A stretch of 64,000 bases of DNA, taken from positions 62,001 through 126,000 of the forward strand of contig JAKTTT010000052.1 of the NCBI GenBank assembly GCA_030581615.1. Direction: 5' to 3'. Below the pieces are notes generated by a model. That model had not been told where the DNA came from and ran no database searches. It saw nothing but the letters and a program-made list of their open reading frames with translations. This stretch comes from Alloascoidea africana. Lineage: Eukaryota; Ascomycota; Alloascoideomycetes; Alloascoideales; Alloascoideaceae. Position numbers and translations under genes: made by a program. How positions within the stretch are numbered: position 1 is the stretch's first letter; each line of letters starts with the position of its first letter. Positions 1 through 64,000 of this stretch are shown here, piece after piece.

Positions 1-630
1 GTACGGACAATTGAACACAATGGCAACGCGGGAACGTGCAATTGGATACCGGGGACCTACAGGTTTCTGACAAGCTCGCTGGGGAAACAAATCGATCTTT
101 GGGATCTTGATGGAACCTCGCTTCACCACTGGAACGCATTAATGGTTCGAGATCTCGCAGTTACCCCCGATGGCTCAAAGTTTGTAGCCATTCTTTCGAA
201 CGATGGGAACGAGGGCAAAATGGCTATATATGACCTGAGCACTAAGGAGCTACTAAAGGAGATCGATTTGAAGAATAGGAAGTTGACGAGCATTCAGATA
301 TCGTCAGATTCCAAATACGCGCTGATCAACGTCGGGTCTGATGAGTTACACATTTGGGATATCGATAATTACTATCTTGTCCAAAAGTTCTTTGGACACA
401 GACAGGACAAATTCATCATCAGGTCCTGTTTTGGGGGGCTTGATGACAGTGTAGTTGCATCTGGATCAGAGGACGGACGCGTATACGTTTGGAATAGGAA
501 ATTTGGGGCTCTCGTTCAGGCACTCTCTGGGCACACAAAACCGGTAAACTCTGTGGATTGGAATCCAAAGTATCCTTCAATGTTTGCATCTTCAAGTGAT
601 GACCAAACTGTTCGTATTTGGGGACCCTAA
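1..630 (+). CDS. GID7: GID7/WDR26-like WD40 protein, 3' part only
   Basis: The reading frame is open from base 1 and its start lies before the window. The visible part is about 209 residues of WD40 beta-propeller. The closing segment has the pattern RSCFGG...ASGSEDGRVYVWNR followed by SGHTKPVNSVDWNP and a final SSSDDQTVRIWGP, typical of the last blades of Gid7 and human WDR26. In yeasts Gid7 is a subunit of the GID/CTLH E3 ubiquitin ligase, which destroys gluconeogenic enzymes when glucose returns; in methylotrophs GID genes also affect pexophagy. The LisH/CTLH half expected upstream cannot be seen here. Family assignment is firm; one-to-one orthology is inferred. Confidence 0.8.
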   Translation, partial: VRTIEHNGNAGTCNWIPGTYRFLTSSLGKQIDLWDLDGTSLHHWNALMVRDLAVTPDGSKFVAILSNDGNEGKMAIYDLSTKELLKEIDLKNRKLTSIQISSDSKYALINVGSDELHIWDIDNYYLVQKFFGHRQDKFIIRSCFGGLDDSVVASGSEDGRVYVWNRKFGALVQALSGHTKPVNSVDWNPKYPSMFASSSDDQTVRIWGP

Positions 631-1478
631 TGAATGATTTTTACATGTCTCATGATTCACATTTATATTTTTGCTTTTTCATTTTCCTCTGCTGTTCAAC
701 TTTTACTCTTACTATTATTCTTGCGTCTATTTTACTCCCCCTTTTTTTTGTTTGTGCTAGCTTTGATGGTTACGCTGTTTAAGTAGAACATGACTGTTGG
801 CTGTTTGAATTTATTTTTCTTCTTCTTCCAGCTCTTGTACACCAGCAGTAGAGTAGTTAATCTGGTTTTTGCTATTTGAGGGTGAATATCAATCTTTAAA
901 AGATTTTTGTTTTCACCTCTACCACGGACTTTTAGTTCTGACATTCAAAAAAGTATTTGTTTTAAATGAAGATGGGTTCCATGATTCGGGATCTATTTGC
1001 TAACGATCCAAGTTTCTTTTCAAAATACGCCAATGGAAGATTACAATCAGTGTGGGTTTGCTGTCTTAACCTACTGCTGTTCATTGCACATGATGCGAGT
1101 CTTTCACCATAATTCCCATTTGAGGTCACACAGACGCTAACGGCTCCTTGTGTCGAGCCTTATCTCTCGGTCTCAGTTTCGATTTCAATATTATCTTCGA
1201 TTTCGATTTCGATTTCGACTTCAGCCTAGTCTCCGGTTCGGCTCCGACTCGGTCTGATTTGGCACGCCAGGGCCACGCCGGGCGGGTCTTTCAGGAACAA
1301 CATCCATCCATTTGTCCGGTCCCATCGTGGCTACTCGGGCCTCCAGGGTTGTAACTACAGCTGCTTCCTTCCTTGCTGACTCTTATCCCTACCACTATTT
1401 GTTCCACTTGAGTGTCAACCAGACTCAAAGCCGCGAAAGGACTCAGGTCATACTCCACATACGCTTCCAACGAGTACC
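631..1478. other. intergenic region with TTCGAT repeat
   Basis: Gap of about 850 bases between the GID7-like stop and the PXMP4-like start. It holds an imperfect hexamer repeat of TTTCGA type around 1195-1219 and pyrimidine-rich stretches. Short open frames here show no family signature. Presumably a terminator followed by a promoter. Confidence 0.6.
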
Positions 1479-2546
1479 ATGAGTGATAACATCATTCTCT
1501 CGATTCTGCAACATCCTGCTTTGCAAGATGTCCTGGCCATTATCAAAGGAGCCCGAAATGGTACGCACATCCAGCCGAGTGTTATTTAGAGACCCACAAC
1601 AGGATTTTTTCAAGCCTGAGAACAAGCTTAGGGCTTTATGCATATGCTAACTTTCTCTTCTTCTTTTTTTCTTTTGCTTTGGGCAAACAGGAGCTGTATA
1701 TGGAGCTAGACTGCGGTTTGGACATGCTCTTGTCATGTCTATTCTTTTCAAGTCCGGGACGTGAGTACATTGTGCAGTTGGTTCCCCCTAATTTTTTCAA
1801 CTTAACTTGAGAAGCGGATGGATAATGCTAACAGGAGCATATAACCTCTTTGTTTCGGATATAGGTGGAAACAGAAACTAGTTGGAATCCTGAGCGCTTC
1901 GCGACATCATGCGGGAGCTCTAGCCGCCTTTGCAGGAACCTACAAGACCGTTTTGTATCTTTGCAAGATTTTACGGTGTTTTGGACTAAAACAGACGCCA
2001 TCGGAATCATATTCAGCAACGTCGGCGCTCTTAGCAAAGTCTTCTTTCCTACCGAGTTTCAGCTTCGACTATGATAAATTCTCGACGCCGACATTTGCAG
2101 CAGACGTGAAGAACCGATCGAACCAGTTTGACGCGCTTTTGGCGGGCACCATAGGCGGATACGTTGTGTTTGGAAGAAAAGGAGGCAAATTTACGACTTC
2201 ATTAACGGAGCAGATTGTGCTCTATGTCTTCTCGCGTGTGTGCATAGCTCTTGGCAAGATGGTTGCCATCAATGGATCCAGAATCTACAAACAACTGAAG
2301 AGCACGGGAGGAGGGCTAACCACAAGAACGGGAATCAGTAGCAGCAGGAGAAGGTTGATATTGCAAACCATCGACGTATCTTGGGCTGTTTTTGCGAGTC
2401 TCTGTTGGGGGCTCGTCATGTATTTGTACCGGGCTCATCCAGAGCTATTGCAAAGAAGCATGAGGGTGAGCATGGACTTTATTTACTCGGATTCAAACCA
2501 CTGGACGGATTGGAAGAGTTTCTTGTTTGAAAAAGGGAAAAAGTGA
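1479..2546 (+). CDS. PXMP4: PXMP4/PMP24-like peroxisomal membrane protein, three exons
   Basis: Exons 1479-1560, 1691-1760 and 1865-2546 join in phase to 277 residues. Donors are GTACGC and GTGAGT; both acceptors are AG. The spliced product reads AIIKGARNGAVYGARLRFGHALVMSILF, then LLAGTIGGYVVFGRKGG and WGLVMYLYR, and near the end DSNHWTDWKSFLF. These match the order and spacing I recall for the Tim17-like peroxisomal membrane protein PXMP4 (PMP24). The protein is a multi-pass membrane protein of unsettled biochemical role. Splicing is needed to recover the conserved N-terminal third; the third exon alone would start too late. Saccharomyces cerevisiae has no well-known counterpart, so no yeast gene name is offered. 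Confidence 0.85.
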
Positions 2547-3451
2547 ATACTAGAGATTAAATACTTCTTTTCTGAACCATCTGTGTTCACCGACCGCTCA
2601 TTTACGTTCACTTTTTATGTTTCACACTGGACACCCATCAAGGCCATTTGTGTTCATGGATACTTACAGTTGTACATCTTTCTGTAACTTAACGGTTAAA
2701 CCTATTACTAATGACAGTTTGAACTTTTTCAAAATACAAATTCTATTAAATCTCACTATTGTATAAATCTCTCAATGACTCTTCCAAAAAAACTAATTTG
2801 AAGACTTGTCAGACTGCCATTCACACCCACCCAGTACATCTCCTCCAAAGAGGCTCATGCAAAGGGTCGAGATCATCGCTCCTTTCAAATGAACTTCCCC
2901 GAAGGCAAATCCACAAAACAAAAGGCAAAAATCCAGATGTCAAAATCACAAGGGATTAGACAAGCTAAACTATATTTCTCACTCTAGGGCATGAAGGAAA
3001 GTGTCATCAACCAAGTTGGGTTTGATGGCTCTTTTGAAGAGTCAAAGAGAGACGTTACCTATAGAAATGATCCTACTGTAGAACTTGTTAGTAAAACCTG
3101 TAAAATAGAATCCTGTGTTGGTGAAAACCATTAGGGCAGACACATACTGAAGTACGTCGACAAAGAAAAAAAAAAAAAAAGGAGAAGAGAGCGGGCATGC
3201 CCTTCCTTTTATATTTTTCCCACCTCTATTTTTTCACCCGGAGCCCTACTATCACAAGATGCCGTTACCCTGCCGCAAATCTGATGCTGGGGCTTGTGCT
3301 CTATAGGGCTGGCGCTAATTGACGGAAAACGTGAAACTACAATCCTAAGGTTTGAAATTCAGATCTAAGTTCTGTAACTGATTATCGTGACATTGTAGAA
3401 ACAAGTTAAAATAAAGGTAAACGAAGGAACAAAACATGAGAGGCTATTGCT
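2547..3451. other. convergent intergenic region
   Basis: Gap of about 900 bases between the 3' ends of the PXMP4-like gene and the GH45 gene. It contains a run of about 15 A near 3166-3180 and short open frames with no recognisable family. Probably two facing terminators; nothing else seen. Confidence 0.6.
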
Positions 3452-4636
3452 TTAGGTTCTTGTACAGCCGGTGATTGCAGTCAACTGAGAAGGGCACTCA
3501 ACCTCTTGGAAGTCAACATATGGATTGTCAGAGTTGAACCAGGTGTATCTCCATCTGCAACCATCTTGGAGCTCGGAAGGAAGTTCATCGCAGGCAGCCA
3601 GGGTCTGAACACCACCGTATCGTTTGCCCCAGCCATCGCTTCCAGCACCCCATTGAGTGTCACAGGCGTTGTAGTCACCGACACCACCTCCAGGAACAAC
3701 CAGGTCAAAATGGGGATCTGTACCATAAGAGCCTGTGTTTGTCGCTTGGACAATCATGCTCTTGCCATCGATACCGTCCATGTTTGTCAGGTAGTAGCAT
3801 TTGCAGCAGGTATACCCTCCATTGATCAGAGTCGCAGCAAAGCCAAGGGTAAATGTGTCGTTGACCGTGATGGGCTGGTTATTGGAACAGACAAAAGCAG
3901 GTCCATCCTGACAGCCGCTCATTTCGGAAGAACTAATTGCAGTGACGCCGTCTTTTTCACAACTCTGGACAGGGCCGCTGACTCCATCTTTGCCGCCCCA
4001 ACCACAGGACGGCTTACAGCAATCCCACATCATTGTGGTTTTGGCGTTTCCGGACTCTCCGCCTGAAACAAATTTAACCTCGATGTTTCCGCCTGTTCCC
4101 GAAGAAGAGGAAGAAGAGGAAGAAGAGGACGAGTAGGAAGATGAAGAAGAGTCGTCATCTTCATTCGAAACTTCATCTGAAGAATCGCTCACATCTGACT
4201 TGTCGTCCGCACCATCAGAAGTGTCGTCATAGGAACCAGAACCAGAACTTCCGGTGGATGCTCCATTGCCAGCTGCAGTGGCTGTTCCATATGTCACGGC
4301 ATTGGAACCATAGGCTCCAGCGGCGTTGTAGTCGACTGAATAAGCATCAGAGCCTACATCATAATCGTCGTCATTGCTAGAATCTGACGCTCCCCAGCCA
4401 GCTGCAGCAGTATTGGCAGCAGCAGTGTTGGCAGCAGTGTTGGCATTCGCATTCCCTCCACCATTATTGACACACTGGTAATAGTAAGGATTCTGGCTAA
4501 CACAAGCCCCAGTTGCACAGCACGTAGCTCCACTCCAGTAAGAGCCTCCACACTGGTTGTAAAGGGGAGCACAGTCGCTTAGAACTCGAGCAGAGTAGAG
4601 CAGAACTGAAGAGATGAAAACTGATTTTGAAATCAT
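3452..4636 (-). CDS. secreted GH45 endoglucanase with N-terminal CBM1
   Basis: 394 residues from the ATG at 4636. Order: signal peptide (about 1-20), a fungal CBM1 cellulose-binding module (about 22-56, with YNQCGG, TCC and NPYYYQC), a long linker rich in Ala, Asn, Asp and Ser including a run of Ser near 163-179, and a GH45 catalytic domain (about 188-394). The domain opens with [13 protein letters not shown], whose Asp (about 205) is the expected catalytic base, and contains [12 protein letters not shown], whose Asp (about 311) is the expected acid. The enzyme hydrolyses internal beta-1,4 bonds of glucans outside the cell. A GH45 enzyme with an N-terminal CBM1 is known from Komagataella pastoris; such enzymes are otherwise rare in yeasts. 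The acidic, repeat-built linker is unusual. Confidence 0.95.
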
Positions 4637-5339
4637 GTCCAACGCGAAGAGGTTTTATCGCTTTCGGGAACACAGGAGAAGAACAGTGATCCAGGATAAA
4701 TCAGAGTGGAACAAAAACAAAAAACCATGCAAATTGCCTCGCGGGAACCTGTTAATATATATCGGCCGCAGAAGAGTCCTGTAGAGATGTTTTGGACCAG
4801 CTTGCTTTCAAATCTCGTACGGTATGAAACCTTTTGACGAAGGTGATGCGAAACGCCAAATTCATAGAACTGGCCCGCCACAGGACACAAGACTGGTTTA
4901 TAAATATCACAGGTGGCACCTGGCCCACGAGGAACATTCTTCAGTGGCTAATGGTCTGGTCAAACTCGCCGTGATTCTGCATCTTGGTCTGAGAATCTAA
5001 GGCCTGTGCATATACGCCGCGAGCACTTTTGCCAGAGACCTGTTCCTACTCAGGCCATGTCGAAAAGTGCTTTACGGCATCCGCGGGTCCCCAAACAGAC
5101 CCTCAATAGAATACGCCCTCGACAATCACGGGCCCGTCTTCGTGTGGTGTTTTGTCGGTGGTGGTGCTTGTATGGGAGGTGTTGGCGGTCTAACTCGCCC
5201 TTCTCTGTTCCGCCAACTCCAGCTCCACGTCGTCTCGTCCTTCCCCCTAACCAGCAACTCTTCTTTTTTTCTCTCCCCCGACAAAGATACCAGAGTTCGC
5301 ATAGCAGTCTCAGATCAAGCATTTTACTTTTTTAACACA
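4637..5339. promoter_or_regulatory. divergent promoter region, GH45 gene and 4E-T-like gene
   Basis: About 700 bases separate two divergent starts. On the minus strand a TATA-like element (TATATATTAA, 4752-4761) lies about 115 bases upstream of the cellulase ATG. The plus-strand side ends in a pyrimidine-rich stretch before the ATG at 5340. No further binding sites are claimed. Confidence 0.5.
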
Positions 5340-7579
5340 ATGACTGGAGCATCGTCAGCGTCATTCCAGCTTCCGATATCTCCCCATCGGGAATCGTCCA
5401 CACAGGCAAACCACCGTCGTCCAAGACCAAGGCTCAACATGTACTCGAGATCCACCAACATTTTCGAGAGTTTGGCCTCTTCCGCAAAGAATGAAAAGAT
5501 TGTATATCCTCCAGACTTGATTATGGCTCTTAAAGATTCTCCCTTGGTGACTCAGGAAGAAGATCTGGCAAGCAAGTTGCCGGACAACGACTTTTTCTGC
5601 CAGTATGTGTGATTGCTTTTATTCGCCAGTGAAGGCCCCTTTTTTCATCTCCTGTACACGCTGACATTGCTCTTACTCGTTTGATCAATAATGCCACAGG
5701 CCACTGCGCTCAAAATTGGGGTAAGCATTCATGGGGCGGCTTTTTGGAGAAGGCATTGAGGGGGCTATCATCCATCTCTACTTAAATACTGATTTGGATA
5801 TCTTTCCTGCTTAATTATAGGCATCCGTCGACAACGACAATGGCAGCAACGGCAACATTGATAGGAGCCCCAGCAACGACATCAAAGTGTATGTCTCTGA
5901 TCTTGTTAATCGCTACTCGCTTTATGAGTTTAGCAATCTAATGGATTGTAGTCGAAAGCACCACTTCCCGCAGGCGAAGAAACAGCTCAAACACCGGTGC
6001 ATTTGGCCGTTTCTCGTTTAGACAACCCAGTACTGGCAGCAACGGTAACGGCAGCAATGCCAATGGCCATGGTATCAGTGCCGGTGGTTCGAATTCCTTG
6101 TCCTCTGAAGATAGCAGCAGTGCCTCTTCCCGTTTAGAGTCCAATCTGAGTAGAAAAGAAGGCGCTTACAGATTCACAATAACGGAAGATAAGAAGAAGA
6201 GATCAACTTCGACATCTAAATCTTCGAGGCCCACTGCTTCTAGTGAAACCGGCAATGGCATGGATGCAAAAGATTCGTTACCAGAATGGTTCACAGAGGA
6301 AATTCCTTCAAACAATACCATGAATCTTGATCAGTTTACTGTTTATAGAGGACACACTGTTCAAGACCTTGAAGATTGGAAACACAAAATGCGTGAAGAG
6401 GATGGATTGGTCTCTTCTACTTCCATTCCCATATCGAGATCGGATACTAAAGCGAATGAGACTGCCCCAAGCACAGGTATTAGTGTGATTGCAAGTCTGA
6501 GCGACTACACTAGCTCTAGTCTACCGAGCAGTGAACCACAATCATTTGACGAGTGTCGTTCGCTACACGATTCAATTTCCTCTTCTTCTGCATCGAGCAC
6601 GAATTTCTCGATCGATAGTCCCCAATCTTCAAATACAAAGTTCAATGCCTTGTTCAGAATAGACGAAAATCCCTTACCTGGCTCTGTCCAGAGTCTGAAC
6701 GAAGCTCAACAATACATGCAAAGGCAACCCCTGTCTCCAACGCAGTCTCGACAGTTCTCAGTAGGTCAGATCGAGCCCTCTCAGCTTCAGAATCTGCAAA
6801 GCCAATCACTCTACCAAGTGAGAAATCAAGGCGAAGTAGGCTTCGATTTTGAGGCGCAGAGGAACGAATCGTTTCAAAGCAACATGGGCCAGTATCAACT
6901 TCCAATGACAGACAACATCCAGAATACTGACTTCCGTGATATTTCGAGTCAGGGATATTTGAGGGTGGAAGAACGCTTATCTCAGCAACAACAGCAATTC
7001 CATGAGTTTAGACGATTAAGTCTTCCAGCTCATCTGGGGAACAATATGATGCAGCCACAGTATGGAGAAGCAGATGTGAATGCCTATGATGAACGCATGA
7101 ATGGCCAGCGGTTTGAGAATATGCCTCCTTTACCTCACCATTATGTCCAGGACCGAAGCCAAAATAGTGAGAACTTCTTCCCAGGCATGCCCCCACCTCT
7201 ACCCCAGCTTTATGGCCATCTTCCGTTCCCTACAAATAGCATGTCAATGCCTCCACCTCCGCCGGTGCCTCCTCAGGCCCTGGAACAAATGATGAGTGGC
7301 CCACCTGGTCCTTTTCCTCCTTACCAAATGCCAAAGATGGAGTTTGATATGAACATGATGGGCCAGTACCCTCCTCCTCCACCTCAGTTCCCACCGCCTC
7401 CCCCTTCATCGCTGCCGCCGCTATCATTTCCTCCTAATACTGATGAGAATAACTCGATTCCTCGATTCAACAATATGAACAATAACGAACCCCACAACTT
7501 TTATGCTCCCCCGCCATATGCCAACCAGGGGAGAATTCCTTTGCATGAAATTTACCAGGGTCCTCCCGGATATCCTTGA
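5340..7579 (+). CDS. Eap1/4E-T-like putative eIF4E-binding protein, four exons
   Basis: Exons 5340-5602, 5700-5720, 5821-5888 and 5952-7579 join in phase to 659 residues. Donors are GTATGT, GTAAGC and GTATGT; the second exon is only 21 bases. Near residue 56 the stretch VYPPDLIMALKDSP resembles the eIF4E-binding pattern Y-x4-L-hydrophobic, with Ile in place of Leu. Near residue 228 LPEWFTEEIPSNN resembles a PEWF segment I recall in metazoan 4E-T. A basic patch (SRRRRNSS) may be a kinase site. The C-terminal half is rich in Gln, Pro and Met, with polyproline runs, and looks disordered. A translational repressor or P-body scaffold is a reasonable inference; the family call is tentative, while the gene model is solid. 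Confidence 0.55.
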
Positions 7580-7916
7580 TCTGAGTATCACTAACGAAAA
7601 AAGCAAGCGGCTATTGGAAATGCACGTTTGCGTACTTGAGCACTCTATTGCTCACACTAAGATGATTAATACGGTATAACATCTAACACATAACACAAGC
7701 TTTTTTATTATATGTATAGCAAGTTGGATTGTAGATTGAGTTTTGATATTTTAACATGATGTGAGTCTTATAAATATAAATTAGTGTCTTTGGGAGCAGA
7801 AGATTGTCTAATTAGAATTTCAAATTTTAAGGCCGCCACGGTTGGGTGGATTTTAAAACAAGCAGTAAATCTGAGAAAGAACGTATAACAAAAATAGGAA
7901 ATTTCGGTGGACTACT
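7580..7916. terminator. convergent intergenic region
   Basis: 337 bases between two convergent genes, AT-rich, with TATATGTATAG-like elements near 7710 that could serve 3' end formation. No gene seen. Confidence 0.4.
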
Positions 7917-9599
7917 TCAGGCCAGGAACAAAGCCAGTCCCAGTAGTGACAGTGCAAAGCTGGACACTGGCGCTGACAATTCAGAGCCAAGTGCGGACGA
8001 AGAAGAAGATGCTTTGGTGCTATCACCACTCTCAGATCCAGTTGCCAACAATCCGCTCGTCAGGGCACCAGATCCATGTGGAATTTCGCTCTCTACATAG
8101 ATAGAACCCGCCGATTGTTGGAGGCCTATAGAGTAACTAGTTTTGGCCAAAGCAGTAGGTGCGGGCAATAGGTCGTCTTGTACATCTGGTCTCACAGCGC
8201 TGGGGACACCATCTTTGCCTTCTTTGATCTCCTCGATCTGGCTAGACTCTGAATGGAGGTTTGCCTGGGCCAGTGAGACCTGATTGTTCGAGAGGTCAAA
8301 GACAGCATAGACATAGCGGAGGAACGTATCGCCAAGCACGATATCAGGATCGTCATGTCCCAATATTGTGATAGCACATACGGGGACTTCGTTGTTGGAC
8401 ATGACAGGGTCTCCATTCGTAAACGTCAATGGCTTTAAGAAGCTCGATATCGGGATGTGGATCGTGATTCCGTCAAAGTCGAATGAAACTTGTTTCACGC
8501 CGACTGTATACCCGTCACACTCTGTTACATAGGCTTTAATAGGCTCATGGTAGAAGCCGCCCAAACTTTCTGCCACTTTCTCTATGTAGGATTTAGGCAA
8601 AAATGTCAGAGTTGTTCCAGAGTCAAGCAGCGCTGGGATCGGGGTGTCAAGCACAGAGTCGCCTTTGTCATCATTACTCTTCATCATTCGGATGGATTTC
8701 AGTGACACTTTCAGTTCGTAAGGACGATGTTTGGGGTCTTTCTTGAGAACACTCAAAGTGGCCAGTTTCCCTGTATACTTTGCGTGGTCTACAGCTCCAA
8801 AGAGGATAGAGCCAGATTTTGCGTCTGGACCGTTTAGATAGAGGGAGTAGGCGTTGGAGTTGATGATACCAGCGTTCTTTAACGCCAGAGGAAAGTTTTC
8901 ATAGGTTCTTGGATTTGAGGACAAGGTCGTCGTTGTCTCCAGCTCTGAGTATCCAATTCCAAAGACTCCAATCTTGGAGTTTGCTTTCTTTCCAATACCA
9001 AATGAAAACTTGTTCATTTTCATGTCCCCAACCTGGATTGTATCTCTACCCCAATCCCCAGACGCAAATGACAAATCCGCATACTCGATCAAAAAATCAG
9101 AGCTGTTGAATTGGTATGTTTTTGATTGGGAAGACTCATATGTCTGGTATTGGGTGCAATCGATCTCTTTCTCGCAAAGAGGATTATCCATAGACAAGAC
9201 CCATAAATCCGAGGACCCGGTATCCAAAAGCAGATCAACATCCTGTCCCGGAGTCCCTAGCTTGATTGAGATCTGGTAGAATGTTTCCTCGTTTGCCAGC
9301 TCTATCGGACTGATTGAATCCCTCTTGGCCAACATCTGCTTAGCTCTGGCCTTAGCTCTCGGGGATCTCTTCACATGTCTATACTTTGGATCATCGCCAT
9401 GGGTACGTATAGCTCGAAAATCGACCTTGTAGGCCTTTACACTGTCGCCTGAACTATCCGATCTCTTTTCTAGCGGGTCGGAGGAGTTTAGATCCAAGGC
9501 AGATACCAAACCATGTTTGGGACCCAAGAGTCCGGCAATGTTTTTTGCGATGGCTGATGTCCAAAGAGAGAAAAACGAAACGGCAATTGCTGTTCTCAT
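7917..9599 (-). CDS. yapsin-type GPI-anchored aspartic protease
   Basis: 560 residues from the ATG at 9599. A signal peptide (about 1-18) is followed by a basic propeptide with several dibasic sites, the last LAKR at about 90-93. The pepsin fold carries the two active-site motifs LLLDTGSSDLW (Asp about 126) and LLDSGTTLTFLP further on. After the protease domain comes a Ser/Ala-rich stalk and a hydrophobic C-terminal tail (SSFALSLLGLALFLA) expected to be replaced by a GPI anchor. Yapsins cleave at paired or single basic residues at the cell surface and process wall proteins and propeptides. Several yapsin paralogues exist in Pichiales yeasts; I cannot say which this is. Confidence 0.93.
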   Translation of the reverse strand: MRTAIAVSFFSLWTSAIAKNIAGLLGPKHGLVSALDLNSSDPLEKRSDSSGDSVKAYKVDFRAIRTHGDDPKYRHVKRSPRAKARAKQMLAKRDSISPIELANEETFYQISIKLGTPGQDVDLLLDTGSSDLWVLSMDNPLCEKEIDCTQYQTYESSQSKTYQFNSSDFLIEYADLSFASGDWGRDTIQVGDMKMNKFSFGIGKKANSKIGVFGIGYSELETTTTLSSNPRTYENFPLALKNAGIINSNAYSLYLNGPDAKSGSILFGAVDHAKYTGKLATLSVLKKDPKHRPYELKVSLKSIRMMKSNDDKGDSVLDTPIPALLDSGTTLTFLPKSYIEKVAESLGGFYHEPIKAYVTECDGYTVGVKQVSFDFDGITIHIPISSFLKPLTFTNGDPVMSNNEVPVCAITILGHDDPDIVLGDTFLRYVYAVFDLSNNQVSLAQANLHSESSQIEEIKEGKDGVPSAVRPDVQDDLLPAPTALAKTSYSIGLQQSAGSIYVESEIPHGSGALTSGLLATGSESGDSTKASSSSSALGSELSAPVSSFALSLLGLALFLA

Positions 9600-11052
9600 A
9601 AGTCCTTTTCTGTATTCTTAATTCACGTTCCCGAGCCTTTGACCTTTCAATTATTAAATAATTGCCAGTGTTTATAGCGTTGGAATGAGAAAGAAAACAA
9701 AAATTGGGATGGCGTACAAAAGATGAACAAACAATATTAAATGATCTGAGAGCGCGACTATGCGCACCAACTATTTTCCCGTATACTAATCAGCATCCTT
9801 GACTAACGAGTGACTGTTTTGTTTTATTGATGATTATGATTATGATTACAATCTTTGCGGGCTTGATGCCGTGAAAAACGCATGCTAGGCCATAAAAGTA
9901 TAAAAAAAAACGGCCAGGAAGCATAAACCTTGCATCTAGGCACGGAAAACTTGACCTCGAAATGTTGCCACAGATTGATCCAGCCGCGTGGGTTTGGATC
10001 CTTCTTATGCAAATACATCCCTTTTTCTGTTCATAATGCTTTTTTCCTTACCTTTGTCACTAGTTGTGTCTTCTTGTGCAGTGGTTTTCGGGATTGTTTG
10101 GCTCGTATCTTAAGCGCGCCTGACTGTGTTCTGCACCAGATCTTGTTATTGTTTTCCTAGAGGCAATGAGCAATGCAAAAAAGATAAAAGAAAAGCATAT
10201 GTAAAAGCACAGAGTAAAAATAGATTCCTATATGGGAAGAGATAAGCAAAAGAGTGATTATAACATCTCTATCTTTCTCCTTGTGCTGTCACCGGGAAAT
10301 TGCCTGCTTGTTTGATCTCTTTCTACTCTCAAGCTGCCAAAGTTACTCTCAACAAAAACAATGCCAAAATTTCTTATTCATTTTTTGAATGATTGTTTTT
10401 TCTCTCCATTAACAAAGAAAATGTCTAGCTACTGAAGGTAAGGGTTAAGCTTATTATTTAAACTGGAACGATTGTTCTAAGGAAATACAGTTTCGTGACG
10501 ATTGGCGTTTGCTTACATTATGTTCAGTGAGATTATAGACTGTAAGAAGGACATGGATTAAGTGATTGAGTGATGAGCCTCTATTTAGTCACATAGTACG
10601 CTGTATTGACTCAAAAAATTTCTCACAAGACTCTTCAGAGAACCATTTTAAATAGCACTGAGCTTCTCCTTTCAATGTGTTGTAAATTAGCATTCTAAAC
10701 TTTTTATGCCCAACCTGCCCCAGTAACTGTTTTTCCGAAGCTCGACATGCATACTGATCCGTATTTTACATCCATTCACTATGGCTTCCGTCGGTAACAA
10801 TAGATGAAGGTTCATGGTGAATGCTTTCAACCCCTCAAATAGCAAACTGCCAATAAATAACCAAACTAACAAAGCTCTGGCATTCCACAGCATTTGTGTT
10901 GCCAAATGGCAGGAGAGTCCACTACTGGTAACGGCCGTTTTCGCTTCCGAGTTCGGTCGGGTTCGATTCTTTCCGTCGACGCCACGTGATCCGTCAGCTT
11001 GCCTGTCTAGTCCACACCCACCACACACATTTCGCTAAACTCTCCATCTGCC
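9600..11052. other. divergent intergenic region, yapsin to CDH1
   Basis: About 1.45 kb between divergent genes. A short ATTATG-type repeat lies near 9828-9850 and a CACGTG element at 10983-10988, 65-70 bases before the CDH1 ATG. Open frames of 60-113 codons occur on both strands but have no recognisable family features. Long for a promoter in this window; no RNA gene was identified. Confidence 0.5.
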
Positions 11053-12790
11053 ATGCTTCCTCAACACTCGCCCACGCGGAAGCGAACAAAAAAACAAGTA
11101 TATGGGGATCGATACATACCAAATCGCTCAGGCATTGACCTCACAGCGGCGTTCAGCTTAAAACAGGATGCCGTGATGGCGCAACTGCGGCAGAATCACA
11201 ATGGGGCAATAGATGTAGAGAATAGGAAGCGTAAGTAAACACAAACGATCAAGACACGCTTTTGTGGGAAGATTCGGTCTAACCATTCTTTTTCTTGGGG
11301 GATCACTTTCCCTATTTTTAAAATTAGTGGAGGAAGCAAACAGAACGTTTTCGACAGTGCTCAAAGCAGAGCTTTTTGGCGATAATGTTCCCTTGGCGAT
11401 CCCATCTCCAATAAGCAACCCAAGGAGTCTCGCATCAAACTCTTCAAGCGCATCTCTAAATGGCTCAGCTGGTGGAGATACCCAAGCCAGTGAACCTATA
11501 AATCCACCTCCACGTTCTATAACGCCTCCTCCGCGAATACTGACAAGAGAGACTATTCCTTATTTACCGCAGCATAGATCAACAGCAACAACACCTCCCC
11601 CACCATCAGAAGATCAAGCCCACGCATCTCCCTCCAACGGTGATATATCTGTGTATTCTTCCCCCCGTGCAAGCAATCAAGCTAAAAAGCTATTTTCATA
11701 TTCTCCTAGTAGTAGCAGGACCAGGCCGAGCTCATCTTTCGATACCCAAAACGAGATCTATTCTCTGTCTCCCGTTCGGATGGATTCTCAGCGATTATTG
11801 CTATCTCCTCACAAAAAGCCTCGAAAAGTTCCACAAATAGCATACCGAGTCCTGGATGCTCCAGACATGGTGGACGATTTTTATCTGAATCTGGTTGACT
11901 GGTCCTCAACAGACGTTCTCGGTGTTGCACTGGGCTCCAGCGTTTATCTCTGGGAGGCTGAAACGGGGAGCGTAAGCCAACTATGCGAACTAAAAGATGA
12001 TAAGGTGTGTAGCATTGCTTGGATAGGTGCAGGAACACATTTAGCAGTTGGTACACACAAGGGTTTGGTTGAAATTTGGGATGCGGAGACGTGTCAAAGA
12101 GTGAGAAGTATGACAGGCCATTTTGCACGAGCAGGCTCCTTGGCCTGGAATGAACATATTCTGACGAGTGGGAGCCGTGACAAGACAATTCTCCATCGAG
12201 ATGTAAGAGAGCCAAATCATTGGTTTACCAAACTATCTGTCCATAAACAAGAAGTATGTGGGCTTAAGTGGAACATTGAAGAAAACAAGCTCGCCAGCGG
12301 AGGCAACGATAACCGTTTGTTTGTCTGGGATGGTGTCGATTCAACGCCCTTGTGCCGATTCACAGAACATACAGCGGCAGTAAAAGCCATTACTTGGAGC
12401 CCTCATCAGCGAGGGTTGTTGGCAAGCGGCGGGGGCACGGCTGATAAACATATAAAGATATGGAACATAATTCATGGAAAAAAGGTTCAAGATGTAAATA
12501 CTGGAAGTCAGGTTTGCAACTTGGCATGGTCAAAAAATTCAAACGAGCTCGTTAGTACGCATGGCTACTCCGAAAACCACATTGCGATTTGGAAGTATCC
12601 ATCGATGGAACAAGTGGCCACGATTAAAGGCCATTCATACCGAGTCCTCTATCTTTCAATGAGTCCAGATGGACAAACCATTGTTACTGGAGCAGGAGAT
12701 GAAACACTGCGATTTTGGAATGTCTTTGAGAAAAAGGTAGAGGCGCCTGTGTCTTCCATTCTGTTGGATGTGTTTAAACAGCTCCGATAA
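11053..12790 (+). CDS. CDH1: Cdh1/Hct1 (fizzy-related) APC/C activator
   Basis: Exons 11053-11230 and 11328-12790 (donor GTAAGT) join in phase to 546 residues. Exon 1 carries the C-box in YGDRYIPNRSGIDL (DRYIP at 19-23), which contacts the anaphase-promoting complex. Next come a Pro/Ser-rich stretch with SP sites likely phosphorylated by CDK, and then SQRLLLSPHKKPRK...YRVLDAPDMVDDFYLNLVDWSS, the entry to a seven-blade WD40 propeller that binds D-box and KEN substrates. The SPVR...SQRLLLSP context favours Cdh1 over Cdc20. The tail ends Leu-Arg rather than the usual Ile-Arg. Cdh1 keeps mitotic cyclins low in late mitosis and G1. Confidence 0.95.
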
Positions 12791-13588
12791 CACAAGTACC
12801 AGTGGCTCAAGTGTATTATTCATTCAATGGTGGGTTTCTTAATCTTAATTTGCTTTTCTTTATACTCTTTTTTATCTTTTTGTTTGTTTTCATCGGCCTT
12901 GTTTTCTCTCTTTAATCGGTGTAAATGCATTCTAGAAATGCAATGATGATTTGTATACTTTTGTTGTACTATGTTTTGGATGAGTTCGATCGATATGAAC
13001 ATCATGCTCCAGATTCTTTTATATTTTTTTTTTTTTGAGACTGATCATTTCATAATGGATTTCCTTAAAAAAAAACAAGGAACAGTTCTGTAGATAGCTT
13101 TACTGGGTCCGGTTTTGGCGCCGTAAAGTTTCTAATCTCTATGCACACTTGCAAGTGATAACCGACGGCAAGAAAGGACAACTTCTTGCATCTTATTGCC
13201 CATTTTTGAAAACAAAGTGAATATTTGCATAGATTAGGTTCTATGATTTAAATGCCGTGGTAACAATCGTGCCATTTCTAATCGCTGTTTAGACAACCAC
13301 TGAAAGAACAGCAAGAATGGAAAAAGATTGCGGTAGGACGTTGGAACAAATGTAACTTTTGATCTGTCAAGCTCTTGAGAAGAATCAAGCTTTATATAGG
13401 TTGTTATTACTTGTCAGAGGTTTCTGAGTTGGCTGAGCCGACTCTCGTCACTAGGATGTGGTTGACTTCTTTTTGCTTTTCCCCGGCTTTATGTACACCA
13501 CCTTACTGACTCATACACCTCCATATTAGGGCCTTTCTTTTCACCAGACCGTTTACAAAGACAAGACAACCCGGGAATAGAAATTAGA
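12791..13588. promoter_or_regulatory. ARO8 upstream region with Gcn4-type site
   Basis: About 800 bases between CDH1 and ARO8. A perfect TGACTCA, the Gcn4/bZIP binding pattern, lies at 13507-13513, 76-82 bases before the ARO8 ATG. The first part is T-rich and probably serves CDH1 3' end formation. A run of about 12 T lies near 13025. No gene seen. Confidence 0.55.
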
Positions 13589-15064
13589 ATGACCCTCTCC
13601 GAATCTGAAAAACCCCTGGCAAAGGATCTCTCGTACCATTTTTCAATCGAGGCAAAATCGAGAATCCCATCCCCGATCAAAACAGCGTTCAAGTACATCT
13701 TTGATCCGAAGATTGCTTTTCTAGGAGGTGGCCTCCCTCAACCCGAGCTATTCCCGTTTAACAACCTCAGTGTCGAGTCGCCGAGTCCTCCATTTGCAAC
13801 TGACATCACCTTACCGCCCCAGCCAGGATCTACCACTGATCTCGCTATTGCGAAAAAGATTGTAGAAGGAGCACATGAAGACATCCCACTGGAAATCTCT
13901 CTACAATACGGACTTTGCGATGGCGCACCACCACTGGTGTCTTTCATCAAAGAACACGTCTCTATTGTTCACAAAATCCCATATCGTGATTGGAGAGTTA
14001 TCTGTACTGTTGGAAACACGCAAGGTTGGGACTCCATGCTCCGGACTTTCACTCAGCGCGGGGATTACATTCTCGCGGAGGAATCCTCTTTCGCATCGTC
14101 TCTTGAGGCTGCAAGGTCATTTGGCCTCAAGGTTGTTGGCGTGCCCATGGATGATTTCGGAATCGTCCCTGAAAAACTGGCACAGCTGATGGATAACTGG
14201 AAGGGTGACGCAAAGCCAAAACTCCTCTATACCATCCCAACTGGACAGAACCCAACGGGTTCGAATCTGAGCAACGAGAGAAGAGAGCAGATTTACAAAA
14301 TAGCCCAAAAGCACGATTTTCTGATCGTCGAGGATGAACCATACTACTTCCTCCAGATGGACCCCTACACAACGGATCTTGCAAAGAGGGAAGAGAATGC
14401 AGTGAAAAAGCAAACACACGGTGAGTTCCTCGACTCCTTGGTCCACTCTTTTCTATCCTATGATGTTGACGGTAGAGTTCTCCGTCTCGACTCTTTTTCC
14501 AAGATTGTGGCCCCAGGAACCCGTTTGGGATACATTGTCGGACAGGCAAATCTGTTGCAAAGGATTGTCTATCTCGCCGAGATGACACACCAAGCCCCGA
14601 GCGGTTTCACTCAGTCCATTGTCTATGGAACTCTTTCCAGATGGGGACAATCTGGTTTCCTCGACTGGCTTATTGCGCTAAGAAAGGTTTACTCGCAGAA
14701 AAGAGACGTGGCTATTGACGCTGTCAACAAGTATCTACCCAAGGAAGTCGGTTATTGTCTGCCACCTACAGCAGGAATGTTTTTCATTGTCAAGCTAGAT
14801 GTCTCGAAGCACCCAGACTACAACGGAAAGAACGCGATCGAGATTGAGAACAAGATCTTTGACTCCTGCCTTGAACACGGAAGTCTACTCATCAAGGGCT
14901 CCTGGTTCGACGCACCCAAGGCGGACTTTGAGACCCCAGCTTTGGAGAAGGAAGAGGGCAGTTGGATCTTTTTCAGAGGAACATACGCAGCGGTGACACC
15001 CGAGAAGCTCGTTTTGGGCATCCAAAGGTTCGCAGAGGCGCTCAAGAGCGAGTTCAAGTTGTAG
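13589..15064 (+). CDS. ARO8: aromatic aminotransferase I
   Basis: 491 residues, one exon. This fold-type I PLP aminotransferase follows S. cerevisiae Aro8 along its whole length, from FLGGGLP and FPFNNLSVESP through LLYTIPTGQNPTG, VEDEPYYF and the PLP lysine motif LDSFSKIVAPGTRLGY (Lys about 305) to the closing FFRGTYAAVTPEKL. Asn 221 and Asp 249 sit where cofactor contacts are expected. Aro8 transfers amino groups to phenylpyruvate and hydroxyphenylpyruvate, completing Phe and Tyr synthesis, and also acts on 2-aminoadipate in lysine synthesis. The TGACTCA element upstream fits control by general amino-acid regulation. Confidence 0.96.
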   Translation: MTLSESEKPLAKDLSYHFSIEAKSRIPSPIKTAFKYIFDPKIAFLGGGLPQPELFPFNNLSVESPSPPFATDITLPPQPGSTTDLAIAKKIVEGAHEDIPLEISLQYGLCDGAPPLVSFIKEHVSIVHKIPYRDWRVICTVGNTQGWDSMLRTFTQRGDYILAEESSFASSLEAARSFGLKVVGVPMDDFGIVPEKLAQLMDNWKGDAKPKLLYTIPTGQNPTGSNLSNERREQIYKIAQKHDFLIVEDEPYYFLQMDPYTTDLAKREENAVKKQTHGEFLDSLVHSFLSYDVDGRVLRLDSFSKIVAPGTRLGYIVGQANLLQRIVYLAEMTHQAPSGFTQSIVYGTLSRWGQSGFLDWLIALRKVYSQKRDVAIDAVNKYLPKEVGYCLPPTAGMFFIVKLDVSKHPDYNGKNAIEIENKIFDSCLEHGSLLIKGSWFDAPKADFETPALEKEEGSWIFFRGTYAAVTPEKLVLGIQRFAEALKSEFKL

Positions 15065-15227
15065 ATAGGGCCCAATATGAAGGACTGTTACCCGGCAGCG
15101 CCTGGCTTTGTGGCAGAACTTAATATTAACGCATAGCACCACCTTTCTTTATAACTCAATCATCAATTTCTTCTTCTTTTCCACGGTCATACCTGTGTAG
15201 AGACCCAATCTCTGTTGTGTTGCTTCC

Positions 15228-16814
15228 ATGACGAATCCCTCACACAAGGCCTCGGCTTCTACGTCTCAGCCGTATGGGACTTCTCCTCCAGCATCCTCAT
15301 CGGGCTCAACGGCAACTGATGCTACTCAACAGGTAGTAATCAGAGCATCGTTTGCCTCAGCACCTGCAGCCTTGAATCCGAAACCCTCTGTTCTGCTATC
15401 TTCGACTCCTCCTTCTATTACAAAGGCCCTCACTAGACTGTATCCATATATCATTATGGCAAACCGGGTTCTTGGTGTACTGACGTGGACAGGAGAAGAT
15501 GAATGGCTCGGCATTCTCGTTGAGGCGACTTTTGTCCTTGCTGTGCTCTACTATGAGAATCTCATGATTTATTTTGGACATGTGTTCACTGCAATTACAA
15601 TTGGTGTTTATCTTTGGTCTCATCAAACAATTGAGAATCAAATTGCAGAGAACTCAAAGCTCGATGACATTGTGGAGAATTTGTCGGAACTTAGCACGAG
15701 GCTTGATCTCTTTCTCAAGCCTATCACACAACTGCAGCTAACAAAACAAGACTTGCGACGACTTTTTTTCACCGTCTTGTGCTTTTCTCCTTTCTATATG
15801 TTGACTTCGTATTGCTTCTTTTCTGCAAGATCCTTAACTTTGATTGCGGGGACCCTGTTTTTGACGTACCACTCAAGCTGGGCCAAAGTCACAAGAGATG
15901 TGCTCTGGAAATGTCAAACTGCACGGACCTTTACTTTCTACTTGACAGGACTTGATTTTTCTGGGAAAAAACGATCCAGTGCCACTGTAGCGTCTTCTTT
16001 CCGCGTGCAAGAAGCCAATGGGAAACCAGTTAGGTTCACATACGCTCTATATGAGAATCAAAGGCGATGGATTGGAATTGGATGGACATCAAACCTGTTT
16101 TCGTATGAGAGAGCGCCATGGACGGATGAGTTTTTAAACGAGGCATTGTCTCCAGATCTCTACAAGTTGCCAAGTATGGGAAGCGTTGCTCAATCTGAAT
16201 GGAGATGGGTCGATAAAGCCTGGAAAGTGGATCTGACAAACGATGGTGCACTAGTGTTAAACTCAAATTCAAATACGAAACAGCAAACAACTACTGCTGA
16301 CCCAGGGAAAGATGACGGGTTTGTGTACTTTGATAATACCTGGAAAAAGCCATCAGCAGAGGACTCATACTCAAAGTATACGAGAAGGAGAAGATGGGTT
16401 AGAACCGCTGAGCTCATTCCTACAGATGAACCCAGTAGGATTAATAATAAGCAAAATTTTCCTATGCAAACAGCAAAGAGGGAGATTTTTAGTGAGTCGT
16501 CCAAAACGGGTTCCATTCCCTCACAGCCAAAACCAAAGGCACCAGCGACAACTTCGGTTCAAGTTTCGACTTCGGCTTCTGGAGCAGACACGGGCAGTAC
16601 AAGTGCGCTACAATCAAAAAATAATGTAATTTCGTCGTCCTCTGAGCCATTGCTAAGTCAACGAAGAAAGTCAAAATCCTCAGCCAAGGGAGAGCGCCAG
16701 AGGCTGAGGCCCAATACTACAAAGGATATTAATGAATCGAGCAGCTTACTGAGAACTGAAGATTCAGACGAAGACGGATGGGAATATGAAGTAGAACAAC
16801 AGGCGCTGTACTAA
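15228..16814 (+). CDS. Pex30-family peroxin with dysferlin domain
   Basis: 528 residues, one exon, only 163 bases after ARO8. The N-terminal half is a reticulon-like membrane region with hydrophobic stretches around residues 65-140 and 180-225. The dysferlin repeat follows: FTYALYENQRRWIGIGWTSNL...ERAPWTDE (DysF-N) and FVYFDNTWKKP...RRRRWVRTAEL (DysF-C). These are hallmarks of Pex23/Pex30/31/32 proteins, endoplasmic-reticulum membrane shapers that mark sites of peroxisome and lipid-droplet formation. The C-terminal 110 residues are Ser-rich and acidic. Pichiales usually have two or more members; which paralogue this is cannot be settled here. Confidence 0.9.
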   Translation: MTNPSHKASASTSQPYGTSPPASSSGSTATDATQQVVIRASFASAPAALNPKPSVLLSSTPPSITKALTRLYPYIIMANRVLGVLTWTGEDEWLGILVEATFVLAVLYYENLMIYFGHVFTAITIGVYLWSHQTIENQIAENSKLDDIVENLSELSTRLDLFLKPITQLQLTKQDLRRLFFTVLCFSPFYMLTSYCFFSARSLTLIAGTLFLTYHSSWAKVTRDVLWKCQTARTFTFYLTGLDFSGKKRSSATVASSFRVQEANGKPVRFTYALYENQRRWIGIGWTSNLFSYERAPWTDEFLNEALSPDLYKLPSMGSVAQSEWRWVDKAWKVDLTNDGALVLNSNSNTKQQTTTADPGKDDGFVYFDNTWKKPSAEDSYSKYTRRRRWVRTAELIPTDEPSRINNKQNFPMQTAKREIFSESSKTGSIPSQPKPKAPATTSVQVSTSASGADTGSTSALQSKNNVISSSSEPLLSQRRKSKSSAKGERQRLRPNTTKDINESSSLLRTEDSDEDGWEYEVEQQALY

Positions 16815-17119
16815 TAAAAAGTTCTGTTTTTGTTTCTCTTATTTATACATAAAAAAAATACTGTTCCTTTTTGTTTTCCTTGCTTTTTTGCCTTTGATAA
16901 TCACGATCTGCCATGGCTTTAATATACATTCTTTTTAGGGATTGCAATCTGGCTCTTTAGTTTCCTTTCTCAATTATTGACCGCCCGCGATTGATAATGT
17001 TGTTTTGTGAAACTTCGTTAAACAATATCACTTTTGGGCGAAAAATGAAAACATCTCTAAACAGATTTCAGATATTCGAGGACCATATATCTGAGACTAC
17101 ACCTGAGAGACATGATCAT

Positions 17120-17720
17120 AACTTTAGTTTGAGTATTCCATAACGCTTAGTAACATGGGCAGATTGCTGGGAGTCTTGGCTGTGTTGTTAAGGGCATAGC
17201 TGGTCTCCAAGATGGGAATATGTAAAGAATCGGGTAAGTTTGTAGCCCTTTTAAATGCATCTTTAACTTCAGTTAATACGTATAGACAACTCTTATTCGT
17301 GTCGATGTAGATATCCAAGTCCTTCATAGAACCCATAAAAAGAAGCATAGCTTCCAAATGCCATTCTATATCTTCTTGAGGTAGGTCGGATACTGAGTTT
17401 TCATCTTACATTTCTTTGTCAAAGAATCCTGCTAGTCTGAGACGGTATATAGCGCCTCCGATCGTGAATTCCCGTGTCTTGGTGTTTCTAGTGTTCGTTG
17501 AGATTTTTGTGATCATTTTCAACTTGTTCGCTACTGAGCCATGGCATCGCTACCATTTTGGCATTGAGCTCTGAAACTGGCGAGCTAAGCATCCTTCTCA
17601 GCTAACTGTTTCTGGAGTTGAGCCAACATTTCCATAACCCTAAGACCTGTTGATGGAGAGGCTAAAGTATTAGGCATTCATGAAGATGAACGAAACTGAA
17701 AGATAGATTAATGGTGAGCA
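17120..17720 (-). pseudogene. decayed coding remnant of unknown family, first copy
   Basis: The minus strand carries several stretches with protein-like composition, in different frames. One contains SCLYVLTEVKDAFKRATNL; others contain FTIGGAIYRLRLAGFFDKEM and MEMLAQLQKQLAEKD. I do not recognise the family. A coiled-coil stretch followed by these segments would be compatible with an old gag-like piece of a retroelement, but that is a guess. It is broken, with several breaks. No terminal repeats were identified, so no age is offered. Confidence 0.35.
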
Positions 17721-17795
17721 AAGTTCGATTTTGGAGAGCTAAAAATCATCAGCGAAAACTGCCTAATTTATAGAGTTCCTGACACTTTAGGCTTA

Positions 17796-18060
17796 TCAAC
17801 AAAAAGACAAAAAAATACATAGATATCGGGATCGTTCGGAGATGATAAAGGGAAAGCTCCGCTTGGCGAATGACAAAATCATCCATTTTGACAGATTTGT
17901 TGTTCTCTTGAAGGCAGCTTTGACTTCATCCATTACATATAAGCAGCTTCTACTTTTAGCATCTGGCTTGAGTCTCATCAGAATGCTCTTACACATTTGG
18001 CTCCTCCTTATCCTTTCATTATGTCCTTAAACTTCATGAAGTCTTTATCTTATCATAACG
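17796..18060 (-). pseudogene. decayed coding remnant, second partial copy
   Basis: A minus-strand fragment contains SCLYVMDEVKAAFKRTTNL, which matches the core of the remnant a few hundred bases away at 13 of 19 or more positions. The two fragments therefore look like diverged copies of one sequence, placed in the same orientation. It is broken and shorter than the first copy. Function and family are unknown. Confidence 0.35.
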
Positions 18061-18820
18061 GTATTTCATGCACGAGGACAACCGGATCGTTCATAAGTGG
18101 TTGAAAAATAGAAAGTCAGAAGCCAGAAATTAACATCTTCAACTATTTATTAATCAAAATCCTCAATTCTAGTTTGATTAATCACCTATTCGATTGAATG
18201 GTGTCTTTTGTACAGTTAGAGTAATGTTACATGCATCTTTAGGGAGCTTGGAGGTCATCAAGGTTCATGAGTCTACATATTGTCTCGGACTAAACATTGG
18301 TTGTTATATTGTTTCGTTCTGTAGTTAAATGAAGAAAAGGATAATATGGTGAGGCTCTAGAAAATCTCATACTACAGGACCTCCATTGTCTGTGTCATGT
18401 TTTGGCGATTTAACATGAGATCAAGTATAAAGCGCACAATGCAGTTTTATGCTCGCTGATGCCAGCAAATACAGTATAGTCCAAGAATCTAACATTCTCG
18501 TACATAGAATTACAGGAACTCTTGGAACCTTATCAGTTTTCTTTGTTATTGTTTGGCAAAACTAAAAACCATTTTGGCATTTTGATATTGGCAATCGCTT
18601 ACAAAGTTACAAACCTGCTAGAGATCGGAAGTAGCGGGCAAATTCAAATTACAAACCAAAAAAAAAGGCACTCTCTAAAAGGTTGAACAAGAAGAGATGG
18701 CCAGAATTAAATAATACTGTCCACTAGGTCTTATCTAGTAATACAAATAGAACAAAAAAGAATAAAGCAGCTAGTTGAGTCAAGCAACAGAAAGTTAGCT
18801 CCTAATAGTCTTTGTCAAAA

Positions 18821-19381
18821 CTATTTTGATGTTTCACGGAGATACACAGTTTTTGTTTTCGTTTCTGTGGTTGGCTTGGCCTTGAAAACAGTCTTTGGCT
18901 CACAGGCAGTGGACTTGGCCTTGTAAACAGTCTCAGTGGTGGTTTCAACATCCGTTACAGTGTCGGTCTCAGTTTTGATTATGGTATTCGTGGCATGCTT
19001 ACATTTTTTGAAAGGCTTCTCTTTGCATTTAATCAAGACTTCAGTGCTGGTAATTGTTTCTGTTTCAGTGATATCGCCAGCCTTGGTCTTTGTAACAGTG
19101 TCAGTGACAGTAACTTCCTTCAAAATCGTCAAGGCAGGCTTTCTGGATGTAACAGTCACGGTCTCAGTGGTGCTGTCAAAAATGTAGCTTGTCTTGAAGA
19201 CTGGAACATGAACAGTTTCAGTCCTTGGAACAATCTTTTTCTTCCAAATGGTAACAGTGGAGCATGGGGTAGGCTTCTCGTACTTCTTAAAGTCTGCCTC
19301 AACCTCGCCAGAAAAATTTTGAGGAAGAGCCAAAGCTGACACGGCAGCTAAAGCAAGAGATAAAACAGAAAGAAGCTTCAT
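18821..19381 (-). CDS. small secreted Thr-rich protein
   Basis: 186 residues from the ATG at 19381; an ATG 45 codons upstream in frame is unlikely because it would bury the signal peptide. MKLLSVLSLALAAVSALA is a clear signal sequence. The mature part is rich in Thr, Val, Lys and Glu and alternates TxTxT strands such as TETVTVTSRK and VTDTVTKTKAG, with a few Cys (PCSTV, IKCKEKPFKKCK, TACEP). No GPI tail is visible. It may be a soluble wall or extracellular protein; I do not recognise a family. A TATA element lies upstream, and both neighbours are gene-poor stretches. Confidence 0.75.
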   Translation of the reverse strand: MKLLSVLSLALAAVSALALPQNFSGEVEADFKKYEKPTPCSTVTIWKKKIVPRTETVHVPVFKTSYIFDSTTETVTVTSRKPALTILKEVTVTDTVTKTKAGDITETETITSTEVLIKCKEKPFKKCKHATNTIIKTETDTVTDVETTTETVYKAKSTACEPKTVFKAKPTTETKTKTVYLRETSK

Positions 19382-19450
19382 ATTGATCACTATGGAATTG
19401 AAATAAATAAAACCTGGTTGTTGACTCAAGTTTTTCGGGGGTATATGGCT

Positions 19451-19458
19451 TTTATAAA
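19451..19458 (-). promoter_or_regulatory. TATA box of the Thr-rich secreted protein gene
   Basis: TATAAA on the minus strand about 70 bases before the ATG at 19381, in a context (TTTATAAAAG) suited to a regulated promoter. Confidence 0.5.
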
Positions 19459-20046
19459 TGACTGCCCTGTTTGAAAAACTTTTAATCCAGTCCTTTGTGT
19501 CCGGATTAACCCCCACCTTATTTAGCTACAAGGCAATATCTTATTGTTAAACAGACCAAACCTCCTGATTATCTGCTTGCGAACTATGGGAAGGTAAGAA
19601 GGTTTACAACGGCATACATAACGAGAGAAACTCAAAAAACAGAGGCATTGCTTAACTATCATCCTTCACGAGAGGTGCGAAAGAAAAAATTTGATGACAA
19701 TTTTTGGAAAAAGTCTAATACTAACGGAGCATTCTATCATCAGAAATGTAAACACTTTTCCTTTTGTGTTTGTGCTCTTATTATTGTACTAGAGATGGGA
19801 CACAATATGTCCAGCGCTAAATTTCAAGTACTGTAGATACCTCTCCAGCAGCCCAAATCATCCACATACATTGAACCAAACGATACATCAACAGATTCCC
19901 TTTCCATGGAATAAAATAGATAACAACTTTTCATATGCTTATCAAAGTAATATGTTCCTCTTAACCTTATTCTGACAGACAAGTTATATTTTTTCGAGAC
20001 AATGAGATAATGGGCCGATGAGCGCTTCAGCCGCACACTAAACCAA

Positions 20047-20703
20047 ATGGCATTGACAAAGATAAAGAGTGCGTTGTCATCAGTTTATCGAAATTTATTT
20101 TCGCTGAGAATTTCGACATGTCTGTTGTCGCTTATTCCAGCAGAAAACCTGCCTCTCCTACTATATCGTTGGCTCTGCTCTCGGGCAAGAATCTTTCAAC
20201 TTTCATTTCCGGACCATCGAAGAGGTTAAACTGACGTAAATTAAAAGAAAACTTTGCTTTAGCCTTTTCCAGGGGGCCAAGCCGAGAGTACAATCTTTGG
20301 CAAGCTGTTTCTTGTGATCGAGGAAGGGATAATAATTACGCGTACCTCTTTCACGAGAGTTGCCAATGCGTTACCGACTTGGTCAATTTCATAGCACTCT
20401 TTAACTCTTTTCTAAATCTATGAAAAACCCTCAACCCACTAGTGAGATTCCTGATCTCAGTTTTGTACCGTCCTATTTCAACATGTCAAACTATGGGTTC
20501 TAGACTTATTTCCTGATCTATATAGTATCATCAAAACCATATACTTGAATTCCTACATTAGGAGAAGTTTCCCAGTCTCCGATAACTTCACAAGCCGGGA
20601 AGCAGTATTGCTCCTGCGGCAGATTTTGTTCCGGAGGTTTCCTCACTACTGGCATGTGCTAGGAAGAACGTTCAAGAGAGCTGTACCAAGCGCTGGAAGG
20701 TAA
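20047..20703 (+). pseudogene. possible decayed gene of unknown family
   Basis: A run of plus-strand open stretches. The first starts with MALTKIKSALSSVYRNLFSL; the last, without an ATG, includes LLRQILFRRFPHYWHVLGR. The density of aromatic, basic and leucine residues suggests former coding sequence rather than chance, but I recognise no family and cannot exclude non-coding DNA. It is broken if it was a gene. Confidence 0.25.
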
Positions 20704-21396
20704 ATAGATTCTCCTTTGCGATAGCATTCATCAGGTAAAAATTCATTATTATGGGTGTTTGTAGAACCTTGTGGGATAGACAGAAGTTTAAGAAGTGCAA
20801 GCAAATGGCAATAAAGCTGTTTTGTTCATTTTTCCGATTTTAAAAGTGAAAAAACAGATGCCGGCTTTGTTATTACTTTGCATTTCATGATGGCTTTTGC
20901 GCAGCCTATATTTTTGTTTTGGTGATGTATACAATCTTCCAGATGGAGTGGATAATTGTGACATTGTAACGATTCGTGGACAGGGAAGCACGTACATAAA
21001 CAGCAGATATATAGCTTGCTCCTTTTCTCACTCCTCTCCCCCCTTCTTTAAACAGACAACAATCTCATCGTGCCCCATAGAGCATGAGAGACTTCTTATG
21101 AACTTGCTAATTATATTAGAAATTATAAGACTCATATCTTGAACAATGACACTAAAAACAAAACAATACAAGAAATGCAAAAAGAAGCTTTCTGGTGCCT
21201 AGTTTTCTCTAGTCCTTGAAATAAAAGGCGGAACGAAAGAAGCTACAAACAAAACGTTTATACAGAGGATGAAGAAATGCAGACAATCCCAAAAGATCAA
21301 TGCAATAGCAAAAAAACAAAACAAAAAAGATCATGAAAAAGAAAACCCCCCACTATAGCAAAAATATAATATTATAGCAACATCAACAGTGACTGG

Positions 21397-23187
21397 TTAA
21401 TGGCTTTCACTTGAGCTTCGGCCATAATCTGCAAAGCGATAAGGTGTGAAAGGAGCAATAGTAATGTTTCTACCTTGACCTTGATGGTCAGATTTAGGCG
21501 TAGGAACAGTCGTCAAAGGAATATACTCAAAATTATCTCTATCGCCTATCTGCTGCTTTGATCCAGATCCCCAGATAAGATATGAGTCCATTCTTTTGTT
21601 GCTGTCGCTTTGCCGATTCTGCGATTGAGAATTTCTATACTTCAGTTCCGAAAGCGGATTCTCTATGCTTCCTCTTGAATTCCGCTCCCTAGATTTAGAA
21701 GTTGTCAACAAATTGCTTGCCGTCCTTTGTGGTGACATTTCCAAATCGCTATCATCATAGAAATCAAGATATCTTGAAGTATGAGGCGGCAGAAGCGCCC
21801 GATTTACTGGTCGTCTTACAACGCTTTCGTTGGAGCCGCTATGTCGCAGTTGGGTCGTTGGCAGAATGTTTGCAGGATTATCAATCTGGTCATGATCCCC
21901 GGTTGATATGGAGCTTTTGGATCCGCCATTATGAAGAGATTTGTTTGAATTTGCCCCTGCTCGGGGTGTACCGTTGTTGTTATAGACAGTAAAGGTCTGT
22001 GCTGGTCTTTGACTGTTGTTCAATTCGGTAGAGTCCGAGACAGATTCAGATTCAGATTCAGATTCTTGCTCATCGTATTCAACTTGGTTGTAAGCGTAAA
22101 GAATGGGCCTGCTGCGTGCTTTGGACTTTTGAGTTGGACGTCGGAAGCGTGGCCAATAGCTGTTAAAATCATTTCTATGACTTTCTTCAAAAACAGACTT
22201 TATCCTGTTATTACCATCTTGAGAGTTCTGACTTTTCGGGACTTTTTCAGCCTTTGGATAAGTCACAGAGGCTGTTGAACCACGGGCCCCTGTAAATCGG
22301 CTGCTCTCATTACTACTTTGCTTTCTAGTGCCATTTTTCTGCTCATAACTGTCGATAACCATTAACGGCAGTCCCTGGTAGGCGTCTTCGTTGTTGGTAC
22401 GGAAAGGATTCTTTGCTCTCTGAGTAGCCGGCTTTGGTGGGCTAAATGAGCTGTTATCATCTTCATCTTGATCATCCGGCTCTCCATCTCTATTTGAATC
22501 AATATGATTATACGTCCTAGGTCCCATAGTTCGAATAAAGAAAATCGTAATCTCCATAAATCTGAAAAAGTCTTCTTCTGTGATTGCATTCCCGCTAAAT
22601 CTCAGCTTTTCATAAAGCTCAATGTATTCTTCGCCTGTATACCTTTCATCTGCCTTTCTGTCGCCTCTCATGAGTATTACACTGTCTCTAAAGCTTTGTT
22701 TTCGTACCCGCTGTTTTGGAGGGAGCATCAACGTCCCACGCCACACAACACGTTCCCCTAAAGACCGCACAACGTCCTCGTAGGGAAGAGCTCCTGGCAA
22801 GACGTCTGATTTTGGATTCGATAGGCCTGGATGTGAAATACGCTCGTTTGGTCTAGCCATCTCGCCAATCTCTTTGCACCGCTCAAACTCTTCGTGAATA
22901 TGGTCTGCGCATTGCTTGGGTAAATCATCCGGCCTAGGAATGTATTTCTTGGGTATCTCAGATAAGGATTGTCGAGCCAGGAATACACGATAAGCGTAGA
23001 GTATTAGCGCTGTTATAACAAACAGGGCACACGCTCCAACAATAATGAACAGGTTCAGAACGAGGTTTGTCTTCTTTTTGGATTGGGTTATAGCATCCAC
23101 TGGCATGACCACGATCAGCCCTATAGTCAGGACGATGATCACGGCCAGTGACACCCAGTACAGAAACATCCTCACTTTACGCCGCAT
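21397..23187 (-). CDS. DLT1: DLT1-like membrane protein
   Basis: 596 residues from the ATG at 23187; the frame stays open further upstream but has no other ATG there. Two membrane segments lie at about 7-28 and 43-67. They are followed by IPKKYIPRPDDLPKQCADHI, a Cys/Glu-rich helix, HPGLSNPKSDVLPGALPYEDVVRSLGERVV and LILMRG-like segments. This order fits the Dlt1 (defect at low temperature) family of fungi, whose molecular role is not established. The C-terminal 330 residues are disordered, rich in Ser, Asn and Arg, with an ESESES run, and make the protein considerably longer than the S. cerevisiae version. The gene starts only about 170 bases after the SAM37 stop. Confidence 0.7.
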   Translation of the reverse strand: MRRKVRMFLYWVSLAVIIVLTIGLIVVMPVDAITQSKKKTNLVLNLFIIVGACALFVITALILYAYRVFLARQSLSEIPKKYIPRPDDLPKQCADHIHEEFERCKEIGEMARPNERISHPGLSNPKSDVLPGALPYEDVVRSLGERVVWRGTLMLPPKQRVRKQSFRDSVILMRGDRKADERYTGEEYIELYEKLRFSGNAITEEDFFRFMEITIFFIRTMGPRTYNHIDSNRDGEPDDQDEDDNSSFSPPKPATQRAKNPFRTNNEDAYQGLPLMVIDSYEQKNGTRKQSSNESSRFTGARGSTASVTYPKAEKVPKSQNSQDGNNRIKSVFEESHRNDFNSYWPRFRRPTQKSKARSRPILYAYNQVEYDEQESESESESVSDSTELNNSQRPAQTFTVYNNNGTPRAGANSNKSLHNGGSKSSISTGDHDQIDNPANILPTTQLRHSGSNESVVRRPVNRALLPPHTSRYLDFYDDSDLEMSPQRTASNLLTTSKSRERNSRGSIENPLSELKYRNSQSQNRQSDSNKRMDSYLIWGSGSKQQIGDRDNFEYIPLTTVPTPKSDHQGQGRNITIAPFTPYRFADYGRSSSESH

Positions 23188-23360
23188 TGGACTGGCGATT
23201 GTAGTTTCCAGTTCGGTTGATAAGTTCGCTTGGTTCAACTCGATTTCTGCTTCTGGCTGCTTGTGGGAGGAATGAGAAGGTCACGTGAAACAGAATGGGA
23301 TGCCGGTCTAGAAATGGTACAAACGCTATTGCATCTTTCTCTTTGAATCTATATACATGA

Positions 23361-24368
23361 CTATGCTCTGATCCAGTTAACCCTGGCTACAATAGAATTC
23401 CATAGGTTTGGAGCATAATTGGCGGGGACGCTTCCTTCTAGATTGGTGAGGCTCACCGTGCTTTCTGCTTCAATTGCTTCAGTCAGTTCTAGAAGTTTGG
23501 GTTGGTAAACCTTTAGAAACTTTCTCAAGAATTGGTCTGGAAGTCTCTCATCCAGTTGTGCTTGTGTATGAGCAGCCAGGAGCAAATCGCTGGATGTGAG
23601 TCTATTTCCAAACAAAAATTTGGGTTTGGTATTATCTTTGTTGTCTTGTACTATGCCTCCAAGTGCCAAAATCGCCTCATAAAACTCGTTTGCCAGATTC
23701 ATACATCTCAACGTCGCCTTGGTGCTTTTAATGGCCATGAGTTCTGTTACTTTTTTGCTTTGTTGATCTGCATGTAACTGTGTGAGTGCTGGCATCTCTT
23801 TCGTTACATCTTTGACAATGTCCTTTTTGGACTCAACTTTGAGTCCGATTCTTGAGCACTGTTCCTTTGCATGGGACCAGAGAACAAGTGGTGTGTTGTA
23901 CTGCATTGGAAACGGCAAAAACTTTGTGAAATGGGCTCTTGTAAATTTTTCATAGTTTTCTGTATTCAGGAAAAGAGTGTATAAAGTTATACATTCGATT
24001 TTCTCTTTGATGTAAATCAAAAGTCTATAATGTCCGTTTGATATTAGTATGGATCAGATTAGATCGCTTTTGGCAGCATGGACTTACGCAGTGTTTTGCG
24101 CTCTCTGTTTAGGAGAAAGATGTTCATCCAGATCTTTCCCAATGCTCTTAAGATACCTTACAATGTTGTAATAACCGTCAATCACGTTCCCTTCATATCT
24201 CAACGACGGAAGCTTGCCCGTTGCAGATAGATCTGTGTTAGAACTAGGGATGATAGTGTACTCTTCCGGACTGCAAACAGAAGCCAAATAATTCGTAGCT
24301 GCTACAGATTCGGGTTCAAAAATCGAAACAAATTTTGCTGTTCCCCAAACATGCAATTCAAAAGACAT
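23361..24368 (-). CDS. SAM37: SAM37/metaxin-like subunit of the sorting and assembly machinery
   Basis: Exons 24088-24368 and 23361-24024 join in phase to 314 residues. The 63-base intron has donor GTAAGT and a TACTAAT branch site. The N-terminus (MSFELHVWGTAKFVS) and KLPSLRYEGNVIDGYYNIVRYLKS resemble the thioredoxin/GST-like fold of Tom37/metaxin. SPKQRAQNTALLIYIKEKIE...TLFLNTENYEKFTR continues the family signature, and a helical GST-C-like half follows. Sam37 sits on the outer mitochondrial membrane and helps Sam50 and Sam35 insert beta-barrel proteins; it also links to the TOM complex. TOM20 lies elsewhere in this window. The gene diverges from RNA14 with 204 bases between the starts. Confidence 0.88.
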
Positions 24369-24572
24369 GTTTGAATTGATTGGGTTTTCGACAAAGAAGG
24401 AGGAGAACCAAAATGTTCTCCAAACCACGACCTAGGGGTGTGTGGATGTTGTGATTTTTCTGCAATTTGCTTCATTCTGTAAATGACGATGAAAACTTGA
24501 CTAGAGAGGACGAGAGGAAGAATCTATTTGTCTTCCAATCAAGCATAGGATTAACATCTTCTTTCATCAAGA

Positions 24573-26936
24573 ATGGCGGATTTGGAGACCCAGAAAGTGC
24601 CTAAAGAGGTGGAGCAACCTACAGGTAAGAAGCCTGGTGCCAATGAGGAGAGTGATGATGATTATCAACCCGCTGAACCGTCATCCAAAGAAGAAACAGG
24701 AGCAGGAGCAAAGTCACATCTTGCGGCAATTAAAAACGAAGAAGATGGTCGAAATACACCTTCGTTTCTAAGAGGAGATTCTCCAGCAATACCTGTTGTG
24801 GAGCAGGATAAGAGCCCAGGGAGGGAAGAGGTCAAAGTCTCAGTGAGTAAGGCTGTTGATGATACAACAAATTCTATTGCCACACCTTCAAGTTCAAGCT
24901 CTTCTTCAGGTTCAGGTAAACGGAAAAGGCTTCCTAAGGACTTGATTGGGCGACTCGAAGAAAAACTTTCCGAAAACAAATATGACCTTGATACCTGGCT
25001 TCAACTGATAGCTGAAGTGCAAAAAAAGGACAAGACTGAGGAAGTACGAAGTGTTTTTGATCAGTTCTTGGCTGTTTTCCCTACAAATGCCAAACATTGG
25101 GTGGCTTACATAGAATACGAGCTTTTACAAAACGATTTTCAAAGGGTGGAACAGCTATTTGCGAAATGTTTGCCGAATGTGAACAATGTGAAGTTGTGGC
25201 AGGGATATATCGACTATGTACGACGCGTGAACAACTTGACAACTGGTGGAGAAAAAGCTAGAGGCACGATAATGGAGGCTTTTGAGTTTGCAATTGAGAG
25301 AATTGGGTTGGATGAAGAGAGCGGGTTGATATGGGGTGACTATCTTGAGTTTTTAAGGGCTTGGAAGCCTATATCGACTTGGGAAGAGCAACAGAAGAAT
25401 GACCTTCTCCGAAAGACTTATAGGCGTGCTATTGGGATTCCTTTGAACAACCTAGAGCTCCTTTGGCAAGGTTACAACTTGTTAGAAAACAACATGAACA
25501 AGTCGACTGCGCGAAAGTTTCTAGGCGAGAAATCCGGTGCCTATATGATTGCAAGATCCGGTTATAAAGAGCTATCAAATTTGTTCAACCGTTTAAAGAG
25601 GCATGCCAATCCGAGAATACCCACCTGGACAGCAGCAGAGTTGGAGCAGCATGCTCTTTGGCAAAAATGGATAGATTGGGAACTCTCCAACCCATTAGAA
25701 CTGACAAATACAAAAGATGTGGAGAAAAGAGTTATTTATGCATACCAACAAGCAGTAATGAGTTTGCGGTTTGTTCCCGAGGTGTGGTATAACGCAGCGA
25801 AATATGCATTTTCGTTGGAAGATGGGAAAGAACTTGCGGTCAAATTCATTACGAATGGGTTAGAGGCCAATCCAACATCCTATGTTTTGACTTTCTACAT
25901 GGCAGAAGTTCATGAACAACAAGGAAACATCGAAGCTGTAAATGTGACATATCGCTCACTTATCAGCAAACTGAAAAAACAGTTGGCAAAGTTGGAGACA
26001 GACAAGGATCACGAGGATTCTGGAGTGAAAAACGCGATTTCAGCAAAATATTCGGATTTGAGTGTGAATGTTACTCTTGTTTATGGGTTCTATATGAGAG
26101 CAATTAAGCGATCGGAGGGTTTAAAAGCAGCGCGACAGATTTTTTCAGAAGCTCGTAAGAGCAGCTTTATAACCTATCACATATTTGTCCAATCTGCAAT
26201 AATGGAGTATCATAACGACAAGCAATCCAACATTGCATTCAAGGTGTTTGAAGTCGGGATGAAGAAATTCTTGCACATTGGTGCCTACATTCAAGAGTAC
26301 CTAAAATTTCTAATTCTGATCAATGATGATACAAATGCAAGAGCTCTTTTTGAGCAAGGTGTGGGGAAGTTAAATGCACGAGACTCAATCCCATTATTTG
26401 AACAGTTTATTGAATACGAGGCGAATTTTGGAGATTTAGGAGCCGTTTTCCAATTACAGGAACGATACATGAAATTGTTTGCGGGTGTTGGCGTGAATGG
26501 ATTCAAGGGAAATTCTGAGGCAAAGCCGGTAAGGAAACCAAGACAAAAGACAACGAAAAACATTGAGCTAAATCTTTTCGCATTGAGGTATACTGCTTTT
26601 GATATTGATTTGATTTACGATTATGATCTTGGACATCGGTTTATTGGGAAAGATCAGGGTATGAATGGAGTCAACAGGAATGATGACGTTTACGGATCAC
26701 CAGAACCAGTGACGAAAAGGATAAGAGAAGATTTTGGAGATTCTAAAACTGTTGCAGATAATAATAATAATAATAGTAATGGCAACAGCAGCAATAATGG
26801 GCCTGAAGAATTTGTTGAAGATGAGGTCTATGAACTTTTGAGAATTTTGCCTACTGCGGAAAGTATGCCTGGTCCAATGTTTGATTCTAAAAAACTGGTT
26901 GAGTTGTTACGGGAGGTATTCATTCCAACCGATTAA
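24573..26936 (+). CDS. RNA14: RNA14, cleavage factor IA subunit
   Basis: 787 residues, one exon. After an acidic Ser-rich leader of about 120 residues, HAT (half-a-TPR) repeats run from about 125 to 640, with typical aromatic spacing (DTWLQLIAEVQ, HWVAYIEYELLQ, KLWQGYIDYVRR, GLIWGDYLEFLR, LELLWQGYNLLE). The C-terminal part carries a basic linker, an Asn run, and a final segment (EDEVYELLRILPTAES...LVELLREVF), likely the 'monkeytail' that pairs with Rna15. Rna14 scaffolds cleavage factor IA, which cuts and polyadenylates pre-mRNA. No intron is needed. The gene converges with GSP1. Confidence 0.93.
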   Translation: MADLETQKVPKEVEQPTGKKPGANEESDDDYQPAEPSSKEETGAGAKSHLAAIKNEEDGRNTPSFLRGDSPAIPVVEQDKSPGREEVKVSVSKAVDDTTNSIATPSSSSSSSGSGKRKRLPKDLIGRLEEKLSENKYDLDTWLQLIAEVQKKDKTEEVRSVFDQFLAVFPTNAKHWVAYIEYELLQNDFQRVEQLFAKCLPNVNNVKLWQGYIDYVRRVNNLTTGGEKARGTIMEAFEFAIERIGLDEESGLIWGDYLEFLRAWKPISTWEEQQKNDLLRKTYRRAIGIPLNNLELLWQGYNLLENNMNKSTARKFLGEKSGAYMIARSGYKELSNLFNRLKRHANPRIPTWTAAELEQHALWQKWIDWELSNPLELTNTKDVEKRVIYAYQQAVMSLRFVPEVWYNAAKYAFSLEDGKELAVKFITNGLEANPTSYVLTFYMAEVHEQQGNIEAVNVTYRSLISKLKKQLAKLETDKDHEDSGVKNAISAKYSDLSVNVTLVYGFYMRAIKRSEGLKAARQIFSEARKSSFITYHIFVQSAIMEYHNDKQSNIAFKVFEVGMKKFLHIGAYIQEYLKFLILINDDTNARALFEQGVGKLNARDSIPLFEQFIEYEANFGDLGAVFQLQERYMKLFAGVGVNGFKGNSEAKPVRKPRQKTTKNIELNLFALRYTAFDIDLIYDYDLGHRFIGKDQGMNGVNRNDDVYGSPEPVTKRIREDFGDSKTVADNNNNNSNGNSSNNGPEEFVEDEVYELLRILPTAESMPGPMFDSKKLVELLREVFIPTD

Positions 26937-27570
26937 CAAAAAAAAAATGAAAGTCCAGCCTGATACGTTTCATGACAACAAAAGAATGAGACTGAAGATG
27001 GCGAACAGAAAACCGAGGGCATTAACAAAAACAACGACAAAAAAAAAACAGAAGATAAAAAATGAAGAGCATTTATTTTGTACCATATGATTCAGAAAGC
27101 TTGTACATATAATTAATGAAATATAGATGTAAAAATCACGTAGGAGCACCACCACTTCTATATCATTCTTTCTCTATAGCCTATAGTTTGTAAGCTTTCG
27201 GATATAATAATGGATATAAAGTATATGTTCTTGATTAAACAGAAGAAGACTGAGGAAAAATAAAACTATCTTTGAGTAGTGATTCACAAATTTTTTTCAA
27301 CATTTTCTAGATTTCCAAAATCTCCAAAGTTAGAACAAAGAAGGTCGGTTCCATTATTTTATATACTATATATATACTTTCGTATGACAATTAACACCAA
27401 TGCTTAAAACACGCAGCAAGAAAGTCGATAACTATTGCCAACATACGTATCAAATCTTCTCACAAACACAAACACAATTGTTGAGAACGGACGGCTAATT
27501 CTTGTTTCTCTTAACGATCCACCCACTGCCTGTCTTTCTTTTTATTATTATTACTATTACTATTCCTTCT
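26937..27570. terminator. convergent intergenic region, RNA14 and GSP1
   Basis: About 630 AT-rich bases between facing 3' ends, with TATATA-type efficiency-like elements (near 27362-27377) and A-rich runs. No gene seen. Confidence 0.45.
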
Positions 27571-28431
27571 TTAAAGGTCGTCGTCCTCTTCATCAGGCAA
27601 TGGCATGGCGGTTGCCTGTTCCATCTCCTGTTGATACTTGTTCATCAAGTCAGCATCAACCTGGACCTCTGGAGGAGCCAAGGCAGGGGAAGCGACGAAT
27701 TCCAATTGGGGGTTACCAACCAACTTTCTTGCAAGCCATAAGAAGGGTTTCTCAAAGTTGTAGTTGGACTTTGCGGAGATATCATAGTATTGTAGGTTCT
27801 TTTTGCGGTGGAAGGTGATCGTCTTGGCCTTGACCTTACGCTCTTTAACGTCGACCTTGTTACCGCAAAGAACGATGGGAATGCTCTCACAAACACGGAC
27901 TAAATCACGATGCCAGTTGGGAACATTCTTGTAGGTGATACGGGAGGTGACATCGAACATGATGATACCACAATTGCCATTGATGTAGTAACCATCACGG
28001 AGCCCACCGAATTTTTCTTGTCCGGCTGTATCCCAAACATCAAACTTGATCTCGCCAAAGTTGGTGTGGAAGGCGAGAGGATGGACTTCAACACCCAAAG
28101 TAGCAATGTATTTTTTCTCAAATTCGCCAGTCAAGTGACGTTTCACAAAGGTAGTCTAATAATTGGAATAAATTTGGTTAGATCTGTTGTTATCGCTTGT
28201 TGTGTGTTGTTGGACGGGGAAAAAGAGCAAAAAGTGAAAAACTTGATCCATTCCAATGGCTTGATCAGAACAGACAACAAGATCAAAAACTGAAAAAAAA
28301 AAAAAATACAAAATAATAATAATTATAGGGTGTCCAATTTGGAAACTCTGTGAATCGTCTAAACATACTTTACCAGTACCGCCATCTCCGACGAGAACCA
28401 ATTTGAAAGTGGGCACCTGTTGTTCAGCCAT
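27571..28431 (-). CDS. GSP1: Ran GTPase
   Basis: Exons 28369-28431 and 27571-28155 join in phase to 215 residues, the usual Ran length. The 213-base intron (donor GTATGT) falls directly after the P-loop lysine: exon 1 ends GDGGTGK and exon 2 begins [16 protein letters not shown]. Other motifs are LGVEVHPL (switch I), [13 protein letters not shown] (switch II, Gln about 67), CGNKVDV and the acidic C-terminal DEEDDDL. Ran-GTP controls nuclear import and export through karyopherins and helps spindle and nuclear-envelope assembly. Upstream lies a TCACGTGA element at 28583-28590. Confidence 0.98.
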
Positions 28432-28970
28432 GTTTCCAGATATTTCGATTAAAATTAAGTCCTGGAAATAAACAAGACTAACAAAAAAAAATTGGGAAAA
28501 GGAGAGGGAAAAAAAAAAAACTAGCGAGATCTGACCGGGTAACATGTTTGGTAAGAACGCATACTCTTGCAGCCAACCACGTTCACGTGATGAAGTCAAA
28601 GAAGAATGATCTAAAATGAATAAAACTCATAGGCAAAGATATACTTATTGGTTTTATGATAAAATTCATTTTCGGGTTTATGGTGATATTAGAGTTTAAC
28701 TGAAGGAACATCTTACTTTTTGCAATAGGGTTGGTTGGTATTAGGGGTCATAACCAAATTAACTAGTCAATCTGGACAGATTTCTCCAAAAATTCAAACT
28801 GAGAGATGACTGGTCTTTTAATTTTGATGTTTGATGGGGTAGATTGAGATGGTTATCACAATCGGTTGAATATTGACGAAAACAATCATCTCTTTTCCCA
28901 TAATGTTTGTGTTTTCTCCAGAAAGTAAAGAATGTAGTCTTAAAATGTCTAACCTGTTCCATTATATATA
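28432..28970. other. intergenic region, YHC1 3' side to GSP1 promoter
   Basis: About 540 bases. It includes the GSP1 promoter with a CACGTG site (28584-28589) and the downstream side of YHC1. No convincing gene. Confidence 0.5.
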
Positions 28971-29635
28971 TTAAACTCTGGATTGTACCGGTCTACTATA
29001 TAAAGGAGCAGGAGGCGGTATCATCCCAGATATCGTTGGAGGTGGGGGTAAATATCTAGATTCCATAATTTCATAAGGTGCTCTTATTGGAGCCTGCTGC
29101 TGCTGCTGCTGATGTTGTTGTCTATTCTGTTTCTTGTGAGAAGTTTGATTGAGTCCTGGCATCCCCTCGTTAAGCGATTCCATAACGTCTCCGCCGGAAC
29201 CAATTGTACCTTGTCTGTTTATCCCGTAAGCCATTCGAAAATCGCCCATATCTATCGGTATGTTGTTTTCTCGTGCGGCCTCTATCCAACAACAAAAAAA
29301 AATCAAGAAAGTGTTAGGTTATGATATGTTATCTTGGTTCAATGATTGTTGTTTAGAAGTGTACTTACTTTCATAATGATCACAAACCAACTTTACATGC
29401 TGTCTTCCTGAAGCATGCGATCTCCTCACACTCATAGAGTCATGAGTTAAATAGACTATATTGAAATTGAAATGATTAATACACAATTTGAGAGAAACCA
29501 GGTTTTGTTTGTCACTTACCTTCGCAGTAATCGCAGAAATAGTAAACAAAAGAGAAACCAAAAAAAACAATAGATTGTTAGTACCGTGTACATCCAAAAC
29601 ACATGCAAAAGGTCTTGGATACGTATTTTAGGCAT
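28971..29635 (-). CDS. YHC1: U1 snRNP protein C, four exons, first intron AT-AC
   Basis: Exons 29627-29635, 29520-29541, 29369-29455 and 28971-29281 give 142 residues. The product starts [20 protein letters not shown] and continues RRSHASGRQHVKLVCDHYEK, an exact match to the U1-C zinc finger with Cys6, Cys9, His24 and His30 at their family positions. The tail is rich in Gln, Pro and Met, as in other U1-C proteins. Introns 2 and 3 have GTAAGT donors and AG ends. Intron 1 (29542-29626) runs from ATACGT to TTTAC, with a perfect TACTAAC branch site 36 bases before its end. U1-C stabilises pairing of U1 snRNA with the 5' splice site. The zinc-finger match makes the gene certain; the splice of intron 1 is inferred. 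Confidence 0.93.
29542..29626 (-). other. AT-AC intron 1 of YHC1
   Basis: 85 bases between the codons for Lys3 and Tyr4. The start is ATACGTATCC, i.e. the major-type GTAYGT pattern with A for G at position 1. The branch site TACTAAC is at 29583-29577. From the branch to the next exon there is no AG on the coding strand; the intron ends GTTTAC. No GT-AG alternative restores the U1-C N-terminus. Confidence 0.75.
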
Positions 29636-29861
29636 AATTTGTATCTGATGGATGTGTATTCTTGTATTTTTGTGGTGGTTGATGGAGGTGGTGAGATATA
29701 GTGCTGAGGTTTACGCGCATGCGTGTATATTTGGTGGTGGGGGGCCCCTACACGACACGAACAAAAATGTGTACTTGGAGAATGGAAATTCAACAAAAAC
29801 TACAATTCTCATTTGCGTTACTGTTTTTTGGGGTGTTTTGTTTAGGAAATTAAGAAGGGAA

Positions 29862-31161
29862 ATGTCGGGATCTACACGGAATGTTCAAAGTGCTGCTTCA
29901 TTATTGAACAACACGCTTGTATCTAAAGGGTTTATCAAAGAGGATGAACAACTGATGTTTTGTTCCATTTCGTCTGATTTTGAACAGTTGATAGGGGCTC
30001 CCAATAACCATGAAAATGAAAATGAAAATGACGAAGGAGAAACAAACATTCGGGATTTTAGTGTCACGGAGACGATGTATCGGAATGACAAGACCGTGAT
30101 TAATCTTATTTATCAGTTGGTTCAAGCGGTGGAAAAGGGCAAGAAGCAAAAGGAGAGTTTGGTGAATAGTCTTAATTCGCGTCAGAATTTGGAACAGCAA
30201 TTGAAGCAGGATAAGTTGAGGTTGGCGGAGAAGATTGATTTTTTGGAGAACAAGGTAAACAATCTGGAGAATTCAAAACAGTAAGTATATGTTTTGTTGT
30301 GCACATAGCAAGCACTCTACTAACAGAGGCAGGGTCGCTATTGCATCTATGCAAAGCCTTGAGCTTTCGAACCGGGGGTTGAAGGAAGAATTGGCGAAAT
30401 CGAAACAGTTTAGCGGTGCTTTGCGAGACAGATTTTCCAATGAACTACGGAGGAAAGATGCGCAAGTTGCAAAGTTGAAGGACCGATTACAGGACAACCG
30501 AAAGCTCAAGTTGATTTCGGGCATCCAGGCCCAGCACAGTGGGAATGGGCTTGAGCTGGAGCAGTCAGTGGTGGATGCTGTGCTTGCCCAGAGCAATTCC
30601 GCCAGCAGCATCACAAGCAACAGCGAGATTCTGAACAAGGAGACGGAGACGATCATGTCGGACCTCACGACGCTGATTTTCAACCTGGCCGTGGAGAAGC
30701 AGGACATGATCCAGCTGTGCCGCAATGTCCAGAGATGGGTTTCCGCGTGTGCCCAAGGCCTCCAGGCGCCAGCTGCGACGGCGACGGCGACGGCTACGAC
30801 TACGACTACGGATACAGCCAGCGACTCCATCCCACGGCCACAGGCCTTTCTGGAGTTCGAGGACGCCGCGGCCGGGGGGCTCGACCCGGGCAAGCTGGAC
30901 CTGGCGCAGATGGTGCTGGAGCAGGAGGACTTTGGCACGGTGCGGCACAGCGTCGCGGCGTCGCTGGAGGCGCTGCGGCAGACGCTCGGACAGGTCGCGG
31001 GCTCTCCACGGGCGCCTCCCGCGGAGCTCGAGGCGAAGGAGCGCGAGGCCGCGGCTCTTCGCGAACAGCTGGCGGCGGCCACGGCGAACTGGCGCAGTGC
31101 GATCGAGACGATGGAGCAGTGGCGGCGGTACCGGGGCGGGCGTGTGGGTGTAGCGGAATGA
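29862..31161 (+). CDS. ADIP-domain coiled-coil protein (SSX2IP/Msd1-like)
   Basis: Exons 29862-30280 and 30333-31161 (donor GTAAGT, TACTAAC just before the acceptor) join in phase to 415 residues. The N-terminal part (SLLNNTLVSKGFI...) and DKTVINLIYQLVQAVEKGKKQKE, followed by a long heptad helix and ALRDRFSNELRRKDAQVAKLKDRLQ, fit the ADIP family. That family includes human SSX2IP and fission yeast Msd1, which tie microtubule minus ends to spindle poles. A role at the spindle pole body is therefore plausible but inferred. From about residue 235 on, codons become very GC-rich (about 70 percent GC in places), unlike the first exon. The gene shares a 226-base divergent promoter with YHC1. Confidence 0.7.
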
Positions 31162-31194
31162 GGCCGGTTTGTGTCGGGGCATCTCGCTACTTCT

Positions 31195-31280
31195 CTCTCT
31201 CTCTCTTGCTCTCTTGCTCTCACTCGCAACCTCGCTATCTCTCGTTATCGCTCTCGTTATCGCTCTGTTCTCGCTCTGTG
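31195..31280 (+). repeat. CT-rich polypyrimidine tract
   Basis: Imperfect CTCT/CTCG repeats on the plus strand in the short gap between the ADIP-like gene and the next start at 31311. Such tracts often occur in nucleosome-poor promoters. Confidence 0.55.
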
Positions 31281-31310
31281 TTGTGCTCTGGCGCCGGCTC
31301 GTATCTATAC

Positions 31311-32125
31311 ATGACGTTCTACTACCAAGACTCGGATTCCTTTCGATCCCACCCGAATGTTGGCCTGCCCAACAACAATAACAACATTAACAGCATGATC
31401 AACAGTGTGCACCAGGGCAAGACGCCCTACCTCATGAATGTGTCCTCTCCCGGAGTAGGGGTTGGAGTTGGCACGGGTCCAGGCGCTGTAGCTGTAACCG
31501 GAGCTGGAGCTGGAGCTGGAGGAATCGCAGGCTATGGCACAAATGGATCCATCATGATGATGAACACCTCGTACCCGATGAGTGCCTCTAGCCCTCCAGT
31601 CCACACACCTCTAAAAGCTATGCTTTCTCCAGGTGTCGCCTCTTCTTCCTCCTTGACCTCCTGTACAACTTATTCTCCCCCTCGGTCCAGACACTATGCT
31701 GGGAAAGGGTTTGATCTCGAGGATGATCTCGAGTTTTGCCCCAAGTTGGACTATAACAGTGTAAGTGTTTCAAGCTTGCTTCAAAAAATTTACCTCCCTC
31801 CTTTTTCAACTGGTAAGACTAACCTCCTCCTCTTGCTCCACAGCCCTCGCAGTATCAAGCCATAAAGTCTAATAATCCCTACCACGTGTACGGGTATCAG
31901 GATTATACCCATCGTTCACCTCTCGCTTCTCCCATCCCCAATAACCCGGTGCTATACCAACAATCATCTTTACAGTCTCCTGGAGCACGACCTGTTTCAG
32001 ATTCAGTCTTATCTTCATCTTCATCATCATCATCATCCATCTCAAAGAAGATTATGAAGCGTCCTATTGAGATTATAGATCCTCATACAAGGATGAAGGT
32101 GGTTTCACCTCTATCTCGAAAATGA
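31311..32125 (+). CDS. uncharacterised Ser/Asn-rich protein, two exons
   Basis: Exons 31311-31760 and 31844-32125 (donor GTAAGT, acceptor CAG) join in phase to 243 residues. The N-terminus MTFYYQDSDSF is followed by an Asn run, a Gly/Ala/Val repeat stretch, and Ser/Pro-rich segments. Two short stretches look conserved in character: FDLEDDLEFCPKLDY before the splice, and at the end KKIMKRPIEIIDPHTRMKV. The latter recalls short linear motifs in translation factors, but I do not recognise the family and assign no function. The start is only 149 bases after the upstream stop, and the same frame is open far upstream through GC-rich antisense-like sequence, so a longer form cannot be excluded. Confidence 0.65.
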
Positions 32126-32717
32126 TAGTCCAGTCCAGTGATCTGTATAGATCCTCCTTTTTAACGACCACTTTTTTTTCTTTCTTTCTATTGTTTTGTT
32201 TTGTTTGTTGTGCCTGTTGATTGCATGGTATAATTCATTTCTTGCCCCTATCTTTTCTAATCTTGACTCTTTCCACAATTTTAACAATATATATTGTATA
32301 CTGTTGTATTTTATTGATCATGATGGTGGCCGATTTGTTTCTTTTTTTATATCTATTTTTTTACAAAAAAAGAAAGAGTGGAATGGGAATCCGATAAAAA
32401 GCTCTGGTTTTTCTTTTGGTTCTAGATGCGTTTAGTATTGTCAAATTAGTAGACATACATACTATATATATAGATTTGAATAAATGTCGATATTCTTATA
32501 CTTGACATGGAAACAGTTGGTATATTCCAAATGGTTTGTTCTCATCTATTATTATAGGCTTCAATACTATGATATTTGATAAAGAGCCCATCTTAACTAC
32601 CACCACTTGCTACAAAATACGGACGCAGTATATATCTGCTTCGGCATAACGAAACGAAACGAAACGAAACGAACGAACAAGAGATTAAAACAAAAATAAA
32701 ATAAAACCAGAAATCAA
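32126..32717. other. convergent intergenic region with GAAAC repeat
   Basis: About 590 AT-rich bases between facing genes. A pentanucleotide repeat of GAAAC lies at 32651-32678, just past the epsin 3' end. No gene seen. Confidence 0.55.
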
Positions 32718-34292
32718 TCACATATCAATAAGGTTGTTCCTACTGCCTGATCGTCCAAGTCCCGGATGTCCACTTCCTGTGAAAGTATTTGTGTTCAAAT
32801 TGCCAAATCCGTACCCTGTGGGCTGGGTCGTAAATGGATTCGCACCCATGGTGGCACTATTAGCACTCGTCGGGGGATTAGAAGGAATTCCTGTACCAGC
32901 AGAGTTTACAAAGCCGCCGGTGCTTCCGTGTTGAGCAGGAACACGAAGCTCACCCGTGTTGCCAAAAGTGTCGATTCCACCGTCCTCGGCACCCGTTGCC
33001 AGAAGCGTGTTGAGTTCGCTATAGTGCTCGTTCGAGCCTGTCGTCGTGGCAGGTGCAGGTCCTGGGACAGGTCCTGGGGCAGCAGGTCCTGAAGCTGTTG
33101 TAGCTGCTGGTGGATATCCCTGAGAGCTCATGTTGGGACTGGTGCCCCCAAACGCAGAGGCCGATATTGGAGCAGCCATCGAGGGCGAGACCGGCGCAGA
33201 CTTGGCAAAAGGATTGTTGGAGCCCGTTCTCAACGGCAGAGCCGTCGGACTCTGGCCCTGAGGCTGGCCCTGAGGCTGGCCCTGAGGCTGGCCCTGAGGC
33301 TGGCCCTGGGTGTCGTAGAAGCTGTTGAGAAAGCCCGTTTGCAGCGGCTGCTGGATCTGCTGCTGGGGCGGGCGCGAGTAGCTGAAACCGCCCGAGGGCT
33401 CCATATCGATCAGCGACACCTCGGGCACCGGGATCGAGGCCTGGGACGACTGCGATTGCGATTGCCTCAGAGCCATCTGGTACGCAGAGTCCTCCTGGTC
33501 CTTCATCCGCTCGCGGGTCATCTCTTCCTCCTTGCTGAGCAAAATGGCCCTGCGCAGATCCTCGTCCTCCACCGACTCCAGCTGCCGTCGCTGCTCTTCA
33601 GCCTGTGCGGTCCGCCTGCTCTCTTCCAGCGCCTTTGCCAGCTCCTCGTTCGGGTCCGCTGCCTGGGGCCGGGGAGCCTCTTCCTGGACCGTCGCCACGT
33701 TGAACGAGTTGCTTCGTCTGGGAGGTGGCGGATACTCTGGCGGGCCGAACGTGCCCAGGGTCATACTTCTCGTGGCTGTCCCCATGGGCATGGGTGAGGC
33801 CATCGAGTAGCCGTTGCCGTTGCTATTGCTATTGCTATTGCCATTGCCAACTCCCAAGGACGCCCGCTCTGCCATCAGACGCTCCTTGTTCATCAGCAGG
33901 CCGTAGAGAATGTTCGCCCTGTCGCGGATTGCAATGCCTTGGTCCAAACCGTGTTCATCCAGATATCGAAACTCTCTCAGGGTCTTGATTTCGTAGAGTC
34001 GCTGGTCGCACCAAGCAATCATGCTCTCGTCGCCGTGACGGACCAGATAATCCAGAACCACCAGAGATTTACAAACGTGTCGCCAGTTCTTGCCCTTGTC
34101 GTTCAGCCGCCTCTCCAGAATGTCGATGATTTCCAACCGCTCCACCACAAAGTACGACAACTGGGCCAGGTCCTGCATCTCCGCGGTCGTGGGGCCCAGC
34201 GGCTCGTTGCTGGTCGCGTTGCGGGCTCGCACCTGGGTCGGAGTGTAGCCCACGGCCCTGTTCTTGATCGATCGCACGATGGCCTTGGACAT
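32718..34292 (-). CDS. ENT1: epsin, ENTH-domain endocytic adaptor (Ent1/Ent2-like)
   Basis: 524 residues from the ATG at 34292, chosen because the ENTH domain begins MSKAIVRSIKN; the frame extends 53 codons further upstream without homology. The ENTH domain (about 1-145; VRARNATSNEPLGP, RRLNDKGKNWRHV, LVVLDYLVRHGDE, IKTLREFRYLDE) binds phosphoinositides. Three ubiquitin-interacting motifs follow (NEELAKALEESRR, EDLRRAILLSKEEE, DSAYQMALRQSQ), then two NPF motifs for EH-domain partners and clathrin-box-like LIDM motifs, one at the C-terminus. This layout is that of Ent1/Ent2, which recruit clathrin to cargo. A 12-base repeat encodes a QGQP run. One epsin of this type is seen here; whether a second exists elsewhere is unknown. 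Confidence 0.93.
   Translation of the reverse strand: MSKAIVRSIKNRAVGYTPTQVRARNATSNEPLGPTTAEMQDLAQLSYFVVERLEIIDILERRLNDKGKNWRHVCKSLVVLDYLVRHGDESMIAWCDQRLYEIKTLREFRYLDEHGLDQGIAIRDRANILYGLLMNKERLMAERASLGVGNGNSNSNSNGNGYSMASPMPMGTATRSMTLGTFGPPEYPPPPRRSNSFNVATVQEEAPRPQAADPNEELAKALEESRRTAQAEEQRRQLESVEDEDLRRAILLSKEEEMTRERMKDQEDSAYQMALRQSQSQSSQASIPVPEVSLIDMEPSGGFSYSRPPQQQIQQPLQTGFLNSFYDTQGQPQGQPQGQPQGQPQGQSPTALPLRTGSNNPFAKSAPVSPSMAAPISASAFGGTSPNMSSQGYPPAATTASGPAAPGPVPGPAPATTTGSNEHYSELNTLLATGAEDGGIDTFGNTGELRVPAQHGSTGGFVNSAGTGIPSNPPTSANSATMGANPFTTQPTGYGFGNLNTNTFTGSGHPGLGRSGSRNNLIDM
33252..33311 (-). repeat. 12-base minisatellite inside the epsin gene
   Basis: About five tandem units of CTGGCCCTGAGG (plus-strand sense) encode the QGQP run of the epsin linker. 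Near-identity between units suggests recent expansion, so copy number may vary between strains. Confidence 0.85.
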
Positions 34293-34520
34293 GTCTTGAA
34301 TGTGCTGGTTTTGTTGGAGCAAGTGTGAATGTTGAGAGAGATGGAGAGAGGCAGCAGCATCCACCCTTTTCATATCAAAAAAATACATGACGATTGCACA
34401 GCCCGCACGATTTTCTACACTTTCTCTACTCCGTGAAATTTGTACTTGCAACTGTATTTGCTACATCTAAAAACTAGAGCCGGAGCTAAACGAGAGCTCA
34501 AGAGCTCAAGAGCTCCACGT

Positions 34521-35150
34521 CTACGCCGAGAGGCCAATGACACCACAGGCCGGTCTGCCTCCCGCGTTGCCCGTCTTGAGCGAGTCTGGGTGTCCGCCCT
34601 TGCCCAGGTCGTCCACGCCGCTGTGCACAACGACGGTACGCCCAATGATGCTGTTGGGCCCGAACAGCTGCACCAGCTTGTCCGTCTTGGAGCCCTTGGC
34701 CACGCCCTCAGCGTCCGTCGCAATGTTGCCGAGGTCGCCAACGTGGCGCTCGTCGTCCACAGGCGCCCCGTGGGTCTTCTTGAAAGGGTTGAAATGGGGG
34801 CCTGCGGATGTGCACCCGTTCGTGTTGTCGCCAAACTCGTGGATATGGAATCCACGCTCAGCGTTGGCGTCGTTTCCCGAAATCTCGTAGGAAATCGTGG
34901 TTGGCGCATCCTCAGATTCCTGGGTAAACGTAACAATGCCCGAAACGGACGAATCTCCGCGGAGAACAGCAACTGAATGGCACATTTATGGTTAGCTTTG
35001 CTCTGCTCAAAAATCAGAAAACAGTTGCAAAGCGCAAAGCGCAAAGCGCAAAGCGGAATGGGTGGATCTATCCGGATCGACACCCCACAATGCTATAGCA
35101 TGATTGCCAATTCTAGAGCCCAATCCAATCTACATACCAGCCTTGACCAT
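34521..35150 (-). CDS. SOD1: Cu/Zn superoxide dismutase
   Basis: Exons 35138-35150 (13 bases, MVKA plus one base) and 34521-34972 join in phase to 154 residues. The donor is GTATGT and the acceptor CAG. Metal ligands are all present: His47, His49, His64, His72, His81, Asp84 and His121. Arg144 guides superoxide, and Cys58 and Cys147 form the disulphide. Sequence is close to S. cerevisiae Sod1 throughout ([24 protein letters not shown]). The enzyme dismutates superoxide in cytosol and intermembrane space. The open frame that begins later at 34985 lacks the true N-terminus. Confidence 0.98.
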
Positions 35151-35874
35151 GGTTATAGTTCAAAAAAGAGATATGGGAGATGCAATTGCAATGGCAAGAG
35201 AAAAGAGAAAAGAGAAGAGAAAGAAAGAACAGCAATTGCGGGCCGTTATATATCCGCTACGCAGCTCCGTTGCTGACTGAGCGCAATGGCGGACGTGCTC
35301 AGATTTACGCGCGGCCCCCGCAGAACAGCAGAGTGCTCGGCGGGTAACGGCCGGTCTAGAACGGTGCAAGTGGAAACGGGCGTGATGAGCGGCGATTAGA
35401 GGACAAAGCCATGGTCAGAGAGGCTGGGCTGGGGCTGGGGTCGGGGGTCGGGAGCCAATGGCACGGCGGAGCGTATCATTCTCGATAGCAGAGGAGCAAG
35501 CAGACACGAGCAGGCACTCGGGGCGAGGGGCGAGGGGTGGCCGGGGCTGGAGAGGACTGGAGAGGGCTTGAAAGAGCTTGAAAGAGCCCGGGTGGTCCTC
35601 TGGGGACATCTCATGTGGAAAGCAGCATGTCGAGATCTGAAACCAGGTTTGGAGGAAATGGAAGAGGAAAAAAGGAGAGCAGCGGATCGTGGGCTTTTAT
35701 ACCGTGCGAGACGACCGCCAAGGTGAGCAACGAGCAAATTCGCATGTTGTGCATGTTGTGAATATAGATGTTGTATGTTGTTCCCACGTGCGCATGTTGT
35801 TAGTCAGCACCGGTGCTCTCCTCCAAAACATCCAGCAAAGCATCATCGCAAGTATACACAAAACCTACCGCACC
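35151..35874. promoter_or_regulatory. divergent promoter region, SOD1 and ERD2
   Basis: About 720 bases. The stretch 35280-35600 is GC-rich with G-runs on the plus strand (GGGGCTGGGGTCGGGG near 35430), able in principle to form a quadruplex. A CACGTG lies at 35785-35790, 85-90 bases before the ERD2 start. Short open frames of up to 113 codons here look fortuitous. Confidence 0.5.
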
Positions 35875-36525
35875 ATGAACATCTTCCGGTTTGTGGCAGA
35901 CATGTCACATCTCGCGAGCTTCTTCATCCTGCTGTACAAGATCCAGACCTCCAAGTCCTCCGCGGGACTATCCTTCCGCACACAGCTGCTCTACACAATA
36001 GTCTTTTGCACTCGCTACCTGGATTTGGTCCTGCTGCCCGGTTCCAGCTGGCTCTCTGCCTATCTCGTCTTCATGAAGTTGCTCTATATATTTTCATCCG
36101 CATACATTCTATATCTCATTAGTTACAAGTACAAGCCCACGAGAAGCACAATCGACACGCTGGACATTCGTTATCTTCTCGGTGGATCTGCCATCATGGC
36201 TCTCCTGTTCAACGAGGGCTACAATTTACTCGAACTCTGCTGGGCCTACAGTATATGGCTCGAATCCGTCGCAATCTTGCCCCAGTTGTTTATGCTTCAA
36301 AGAACAGGAGAAGCAGAGACAATCACAACCCATTACATCTTTGCCCTGGGCATATATCGTGCCCTCTACATCCCTAATTGGATATACCGTTACTTTACCG
36401 AATCCAGAAGTATTGGTTGGATAAGCGTTGTTGCTGGAATTATCCAAACTGCAATTTATTCAGATTTCTTTTACATTTATTATACAAAGGTCATGCAAGG
36501 TGAAAAGTTTGAATTGCCCGTTTAA
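35875..36525 (+). CDS. ERD2: ER lumen protein-retention (HDEL/KDEL) receptor
   Basis: 216 residues from the ATG at 35875, the usual Erd2 length; the frame is open upstream but homology starts at MNIFRFVADMSHLASFFILLYKI. Seven membrane segments are visible, with family motifs GLSFRTQLLYTIVFCTRYLDL, YLISYKYKPT, WLESVAILPQLFMLQRTGEAE, HYIFALGIYRALYIPNWIYRY and the C-terminal EKFELPV. Erd2 binds the C-terminal HDEL-type signal of escaped ER chaperones in the Golgi and returns them by COPI vesicles. Confidence 0.97.
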   Translation: MNIFRFVADMSHLASFFILLYKIQTSKSSAGLSFRTQLLYTIVFCTRYLDLVLLPGSSWLSAYLVFMKLLYIFSSAYILYLISYKYKPTRSTIDTLDIRYLLGGSAIMALLFNEGYNLLELCWAYSIWLESVAILPQLFMLQRTGEAETITTHYIFALGIYRALYIPNWIYRYFTESRSIGWISVVAGIIQTAIYSDFFYIYYTKVMQGEKFELPV

Positions 36526-36540
36526 AAATCACAAACACTA

Positions 36541-36596
36541 GCAGCAGCAACAGCAGCAGCAGCAGCAAACAGAAGAAGCAACTACTGCTGCTGTTG
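36541..36596. repeat. GCA/TGC trinucleotide repeat with hairpin potential
   Basis: A GCA-type run at 36541-36567 is followed by a shorter TGC-type run near 36584-36596, so the two could fold back on each other in the ERD2 3' flank. This 270-base gap also holds an AAGTTTC-type repeat near 36735-36780. Confidence 0.6.
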
Positions 36597-36798
36597 TTCT
36601 CGTTGTACACTAGTTCATAGTAACATATCATTATCCTTCAAAAAATGACCAAATTATACACCATCAAAAGGTGTTCAGTGTGCGTTTCGTCCTTAGTAGT
36701 ATACCGCTCATAGTAATAAATAAAAATAAAAGTCAGGTTTCAAGTTTCAAGTTTCAAACTTCAAGTTTCAAGCTTCAACTTGGATTGTCAATTAAACC

Positions 36799-37767
36799 TC
36801 ACGATCGAAAACTCCGGCTTATGCTCTGTCCCAGTCCATGTGGGAAATGTCTCCCGCTTCGACCTCGACTCCGGCTTCGACTCCAACTCGTCCGTGTTCG
36901 ACTGCTCCAGCTCCCACTCCCCGTACCACTTCTCGTCCTGCTTCTGCTGTGCCTAGGCATATCACCAAAATGATGTGGTTGTGGACGGGGGCCAAGCCCG
37001 TTTGTATGAACGCTGAAAAAGCTTCGTTTTTCATCATCGGTGGTATGGCTCCGCGTATACGGGATTATGGGGATCCCTGGTTCAGGCCCATGTCCATGTC
37101 CGTGTCCGTGGTGTCCGAGGTGGTGTCGTGGTGAGCCCATATGGGCCGGCGGCTGGTACATTGGCAGCGGCAGATGCTCCAGGTGGCCTGTTCCTCTCGA
37201 GTTGGCCGTGTGGTAGCTTTTGGTGCCCGCGGACGCTGGTCTTGTCTCTGGTTCTGGTTTCGATTCGCTTGGAGCCACAGCCGCAGGTTTCTTATGGTAT
37301 GCTCTCCATACACAGATCGCCCCGATCAAGCCTGTTAGAAGCCAAAGAACCGCAAGCACCACGTCGAATATCAACAGGGCCTGATCTCTCTGACACTTGT
37401 TGCCCGAAAAAGGATTCGCATTTCGTCTTTTACAATCAAGAGGAGACAGTACATCCCAATACCAAAAGTACGCAAGCAACCAAGCGACAAAAAAACAAAT
37501 ATCAAGCCAAAATAACCATAGTAATCGACGTGCAGAGTTGAAGCAGTAAAGAAGTAGTGTAAGCATTGAAAAAATCGCCAATACGAGACCAAATACAAGT
37601 CCGTAAAAAACTCGACTGTGATCAACAGTTCGTGCTAGTCGAACATTGTAGCAACATATTCCCAAGATCAATCCCGCAAAGAAAAATTGAACAAATCGAA
37701 GAAATAAAACGTAGAGGTTTATAGTCGTGTGGCTGTTGACGTTGAAAGTAAGCACAAGTCCAGCCAT
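36799..37767 (-). CDS. MARVEL-domain membrane protein
   Basis: 322 residues from the ATG at 37767. Four membrane segments fill the first 155 residues: LYVLFLRFVQFFFAGLILGIC, FYGLVFGLVLAIFSMLTLLLY, LFWLDICFFVAWLLAYFWYW and ALLIFDVVLAVLWLLTGLIGA. The loop before the last one carries DCKRRNANPFSGNKCQRDQA, with the Cys pair and acidic/basic pattern typical of fungal MARVEL proteins. The cytoplasmic tail is rich in His, Gly, Pro and Arg/Ser. MARVEL proteins organise plasma-membrane domains such as eisosome-associated patches; the exact role here is unknown. Confidence 0.8.
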   Translation of the reverse strand: MAGLVLTFNVNSHTTINLYVLFLRFVQFFFAGLILGICCYNVRLARTVDHSRVFYGLVFGLVLAIFSMLTLLLYCFNSARRLLWLFWLDICFFVAWLLAYFWYWDVLSPLDCKRRNANPFSGNKCQRDQALLIFDVVLAVLWLLTGLIGAICVWRAYHKKPAAVAPSESKPEPETRPASAGTKSYHTANSRGTGHLEHLPLPMYQPPAHMGSPRHHLGHHGHGHGHGPEPGIPIIPYTRSHTTDDEKRSFFSVHTNGLGPRPQPHHFGDMPRHSRSRTRSGTGSGSWSSRTRTSWSRSRSRGRSGRHFPHGLGQSISRSFRS

Positions 37768-38257
37768 CTAAGAAATTTTGTTCCTGTTCCTATTCCTATT
37801 CCTAATCTTTTTTTTTTTGTTTGTGGAGGTGGGTAATTTCAAAGTTATCAACTTTTATCAGAAAGTTGTAGCAGAGCATTTCGTTATATAGATGTGATTT
37901 TGAAATGAAGGTGGTTGGCACAGATGAAGGATTCAAATATGTGAGTCCCGAAAATGGAACATTGCATCTGTTTTTATCGATCATTACCACTAACTATGCA
38001 CATGTTTCGTACCGCCGATAATTATGTCTGCGATGAGCCAGCCCTCTTGTACCTCTCATCATCACTATCTTTGGGGGGAAGGGGAATAATATAAACTGGC
38101 AAGTGCCCAATAATTACGATGAAAAACCCGATTTGATTTGGACCAGCCACTTTGCTTCCCATCCATACACACAGAACAATCCAGGTATATCCCAAAACGA
38201 CAAAAATTCAATTCAATTTCCACATAGAAACTACATTTAAAGGTACTAAATACTAAC
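37768..38257. other. intergenic region, SUN gene 3' side to MARVEL promoter
   Basis: About 490 bases. A TTCCTA-type repeat lies at about 37784-37806 directly upstream of the MARVEL start. No gene seen. Confidence 0.5.
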
Positions 38258-39634
38258 CTAGTTGTAAAGAACAAACTTGGCCTTGCCCGAGGTGACACCC
38301 ACGGTGCAACCATCAGTACCATCCCCGTTATATTTACCGTTCTCGTAAACGCACTGGCCACTGACAACAGAGTTATCATCATAGGCCACAATCTTGACTT
38401 TGTAATCGAGAGAATCACGGTTGTTGGGGTTCGGGATCAAAGAGAGGTACGAAACATTGTCGGCCCATCCGGCCCCAAAGTTGAGAGGTGCCCAGTTGCC
38501 GTAATCCGTGGTCTCGTTACCCCATTGACATCCTTTTTGCCAATCGTAACCTGCGTAGTTGACATAGTATTGTGCGGATGTGGGCAACCCTCGCCATTTG
38601 TAATAGGTGTCCTGGTTGATAACCGTCAGAGGAAGTTTACCGCCCGCGGTAACAAAAGTTGGAATTACCATATTCTCCGTGCCTGGGTAGTCGGTTCGGC
38701 AGACTGCGACGGATTCATCCAGCTCCGAAACAACATAGGCTGAATCAACCCCCCATTCGCAGAGATGCTTGGTGTTGGTGTTGGACCGGTACAACTTGCC
38801 GTCCTGGCAATAGAGCCCACCAATAGACACACCGTTCTCAGGCTGCGATGATGGCCATTGGGTCTTGGACATACCCGGTTGGCAGGCGTAGGAACAGTAT
38901 GCTCCTTCTTTGCAATTGCCGCCTGTGGATGTGTCCGGGTTTTCAACCCCAGACCAGCCTCCAAACCCAAGATGGTCCAGAGCAATAACGCCGTTGCCGA
39001 GAGGGAACTCATCGCACCCTAGAACCCCGTCTTCAAATTCGCCTGTTGGGTCTTGATACCATTCCAAATCTCCAAAAATTCCAGATGAGGAGGAACCGGA
39101 AGTGGAGGTGGCTTTTGGTGATGATGTTGTTGTTGTTGAGGAGGAAGATGATGGCGCCTCTTGAGAGCTTGTGCTTGATTCAGCCTCGCTTGAAAAAGTA
39201 GAGGATCCGGCTCCACTTGTAGCAGTTGTGGTCAATTCTTCAAATGATGATGATGATGTTGATGATGATGATGTATAAACGTTTGATTCTGAAACAACAG
39301 TAGAAGTAGCTTCACTTTCCGATTCCAACTCTGTAACCGATTCCACTTCTGATTCTTGTGTTGTTGTTACAGAAGCAGAATCGGAAACGCCTGCGAGATC
39401 TTTGAAAACAGCAACAGAAACGGGCTCTAGCGAGGCGGTTGAAGGAGGAGCAACAGTGTTGCCATTCTCATCCACTGTGATTGTAACGTGGACGTATTCC
39501 ACGGCAACTGCGCGCTTATCATGATGATGTTTATGATGTTGATGGTATAAATTGTTCGATCCAGATTCAAGAGCAGCAGGTGCGGCCAGCGCAAGAGAGG
39601 TCAGATGTAAAAGAATGATTGTGTGAAGCTTCAT
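38258..39634 (-). CDS. SUN-family (SUN4/SIM1/UTH1) secreted wall protein
   Basis: 458 residues from the ATG at 39634, which gives a signal peptide [17 protein letters not shown]; a His-rich stretch ending in KR follows and is probably a Kex2 cleavage site. A long Ser/Thr-rich spacer leads to the C-terminal SUN domain of about 250 residues: [58 protein letters not shown], and the Cys-rich end. SUN proteins sit in the wall, act on beta-glucan, and affect septation. The paralogue (SUN4, SIM1, UTH1 or NCA3) cannot be assigned. An AT-dinucleotide TATA tract lies about 50 bases upstream. Confidence 0.93.
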
Positions 39635-42274
39635 TTTGATCTTTTCCAAAATAACAAAAACAATCCCAAAATTCTAAAAAAATATATATATATGGTGTTC
39701 TTCCGCGATAGATCTAGAGTTATAAAATGTTAAAACTGGCACTCACAATCGGTTGATTATGTACCGGTTCGGAAAAAAAATCAATACTCACATGTAGTAA
39801 AAGGCGTTATTGGAACACTAGATAAAGAAGTATAAAACTCTCAATGAAAAAGAAAGACGAGATTGGGTCCTGTTTTTTGAAAAAGGAGCGTAGAAGTGAA
39901 TAAATGTGTCAAAGAGAAAGAGAAGGAAGAGGAAACAGGGATTGCAAAAAGCGAGTAAAGGGAAAATGTAAAGCAAAGGACAGAAACCTCAGATTATATG
40001 AAAAACTGTTTGGAATTAGAATGCCCTAGACCCTCTCCATCTTCTTCGATGCAGATGTCGCAGCTCCAGCCGCAGCCTGGACTAGCTAGTTGGTATCGAA
40101 CCGCCCATGCAAAAAGCATCATTTTTTTTTCTTGACAAACACGCAACAGGACTAAAAATTTAAAGATACGCAAGAGGTTCCAGAGGACCTGCATGGCGCA
40201 TTGGGGATTTTCCCAAAACGGCAGTAATTCGATGCAACTGACACAAACGGAAAGCGAAAAAGGTTTGTTCCCTCCTCAGCGAATTTGTGGTACAAAAAAC
40301 TCTCCAGGATCCAGGAATGAGGCAACGTTGGATACGATTTTTTTTTGTGCCTCGAAACTATAACCGACCAGGTTTCCATTCATTCATTCGTTCGTTGTCG
40401 CCACATTATCCTTTATCCTTATTTTTTTGTTGGCAATTTTTCAAAGAAGCTTGTAACTGTACACCTGGAGAAAATGGTCATTGAAACACAGCCAAGCCAA
40501 GCCGCTTGTTAAAAAAACTGAAACCCCAACATCCCTTCCGAGTGCGTTTCAGGAATAAACAAGGCCTCCTTTCTTCCACGTCACGGATCAGATGCTAGTC
40601 ATTATCATCTTCGTCATCTCCTATTGTCCTGAACTTTATTCACCACAAAGCTAGAGAAATCTAGGAGATGATAAGCGCTGGATGACCAGCCGTGAGACGC
40701 CAAAGAAACTGCTGGGTTTGTATGCACGACACTCCACCAAGACCTAATCCAATGTCCTGAGCGGTTTCGGAATGCGCGTAGCTCTCGCTCTCGATCTCGC
40801 CCCCCTGGGAAAAAAGTCTATTTCATGCTTATTTTGCCAAGTCTGAAAAGGAGAAGGGGGAACAAAAGGAGAAAGAGGTTTCGATCATCCGAGTCAGTCA
40901 GGATTGAGTTTAATTTTTGACTTTGCCCTGAACCGTTATTGGCCTTATTTCTTCATGATGGTGATGTCATGTAATGTACGCCTTGTCAACCAGCTCTTTT
41001 TCCTGTGTAGATAAGGCCCTCAAAAGAAGTGCACACAATAGACCGCTCGCTCGAGACCCCTGGTGATGCGTTTGATTTTCTAATCCTGCATACGCCAAAC
41101 TCTAATCCATCTCTTTTTACCAGTATTTGAATTTCAAGCGTATAAGTGGTTACTCGGGGTACCTTTCTTCCATTTTTTTGGCTCCTCGGAGACGATTCCA
41201 TACTTCTCTCTTGTACCTACTGGATGAGATGCAGGCACCGAATTAAGTTCAATTTCCGAATCAGTTCAAATTGGATTTGTCAAAGAAAACAGAAACATCC
41301 TTAGAGTTCCTATTTGAGGTTTCAGGTACAAGTGCTTAAAACTATAGTATGACGCACAAAATAAAAATTTTCTATACTCCTATTCTTTTTTAATTCTTCT
41401 AGATTCTGATCACATCTTCGACATTTGGCAGGAGTTGTAATAAGGAATAAATGTTTGAGTTATTTTGCAGGTAAAAAAGAGTTCTTTCAAAAAGATGATA
41501 AGAGATGTGGCATCCAGGATTGAACACCGCTGGATCACAACTGAAATTGAAACATGTCAAAGGAACAGGAAGCAACATACCCCAAACAGTTCAGATTGGT
41601 CCCAAATAGAATAAACCTGAAGTATACGTTGCATGGTCAACAAAACAGTCTGTGGAGGCAAGCCTCATCGATAGAGACCCTAAAAGGTTCTTGTTTGTGT
41701 TTCTCTTGTCTTCTCCCATGTCTGCCTTTCTGGCATGTTTGCAATGTATCCAGAAACCGTCCGAAACGTATGTGTATAAGTCAGTAGGAGTGTGTTTCGG
41801 AATCTTTGTTTTAAGAACTCAATCTAGCTCTAAAGCAATATTTCAAATGCTAAGAGTTTTACACATAACAAGAGCATGGCCATTTGACTTGATCTTCTTA
41901 TTACTGGACTACTTCAAACCAGGATCTTCAAGTCCACACACACAAATTGAAAGATTGTGAGAATCTCCAGGTTGCTCGGTACACGCTACTATAAATCTAA
42001 GCTTCAAATCTCAAACAGGAATCATGCCATGTCGGAAGAATAGCAGCATCTAACCTATTGAGTCCTAACGTTACACTTTCCATTCATCTATACCGTATTA
42101 GTACTAGTATCGGAAGACGAAAAGTCGACATCACAAAACACCCGACGGGCTGTTAGCGTTTCCGAAATCACTAAAAAGTTTTGCTAATCTGCCCATTACC
42201 ATCGTTCAAGTTTTGATGTACTTGTTTAGTCGGTTGACACAATATGCATTACACCACACCTGGAGCTATTCGTT
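39635..42274. other. long intergenic region upstream of the SUN-family gene
   Basis: About 2.6 kb between the SUN-family start and the VPS25 stop. Open frames up to 102 codons (for example plus strand 41652-41960) lack any family signature. I searched by eye for tRNA B-boxes and snoRNA box pairs and found nothing convincing. It may be a long regulatory region or hide an unrecognised non-coding RNA. Confidence 0.45.
39680..39694 (-). promoter_or_regulatory. TATA tract of the SUN-family gene
   Basis: Alternating TA run, about 46-60 bases before the ATG at 39634. Serves as a likely TATA element. Confidence 0.45.
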
Positions 42275-42984
42275 TCATACAATCTTCACTCCAGCAAACT
42301 GGCCCTCATCATCCTTCATTATTTGCGCTTTGCCCCTTTTAGCCAAGACTTCCAAAGCACGTAGTAGAACTTTCGGATGTATACCGTGAAACTCTTTGGA
42401 CTGTGCCAGATCACCATTTCTCAACTCGTATAATGTTAATATTGATCCACTTTGACCTGTAGATTCAACCTACAAAAAAAAGTATTAGCACTCTCCAATA
42501 TCCCAATCTCAAACTAGCCACCACTTACCCAATCAAAAATTATTGTGGCCCACTCTTCAGGCTTTCTCCAAAATAAAATCAAATTGCTCTTTGGACCTTT
42601 CTTCCTCTTGCTCGAGTCGTTTCCTGCTTGCGATTCCCACTGTGCATGTCCCAACTTGACCAACTCTTCCAACAGCTCATGCGCAAACTCTGCATTCACC
42701 TTCCTATCAATCTCTTTGTTCTCAAATATGCTTGTCTGAGCCACATCCTCCTGGTCCTGGGCAGCTGTCTCTTGTGGCAGCTCTGGCGGCTCGTCGCCAA
42801 TCTTCCCGAACGAGACAGGGTAACCCTCGGCGTTCAGAATCCAGATTCGGTGATAACGGGCGTATGCGAGGATTATCGATATCCAGTTTGATACTTGCGC
42901 ATGTCGGGTCTGTTCGTTCGGCTGCCTTGTGAAAAAGGGTGGGAACTGGTATATCTTTGGAAATGGGAACGGCTTCTCATACAT
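42275..42984 (-). CDS. VPS25: ESCRT-II subunit Vps25
   Basis: Exons 42529-42984 and 42275-42469 (donor GTAAGT, 59-base intron) join in phase to 216 residues. The N-terminal PPxY-like motif region reads IYQFPPFFTRQPNEQTRHAQVSNW, then YHRIWILN and FWRKPEEWATIIFDW, and after the splice VESTGQSGSILTLYELRNGD...FHGIHPKVLLRALEVLAKRGKAQIM. This is the two winged-helix layout of Vps25, which together with Vps22 and Vps36 sorts ubiquitinated cargo into multivesicular bodies. A pyrimidine tract ending in TTCAG precedes the start but is not needed for the model. Confidence 0.95.
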
Positions 42985-43071
42985 GTCGGGCCAGGGCAGC
43001 TGCTGAAGAGAAAAGAGAAACGAAAGGTGGGTAGGACAAAGAGAGGTGTTGGGATGTCTACATCTATCTCT

Positions 43072-44085
43072 TTAACTTGGAAAATCTATATCTTTCTGCT
43101 CATACACAAGCGAGATAACTTTGCCTGTGGTGAGACAGCTTTTCACGTTCTCAATTACAAATGCCTCCATTTGGTAGAGCGCGTAGGAGGTGAGAACTCC
43201 TACATGTGGTGTCATTACGACCCTATTGTTGTGGATCAGACCAGGGTGGATTTCTGGCTCTTTTTCAAACACATCGAGACCAGCTGAAAAGACTTTGCCC
43301 GAGTCGAGAGCGTCTACCAAGGCCTGTTCGTCGATTATTGCGCCTCTTGCTGTGTTCACAATGACGACCCCGTCCTTCATTTTTGCAATTGAGGATTTGT
43401 TGATGAGATGCCGGGTATCTGCATTCAGAGGAAGACTCAGAGATATAACATCAGCGGTGGAAATGAGTTCCTCGAAACTTGTATACTCTGCTCCTTTCTC
43501 AAGCTCCGGAGAAAGCTTTGACCGGTTATGGTAGATAATCTTTTTGAATCCGAACGGCAGAGCTCGGTCTCTAATCGCTCTTCCAATACCACCCATCCCC
43601 ACAATTCCAAGCACTTTTGTCGCTGGATCCTGTCCCATACCAACACCTTTAGTCCATAATCCCTTCCTTAGTTGTTTTTCTGCCTGTCCAAAGTTACGGA
43701 GGGACCCCAGTAAAAGATAGATATGGGTATCCGCAGTAGCTGCGTAAACGGGCTCAGTAACGTTTGAAATTTGGATTCCCTGTTGCGAAAAGGCCTCAAC
43801 ATCAATCTGATCATAGCCCGCGCCCCTGTGTGAAACAGACTTTAGGCTCTTGGGCATGTTCCTCGCAATCTCTTTATCGAAACGACCGATTACTTCGGTC
43901 GATTCGTAGGTCCGATATATCGCAACAACTTCCCCATATTTGCCATGCAAGTCCGATATGAATTCGGCTCGGTTCCGAGACTCCATCTGTTGAACATCGG
44001 CTATTTCACGAAGCTCTTCCAGTTCATCTACTGCCCGGTCCACTTTGCCCACAATTAGCACAAGAGGCTTCTTATTGATTGTCAT
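43072..44085 (-). CDS. GOR1: glyoxylate/2-hydroxyacid dehydrogenase (Gor1-like)
   Basis: 337 residues, one exon. It belongs to the D-isomer-specific 2-hydroxyacid dehydrogenases: NAD(P)-binding motif GIVGMGGIGRA (about 160-170), catalytic Arg247 (NTARGAIIDEQ), Glu276 (DVFEKEPEI) and His294 (TPHVG). The lead segment SVSHRGAGYDQIDVEAF and TADTHIYLLLGSLRNFG follow S. cerevisiae Gor1, which reduces glyoxylate to glycolate. NADH versus NADPH preference cannot be read with confidence. The stop lies 87 bases before the VPS25 start on the same strand. Confidence 0.9.
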   Translation of the reverse strand: MTINKKPLVLIVGKVDRAVDELEELREIADVQQMESRNRAEFISDLHGKYGEVVAIYRTYESTEVIGRFDKEIARNMPKSLKSVSHRGAGYDQIDVEAFSQQGIQISNVTEPVYAATADTHIYLLLGSLRNFGQAEKQLRKGLWTKGVGMGQDPATKVLGIVGMGGIGRAIRDRALPFGFKKIIYHNRSKLSPELEKGAEYTSFEELISTADVISLSLPLNADTRHLINKSSIAKMKDGVVIVNTARGAIIDEQALVDALDSGKVFSAGLDVFEKEPEIHPGLIHNNRVVMTPHVGVLTSYALYQMEAFVIENVKSCLTTGKVISLVYEQKDIDFPS

Positions 44086-44446
44086 TGTTGATGGGTTTGT
44101 TCAGGGCGAAAGGAGTGGTGGGAAAGAAGGTGTCGAGTTAGCGTATATTCTTCGGCCGACTCTACCGAGAAATTCAAGATAGAGAGATAGCGCAATCACT
44201 ACGACATGCAGATCTGTCCATGACGGTTATGATCATACTTACTTTTTAAAAGAAACCGGAACTGGCTCTTTGCATTATATATCAAACAAAACAAAAATAT
44301 AGGTAGTTTTTTATTTCGTTTTACAATTTTCCTGAGATATAAAGTAATGATATATGAACCACACCTCTTTCGAATCCTCATACATTCCCAAATACTTGTC
44401 AACAAAAACAAAAATTAAACAATACTAGTATCTCGCTCGTCCCTTT
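44086..44446. other. intergenic region, PEP4 3' side to GOR1 promoter
   Basis: 361 AT-rich bases between two minus-strand genes. No gene or distinctive motif seen. Confidence 0.5.
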
Positions 44447-46278
<1,832 letters not shown>

Positions 46279-46920
46279 ATGAAAACCTATGCATTCAATA
46301 CAGCCAAGATGGAAACGCTGGATTCGTTAAGTTACATCGATGGCGACATATCAGATGAACAGAGATCTGTTGTAGAAAAACTCATAGAATCAGAGCTAAA
46401 GACAACAAAAACTGCAAAACTTCACAAGCGAGTCACAGAGCTGTTTCCATCCGACCAACACAATACGCACTCACTTTTTGAACAAGAGATAGAAAAAATA
46501 GCAAGCATTGCAGAATCAAACGGATCATTTAAAGAAAATGAATACAGTATGGGAGGGGTAAATCTATCAAAGTATTCAGACCTATATGACGAAAGTAAAG
46601 GAGGAGAGTTTGACTTCAGAAAAGCCTATACTGCTCTTTCGCTCACACTTTTAAGAGAACGATCCAACGCATTACTAGCAGAGCATGGCAAAAACCACTG
46701 GCTAAGGACACTTGAGTGCACGTCAAATAGTGTGGAAATTGTAGAAAGAGAAGTGAACGAAAAGAGAAAAGCTGTGGAAGATATAAATAGTGAAAGAAAG
46801 CGACGGCAACTCGAGGCAAAGCCCAAGCTAGACTACTTGACACAAACATGGAAAGAAGAAATCAAGGGATCTATTAATGTGGGAATAGCTATAGCAGAAC
46901 TGCAGGCTCAGACGAGATGA
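46279..46920 (+). CDS. SNT309: BCAS2/SPF27-family splicing factor (Snt309-like)
   Basis: 213 residues. It follows the BCAS2/SPF27 pattern: METLDSLSYIDGDIS near the start, VEKLIESEL, a middle segment with an aromatic/acidic GGVNLSKYSDLYDE, then RSNALLAEHGKNHWLRTLE and the coiled coil ending ERKRRQLEAKPKLDYLTQTW. The family member in S. cerevisiae is Snt309, in fission yeast Cwf7. It belongs to the Prp19 (NineTeen) complex that stabilises the activated spliceosome. A second ATG ten codons in (46309) lies closer to the family start and may be used. Confidence 0.75.
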   Translation: MKTYAFNTAKMETLDSLSYIDGDISDEQRSVVEKLIESELKTTKTAKLHKRVTELFPSDQHNTHSLFEQEIEKIASIAESNGSFKENEYSMGGVNLSKYSDLYDESKGGEFDFRKAYTALSLTLLRERSNALLAEHGKNHWLRTLECTSNSVEIVEREVNEKRKAVEDINSERKRRQLEAKPKLDYLTQTWKEEIKGSINVGIAIAELQAQTR

Positions 46921-47175
46921 TATAAACGATTAGTACTCTTTTTTTACTACAATCTTTTGGATTGGTATTCTAGACAAAATTAAGCACTGCATTGCTCCTA
47001 GACATAAATAAGTTACAATGTTTAAACAATCTCTTATTTTATCATCGCGTATTGTATTATATTGTACAGTACTGCATTGTAATCTTTACATCGGAAAAAT
47101 GTATTTTGAGCTTGGGGTTGGTGAAAGATTTTTTAATCTCGTTGCGAATATACCATACATCAAAGATAATTAAGA

Positions 47176-47923
47176 CTATTTGTTCAAGACATCAGCATCG
47201 TACTTCTGCTTAAACCAGTTGATTGAGTCTTCCTTTGTGACTTTGTGGGCACCGCCAATCTTGGCCCGGGTTCTCTTTCTGCGGGCAATACGGGCACCTG
47301 GACGTCCCATAACAACGTAAAAGTCCATACCGTAGATACCAATCGAAGGGTCGTACTTGATTCCCAAGTCGATGTGTTCTGAGATGCCAAATCCAAAGTT
47401 TCCGGTCTCTGAAAAGTTCTTGTTGCGGAGCTGGTATTCCTTGACCTTCAATCCTCTCTCCAAAATCTCCTCGGCCTTTGGTCCACGGACAGTAACATGA
47501 ACAGCAATCTTTTCGTTTCTCCTGATGCCAAAGGTTCTGACGGTGTATCGGGCCTTTGAGTAAACAGGGGTTTGACCAGACAGTTGTTCCAGCACCTTAG
47601 CGGCACGGGTCAATCTGTCACCGGATTCACCAACACAAATGTTCAAAGTCAGCTTCTCAATGCGAAGCTCACGCATGGGGTTTGAACTGGTGCCACTCTA
47701 ATAAAAGCAAAAGATTTAGTTGTTAGTTGTTGTGATGAAAATCGCTGGCGGTGTCGCAGTTGAAAGCGGATATCAAAGCTTCGCCTTCACAGGCACCCAG
47801 TTGCTTGATATTTGCATGTCTCTCTCATCCAAAACAAATACAAAATAGACTAGAGAACTCTGCCATTGATATCTCTAATGCGCTGCCAACATGCCAGCCT
47901 TAGTTTTGTTATTCACATACCAT
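47176..47923 (-). CDS. RPL11: 60S ribosomal protein L11 (uL5)
   Basis: Exons 47921-47923 (just the ATG) and 47176-47697 join in phase to 174 residues, the same length as S. cerevisiae Rpl11. The 223-base intron has donor GTATGT directly after the start codon and ends TTTTATTAG. Protein: [80 protein letters not shown]. It binds 5S rRNA and contacts the 40S subunit across the bridge. An intron right after the ATG is common in yeast ribosomal-protein genes and may carry regulation. Confidence 0.98.
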
Positions 47924-48283
47924 TTCGATGTTTTGATGCTTGTTGATGTACTGGCTCGAAACTGACAAAAGCTGTTGTTAGTCTGGGAGCAGGCACCAAA
48001 AGTGCGCGTGCTGAAAGATACGCTTGAGATGCTTGTGTTTCCTGTTGCGGCAAGTCGTGCTTTCTCTGCCCTAGCCTTATCACGTGCACTCAACCCTAAT
48101 ACAAGGATAACAAAGGAGGCTCGATATGGCGTCAGGAGCAAGCCCGTTTCGGAAGAGGAGGGAGCAATTAGAGAATGCCAGCTTAAAATGTCTGATATCT
48201 ACTCCGAATTGCGTTTTCCCTCTGATCTCCCGGAGTTATAAATTCGGACAAAATCTCGGTGTAATAAATTCTACAATATCATC
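47924..48283. promoter_or_regulatory. divergent promoter, RPL11 and aldo-keto reductase
   Basis: 360 bases. A CACGTG site is at 48081-48086, midway between the two starts. Cbf1-type factors bind such sites and in some non-Saccharomyces yeasts act on ribosomal-protein genes; use here is inferred. Confidence 0.45.
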
Positions 48284-49165
48284 ATGTCTACTTCTACTTT
48301 TACTCTAAACTCAGGCGCTAAGATCCCTGCGGTCGGTTACGGGATTGGAACTGCTTGGTACAAGTCTGAACCCGGCGAGATCTCGAGGGAATTGGTTGAC
48401 AGCCTTAAGGACGCAATTGAACAAGGCTACACTCATTTTGATGCTGCTGAGGTATATAACACTACACGAGAGTTTGGAATTGCTCTAGCAGAATCCAAAG
48501 TCGATAGATCAAAGCTCTGGATCACCGATAAGGTGATCAAGCGAATAGCAGATCCCGAAGCTCAACTGGATAAAAGCTTGAAGGAGTTGGGCACAGACTA
48601 TGTGGACTTGTATTTGATTCACTCTCCATTCGTGACCGAGGAGAAGAGCGGAATCTCTTTGGAGAATGCCTGGAAAGCGCTTGAGAAGTTGCACAAGGAG
48701 GGAAAGGCCAAGAACATTGGCGTTTCCAACTTTGCAATTGCAGATTTGGAGCGAATTCTCAAAATTGCCAAAGTCAAGCCTGCTGTTAACCAGATTGAAT
48801 TCAGCGCCTATTTGCAGAACCAAACTCCAGGAATTGTAAAGTTTGCTCAAGACAATGGAATTTTGGTTGAGGCTTATAGTCCTCTTGGGCCCATTACTAA
48901 GGGATCACCAGGCCCATTGGATCCAGTTTTGGAGGAATTGGCGGCTAAATACAACAAGCTCAACACGCAAGTGTTATTGAGATGGGTCTATCAGGAAGGA
49001 ATCTTGCCATTGACCACCAGTAGCAAGGTAGAGAGAATCAAGCAAACGTTGGATATCTTTGACTTTGAGCTGGATGAAGCCGACGTTCAGAAGATTTCTG
49101 AAGCCGGGAAAAAGAAGATCTTGAGACAATACTGGAGGGATGAATATGCTCATTTTGACGAGTAA
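48284..49165 (+). CDS. aldo-keto reductase
   Basis: 293 residues, one exon. The (beta/alpha)8 barrel carries the full catalytic tetrad: Asp53 and Tyr58 (THFDAAEVYNT), Lys83 (WITDKV) and His113 (LYLIHSP). Other family marks are KNIGVSNFAIADLE, NQIEFSAYLQ and EAYSPLGPI. It is closest in layout to yeast NADPH-dependent alpha-keto amide/ester reductases of the YDL124W type, which reduce small ketones and aldehydes; the natural substrate is not visible. It converges with the CSN3-like gene at 73 bases. Confidence 0.93.
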   Translation: MSTSTFTLNSGAKIPAVGYGIGTAWYKSEPGEISRELVDSLKDAIEQGYTHFDAAEVYNTTREFGIALAESKVDRSKLWITDKVIKRIADPEAQLDKSLKELGTDYVDLYLIHSPFVTEEKSGISLENAWKALEKLHKEGKAKNIGVSNFAIADLERILKIAKVKPAVNQIEFSAYLQNQTPGIVKFAQDNGILVEAYSPLGPITKGSPGPLDPVLEELAAKYNKLNTQVLLRWVYQEGILPLTTSSKVERIKQTLDIFDFELDEADVQKISEAGKKKILRQYWRDEYAHFDE

Positions 49166-49238
49166 TTATGTGCTTGATCATGAGTTTATCTATGTTTTCA
49201 TTTGTTCTTGGCTATATATGGTGACGTAGCTGATGACC

Positions 49239-50893
49239 CTATGGCTCTTTAGCAACAATTTTGTTAGTTTGCTTCTCTACTCGTTCCAGAATTAACCGGA
49301 GTTTTTTCTCATTAGCAAATAAATCTTGAATTATTTCCAATTTTTTATCGCTTTCAGATATCCCATCATCGAATTGCAAATAGAATGGATATACAGCGTC
49401 ATGAGAAGCGCTCCGCTCTACCAGCAGATAGTCCAAAGTGTCATCTCTCCAAGTTGCTTCCCTAATGAGACTTTCCAAATCCTCGTTCTTGCAATCAACA
49501 TAATGCTCCACGTCTTTTAGTAATGCTTTGGAGTAAATATAACCCAAATCTTCCGGAATAGTCAGCCTGTACTTGCCTCTTATTCTTTGCAAAATGTCCC
49601 AATAAGAAAACTCTGTAGTGTTTTGGATATCTGTTTTGCCTTCATGGGTTTCTATAATTAGCGTTTTGTTACGTGAGAGAAACGAATCGATTTCCTCCAG
49701 AGTGCCTGAGAGAACTGTTTTGATGAATTTTGCGTAGATTTTGGGCTCTTCCATTGCCAGCAAGGTTGAGACTACTTCATTATATGTATTGTCCTCTTTT
49801 AGAGACTTGAAAGGCTTTGCGAGTAAAGCATTGAGAGCGTACTTTGAAAGGAACCATTTCCACTCGCCAATTTCAAACGACGATTCGGGTATACGTAATA
49901 GCTGAACAAAACCTTAGTAAATCGTGCCAATGTGGGAACTAATACAAACCATACTTACCAAAGTAAACAGAATATCAGCATCACGATACTTTTCAAGGTA
50001 CATTAAGATGGCGCCTGCATCATAAAAGTAAGAGAGATTGTTGCTGAGACCAGATTTGATAACCTAATCAATCACAATCAGTAAACATTCACATTTGGAA
50101 AATTCAACAGATAAATATCCTCACAGTGATGTTGTCGATACTAAGGACCGGAAGTGCCAAACTATACAATTCTGCCTGCAAACATAGATGAACAAAACTG
50201 GCTGTGAGGGATGATAAAGTATTATGTGTCGTGAACGACACGATAGAGGCTGGTCGCAGGGCATAGGCAACAAGCTTCATTTCATAGTTTAAAGAAACGG
50301 TTAGATTGTTTCTATCCGACAATTCAGTTTAATAAAGCAATGGCACATACTTCGCGCCTGTTGGAAGACGAAGCAACAGCAGCCGCCCATGTTGACAGTT
50401 TGATAACTTTTCTCTGTTAGCAAGGCATGCTCAGTCACATCTCGCAAGACCGTCATACCAGACTTCCATAGAGCATTTTTCGGCCCTATGTTTTCCCAGT
50501 TTACTTCGTAAAAGTAGTCCACCACTGCGCTGAAAACGTTGTCGTTCAGTTCAGTGTCTCCTGTCTTTTTTGCCTGTACTATCCAGGCGTTTCTGTCAAC
50601 CACCATTAGCATCCTCAAGATACACATTTCAGTCTGAAATCCACATGTCCATACAATGATGCCCCCCAAAACATGGTGTATTCGGAAATCGGGAGCGTTC
50701 GCAGCGCAGCGATGGCGTCGGTTAGCGGGCTCGTCCCTGTGCTGCTACCGTGGCTCGCGGCGTAATACACCTTCAGGTTGGGCCCCAGAGCAGCGCCCAG
50801 GCTGTACGCGGTCTCGATGATCTGGTCCGGCAAAGCAGCCTCGTCCTTCAGGGCCGTGGCGACGATTGTCTCTTTCAACTCGCCCATGTTCAT
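49239..50893 (-). CDS. CSN3: COP9 signalosome subunit 3-like protein, five exons
   Basis: Exons 50655-50893, 50351-50592, 50125-50249, 49959-50063 and 49239-49901 join in phase to 457 residues. Donors are GTATGG, GTATGT, GTGAGG and GTAAGT; introns are 62-101 bases. The middle stretch SSLTASFVHLCLQAELYSLALPVLSIDNI lines up with the CSN3 helical pattern I recall (HADLCQLCL...PALPYLD), followed by YFYDAGAILMYLEKYRDADILFTL and SKYALNALL, as in CSN3. A PCI-like C-terminal half (YWDILQRIRGKYRLTIPEDLGYIYSK) follows. The signalosome removes Nedd8 from cullins. The acceptor of exon 3 is the least certain. Family call moderate; an eIF3 or proteasome-lid relative is less likely. Confidence 0.55.
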
Positions 50894-50952
50894 TGGTGGT
50901 GACTACTGAAGGGGTTTCCGGTGGTGTAGATTTACGTAATTATTTGGAGTGT

Positions 50953-50959
50953 TGAGTCA
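50953..50959. promoter_or_regulatory. Gcn4-type TGAGTCA site before PRO2
   Basis: A perfect TGASTCA palindrome 81-87 bases upstream of the PRO2 ATG in the 146-base divergent gap with the CSN3-like gene. Proline synthesis genes are classic targets of general amino-acid control. Confidence 0.55.
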
Positions 50960-51039
50960 GTCTTTCTCTCTCTTCTTCTTTTCTCTTCTATAGCACATTA
51001 TTGAGCCTGACAGAAAATTCTACTTTTGATCAATTGATA

Positions 51040-52437
51040 ATGGCCGAACAAATTGCAAAAGAAGCACACATTTCCTCCACAGTTCTTAGAACTCTTTCGA
51101 ACGAAGCGAGGACCGATGCACTGTCTTTGATTTACGATGCCCTGGTGGAGAGCAAAGAGGAGATCTTGAAAGCCAACAAACTGGACATGGAACTTGCAAT
51201 TCAGAATAATTTGAAGCAGTCATTAGTCAAGAGATTGGATCTGTCTAATGGCGATAAATATGACACCATGGTCCAAGGTGTCAAGGATGTTGCTGCTCTT
51301 GAAGATCCAGTGGGGAAGGTTACATTGGCAACAAAGTTAGATCAAGGACTTGATCTTTACAGACTTACCTGCCCAGTGGGAGTGCTCTTGATCATCTTTG
51401 AGTCGAGACCAGAGGTAATTGCAAATATTACTGCTCTGGCAATAAAATCAGGTACGCCTTTTGGTTGGAAAAAAAAGTCGCTTATTGACTAACGTTGGAA
51501 TTACTATATAGGAAACGCAGCCATCTTAAAGGGAGGAAAAGAGTCACATCACTCTTTCGTTGCCATTGCAAAAGCAGTAAATGGAGCGCTTTCCAAATCG
51601 CAGGTTCCTCCAGGGGCAATTCAGCTAATTTCCACCAGAGAGCAAGTCAGCTCTTTGCTTGACCAGGACCGTTATATTGACCTGGTTATTCCAAGGGGTA
51701 GCAATGAGCTTGTTCGAAACATCAAGAGCAACACCAAGATTCCTGTTTTGGGACATGCGGACGGTATTTGTTCAATCTATGTGGACGACAAAGCTGAACT
51801 GGACATGGCCAAAAGAATTGTCGTGGATGCAAAGACCAATTATCCGGCCGGTTGTAATGCAGTCGAAACGTTGTTGATCAACAGAGCAGGTTTTGAAACT
51901 CTTCTTCCAGGCGTGGCAGAGGCCTTGTTTGAGGCAGGAGTGACTCTTCACGTAACCGATGAGATTGCTACTGTTCTCTCCAAGACCCCTTTGCTGCCAA
52001 AATATCAGGAGAAGGTCGTTCCTGTTGCCGAGGAAGACTTTAGCAAGGAGTTTCTCTCTTTTGATATTGCCGTCAAGGCCGTCGACTCTGTTGAGGAGGC
52101 AATTACACATATAAATACTCATTCTTCAAAGCACACAGATTCTATTGTTACGGAGAACGAGGAGGCTGCTTCCAAGTTCTTGAAAGGCATTGATTCAGCC
52201 GGTGTCTACTGGAATGCAAGCACAAGATTCGCCGATGGCTTCAGGTACGGGTTTGGAACCGAGGTTGGCATTAGCACCAACAAGATACATGCTAGGGGCC
52301 CTGTCGGTTTGGAGGGTCTAGTGGGATACCAGTATCAGCTTCGAGGACATGGTCAAGTTGCATCTGATTATGTTGGCGCTGGCGGCAGCAAGCATTTTGT
52401 CCATCTCAAGTTGGATCCTAAAAATGTTGTTTTGTAG
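51040..52437 (+). CDS. PRO2: gamma-glutamyl phosphate reductase
   Basis: Exons 51040-51451 and 51512-52437 (donor GTACGC, branch GACTAAC, 60-base intron) join in phase to 445 residues. The ATG at 51040 (MAEQIAKEAH) matches the family start. Motifs: VGVLLIIFESRPEVIANITALAIKSG split from NAAILKGGKESHHSF by the intron, VIPRGSNELVRNIK, IPVLGHADGICSIYVD, the catalytic cysteine in TNYPAGCNAVETLL, and the C-terminal YWNASTRFADGFRYGFG. It reduces gamma-glutamyl phosphate to glutamate semialdehyde with NADPH, the second step of proline synthesis. Confidence 0.97.
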
Positions 52438-52963
52438 CCCCTGGGAGAGTAAAGAATAATTTTCTTTTTTTTTTTCATTGGTACTGGTATTGAACTTGGT
52501 GGATATTTTCAATTACATCGACGACGAGATTTTGAACATTCATGGATGTAAATAAATCTATGACAAAAATAAACAGAACGTGGATACACTTTTCGAAGAG
52601 TAAAACTTTCCGCTTTCATAGGGATGGGGGTGTTTTTACACTAAGCCACAATAGTTAACTGTAGGTTACTGTTTGATTGACCGAGGCATGGTAAGAGAAA
52701 CCTTAACCCTGTATTAAGTTGTGACGAAGCTTTTCACACACACAAAAAGGGGAACTTCAACCTCGTGCAAGTTTGTAGTATAGGATTGCTAGTACGAAGG
52801 CCCGATTCCAAGAAAAAGAATCTGCATAGAGTTTCGTTTCATGAAATTGTGGTATCGTCTACTTTCATTTTTCCCCATTGTGTAAGTCCAGCAAACATAA
52901 CCTTATAAATATTGTATCTTCCCCATTTCCTCCCCATCAAGTCTCAGCTTCAAGATTCCTTGA
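52438..52963. promoter_or_regulatory. intergenic region, PRO2 to TOM20
   Basis: About 530 bases between two plus-strand genes, with T-runs after PRO2. No extra gene seen. Confidence 0.5.
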
Positions 52964-53580
52964 ATGCCCTCAAAATCAGCACTCATTCTCGGTACAGTCA
53001 CAGTAACATCTCGTAAGTAAGCTATTCCGAGCCATTCGCCTACAGTTTGGCAAATTTTTGGAGTTTATCTTTGTGATTACAATAATCTAGTAACTAATTT
53101 ATGCCGGCATTAGTAGTAGCGACTTTGTCCTACATTTGCTACTTTGACTATCGACGACGTCATGATCCGCATTTCCGTAGACAACTTCGCCAAAGGGCTA
53201 AGGAATTTAAAGCCCAACAGAACTATTTGGGGAAAAGGGGATCTAGATTCAGATATGATAAGTTGATGAGCATCCTAACCTCATCGCTGAAAAATGACTC
53301 TTTGCCAACAACGGTCGAGGGTAAAAACGAGCTTTTCCATGATACAGTCGAAAGGGGAGAGACATTGACAGCTTATGGAGAGACCCTTGATGCTGCTCTG
53401 TGCTTTTACCGTGCCCTATCAGTGTATCCTCAACCGGGGGAACTCTTATTCACTTATCAGAAGGTCATTGGGTTTACCGTTTTTGCACTGTTTATGGAGA
53501 TGGTTTCAGTGAGACCACCCGACAACCTGCTTCCTGTGCTTGATGAGTCGCTAAGGATGCATATAAAAATGTCCTATTAA
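52964..53580 (+). CDS. TOM20: mitochondrial import receptor Tom20
   Basis: Exons 52964-53012 and 53114-53580 (donor GTAAGT, acceptor TTAG) join in phase to 171 residues. Splicing restores the N-terminal membrane anchor: MPSKSALILGTVTVTS then LVATLSYICYFDYRRRHDPHFRRQ, the typical Tom20 anchor followed by a basic stop and RQRAKE. The cytosolic domain has GETLTAYGETLDAALCFYRALSVYPQPGELL, the single TPR that binds amphipathic presequences. Tom20 recruits precursors to the outer-membrane TOM pore. An ATG at 53101 lies inside the intron's end and would lose half the anchor. Confidence 0.93.
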
Positions 53581-53631
53581 AATGCTCCAATTTATTTACA
53601 AAACACAAAAGTACCGTCATTCTGTGGCCAG

Positions 53632-54430
53632 TTATATATTGGGAGGAAGCATGACAGCAGCGACTTGATGAGGACGTTCTGTAGCAAGTAGATCAAAGTT
53701 CTTTGCCGCGTTCAGCTATAATATTACCAGACGATGTTAGATTTGCTCACAAGAATAGATTAAACAGGAGGTCACTTACAGTGTTGGAAACCTCAACTCT
53801 TAGTCCAAGTTCACCCACGAACTTCCTCGTTTTGGGCCCCAGTATCCGCGATTTCTTGCCAAGGCCAAATACCACAAGATCTGGTTTTGGATGGACGACA
53901 GTAAATAGACCCAGAGCATCTGCGTCGATCTCCACGAGGCCTGTGTCGAGCCCGCTAATAGCCAATTGGCTCTTATCATTTGCATCAGATAGATTCCATT
54001 CAAAACTTTCTCCCGCTATTAAAACGACACCAACAACAGAGTTTTCTATATTTGGACTTGTGACTTTAATACCTGAAGAAAGAAGAAAGCCGTTTGGAAG
54101 CACGCTCTCAACGTTGTTTCGTGGTGTTGCCATGCCTCCCAGCATGTCTAGATTGCTTAACGAATTTGAGTCTGATTCATAATCAGCGTCACTCGCAACC
54201 TCCCTTCCAGATCCTATAGTCGGAGAATATGCCCTTGTTGTAGCTTGTGCTCCACTCCCATCTCCCACATTACTGCCGTACCTTAAGCTTCCTATTGAGA
54301 AAGGAGCTGTAGAATTTATGGCTTTTATTTGTGACTTGTAACAGTGTGAATTCAGCCCAATCTTCTGGACAACTCTCAAAGAACCAGACACTCTTCTCAG
54401 TAGCTGCCGATTCACTACTGTGAATGACAT
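53632..54430 (-). CDS. NDUFAF3-like complex I assembly factor
   Basis: Exons 53780-54430 and 53632-53715 (donor GTAAGT, 64-base intron) join in phase to 244 residues. The start MSFTVVNRQLLRRVSGSLRVVQK is a likely mitochondrial presequence. The Mth938/NDUFAF3 domain follows: GFLLSSGIKVTSPNIENSVV, LVVFGLGKKSRILGPKTRKFV, GLRVEVSNT, and after the splice AAKNFDLLATERPHQVAAVMLP. The family helps build mitochondrial complex I. S. cerevisiae lost complex I, whereas Pichiales such as Komagataella and Ogataea keep it, so the gene says something of the host. It converges with TOM20 at about 50 bases. Confidence 0.88.
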
Positions 54431-54658
54431 TTTTTATGGTTGATGATGATTCTGTGGAGGAACACTTTTCGAGAATTAGAGGTAGTGATGAAGGTTTACC
54501 CGGATTAGGATTAATGTTCTTATTTTATTATCGCTTCAGTAACTACTTAATGATGAGAAAACAAATGCAAGTTATTGTACAAATTGAATAGAAAAACTGG
54601 ATCAAGAGAATGTTTAATAGAGTTCGATGCATAATTTAATGGCCAAAGGAAACAAAGA

Positions 54659-57600
54659 TTAGATGAGGTAGAAGAATAAAGAAGCCAAGCCAAGTACAAT
54701 TCCAGAAACTTGCTGCTTTGAAGCACCACCTTCATAAGAACTGGCGCTGACAGTATAGTTTGGAATTTCGACGGTTGGAGAAGAGGAAGAAATGATTGAT
54801 ATAACTGTGGAGGATTGTGGCAATGTTGTAGAAGTTGAACTAGGAGACTCGACTGAAGAGGTCTCGACTGTAGGTTCTTCTTTAGGAGTGGATGTGGGAA
54901 CAGAGACGACGGAATAAAAGCTGATCACAGAGCTCGTTTCAATTGTCGTGGGGATCGTACAAGTTGACAGACAGCTAATGGTTACAGATGAAGGGCCGGT
55001 TACGCTATATTCCGTGCTGTCGATAGTAAATGTTGTAGGCGTTGGATAGAATGTCGTAAACTTGGTGACTTTCGTTTGAGAAGCACTCGTTATCTTGATA
55101 GTCGAAGAAAATAGAGAAGTGGAACTGACTTGAATCTCTCGGTCAGTTGTTTTGGTTATCACAACGGAAGAGCTGCTTGTGCTTGGAACTATTGTCACAG
55201 AAGACTCGATGACGGTGGAAGGCGAACTGGTACTTTTGGTAACGGTTACAATGTCTTCTGAAACAGGAGCAGTTGTGGTACTTTCAACTGTAGAACAGAC
55301 AGAGTTTTCGCAAGTAGTAGTGGTAACACTCTCGATAGAACTCGAACTCTTGACAATGATAATTGTGCTAGTGCTCTCCGAAACCGGTACAGATGAGGTC
55401 TTGATTGTACTCTCAAGAATAGCTGAGCTCACAGAGGTTTCAACAGTTGAACAAGTAGAGCTTTCGCAAGTAACGGTAGTGACATTCTCGACTGGTGTTG
55501 ACAAAGATTCGGTTGTAGAAAAGCTCTCAAGCGTACTCTCAGAGCTTGAACTCTTGGTAATGATAATGGTGCTAGTGCTCTCTGAAACTGCTACGGATGA
55601 AGTCTCGATCGTGCTTTCGACAGGGGTAGAGCTCACAGAAACTTCAACAGTTGTACAAGTAGACCTTTCGCAGGTAATCTCGGTCGTGGTGATTTCTCTA
55701 GGAACAGTGGAAGAGCTGGTCTGTGATGAAGACTCGCTGGTAGTTTCTTCTGTAGAAATGACACTTGTGGTTAAGGCTGTGCTACTGCTCTCTGATACGG
55801 TCAGGTAAATAGTAGTCGTTGAAGTGCCTTCAGAAGATGATACTGATGGAATATCTCGCGATAAAATTTCAGTAGTGGTTTCTTCCTCGGAAGATGTCAC
55901 TGTCGTTGTACTTTCTGAAACTTCTGATGTCAGTACTGTACTCGACTTTGAGATAATTCTTGTGGAAACCGTGGTATCGATTGGAGGAACACTGGAGCTG
56001 GAAACGCTAGAAACAAATGTGACTGGAACAGTGCATGTAGTTTCGCAAGGGAAGGTAATAGTTGAGGGCTCAGTAACTATAATCGTCGAGTTTTTGAAAC
56101 TGATAGTGGTAGGAGTAGAGCAATATGTAATGTACTCTGTTACCCCAGTCGAAGAAACCACGGTGATTGAACTAACGGAATACTTGGAGACGGTTGTTGA
56201 TGGAATCACAGTAGAGGTTATGACAGATGTCTCCAATGTAGTAGATAAGTTTGGAACAGGTACGGTTTTCTCAGAAGAAAAAGCAGTAGAGTTTTCATAC
56301 TTTGTTTTACTGGAAGTGAGAGTGATCAACGTAGTTGTAGTTTCTTCTTCTGTTGATAAGGTAGTAGTCTTGGTAGTCTCCACAGAACTGGTTAAATTAG
56401 ACCAAGCAGTGGTGGTAGTTGGGGTAGTTGAAACTGTGATCTCTCTTGGAGTAGTACTGCTCTCAACTGAACATTGTGAAATACAACTGGTGATAGTTAA
56501 AGTAGTAGCTTCCGTAACAGTATAAGTCTTGCTATCGATAGTCAAAGTTGTAGGAGTAGGACAATAGGTGGTAAACGACGTGATCACAGCAGTTTCTGTC
56601 ACCGAAGTGGTTGCTTCTGTCGAGATAGTATAGAACTCGGTTTCTGTTACTGTTGGATTCACATAGCTGGTTTTGGATATTTCTCTTGGAGTAGTAGTGC
56701 TCTCAACTGGACACTGTGAGATACAGCTGGTGATAGTTAGAGTAGTGGCCTCGGTAACAGTGTAAGTCTTGCTATCAATAGTCAAAGTTGTAGGAGTAGG
56801 ACAATAGGTGGTAAAAGAAGTAATTATCGCTGTTTCAGTTACAGAGGTTGTCGCTTCAGTAGAAACAGTGTAAAATTCAGTAGTAGTCACAGTTGAGTTG
56901 ATAAAACTACTCTTTGAAAGCGAAGTTTCCTTTGAAGTTGTGCTGCTCTCCACAGGACATTGCGAAATGCAACTAGTGATAGTTAAAGTAGTGGCCTCGG
57001 TAACCGTGTAAGTCTTGCTATCAATAGTCAAGGTGGTCGGGGTAGGACAATAGGTGGTAAACGAAGTTATTATCGCTGTTTCGGTCACAGAGGTTGTCGC
57101 TTGAGTTGAAATAGTATAAAACTCGGTTTCTGTTACTGTTGAATTGACGAAACTGCTTTGCGATATTTCCCTGGGGGCAGTAGTAGTCTCCACTGGGCAT
57201 CTTGAAATACAACTGGTTATAGTCAGAGTGGTAGCTTCCGTAACAGTATAGGTCTTGCTATCAATAGTCAAAGTTGTAGGAGTAGGGCAGTACGTAGTAA
57301 ACGATGTAATTACAGCAGTTTCTGTTACCGACGTGGTTGCCTCGGTTGAGATAGTATAAAACTCGGTTTCTGTTACTGTTGAGTTTGAGAGAGTACTTTC
57401 CGTCACAGTTCTAGCACTTTCTGTAGCAGAGGACGATGGAGATGGAGACACATTGACATATACTGTTGACTGCGATAACGATGAAACATCAGAATCCGAG
57501 CTTGGTCCATTAATATAGCTTGTGAGCTGAGAAAGAGAGGAGCTGAGGGGGACAGAGCTGCTGGAAGGCTCGCTAATGTAAACAGTTGACTGGGACAAAG

Positions 57601-57835
57601 ATGGGACAGCCGTAACCGGAATGGTGCAAGGGCAGTCAGTAATGGTCAGGGTTGTTGGTTCAGTTACAGTATAAGTCACTCCATTCTGAGTAAATATCGT
57701 TGGGGAAGGACAATAGGTGGTGTAGGAAGTAACAGTAGTAGTTTCTGTTGAAGTAGCATTTGCGTATCCCGCGAATCTGCTTGCGGTGGTATATCCAATT
57801 GCACAGGCAAAAGTAGCCAGAAAAGAAAACTTCAT
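54659..57835 (-). CDS. GPI-anchored SED1-module adhesin-like wall protein
   Basis: 1058 residues. It has a signal peptide (about 1-18) and a GPI tail (SYEGGASKQQVSGIVLGLASLFFYLI split as anchor site and hydrophobic end). Seven modules of the type TTYCPxPTT...YTVTExTTLTIT, the Sed1-like wall motif, are present: one near residue 40-70, four nearly identical tandem units of about 80 residues (151-470), and two diverged ones further on. Between and after them are Ser/Thr-rich stalk segments with SSTVP, STSTI and similar repeats. Such proteins are heavily O-mannosylated, span the wall and may mediate adhesion or wall strength. No N-terminal ligand-binding domain is recognised. Confidence 0.88.
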   Translation of the reverse strand: MKFSFLATFACAIGYTTASRFAGYANATSTETTTVTSYTTYCPSPTIFTQNGVTYTVTEPTTLTITDCPCTIPVTAVPSLSQSTVYISEPSSSSVPLSSSLSQLTSYINGPSSDSDVSSLSQSTVYVNVSPSPSSSATESARTVTESTLSNSTVTETEFYTISTEATTSVTETAVITSFTTYCPTPTTLTIDSKTYTVTEATTLTITSCISRCPVETTTAPREISQSSFVNSTVTETEFYTISTQATTSVTETAIITSFTTYCPTPTTLTIDSKTYTVTEATTLTITSCISQCPVESSTTSKETSLSKSSFINSTVTTTEFYTVSTEATTSVTETAIITSFTTYCPTPTTLTIDSKTYTVTEATTLTITSCISQCPVESTTTPREISKTSYVNPTVTETEFYTISTEATTSVTETAVITSFTTYCPTPTTLTIDSKTYTVTEATTLTITSCISQCSVESSTTPREITVSTTPTTTTAWSNLTSSVETTKTTTLSTEEETTTTLITLTSSKTKYENSTAFSSEKTVPVPNLSTTLETSVITSTVIPSTTVSKYSVSSITVVSSTGVTEYITYCSTPTTISFKNSTIIVTEPSTITFPCETTCTVPVTFVSSVSSSSVPPIDTTVSTRIISKSSTVLTSEVSESTTTVTSSEEETTTEILSRDIPSVSSSEGTSTTTIYLTVSESSSTALTTSVISTEETTSESSSQTSSSTVPREITTTEITCERSTCTTVEVSVSSTPVESTIETSSVAVSESTSTIIITKSSSSESTLESFSTTESLSTPVENVTTVTCESSTCSTVETSVSSAILESTIKTSSVPVSESTSTIIIVKSSSSIESVTTTTCENSVCSTVESTTTAPVSEDIVTVTKSTSSPSTVIESSVTIVPSTSSSSVVITKTTDREIQVSSTSLFSSTIKITSASQTKVTKFTTFYPTPTTFTIDSTEYSVTGPSSVTISCLSTCTIPTTIETSSVISFYSVVSVPTSTPKEEPTVETSSVESPSSTSTTLPQSSTVISIISSSSPTVEIPNYTVSASSYEGGASKQQVSGIVLGLASLFFYLI
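56426..57385 (-). repeat. four tandem Sed1-like units in the adhesin gene
   Basis: Four units of 240-246 bases each, with the core FTTYCPTPTTLTIDSKTYTV identical in all. Likely to expand or contract by unequal exchange; assembly collapse is possible here. Confidence 0.88.
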
Positions 57836-58561
57836 TGTTGGGAGTTTGCTTACTAGTCTGAAAGCGTGAATAATGGTGAAAAAAAAAAGATTTTTGGCTT
57901 CCTCGTCTTGATCTTATATAATTGAAACCAAAATGAGAAGGTTGGTTTCTTGTGAAGACTGCGCACAATTCAGGAAACAGAAGATTCCTAATTCGGCATC
58001 TTACAGGTTCACGATAGAGGTGGGTTGTCATCGGATTATTGCTGCCATCTTCGGAAAAAACTCAGGACCTCTATAATACCCTATAATAATGTCCACATGA
58101 ATAAAAAATGTAAACAGATTTGAGAGTACGATATTTAAGTGGTGGGTTTGTATTCGTGGCGCAAACAGAAAGCGCTGCAGAGTTCAAGAGAGAGCGTAAA
58201 AATAATCTGGCATCCCTAACCCGCCTCTTTGAATTCATTGCAAGAGACCTAAAAAAAGACTGCAAAGGCGCTTTTTCACAAATGACCGCGGCTGTTTTCT
58301 CGGGTATTTGTCCCTGAACCTTACTCACCATGGAAAATTGAATGGCTTGCAAATAAGAGATTTGGAGTTATCACATACTAGCGAAGCAGTTCCCACGACG
58401 AGCTTCTGCCATTAATTTTGCAAATCTTGAAAATACAAGTTCCTCCTCATGAAATCAATTACTGTAATTATTATCACTTACATTTTTATTTTTATTACAA
58501 ACTAAGCTGACAAACTAAGCTGACAAAAATTCTAGAGACTAATCAATCTGGAACGTAGTTC
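57836..58561. other. intergenic region, CHC1 3' side to adhesin promoter
   Basis: About 730 bases. Open frames on both strands near 58071-58352 have no family marks. A 14-base direct repeat (ACTAAGCTGACAAA) occurs near 58500-58528. No gene seen. Confidence 0.5.
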
Positions 58562-61500
58562 TTAGAATGCTCTAGCAAACCCCGTTCCTTGTGGGAAAAT
58601 AGGCTGCTGTTGGCCTCCTAGCCCATTAGCATATCCCGTTCCAACTGGTTGAAGAGGAGCGGGACCTTGAGTAAGCAAAAGCTGGTTGCCCATGATAGGA
58701 CCGGATTCTTCTTCCTGTGCAGGCTTCTCCTTCTTCTTTCTTTCCTCATTGTCGCGCTCGAGAAGAGCCAAGCGGGCTGTTCTCTCGCGCAATATCGAGA
58801 TGTTGTAAGGCATCGTATAGTCTTTCAAGCTATGGATCCAGCTCAGCTCCTCAACAACGTCCTCTGGAATTAGGTCATAACAGGTAAATAGTGTGGCAAC
58901 ATAACTTTCCTTGTTTCCAGTGTCAACAAAATATCGGAGTAGATCTTCTGCAACAGTTGGCTTCTTTGAAACGGCTGCAGTCTCAATGGCATCCTTCCAC
59001 AACTTGTCTTCCTTTGACAAGCTGATTGACTTGGTCCACTTCTTATTTTTTCTATACAAGTAGGCCGCAATTTGACGGAAAAAGATCAGGTTATGTTTCT
59101 CCAGCCTCTGCGCCAAATCTATGGGGTCGAATCTGTCAAAAGCGTCAATTGAGTCCCTCAATGCCTTGTAGTCTTCTTCTTCAATAAGAAGATCGTGATA
59201 TGCTGAGTTGACCGCAGCGACATTCTGAGACTGAACAGCAACCAAGAAAGGTTTGATCATTGGTAGATTGTCTGACTTTTGGAACATACGCACAACACGC
59301 GAAACATCGATTCTCTGTGTCAAAGCTGCGAGAAGATCGGTTAGCAAAGATGGCTGTTCCTCAAGGTAAAAGTTGATGGCTTTGTAGTAAATCTCCAAGT
59401 TTGCGACCTTGACTATAACTTCTTTGAAACTCGAGTGATCAAAAGCATCAGCAGATCTTTCCATCATGGCTAATGCAGCGTTATCCCATTCATCATAATG
59501 ACAGTACAAAAACACCAGTTCGGGCCACAGATGGGCATCTTCGCAAGCCAAAATAGCTTTGGGAATGTTGATTCTTGACCAAAATAGTTTCAAGTGCTCC
59601 ATCATCTTCTCTGGACTATACTTTGAGTAAAGAATAGCAAGCTCCGTAAACATGCCCATGTGTGCTCTCTCTAGACCAAGCCCTGCCTCGAACAAGGAGA
59701 TTACTTCGTTGAAATAGCCATTGTCCTCATACTTGTCCACCAACTCATGAAGCTCTTCAGCGTGAACAATCAGGTTCAAACCGCAAATCTGTGCAAGACG
59801 GAATTCCCTGTTCTCAACACATGCGTCATTAACCTGCTTCCACACCTTCACATTGCTGGCCTTTCTAGCACAGTCCACTGCACTCTGGTAGTCGCCCAAG
59901 AAAACAAGCGTAGAGGCCAACTTAGCCCAGTTAGAAATACTGGAGTACAGAATCTTTGCAGCCTGGTAGTTCTGCTGCTCGTACAACTTATCCCCAACAG
60001 ACTCGACATCTGCCACATTTGGAGACTTGAGCAAGTCTTCCATTTCATGAAGTTTATCAGTGGCAGCATAGCTGAACAACAGCTGACCATCAATGGCGGC
60101 TTCTCTCAACGTCTCACGAGCCATAAGCAAAAAGGGAATAAGTTCTTCATCCTTTCCAGCATGAGTGGAGATTTCAATAACTTCTTCAAAGTTACTTGGG
60201 TCTTTAGCCTTGATGTATGACTCAATCGCATCTGCCACACGGAGACCATTTAGCTGAGCCTTACCTAGCTGGCTCCAAACCGAAGGAATGTCGACATTCT
60301 CAGCATATGTTTCGGCTCTATCCAAGGACATGATTTCATCGACCAAGACTCCCAAAGCCTCGTTATGCTTTTCGTACTTTTTGTAAATTTCAAGAGCCTC
60401 TTCGTGTAAGCTATTCTCAATAGCGATTTGGGCAATGTCATCAGCATCATAATTATCTAAACGATGGATGTAGGACATAACCTTAGATTTGTCTGACTTG
60501 ATGGCAGTCAGAATCAACAATCCCTGTAAGTTGGCATTTTCACTGAAGGGAGAGGGCTCCAAAATAATCTTTTCCAGAAGCTCGATCAATTCCACAGGTA
60601 GATCTGCTGTCATGAAAGACTTGACTGCAACAGAAACGTCTTCAGGGCTATTGCTTTCAGGAACAGCAACGCCAACAACCTGATCGATCAGTGCTCGTCG
60701 GTGAATGTTATCGTCCGAAAGAACCGCAGACCATAGGTCATTATCAGCGCGCTTCAAAAGATATCTCGCCTGGTACTTGTACATTGAGTTTTCATTCGTA
60801 ATATGTATAAGCTCAAAGTCGTTGTGTCCCTTGTCATAGGCAATGTATGCAAGATAAGGATCACGCTTCTCACAGTATTTACCAACAACAAGAGTATTGT
60901 ACTGATCATTCTCCTTCAAAAACTTTTCTGGATTGTTGTTGCTATCAATGTATATCTTGGCGATGGCATCGTAAACAGCAGGCTCTTGGGATCCATTATT
61001 TATAGAGTTTTCCAAAAATGGCAGCAAGATCTTGAGTCTATTTCTCTTTTCTACTTCAGCCACCAAAGGCTCAACTGGTACCTGGCCGATAACAGACTGC
61101 AATAAAGCTTTAATGACATTTTCGTCGCAGTCAACGTCCAACAGACCAGCAACAACCTGTGGAGTGCGAGAAGGATTCACCTGTTGAACATAAACTTCGA
61201 TAAACTTGAACTGTTGATTGTGGTAGAGATACAAAACCAAATCATGAATAAAATCAAACCGATCACAAACGATAATCAAAGGCAATTGATCAGCAAGCTT
61301 TGCCTCCTTGAGAAAGTTCTTGACCTTTTCAGCATTGTAAAAGTTGTTATCACGAACAACGCGCTCTACTTCCTTCAACTGGCCAAGGTTGCATGCGGCC
61401 TCGATGTACTTGAACACAATGTCTGCATCATGGGACAGGTTAACAATACTGGCAAGATAGTAGTACAATCCTTCGTAAGTCTTGAACTCTTCAAAAATTT

Positions 61501-63801
61501 TGATCAAAGTAAGCGGTCCAATAAGATCAGAGTACTTTGTGGCAACTTGAATTGAAATCTGAAGGTTCTGACGAATGTTTGCCTTTAGCATTTGCTTCAA
61601 ACATGTTACTGTTTGTTCCACATTCAGCTTTCCAAAGTAATTGACAAGCCACTCTGCATTGAAAACATTTGTGTGCACGATGACACGTTTGATATCTTCA
61701 ATGCCATCGTAGTGTTCCAAAGCTCTCTGGAAGAGACCAGCCTTTTCACACAACTTGGCAATCGTGGGGCGGTCATAGTGAGTAAACATTTCATTTCCAA
61801 GAATAGCATCCGCGACCTGGGGAGCATTCAGAAGGTTAACCTCAAGTAACCTGGTCTGAAGATGACCTTGTTCCGGTTTGTTGTCCTTTAGAGCATCAAG
61901 GAGAAAGGCTGTTCCCTGTTGAATCAAATTTTGAGACAAAAACACATCGGCCATTCTCTCAATGTTGACTTTTGAAGGATCCTCTTCAGCAATGAGCTGG
62001 GAAGCAAACTCAGTAGCCTTGTCAGGATTAGTTCGTACAATGCTTTGCAACAAAATCGTATAATCTGGATTGTAACCAACTTTCTTGCAATATGGCAAAA
62101 TTTTCTCAAAATGACCAAGCTCTGCCAAACTTCCAACCACTTTAATAGATGCATTCGCTCGAAGATAAACACTGAGGGCAAGAGAAAGATCATAAGATCT
62201 GACAATATCTCCAAGCTCCTCAGAAGCTTCCAGCTTGTCCTCTTTCAGCCATTTTTCAAACAATGGTTTTCTATCCTGCTGCAAAACTGGTCGAGCGAGC
62301 TCAATAGACTCAAACTTGTTCAACGATCCCTTGTCCAACAGAGTACTGAAATACTGAAGAATGGGAGAAATCTGGCCTGGAGGTGCTTGTACATTTTTCA
62401 AACGGTTAATGGTTTCAGGAGTTCTAAGGCTTGGTGAAGAAGCCGCAACCTTAGCAGCATCCAGATATTGACCAGTATTTAATAATTGGTTGAATTGTTG
62501 CGCAAAAAGCTGATCGGCTCCTGGAAGTCCATCGCCTCTTGATGCAAGAGACAAAGCTAATGTCACATTAGACAATTTTGAGAGGACATAGGGGACAATC
62601 TTTTCGCGAGCAATTGCTACAGAAAGAATCTGCCCTTTTCTATTGATGGCAATTATGCCGGTGTTATTGTCATAAGGCGCAGCAGTAAAGACCGACTCCG
62701 AAGAAATTCTGTTTACAAAAATGTTGACGCCAGATTCCAAATCAAAAATATGGATGAAGCCATACTTGGTAAGCAGGTAGATAATGCCATACTTGTTTGA
62801 AACTTGCAAAGAAACGGGAAAGTCATTGGCTGCATCGGCAGGGAAGAAGACGTCTACTGTTTTCTTGTGGAATACTGGGTTACCTTCTTGATGGTCAATT
62901 TCAATAATGTGCAACTGTCCACCAGTAGCGGCTCGGTTAGCACAGACAAATAGCCTTGTTTCTGTTGATGCACCGTCCAATTTCAACTGGGCAAAAGTGG
63001 CCACATGGCCTTCAATTGCTTGTGAAATATTTCTATCCTTGGAGTACAATTGGGTATGGCCAACAATCCTTCCCCCTTCTTGAGCAATGCCAGTTAGAGC
63101 AGACCATTTGAGATCTTGGTTAATAACGTAATTGATGATCTGGCTACTTGACAGGGTGGGGTGTCGGTTTGTAACCTTCACGGGTCCAGCGGGAGTGCCG
63201 TCAAACACTTCCCAGTGGAAAATAGAAGTCCCCGTTACAAGGCCTAACATTGTGGGAGTGATCCATTTCCAAAATATCACAGGTTCGCTCATGGAATGTG
63301 ACTTGAGCCTGGATTTTGTATCTAAATTGAATATCTGGAAGGAAAAGTGTTAGAACAAAGGGTTCATTAATGGAGATACCACACGCACACTTTTGCAAAT
63401 AAACAGATCTCAAAGAAGTTCGTACCTGAATAGTTGTGCCCTGAGCACGGAGCGCTATAACATTCTGGTCCGGATTCATGATAGCCGAATCCGCTGACAT
63501 GTTCTTTCTAACATGGTTATTGTTATTGTGGAGGTCGACAATGACGACCGAATTGCCACTGGGGGTCTGCTCTCGAACACTGTGCCATAAAACGTTAGAA
63601 CTACCCTCGCACCACTTTACCAGACGTTTCGATTGCAAATGCATTTACAAAGCAAAAGGTGTCTTTTGTTTGGGGTTACACATACCAGACATAGTGGTCA
63701 GATTCAAGGGTCGTAGAGCGAAACTCAATAGAAGAATCGTCCACACCTACAGACGACAGCTGTAGATGTTCCTCAAAATCGATTGGCAGTTCAGCGTCCA
63801 T
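58562..63801 (-). CDS. CHC1: clathrin heavy chain, three exons
   Basis: Exons 63686-63801, 63426-63579 and 58562-63334 join in phase to 1680 residues (S. cerevisiae Chc1 is 1653). Donors are GTATGT and GTACGA. The spliced start MDAELPIDFEEHLQLSS, STTLESDHYVCVREQ and NMSADSAIMNPDQNVIALRA match the beta-propeller entry; the last long exon alone would lack about 90 residues. The propeller is followed by clathrin heavy-chain repeats to about 1600 (RPVLQQDRKPLFEKWLKEDK, LLDALKDNKPEQGHLQTRLLE, AKIYIDSNNNPEKFLKENDQYN) and a Pro/Gln-rich tail. Clathrin triskelia coat endocytic and Golgi vesicles; the epsin gene in this window encodes a partner. Confidence 0.98.
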
Positions 63802-64000
63802 ACTGATGTATATAACCTGTCGGATGGACACAGAGTAGGGAGAGTCGTGAAGTGGAATTTGGGGGGTGTGAAGTTGCTGACTTGTCGAGAGCGGCCCTGC
63901 CCGGGTGTACGGGTGTAATATAGCGACTCAGGTTACGAGCGCTGGTCCATTTCTATCTAACTAATACTAGCACTATTCTACAGTTTGCTGCTCTTGACGA

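Follow-up and report, generated by a model that had tools for sequence, protein, structure and literature searches.

U2-dependent AT-AC (type II) introns, reportedly described by Wu and Krainer in 1997, have been found in animals and plants, hosts that also have a U12 spliceosome. Introns of this type, which is named in PMC7072748, combine AT-AC ends with internal signals of the major type. The first intron of the YHC1 gene presented here, which encodes U1-C, shows the same combination but differs in its host, a budding yeast, and in its location in the gene of a core U1 protein. Standard introns of S. cerevisiae are normally never AT-AC (PMC6726248). In a mutated standard intron of this yeast, only GT-AG surpassed AT-AC in efficiency among the end pairs (PMC6726248, where Parker and Siliciano 1993 is cited). 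The first-pass annotation had likewise stated that the yeast major spliceosome can splice paired A1/C-last changes in experimental introns. The G1A plus last-C change is the same as in YHC1, but it was engineered there and is natural here. The S. cerevisiae SUT635 AT-AC protointron is likewise a natural AT-AC junction used by the yeast major spliceosome; it lies, however, in a noncoding RNA in which GT-AG ends are used too (PMC6726248), whereas in YHC1 AT-AC is the sole enumerated junction giving the family protein. An AT-AC junction has also been reported in a coding yeast gene, S. cerevisiae RPL30 (PMC6726248, PMC5793784). Unlike YHC1 intron 1, it represents an alternative use inside a normal GT-AG intron, and evidence for it was lacking both for the authors of PMC5793784 and in two other studies. 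Among ascomycetes, a natural A at intron position 1 is further known from the AU donor of the Aspergillus telomerase RNA (PMC4299874). In that RNA, the exons are not ligated because of the A, and the 5' product is released, whereas the last C of the YHC1 intron should permit ligation. A survey of Yarrowia counted 409 of 2421 introns as non-canonical, with no figure for AT-AC in the section that gives this count (PMC13309789). Some AT-AC introns are contained in fungal annotations (PMC7072748), and AT-AC introns may therefore exist unremarked in this group. Among the matches listed in the literature searched, no report of an AT-AC intron in a budding-yeast YHC1 was found. The kind of intron is already known.

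The window, to which all positions refer, is the whole stretch of 64,000 nucleotides that was analysed. Its minus strand carries a four-exon gene for U1-C, the last exon of which ends in a TAA stop (Table 1). We consider it very likely that this single detected U1-C gene has, as its intron 1, a natural AT-AC intron that is obligatory and is spliced out by the ordinary major spliceosome. Splicing at the AT-AC junction, the spliceosome responsible and the efficiency are what we infer from the sequence.

Table 1. Predicted exons, introns and splice signals of the YHC1 locus, in window coordinates.
Feature	Position	Strand	Description
YHC1 exon 1	29635-29627	-	coding ATG CCT AAA = Met-Pro-Lys; letters ATGCCTAAA
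YHC1 intron 1	29626-29542	-	85 nt, AT-AC ends, ATACGT...TTTAC
Intron 1 branch site TACTAAC	29583-29577	-	perfect match; branch A presumably at 29578
3' part of intron 1, U-rich and AG-free, ending TTTAC	29576-29542	-	
YHC1 exon 2, 22-nt microexon	29541-29520	-	Tyr4-Glu10, including the zinc ligands Cys6 and Cys9, and the first base of Val11
YHC1 intron 2	29519-29456	-	64 nt, ordinary GTAAGT...ATAG
YHC1 exon 3	29455-29369	-	87 nt, remainder of zinc finger including His24 and His30
YHC1 intron 3	29368-29282	-	87 nt, ordinary GTAAGT...ATAG, contains CCTAAC
YHC1 exon 4	29281-28971	-	C-terminus and TAA stop

The AT-AC assignment follows from the reading frame of the microexon. Upstream of exon 2, the last stop in frame is the TAA within the TACTAAC of intron 1, and the 36 nt separating this stop from Tyr4 contain neither AG nor ATG. 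Because of this interval, the exon with Cys6 and Cys9 can be reached neither from an AG acceptor nor from an ATG of its own. Possible junctions were enumerated from the ATG at 29635, allowing introns of at least 20 nt and any acceptor between the TAA stop and a point 5 nt into the microexon. This yielded 775 open in-frame junctions, with GT-AG and GC-AG absent (0 each) and AT-AC occurring five times. The N-terminal sequence of the U1-C family was restored by one of the 775, namely ATACGT...TTTAC, which places CCTAAA directly before TATTTCTGC (predicted junction, 29627/29541). The first-pass annotation had proposed exactly this in-phase junction after ATG CCT AAA, together with the lack of an AG between TACTAAC and the Cys6-Cys9 exon, a perfect branch site of the major type and a 5' site of the yeast GTAYGT pattern with A1. 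The coordinates of the junction proved exact, the other features were found as claimed, and the donor fits NTAYGT. The consensus for yeast branch sites is TACTAAC or ACTAAC (PMC2483917). The intron accordingly resembles type II introns in its AT start and AC end, at a junction forced by the protein frame, and in its major-type donor (G5 and U6 in ATACGT) and branch site (TACTAAC).

With 774 further open in-frame junctions, some other odd acceptor or a non-ATG start inside the 36-nt interval might be used, and AT-AC would then be just one option among several. In S. cerevisiae, loss of Prp18 does activate highly unusual non-YAG acceptors (PMC10711555). However, the family sequence was given by none of the 774, and the ends found here fit NTAYGT and YAC, the best reported pair after GT-AG in the mutated yeast intron (PMC6726248). 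Use of another junction or start is in our view very improbable. Retention of intron 1 shifts the frame, since its 85 nt are not divisible by 3, and skipping of the 22-nt microexon does so as well, with the additional loss of Cys6. In S. cerevisiae, the C6A exchange in Yhc1 is lethal and Cys6 is essential (PMC3985668); the microexon bearing Cys6 should therefore be needed. RNA folding of the intron 1 region was no better than that of shuffled sequences (z 0.24).

The unusual ends could also have arisen in the assembly, a draft of 138 contigs, if ATACGT...TTTAC were a plain GTACGT...TTTAG intron altered by two base errors. These errors, independent of each other, would have had to strike exactly the first and the last base and to yield exactly the compensating A/C pair. 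Moreover, YHC1 is otherwise clean, with plain GT-AG ends at introns 2 and 3 and an open frame over 142 codons. Next to YHC1, the Ran gene likewise has a plain GT-AG intron (GTATGT...TTAG). Together with YHC1 introns 2 and 3, it indicates that the assembly is not generally faulty here, and we judge an origin of the AT-AC ends in base errors to be highly unlikely.

The identity of the gene, proposed at first pass from Cys6, Cys9, His24 and His30, was upheld by protein comparisons. The joined protein of 142 aa matched Pfam zf-U1 over the full 38-position model (E 2.6e-17), its N-terminal zf-U1 domain carrying all these residues, and it matched the U1-C chains of solved U1 structures starting at residue 1. 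PF06220 was present in 30/30 homologues listed. From these 30, 11 were fetched; each of them (11/11) shared the expected U1-C N-terminal stretch, with MPK immediately before YFC. No full-length protein of the same species was found among the matches of the homologue search. When residues 38-142 were used as the query, none of 77 candidates was a homologue at E 0.001. A six-frame protein search of the 23.18-Mb assembly gave two matches, both exons of the YHC1 locus, and a second U1-C copy was not found in it. This sole U1-C match found in the assembly has abnormal splice ends, as might be expected of a decaying copy in which a functional exon 1-exon 2 junction no longer exists. Decay is, however, at odds with the intact zinc finger and reading frame and with Yhc1 being an essential subunit of U1 (PMC3985668). 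That the locus is a decaying copy is thus extremely improbable.

The splicing machinery of the genome was examined for components of both spliceosomes. A U1 RNA was matched with 64.9 bits (E 7e-15), just below the family gathering score of 69.5. Its 5' end, ATACTTACC, is the ordinary recognition sequence, as is the ATACAGAG carried by U6. When compared with the complement of the genome's U1, the intron 1 donor AAA/ATACGTAT agreed at 7/11 positions (mismatches at -3, -1, +1 and +4) vs 8/11 for each of the donors of introns 2 and 3. U11, U12, U4atac and U6atac gave no match in the genome in searches that scored 39-48 of 955-1636 first-look candidates for each RNA and had no positive control. The searches leave the absence of the minor snRNAs unproven because few candidates were scored and no control genome was positive. 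According to PMC5499181, the U12 spliceosome was lost across all Ascomycota, and the lack of a U12 spliceosome claimed in the first-pass annotation is consistent with both this loss and the detection of U1 and U6 beside four undetected minor snRNAs. The genome resembles those of budding yeasts: among the best named relatives of its RNA14 are Trichomonascus, Nadsonia and Yarrowia (37-42% identity; 58% for another relative).

U12-type introns have a donor of ATATCCTT or GTATCCTT and a branch site like TTCCTTAAC; this consensus was not found at the predicted junction, with its donor ATACGT and branch site TACTAAC. A sequence resembling the U12 donor core, GTATCC, does occur at intron position +5. 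Since the searches for minor snRNAs had no positive control, YHC1 intron 1 might be a minor intron spliced by a U12 spliceosome that they missed; AT-AC introns are a substantial class of U12 introns (~26% in human, PMC10639083). Against this, the four minor snRNAs remained unmatched, the donor is ATACGT and not ATATCC, the branch site is of the major type, and a junction at GTATCC would find no AG acceptor in the 36-nt interval. Splicing by a minor spliceosome therefore has only a minute probability.

The frequency of AT-AC patterns was compared with controls. In 264 kb, comprising the window and further stretches of the genome, ATAHGT...CTAAC...YAC without AG occurred three times, while the other 15 combinations of first and last base occurred 1-12 times each, GT-AG being highest at 12. 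Across the whole genome (23.18 Mb), ATAYGT-TACTAAC-TAC gave 8 matches vs 30 for the reversed control, and the wider CTAAC pattern 134 vs 694. The AT-AC motif by itself is no commoner than chance, and the case therefore rests on the junction forced by the protein. By eye, at least two of the eight ATAYGT-TACTAAC-TAC matches have no AG before the terminal TAC, namely YHC1 and a place on contig C19. The latter looks like an ordinary GT-AG intron (GTACGA...TTACAG) of a gene for a membrane protein, its acceptor TACAG beginning with TAC. We take this gene to be KEI1. Six AG-free, pyrimidine-rich places (L023-L028) were chosen by eye among the listed matches of the wider pattern. Also judged by eye, two of them (L023 and L028) are plain GT-AG introns that keep the frame, L024 is coding sequence throughout, and at L025-L027 no long frame is open on both sides. 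An ORF-continuity survey of introns returned 813 raw candidates and was too noisy for an estimate of end-dinucleotide frequency. Within the window, a further AT-AC-like place lies at 37937-38012 (+).

Exon ligation is believed to involve pairing between the first and last bases of an intron. For removal of YHC1 intron 1 by the major spliceosome, U1 would pair with AAA/AUACGUAU despite the mismatches at -3, -1, +1 and +4. U2 would recognise UACUAAC, and the first step would link the branch A to A+1. The pair of A+1 and last C would then stand in for the usual G-G contact, allowing exon ligation at UUUAC and giving a product in which Met-Pro-Lys is followed by the microexon with Cys6 and Cys9. 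The cost of A+1 is expected at U1 binding. In S. cerevisiae, U1 associates with A+1 oligos but hardly any long-lived complexes are formed, and Yhc1 contacts the duplex of U1 and the 5' splice site near +1 (PMC9436412). In S. pombe, G1A prevented the first step of TER1 intron splicing, and with the AU donor of the Aspergillus telomerase RNA splicing halts after step one (PMC4299874). Efficient splicing of intron 1 is therefore not guaranteed. With C in the last position, the contact needed for the second step should be regained. Intron 2, next to the microexon, has no CTAAC-type branch site, the nearest by eye being ATTAAT. The microexon together with such an intron 2 may make YHC1 harder still to splice.

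Position +1 is checked twice, once as G+1 for long-lived binding of the U1 snRNP (S. cerevisiae) and once through pairing with the last base for exon ligation. If the proposed AT-AC splicing is true, an intron in U1-C's own gene would fail the first check and pass the second through a compensating pair, and both checks would be separable at an endogenous, probably essential locus. Gene finders restricted to GT-AG and GC-AG introns would also miss or truncate YHC1. Autoregulation of YHC1 through intron 1, suggested in the first-pass annotation, is possible but unproven. Its simplest form would be a positive feedback, in which less U1-C leads to less U1-C mRNA: U1-C acts near +1, and the weak A1 donor may need it. 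Homeostasis of U1-C would need an unproductive path that is favoured by, or dependent on, U1-C. The A+1 donor might have been kept as a built-in gauge, the output of U1-C depending on how the U1 snRNP copes with a mismatch where U1-C makes contact, and skipping or retention leading to unproductive RNA; we offer this as a speculative and rather doubtful idea. The plain alternative is drift, in which the +1 change came before or after the compensating change and was tolerated because little U1-C is needed. In human cells, alternative splicing of the U1-70K gene links U1C with U1-70K (PMC3798272). This shows that such loops exist, although it concerns another gene and another mechanism than those of YHC1.

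Further features were noticed in the window. In the divergent neighbour gene, a short candidate intron (GTAAGT...TACTAACAG) is located at 30281-30326 (+). Its branch site directly abuts the AG, vs a gap of ~14-29 nt in the three other introns read. The usual branch-to-AG spacing in Yarrowia is 1 nt, to which this candidate comes close. A fungal U3 snoRNA gene was identified at 2804-3090 (-) with 175.5 bits (Rfam). Positions 54659-57835 contain a Ser/Thr-rich ORF of 1058 aa. It has repeated blocks, its C-terminus is hydrophobic and, read by eye, it looks like a cell-wall protein.
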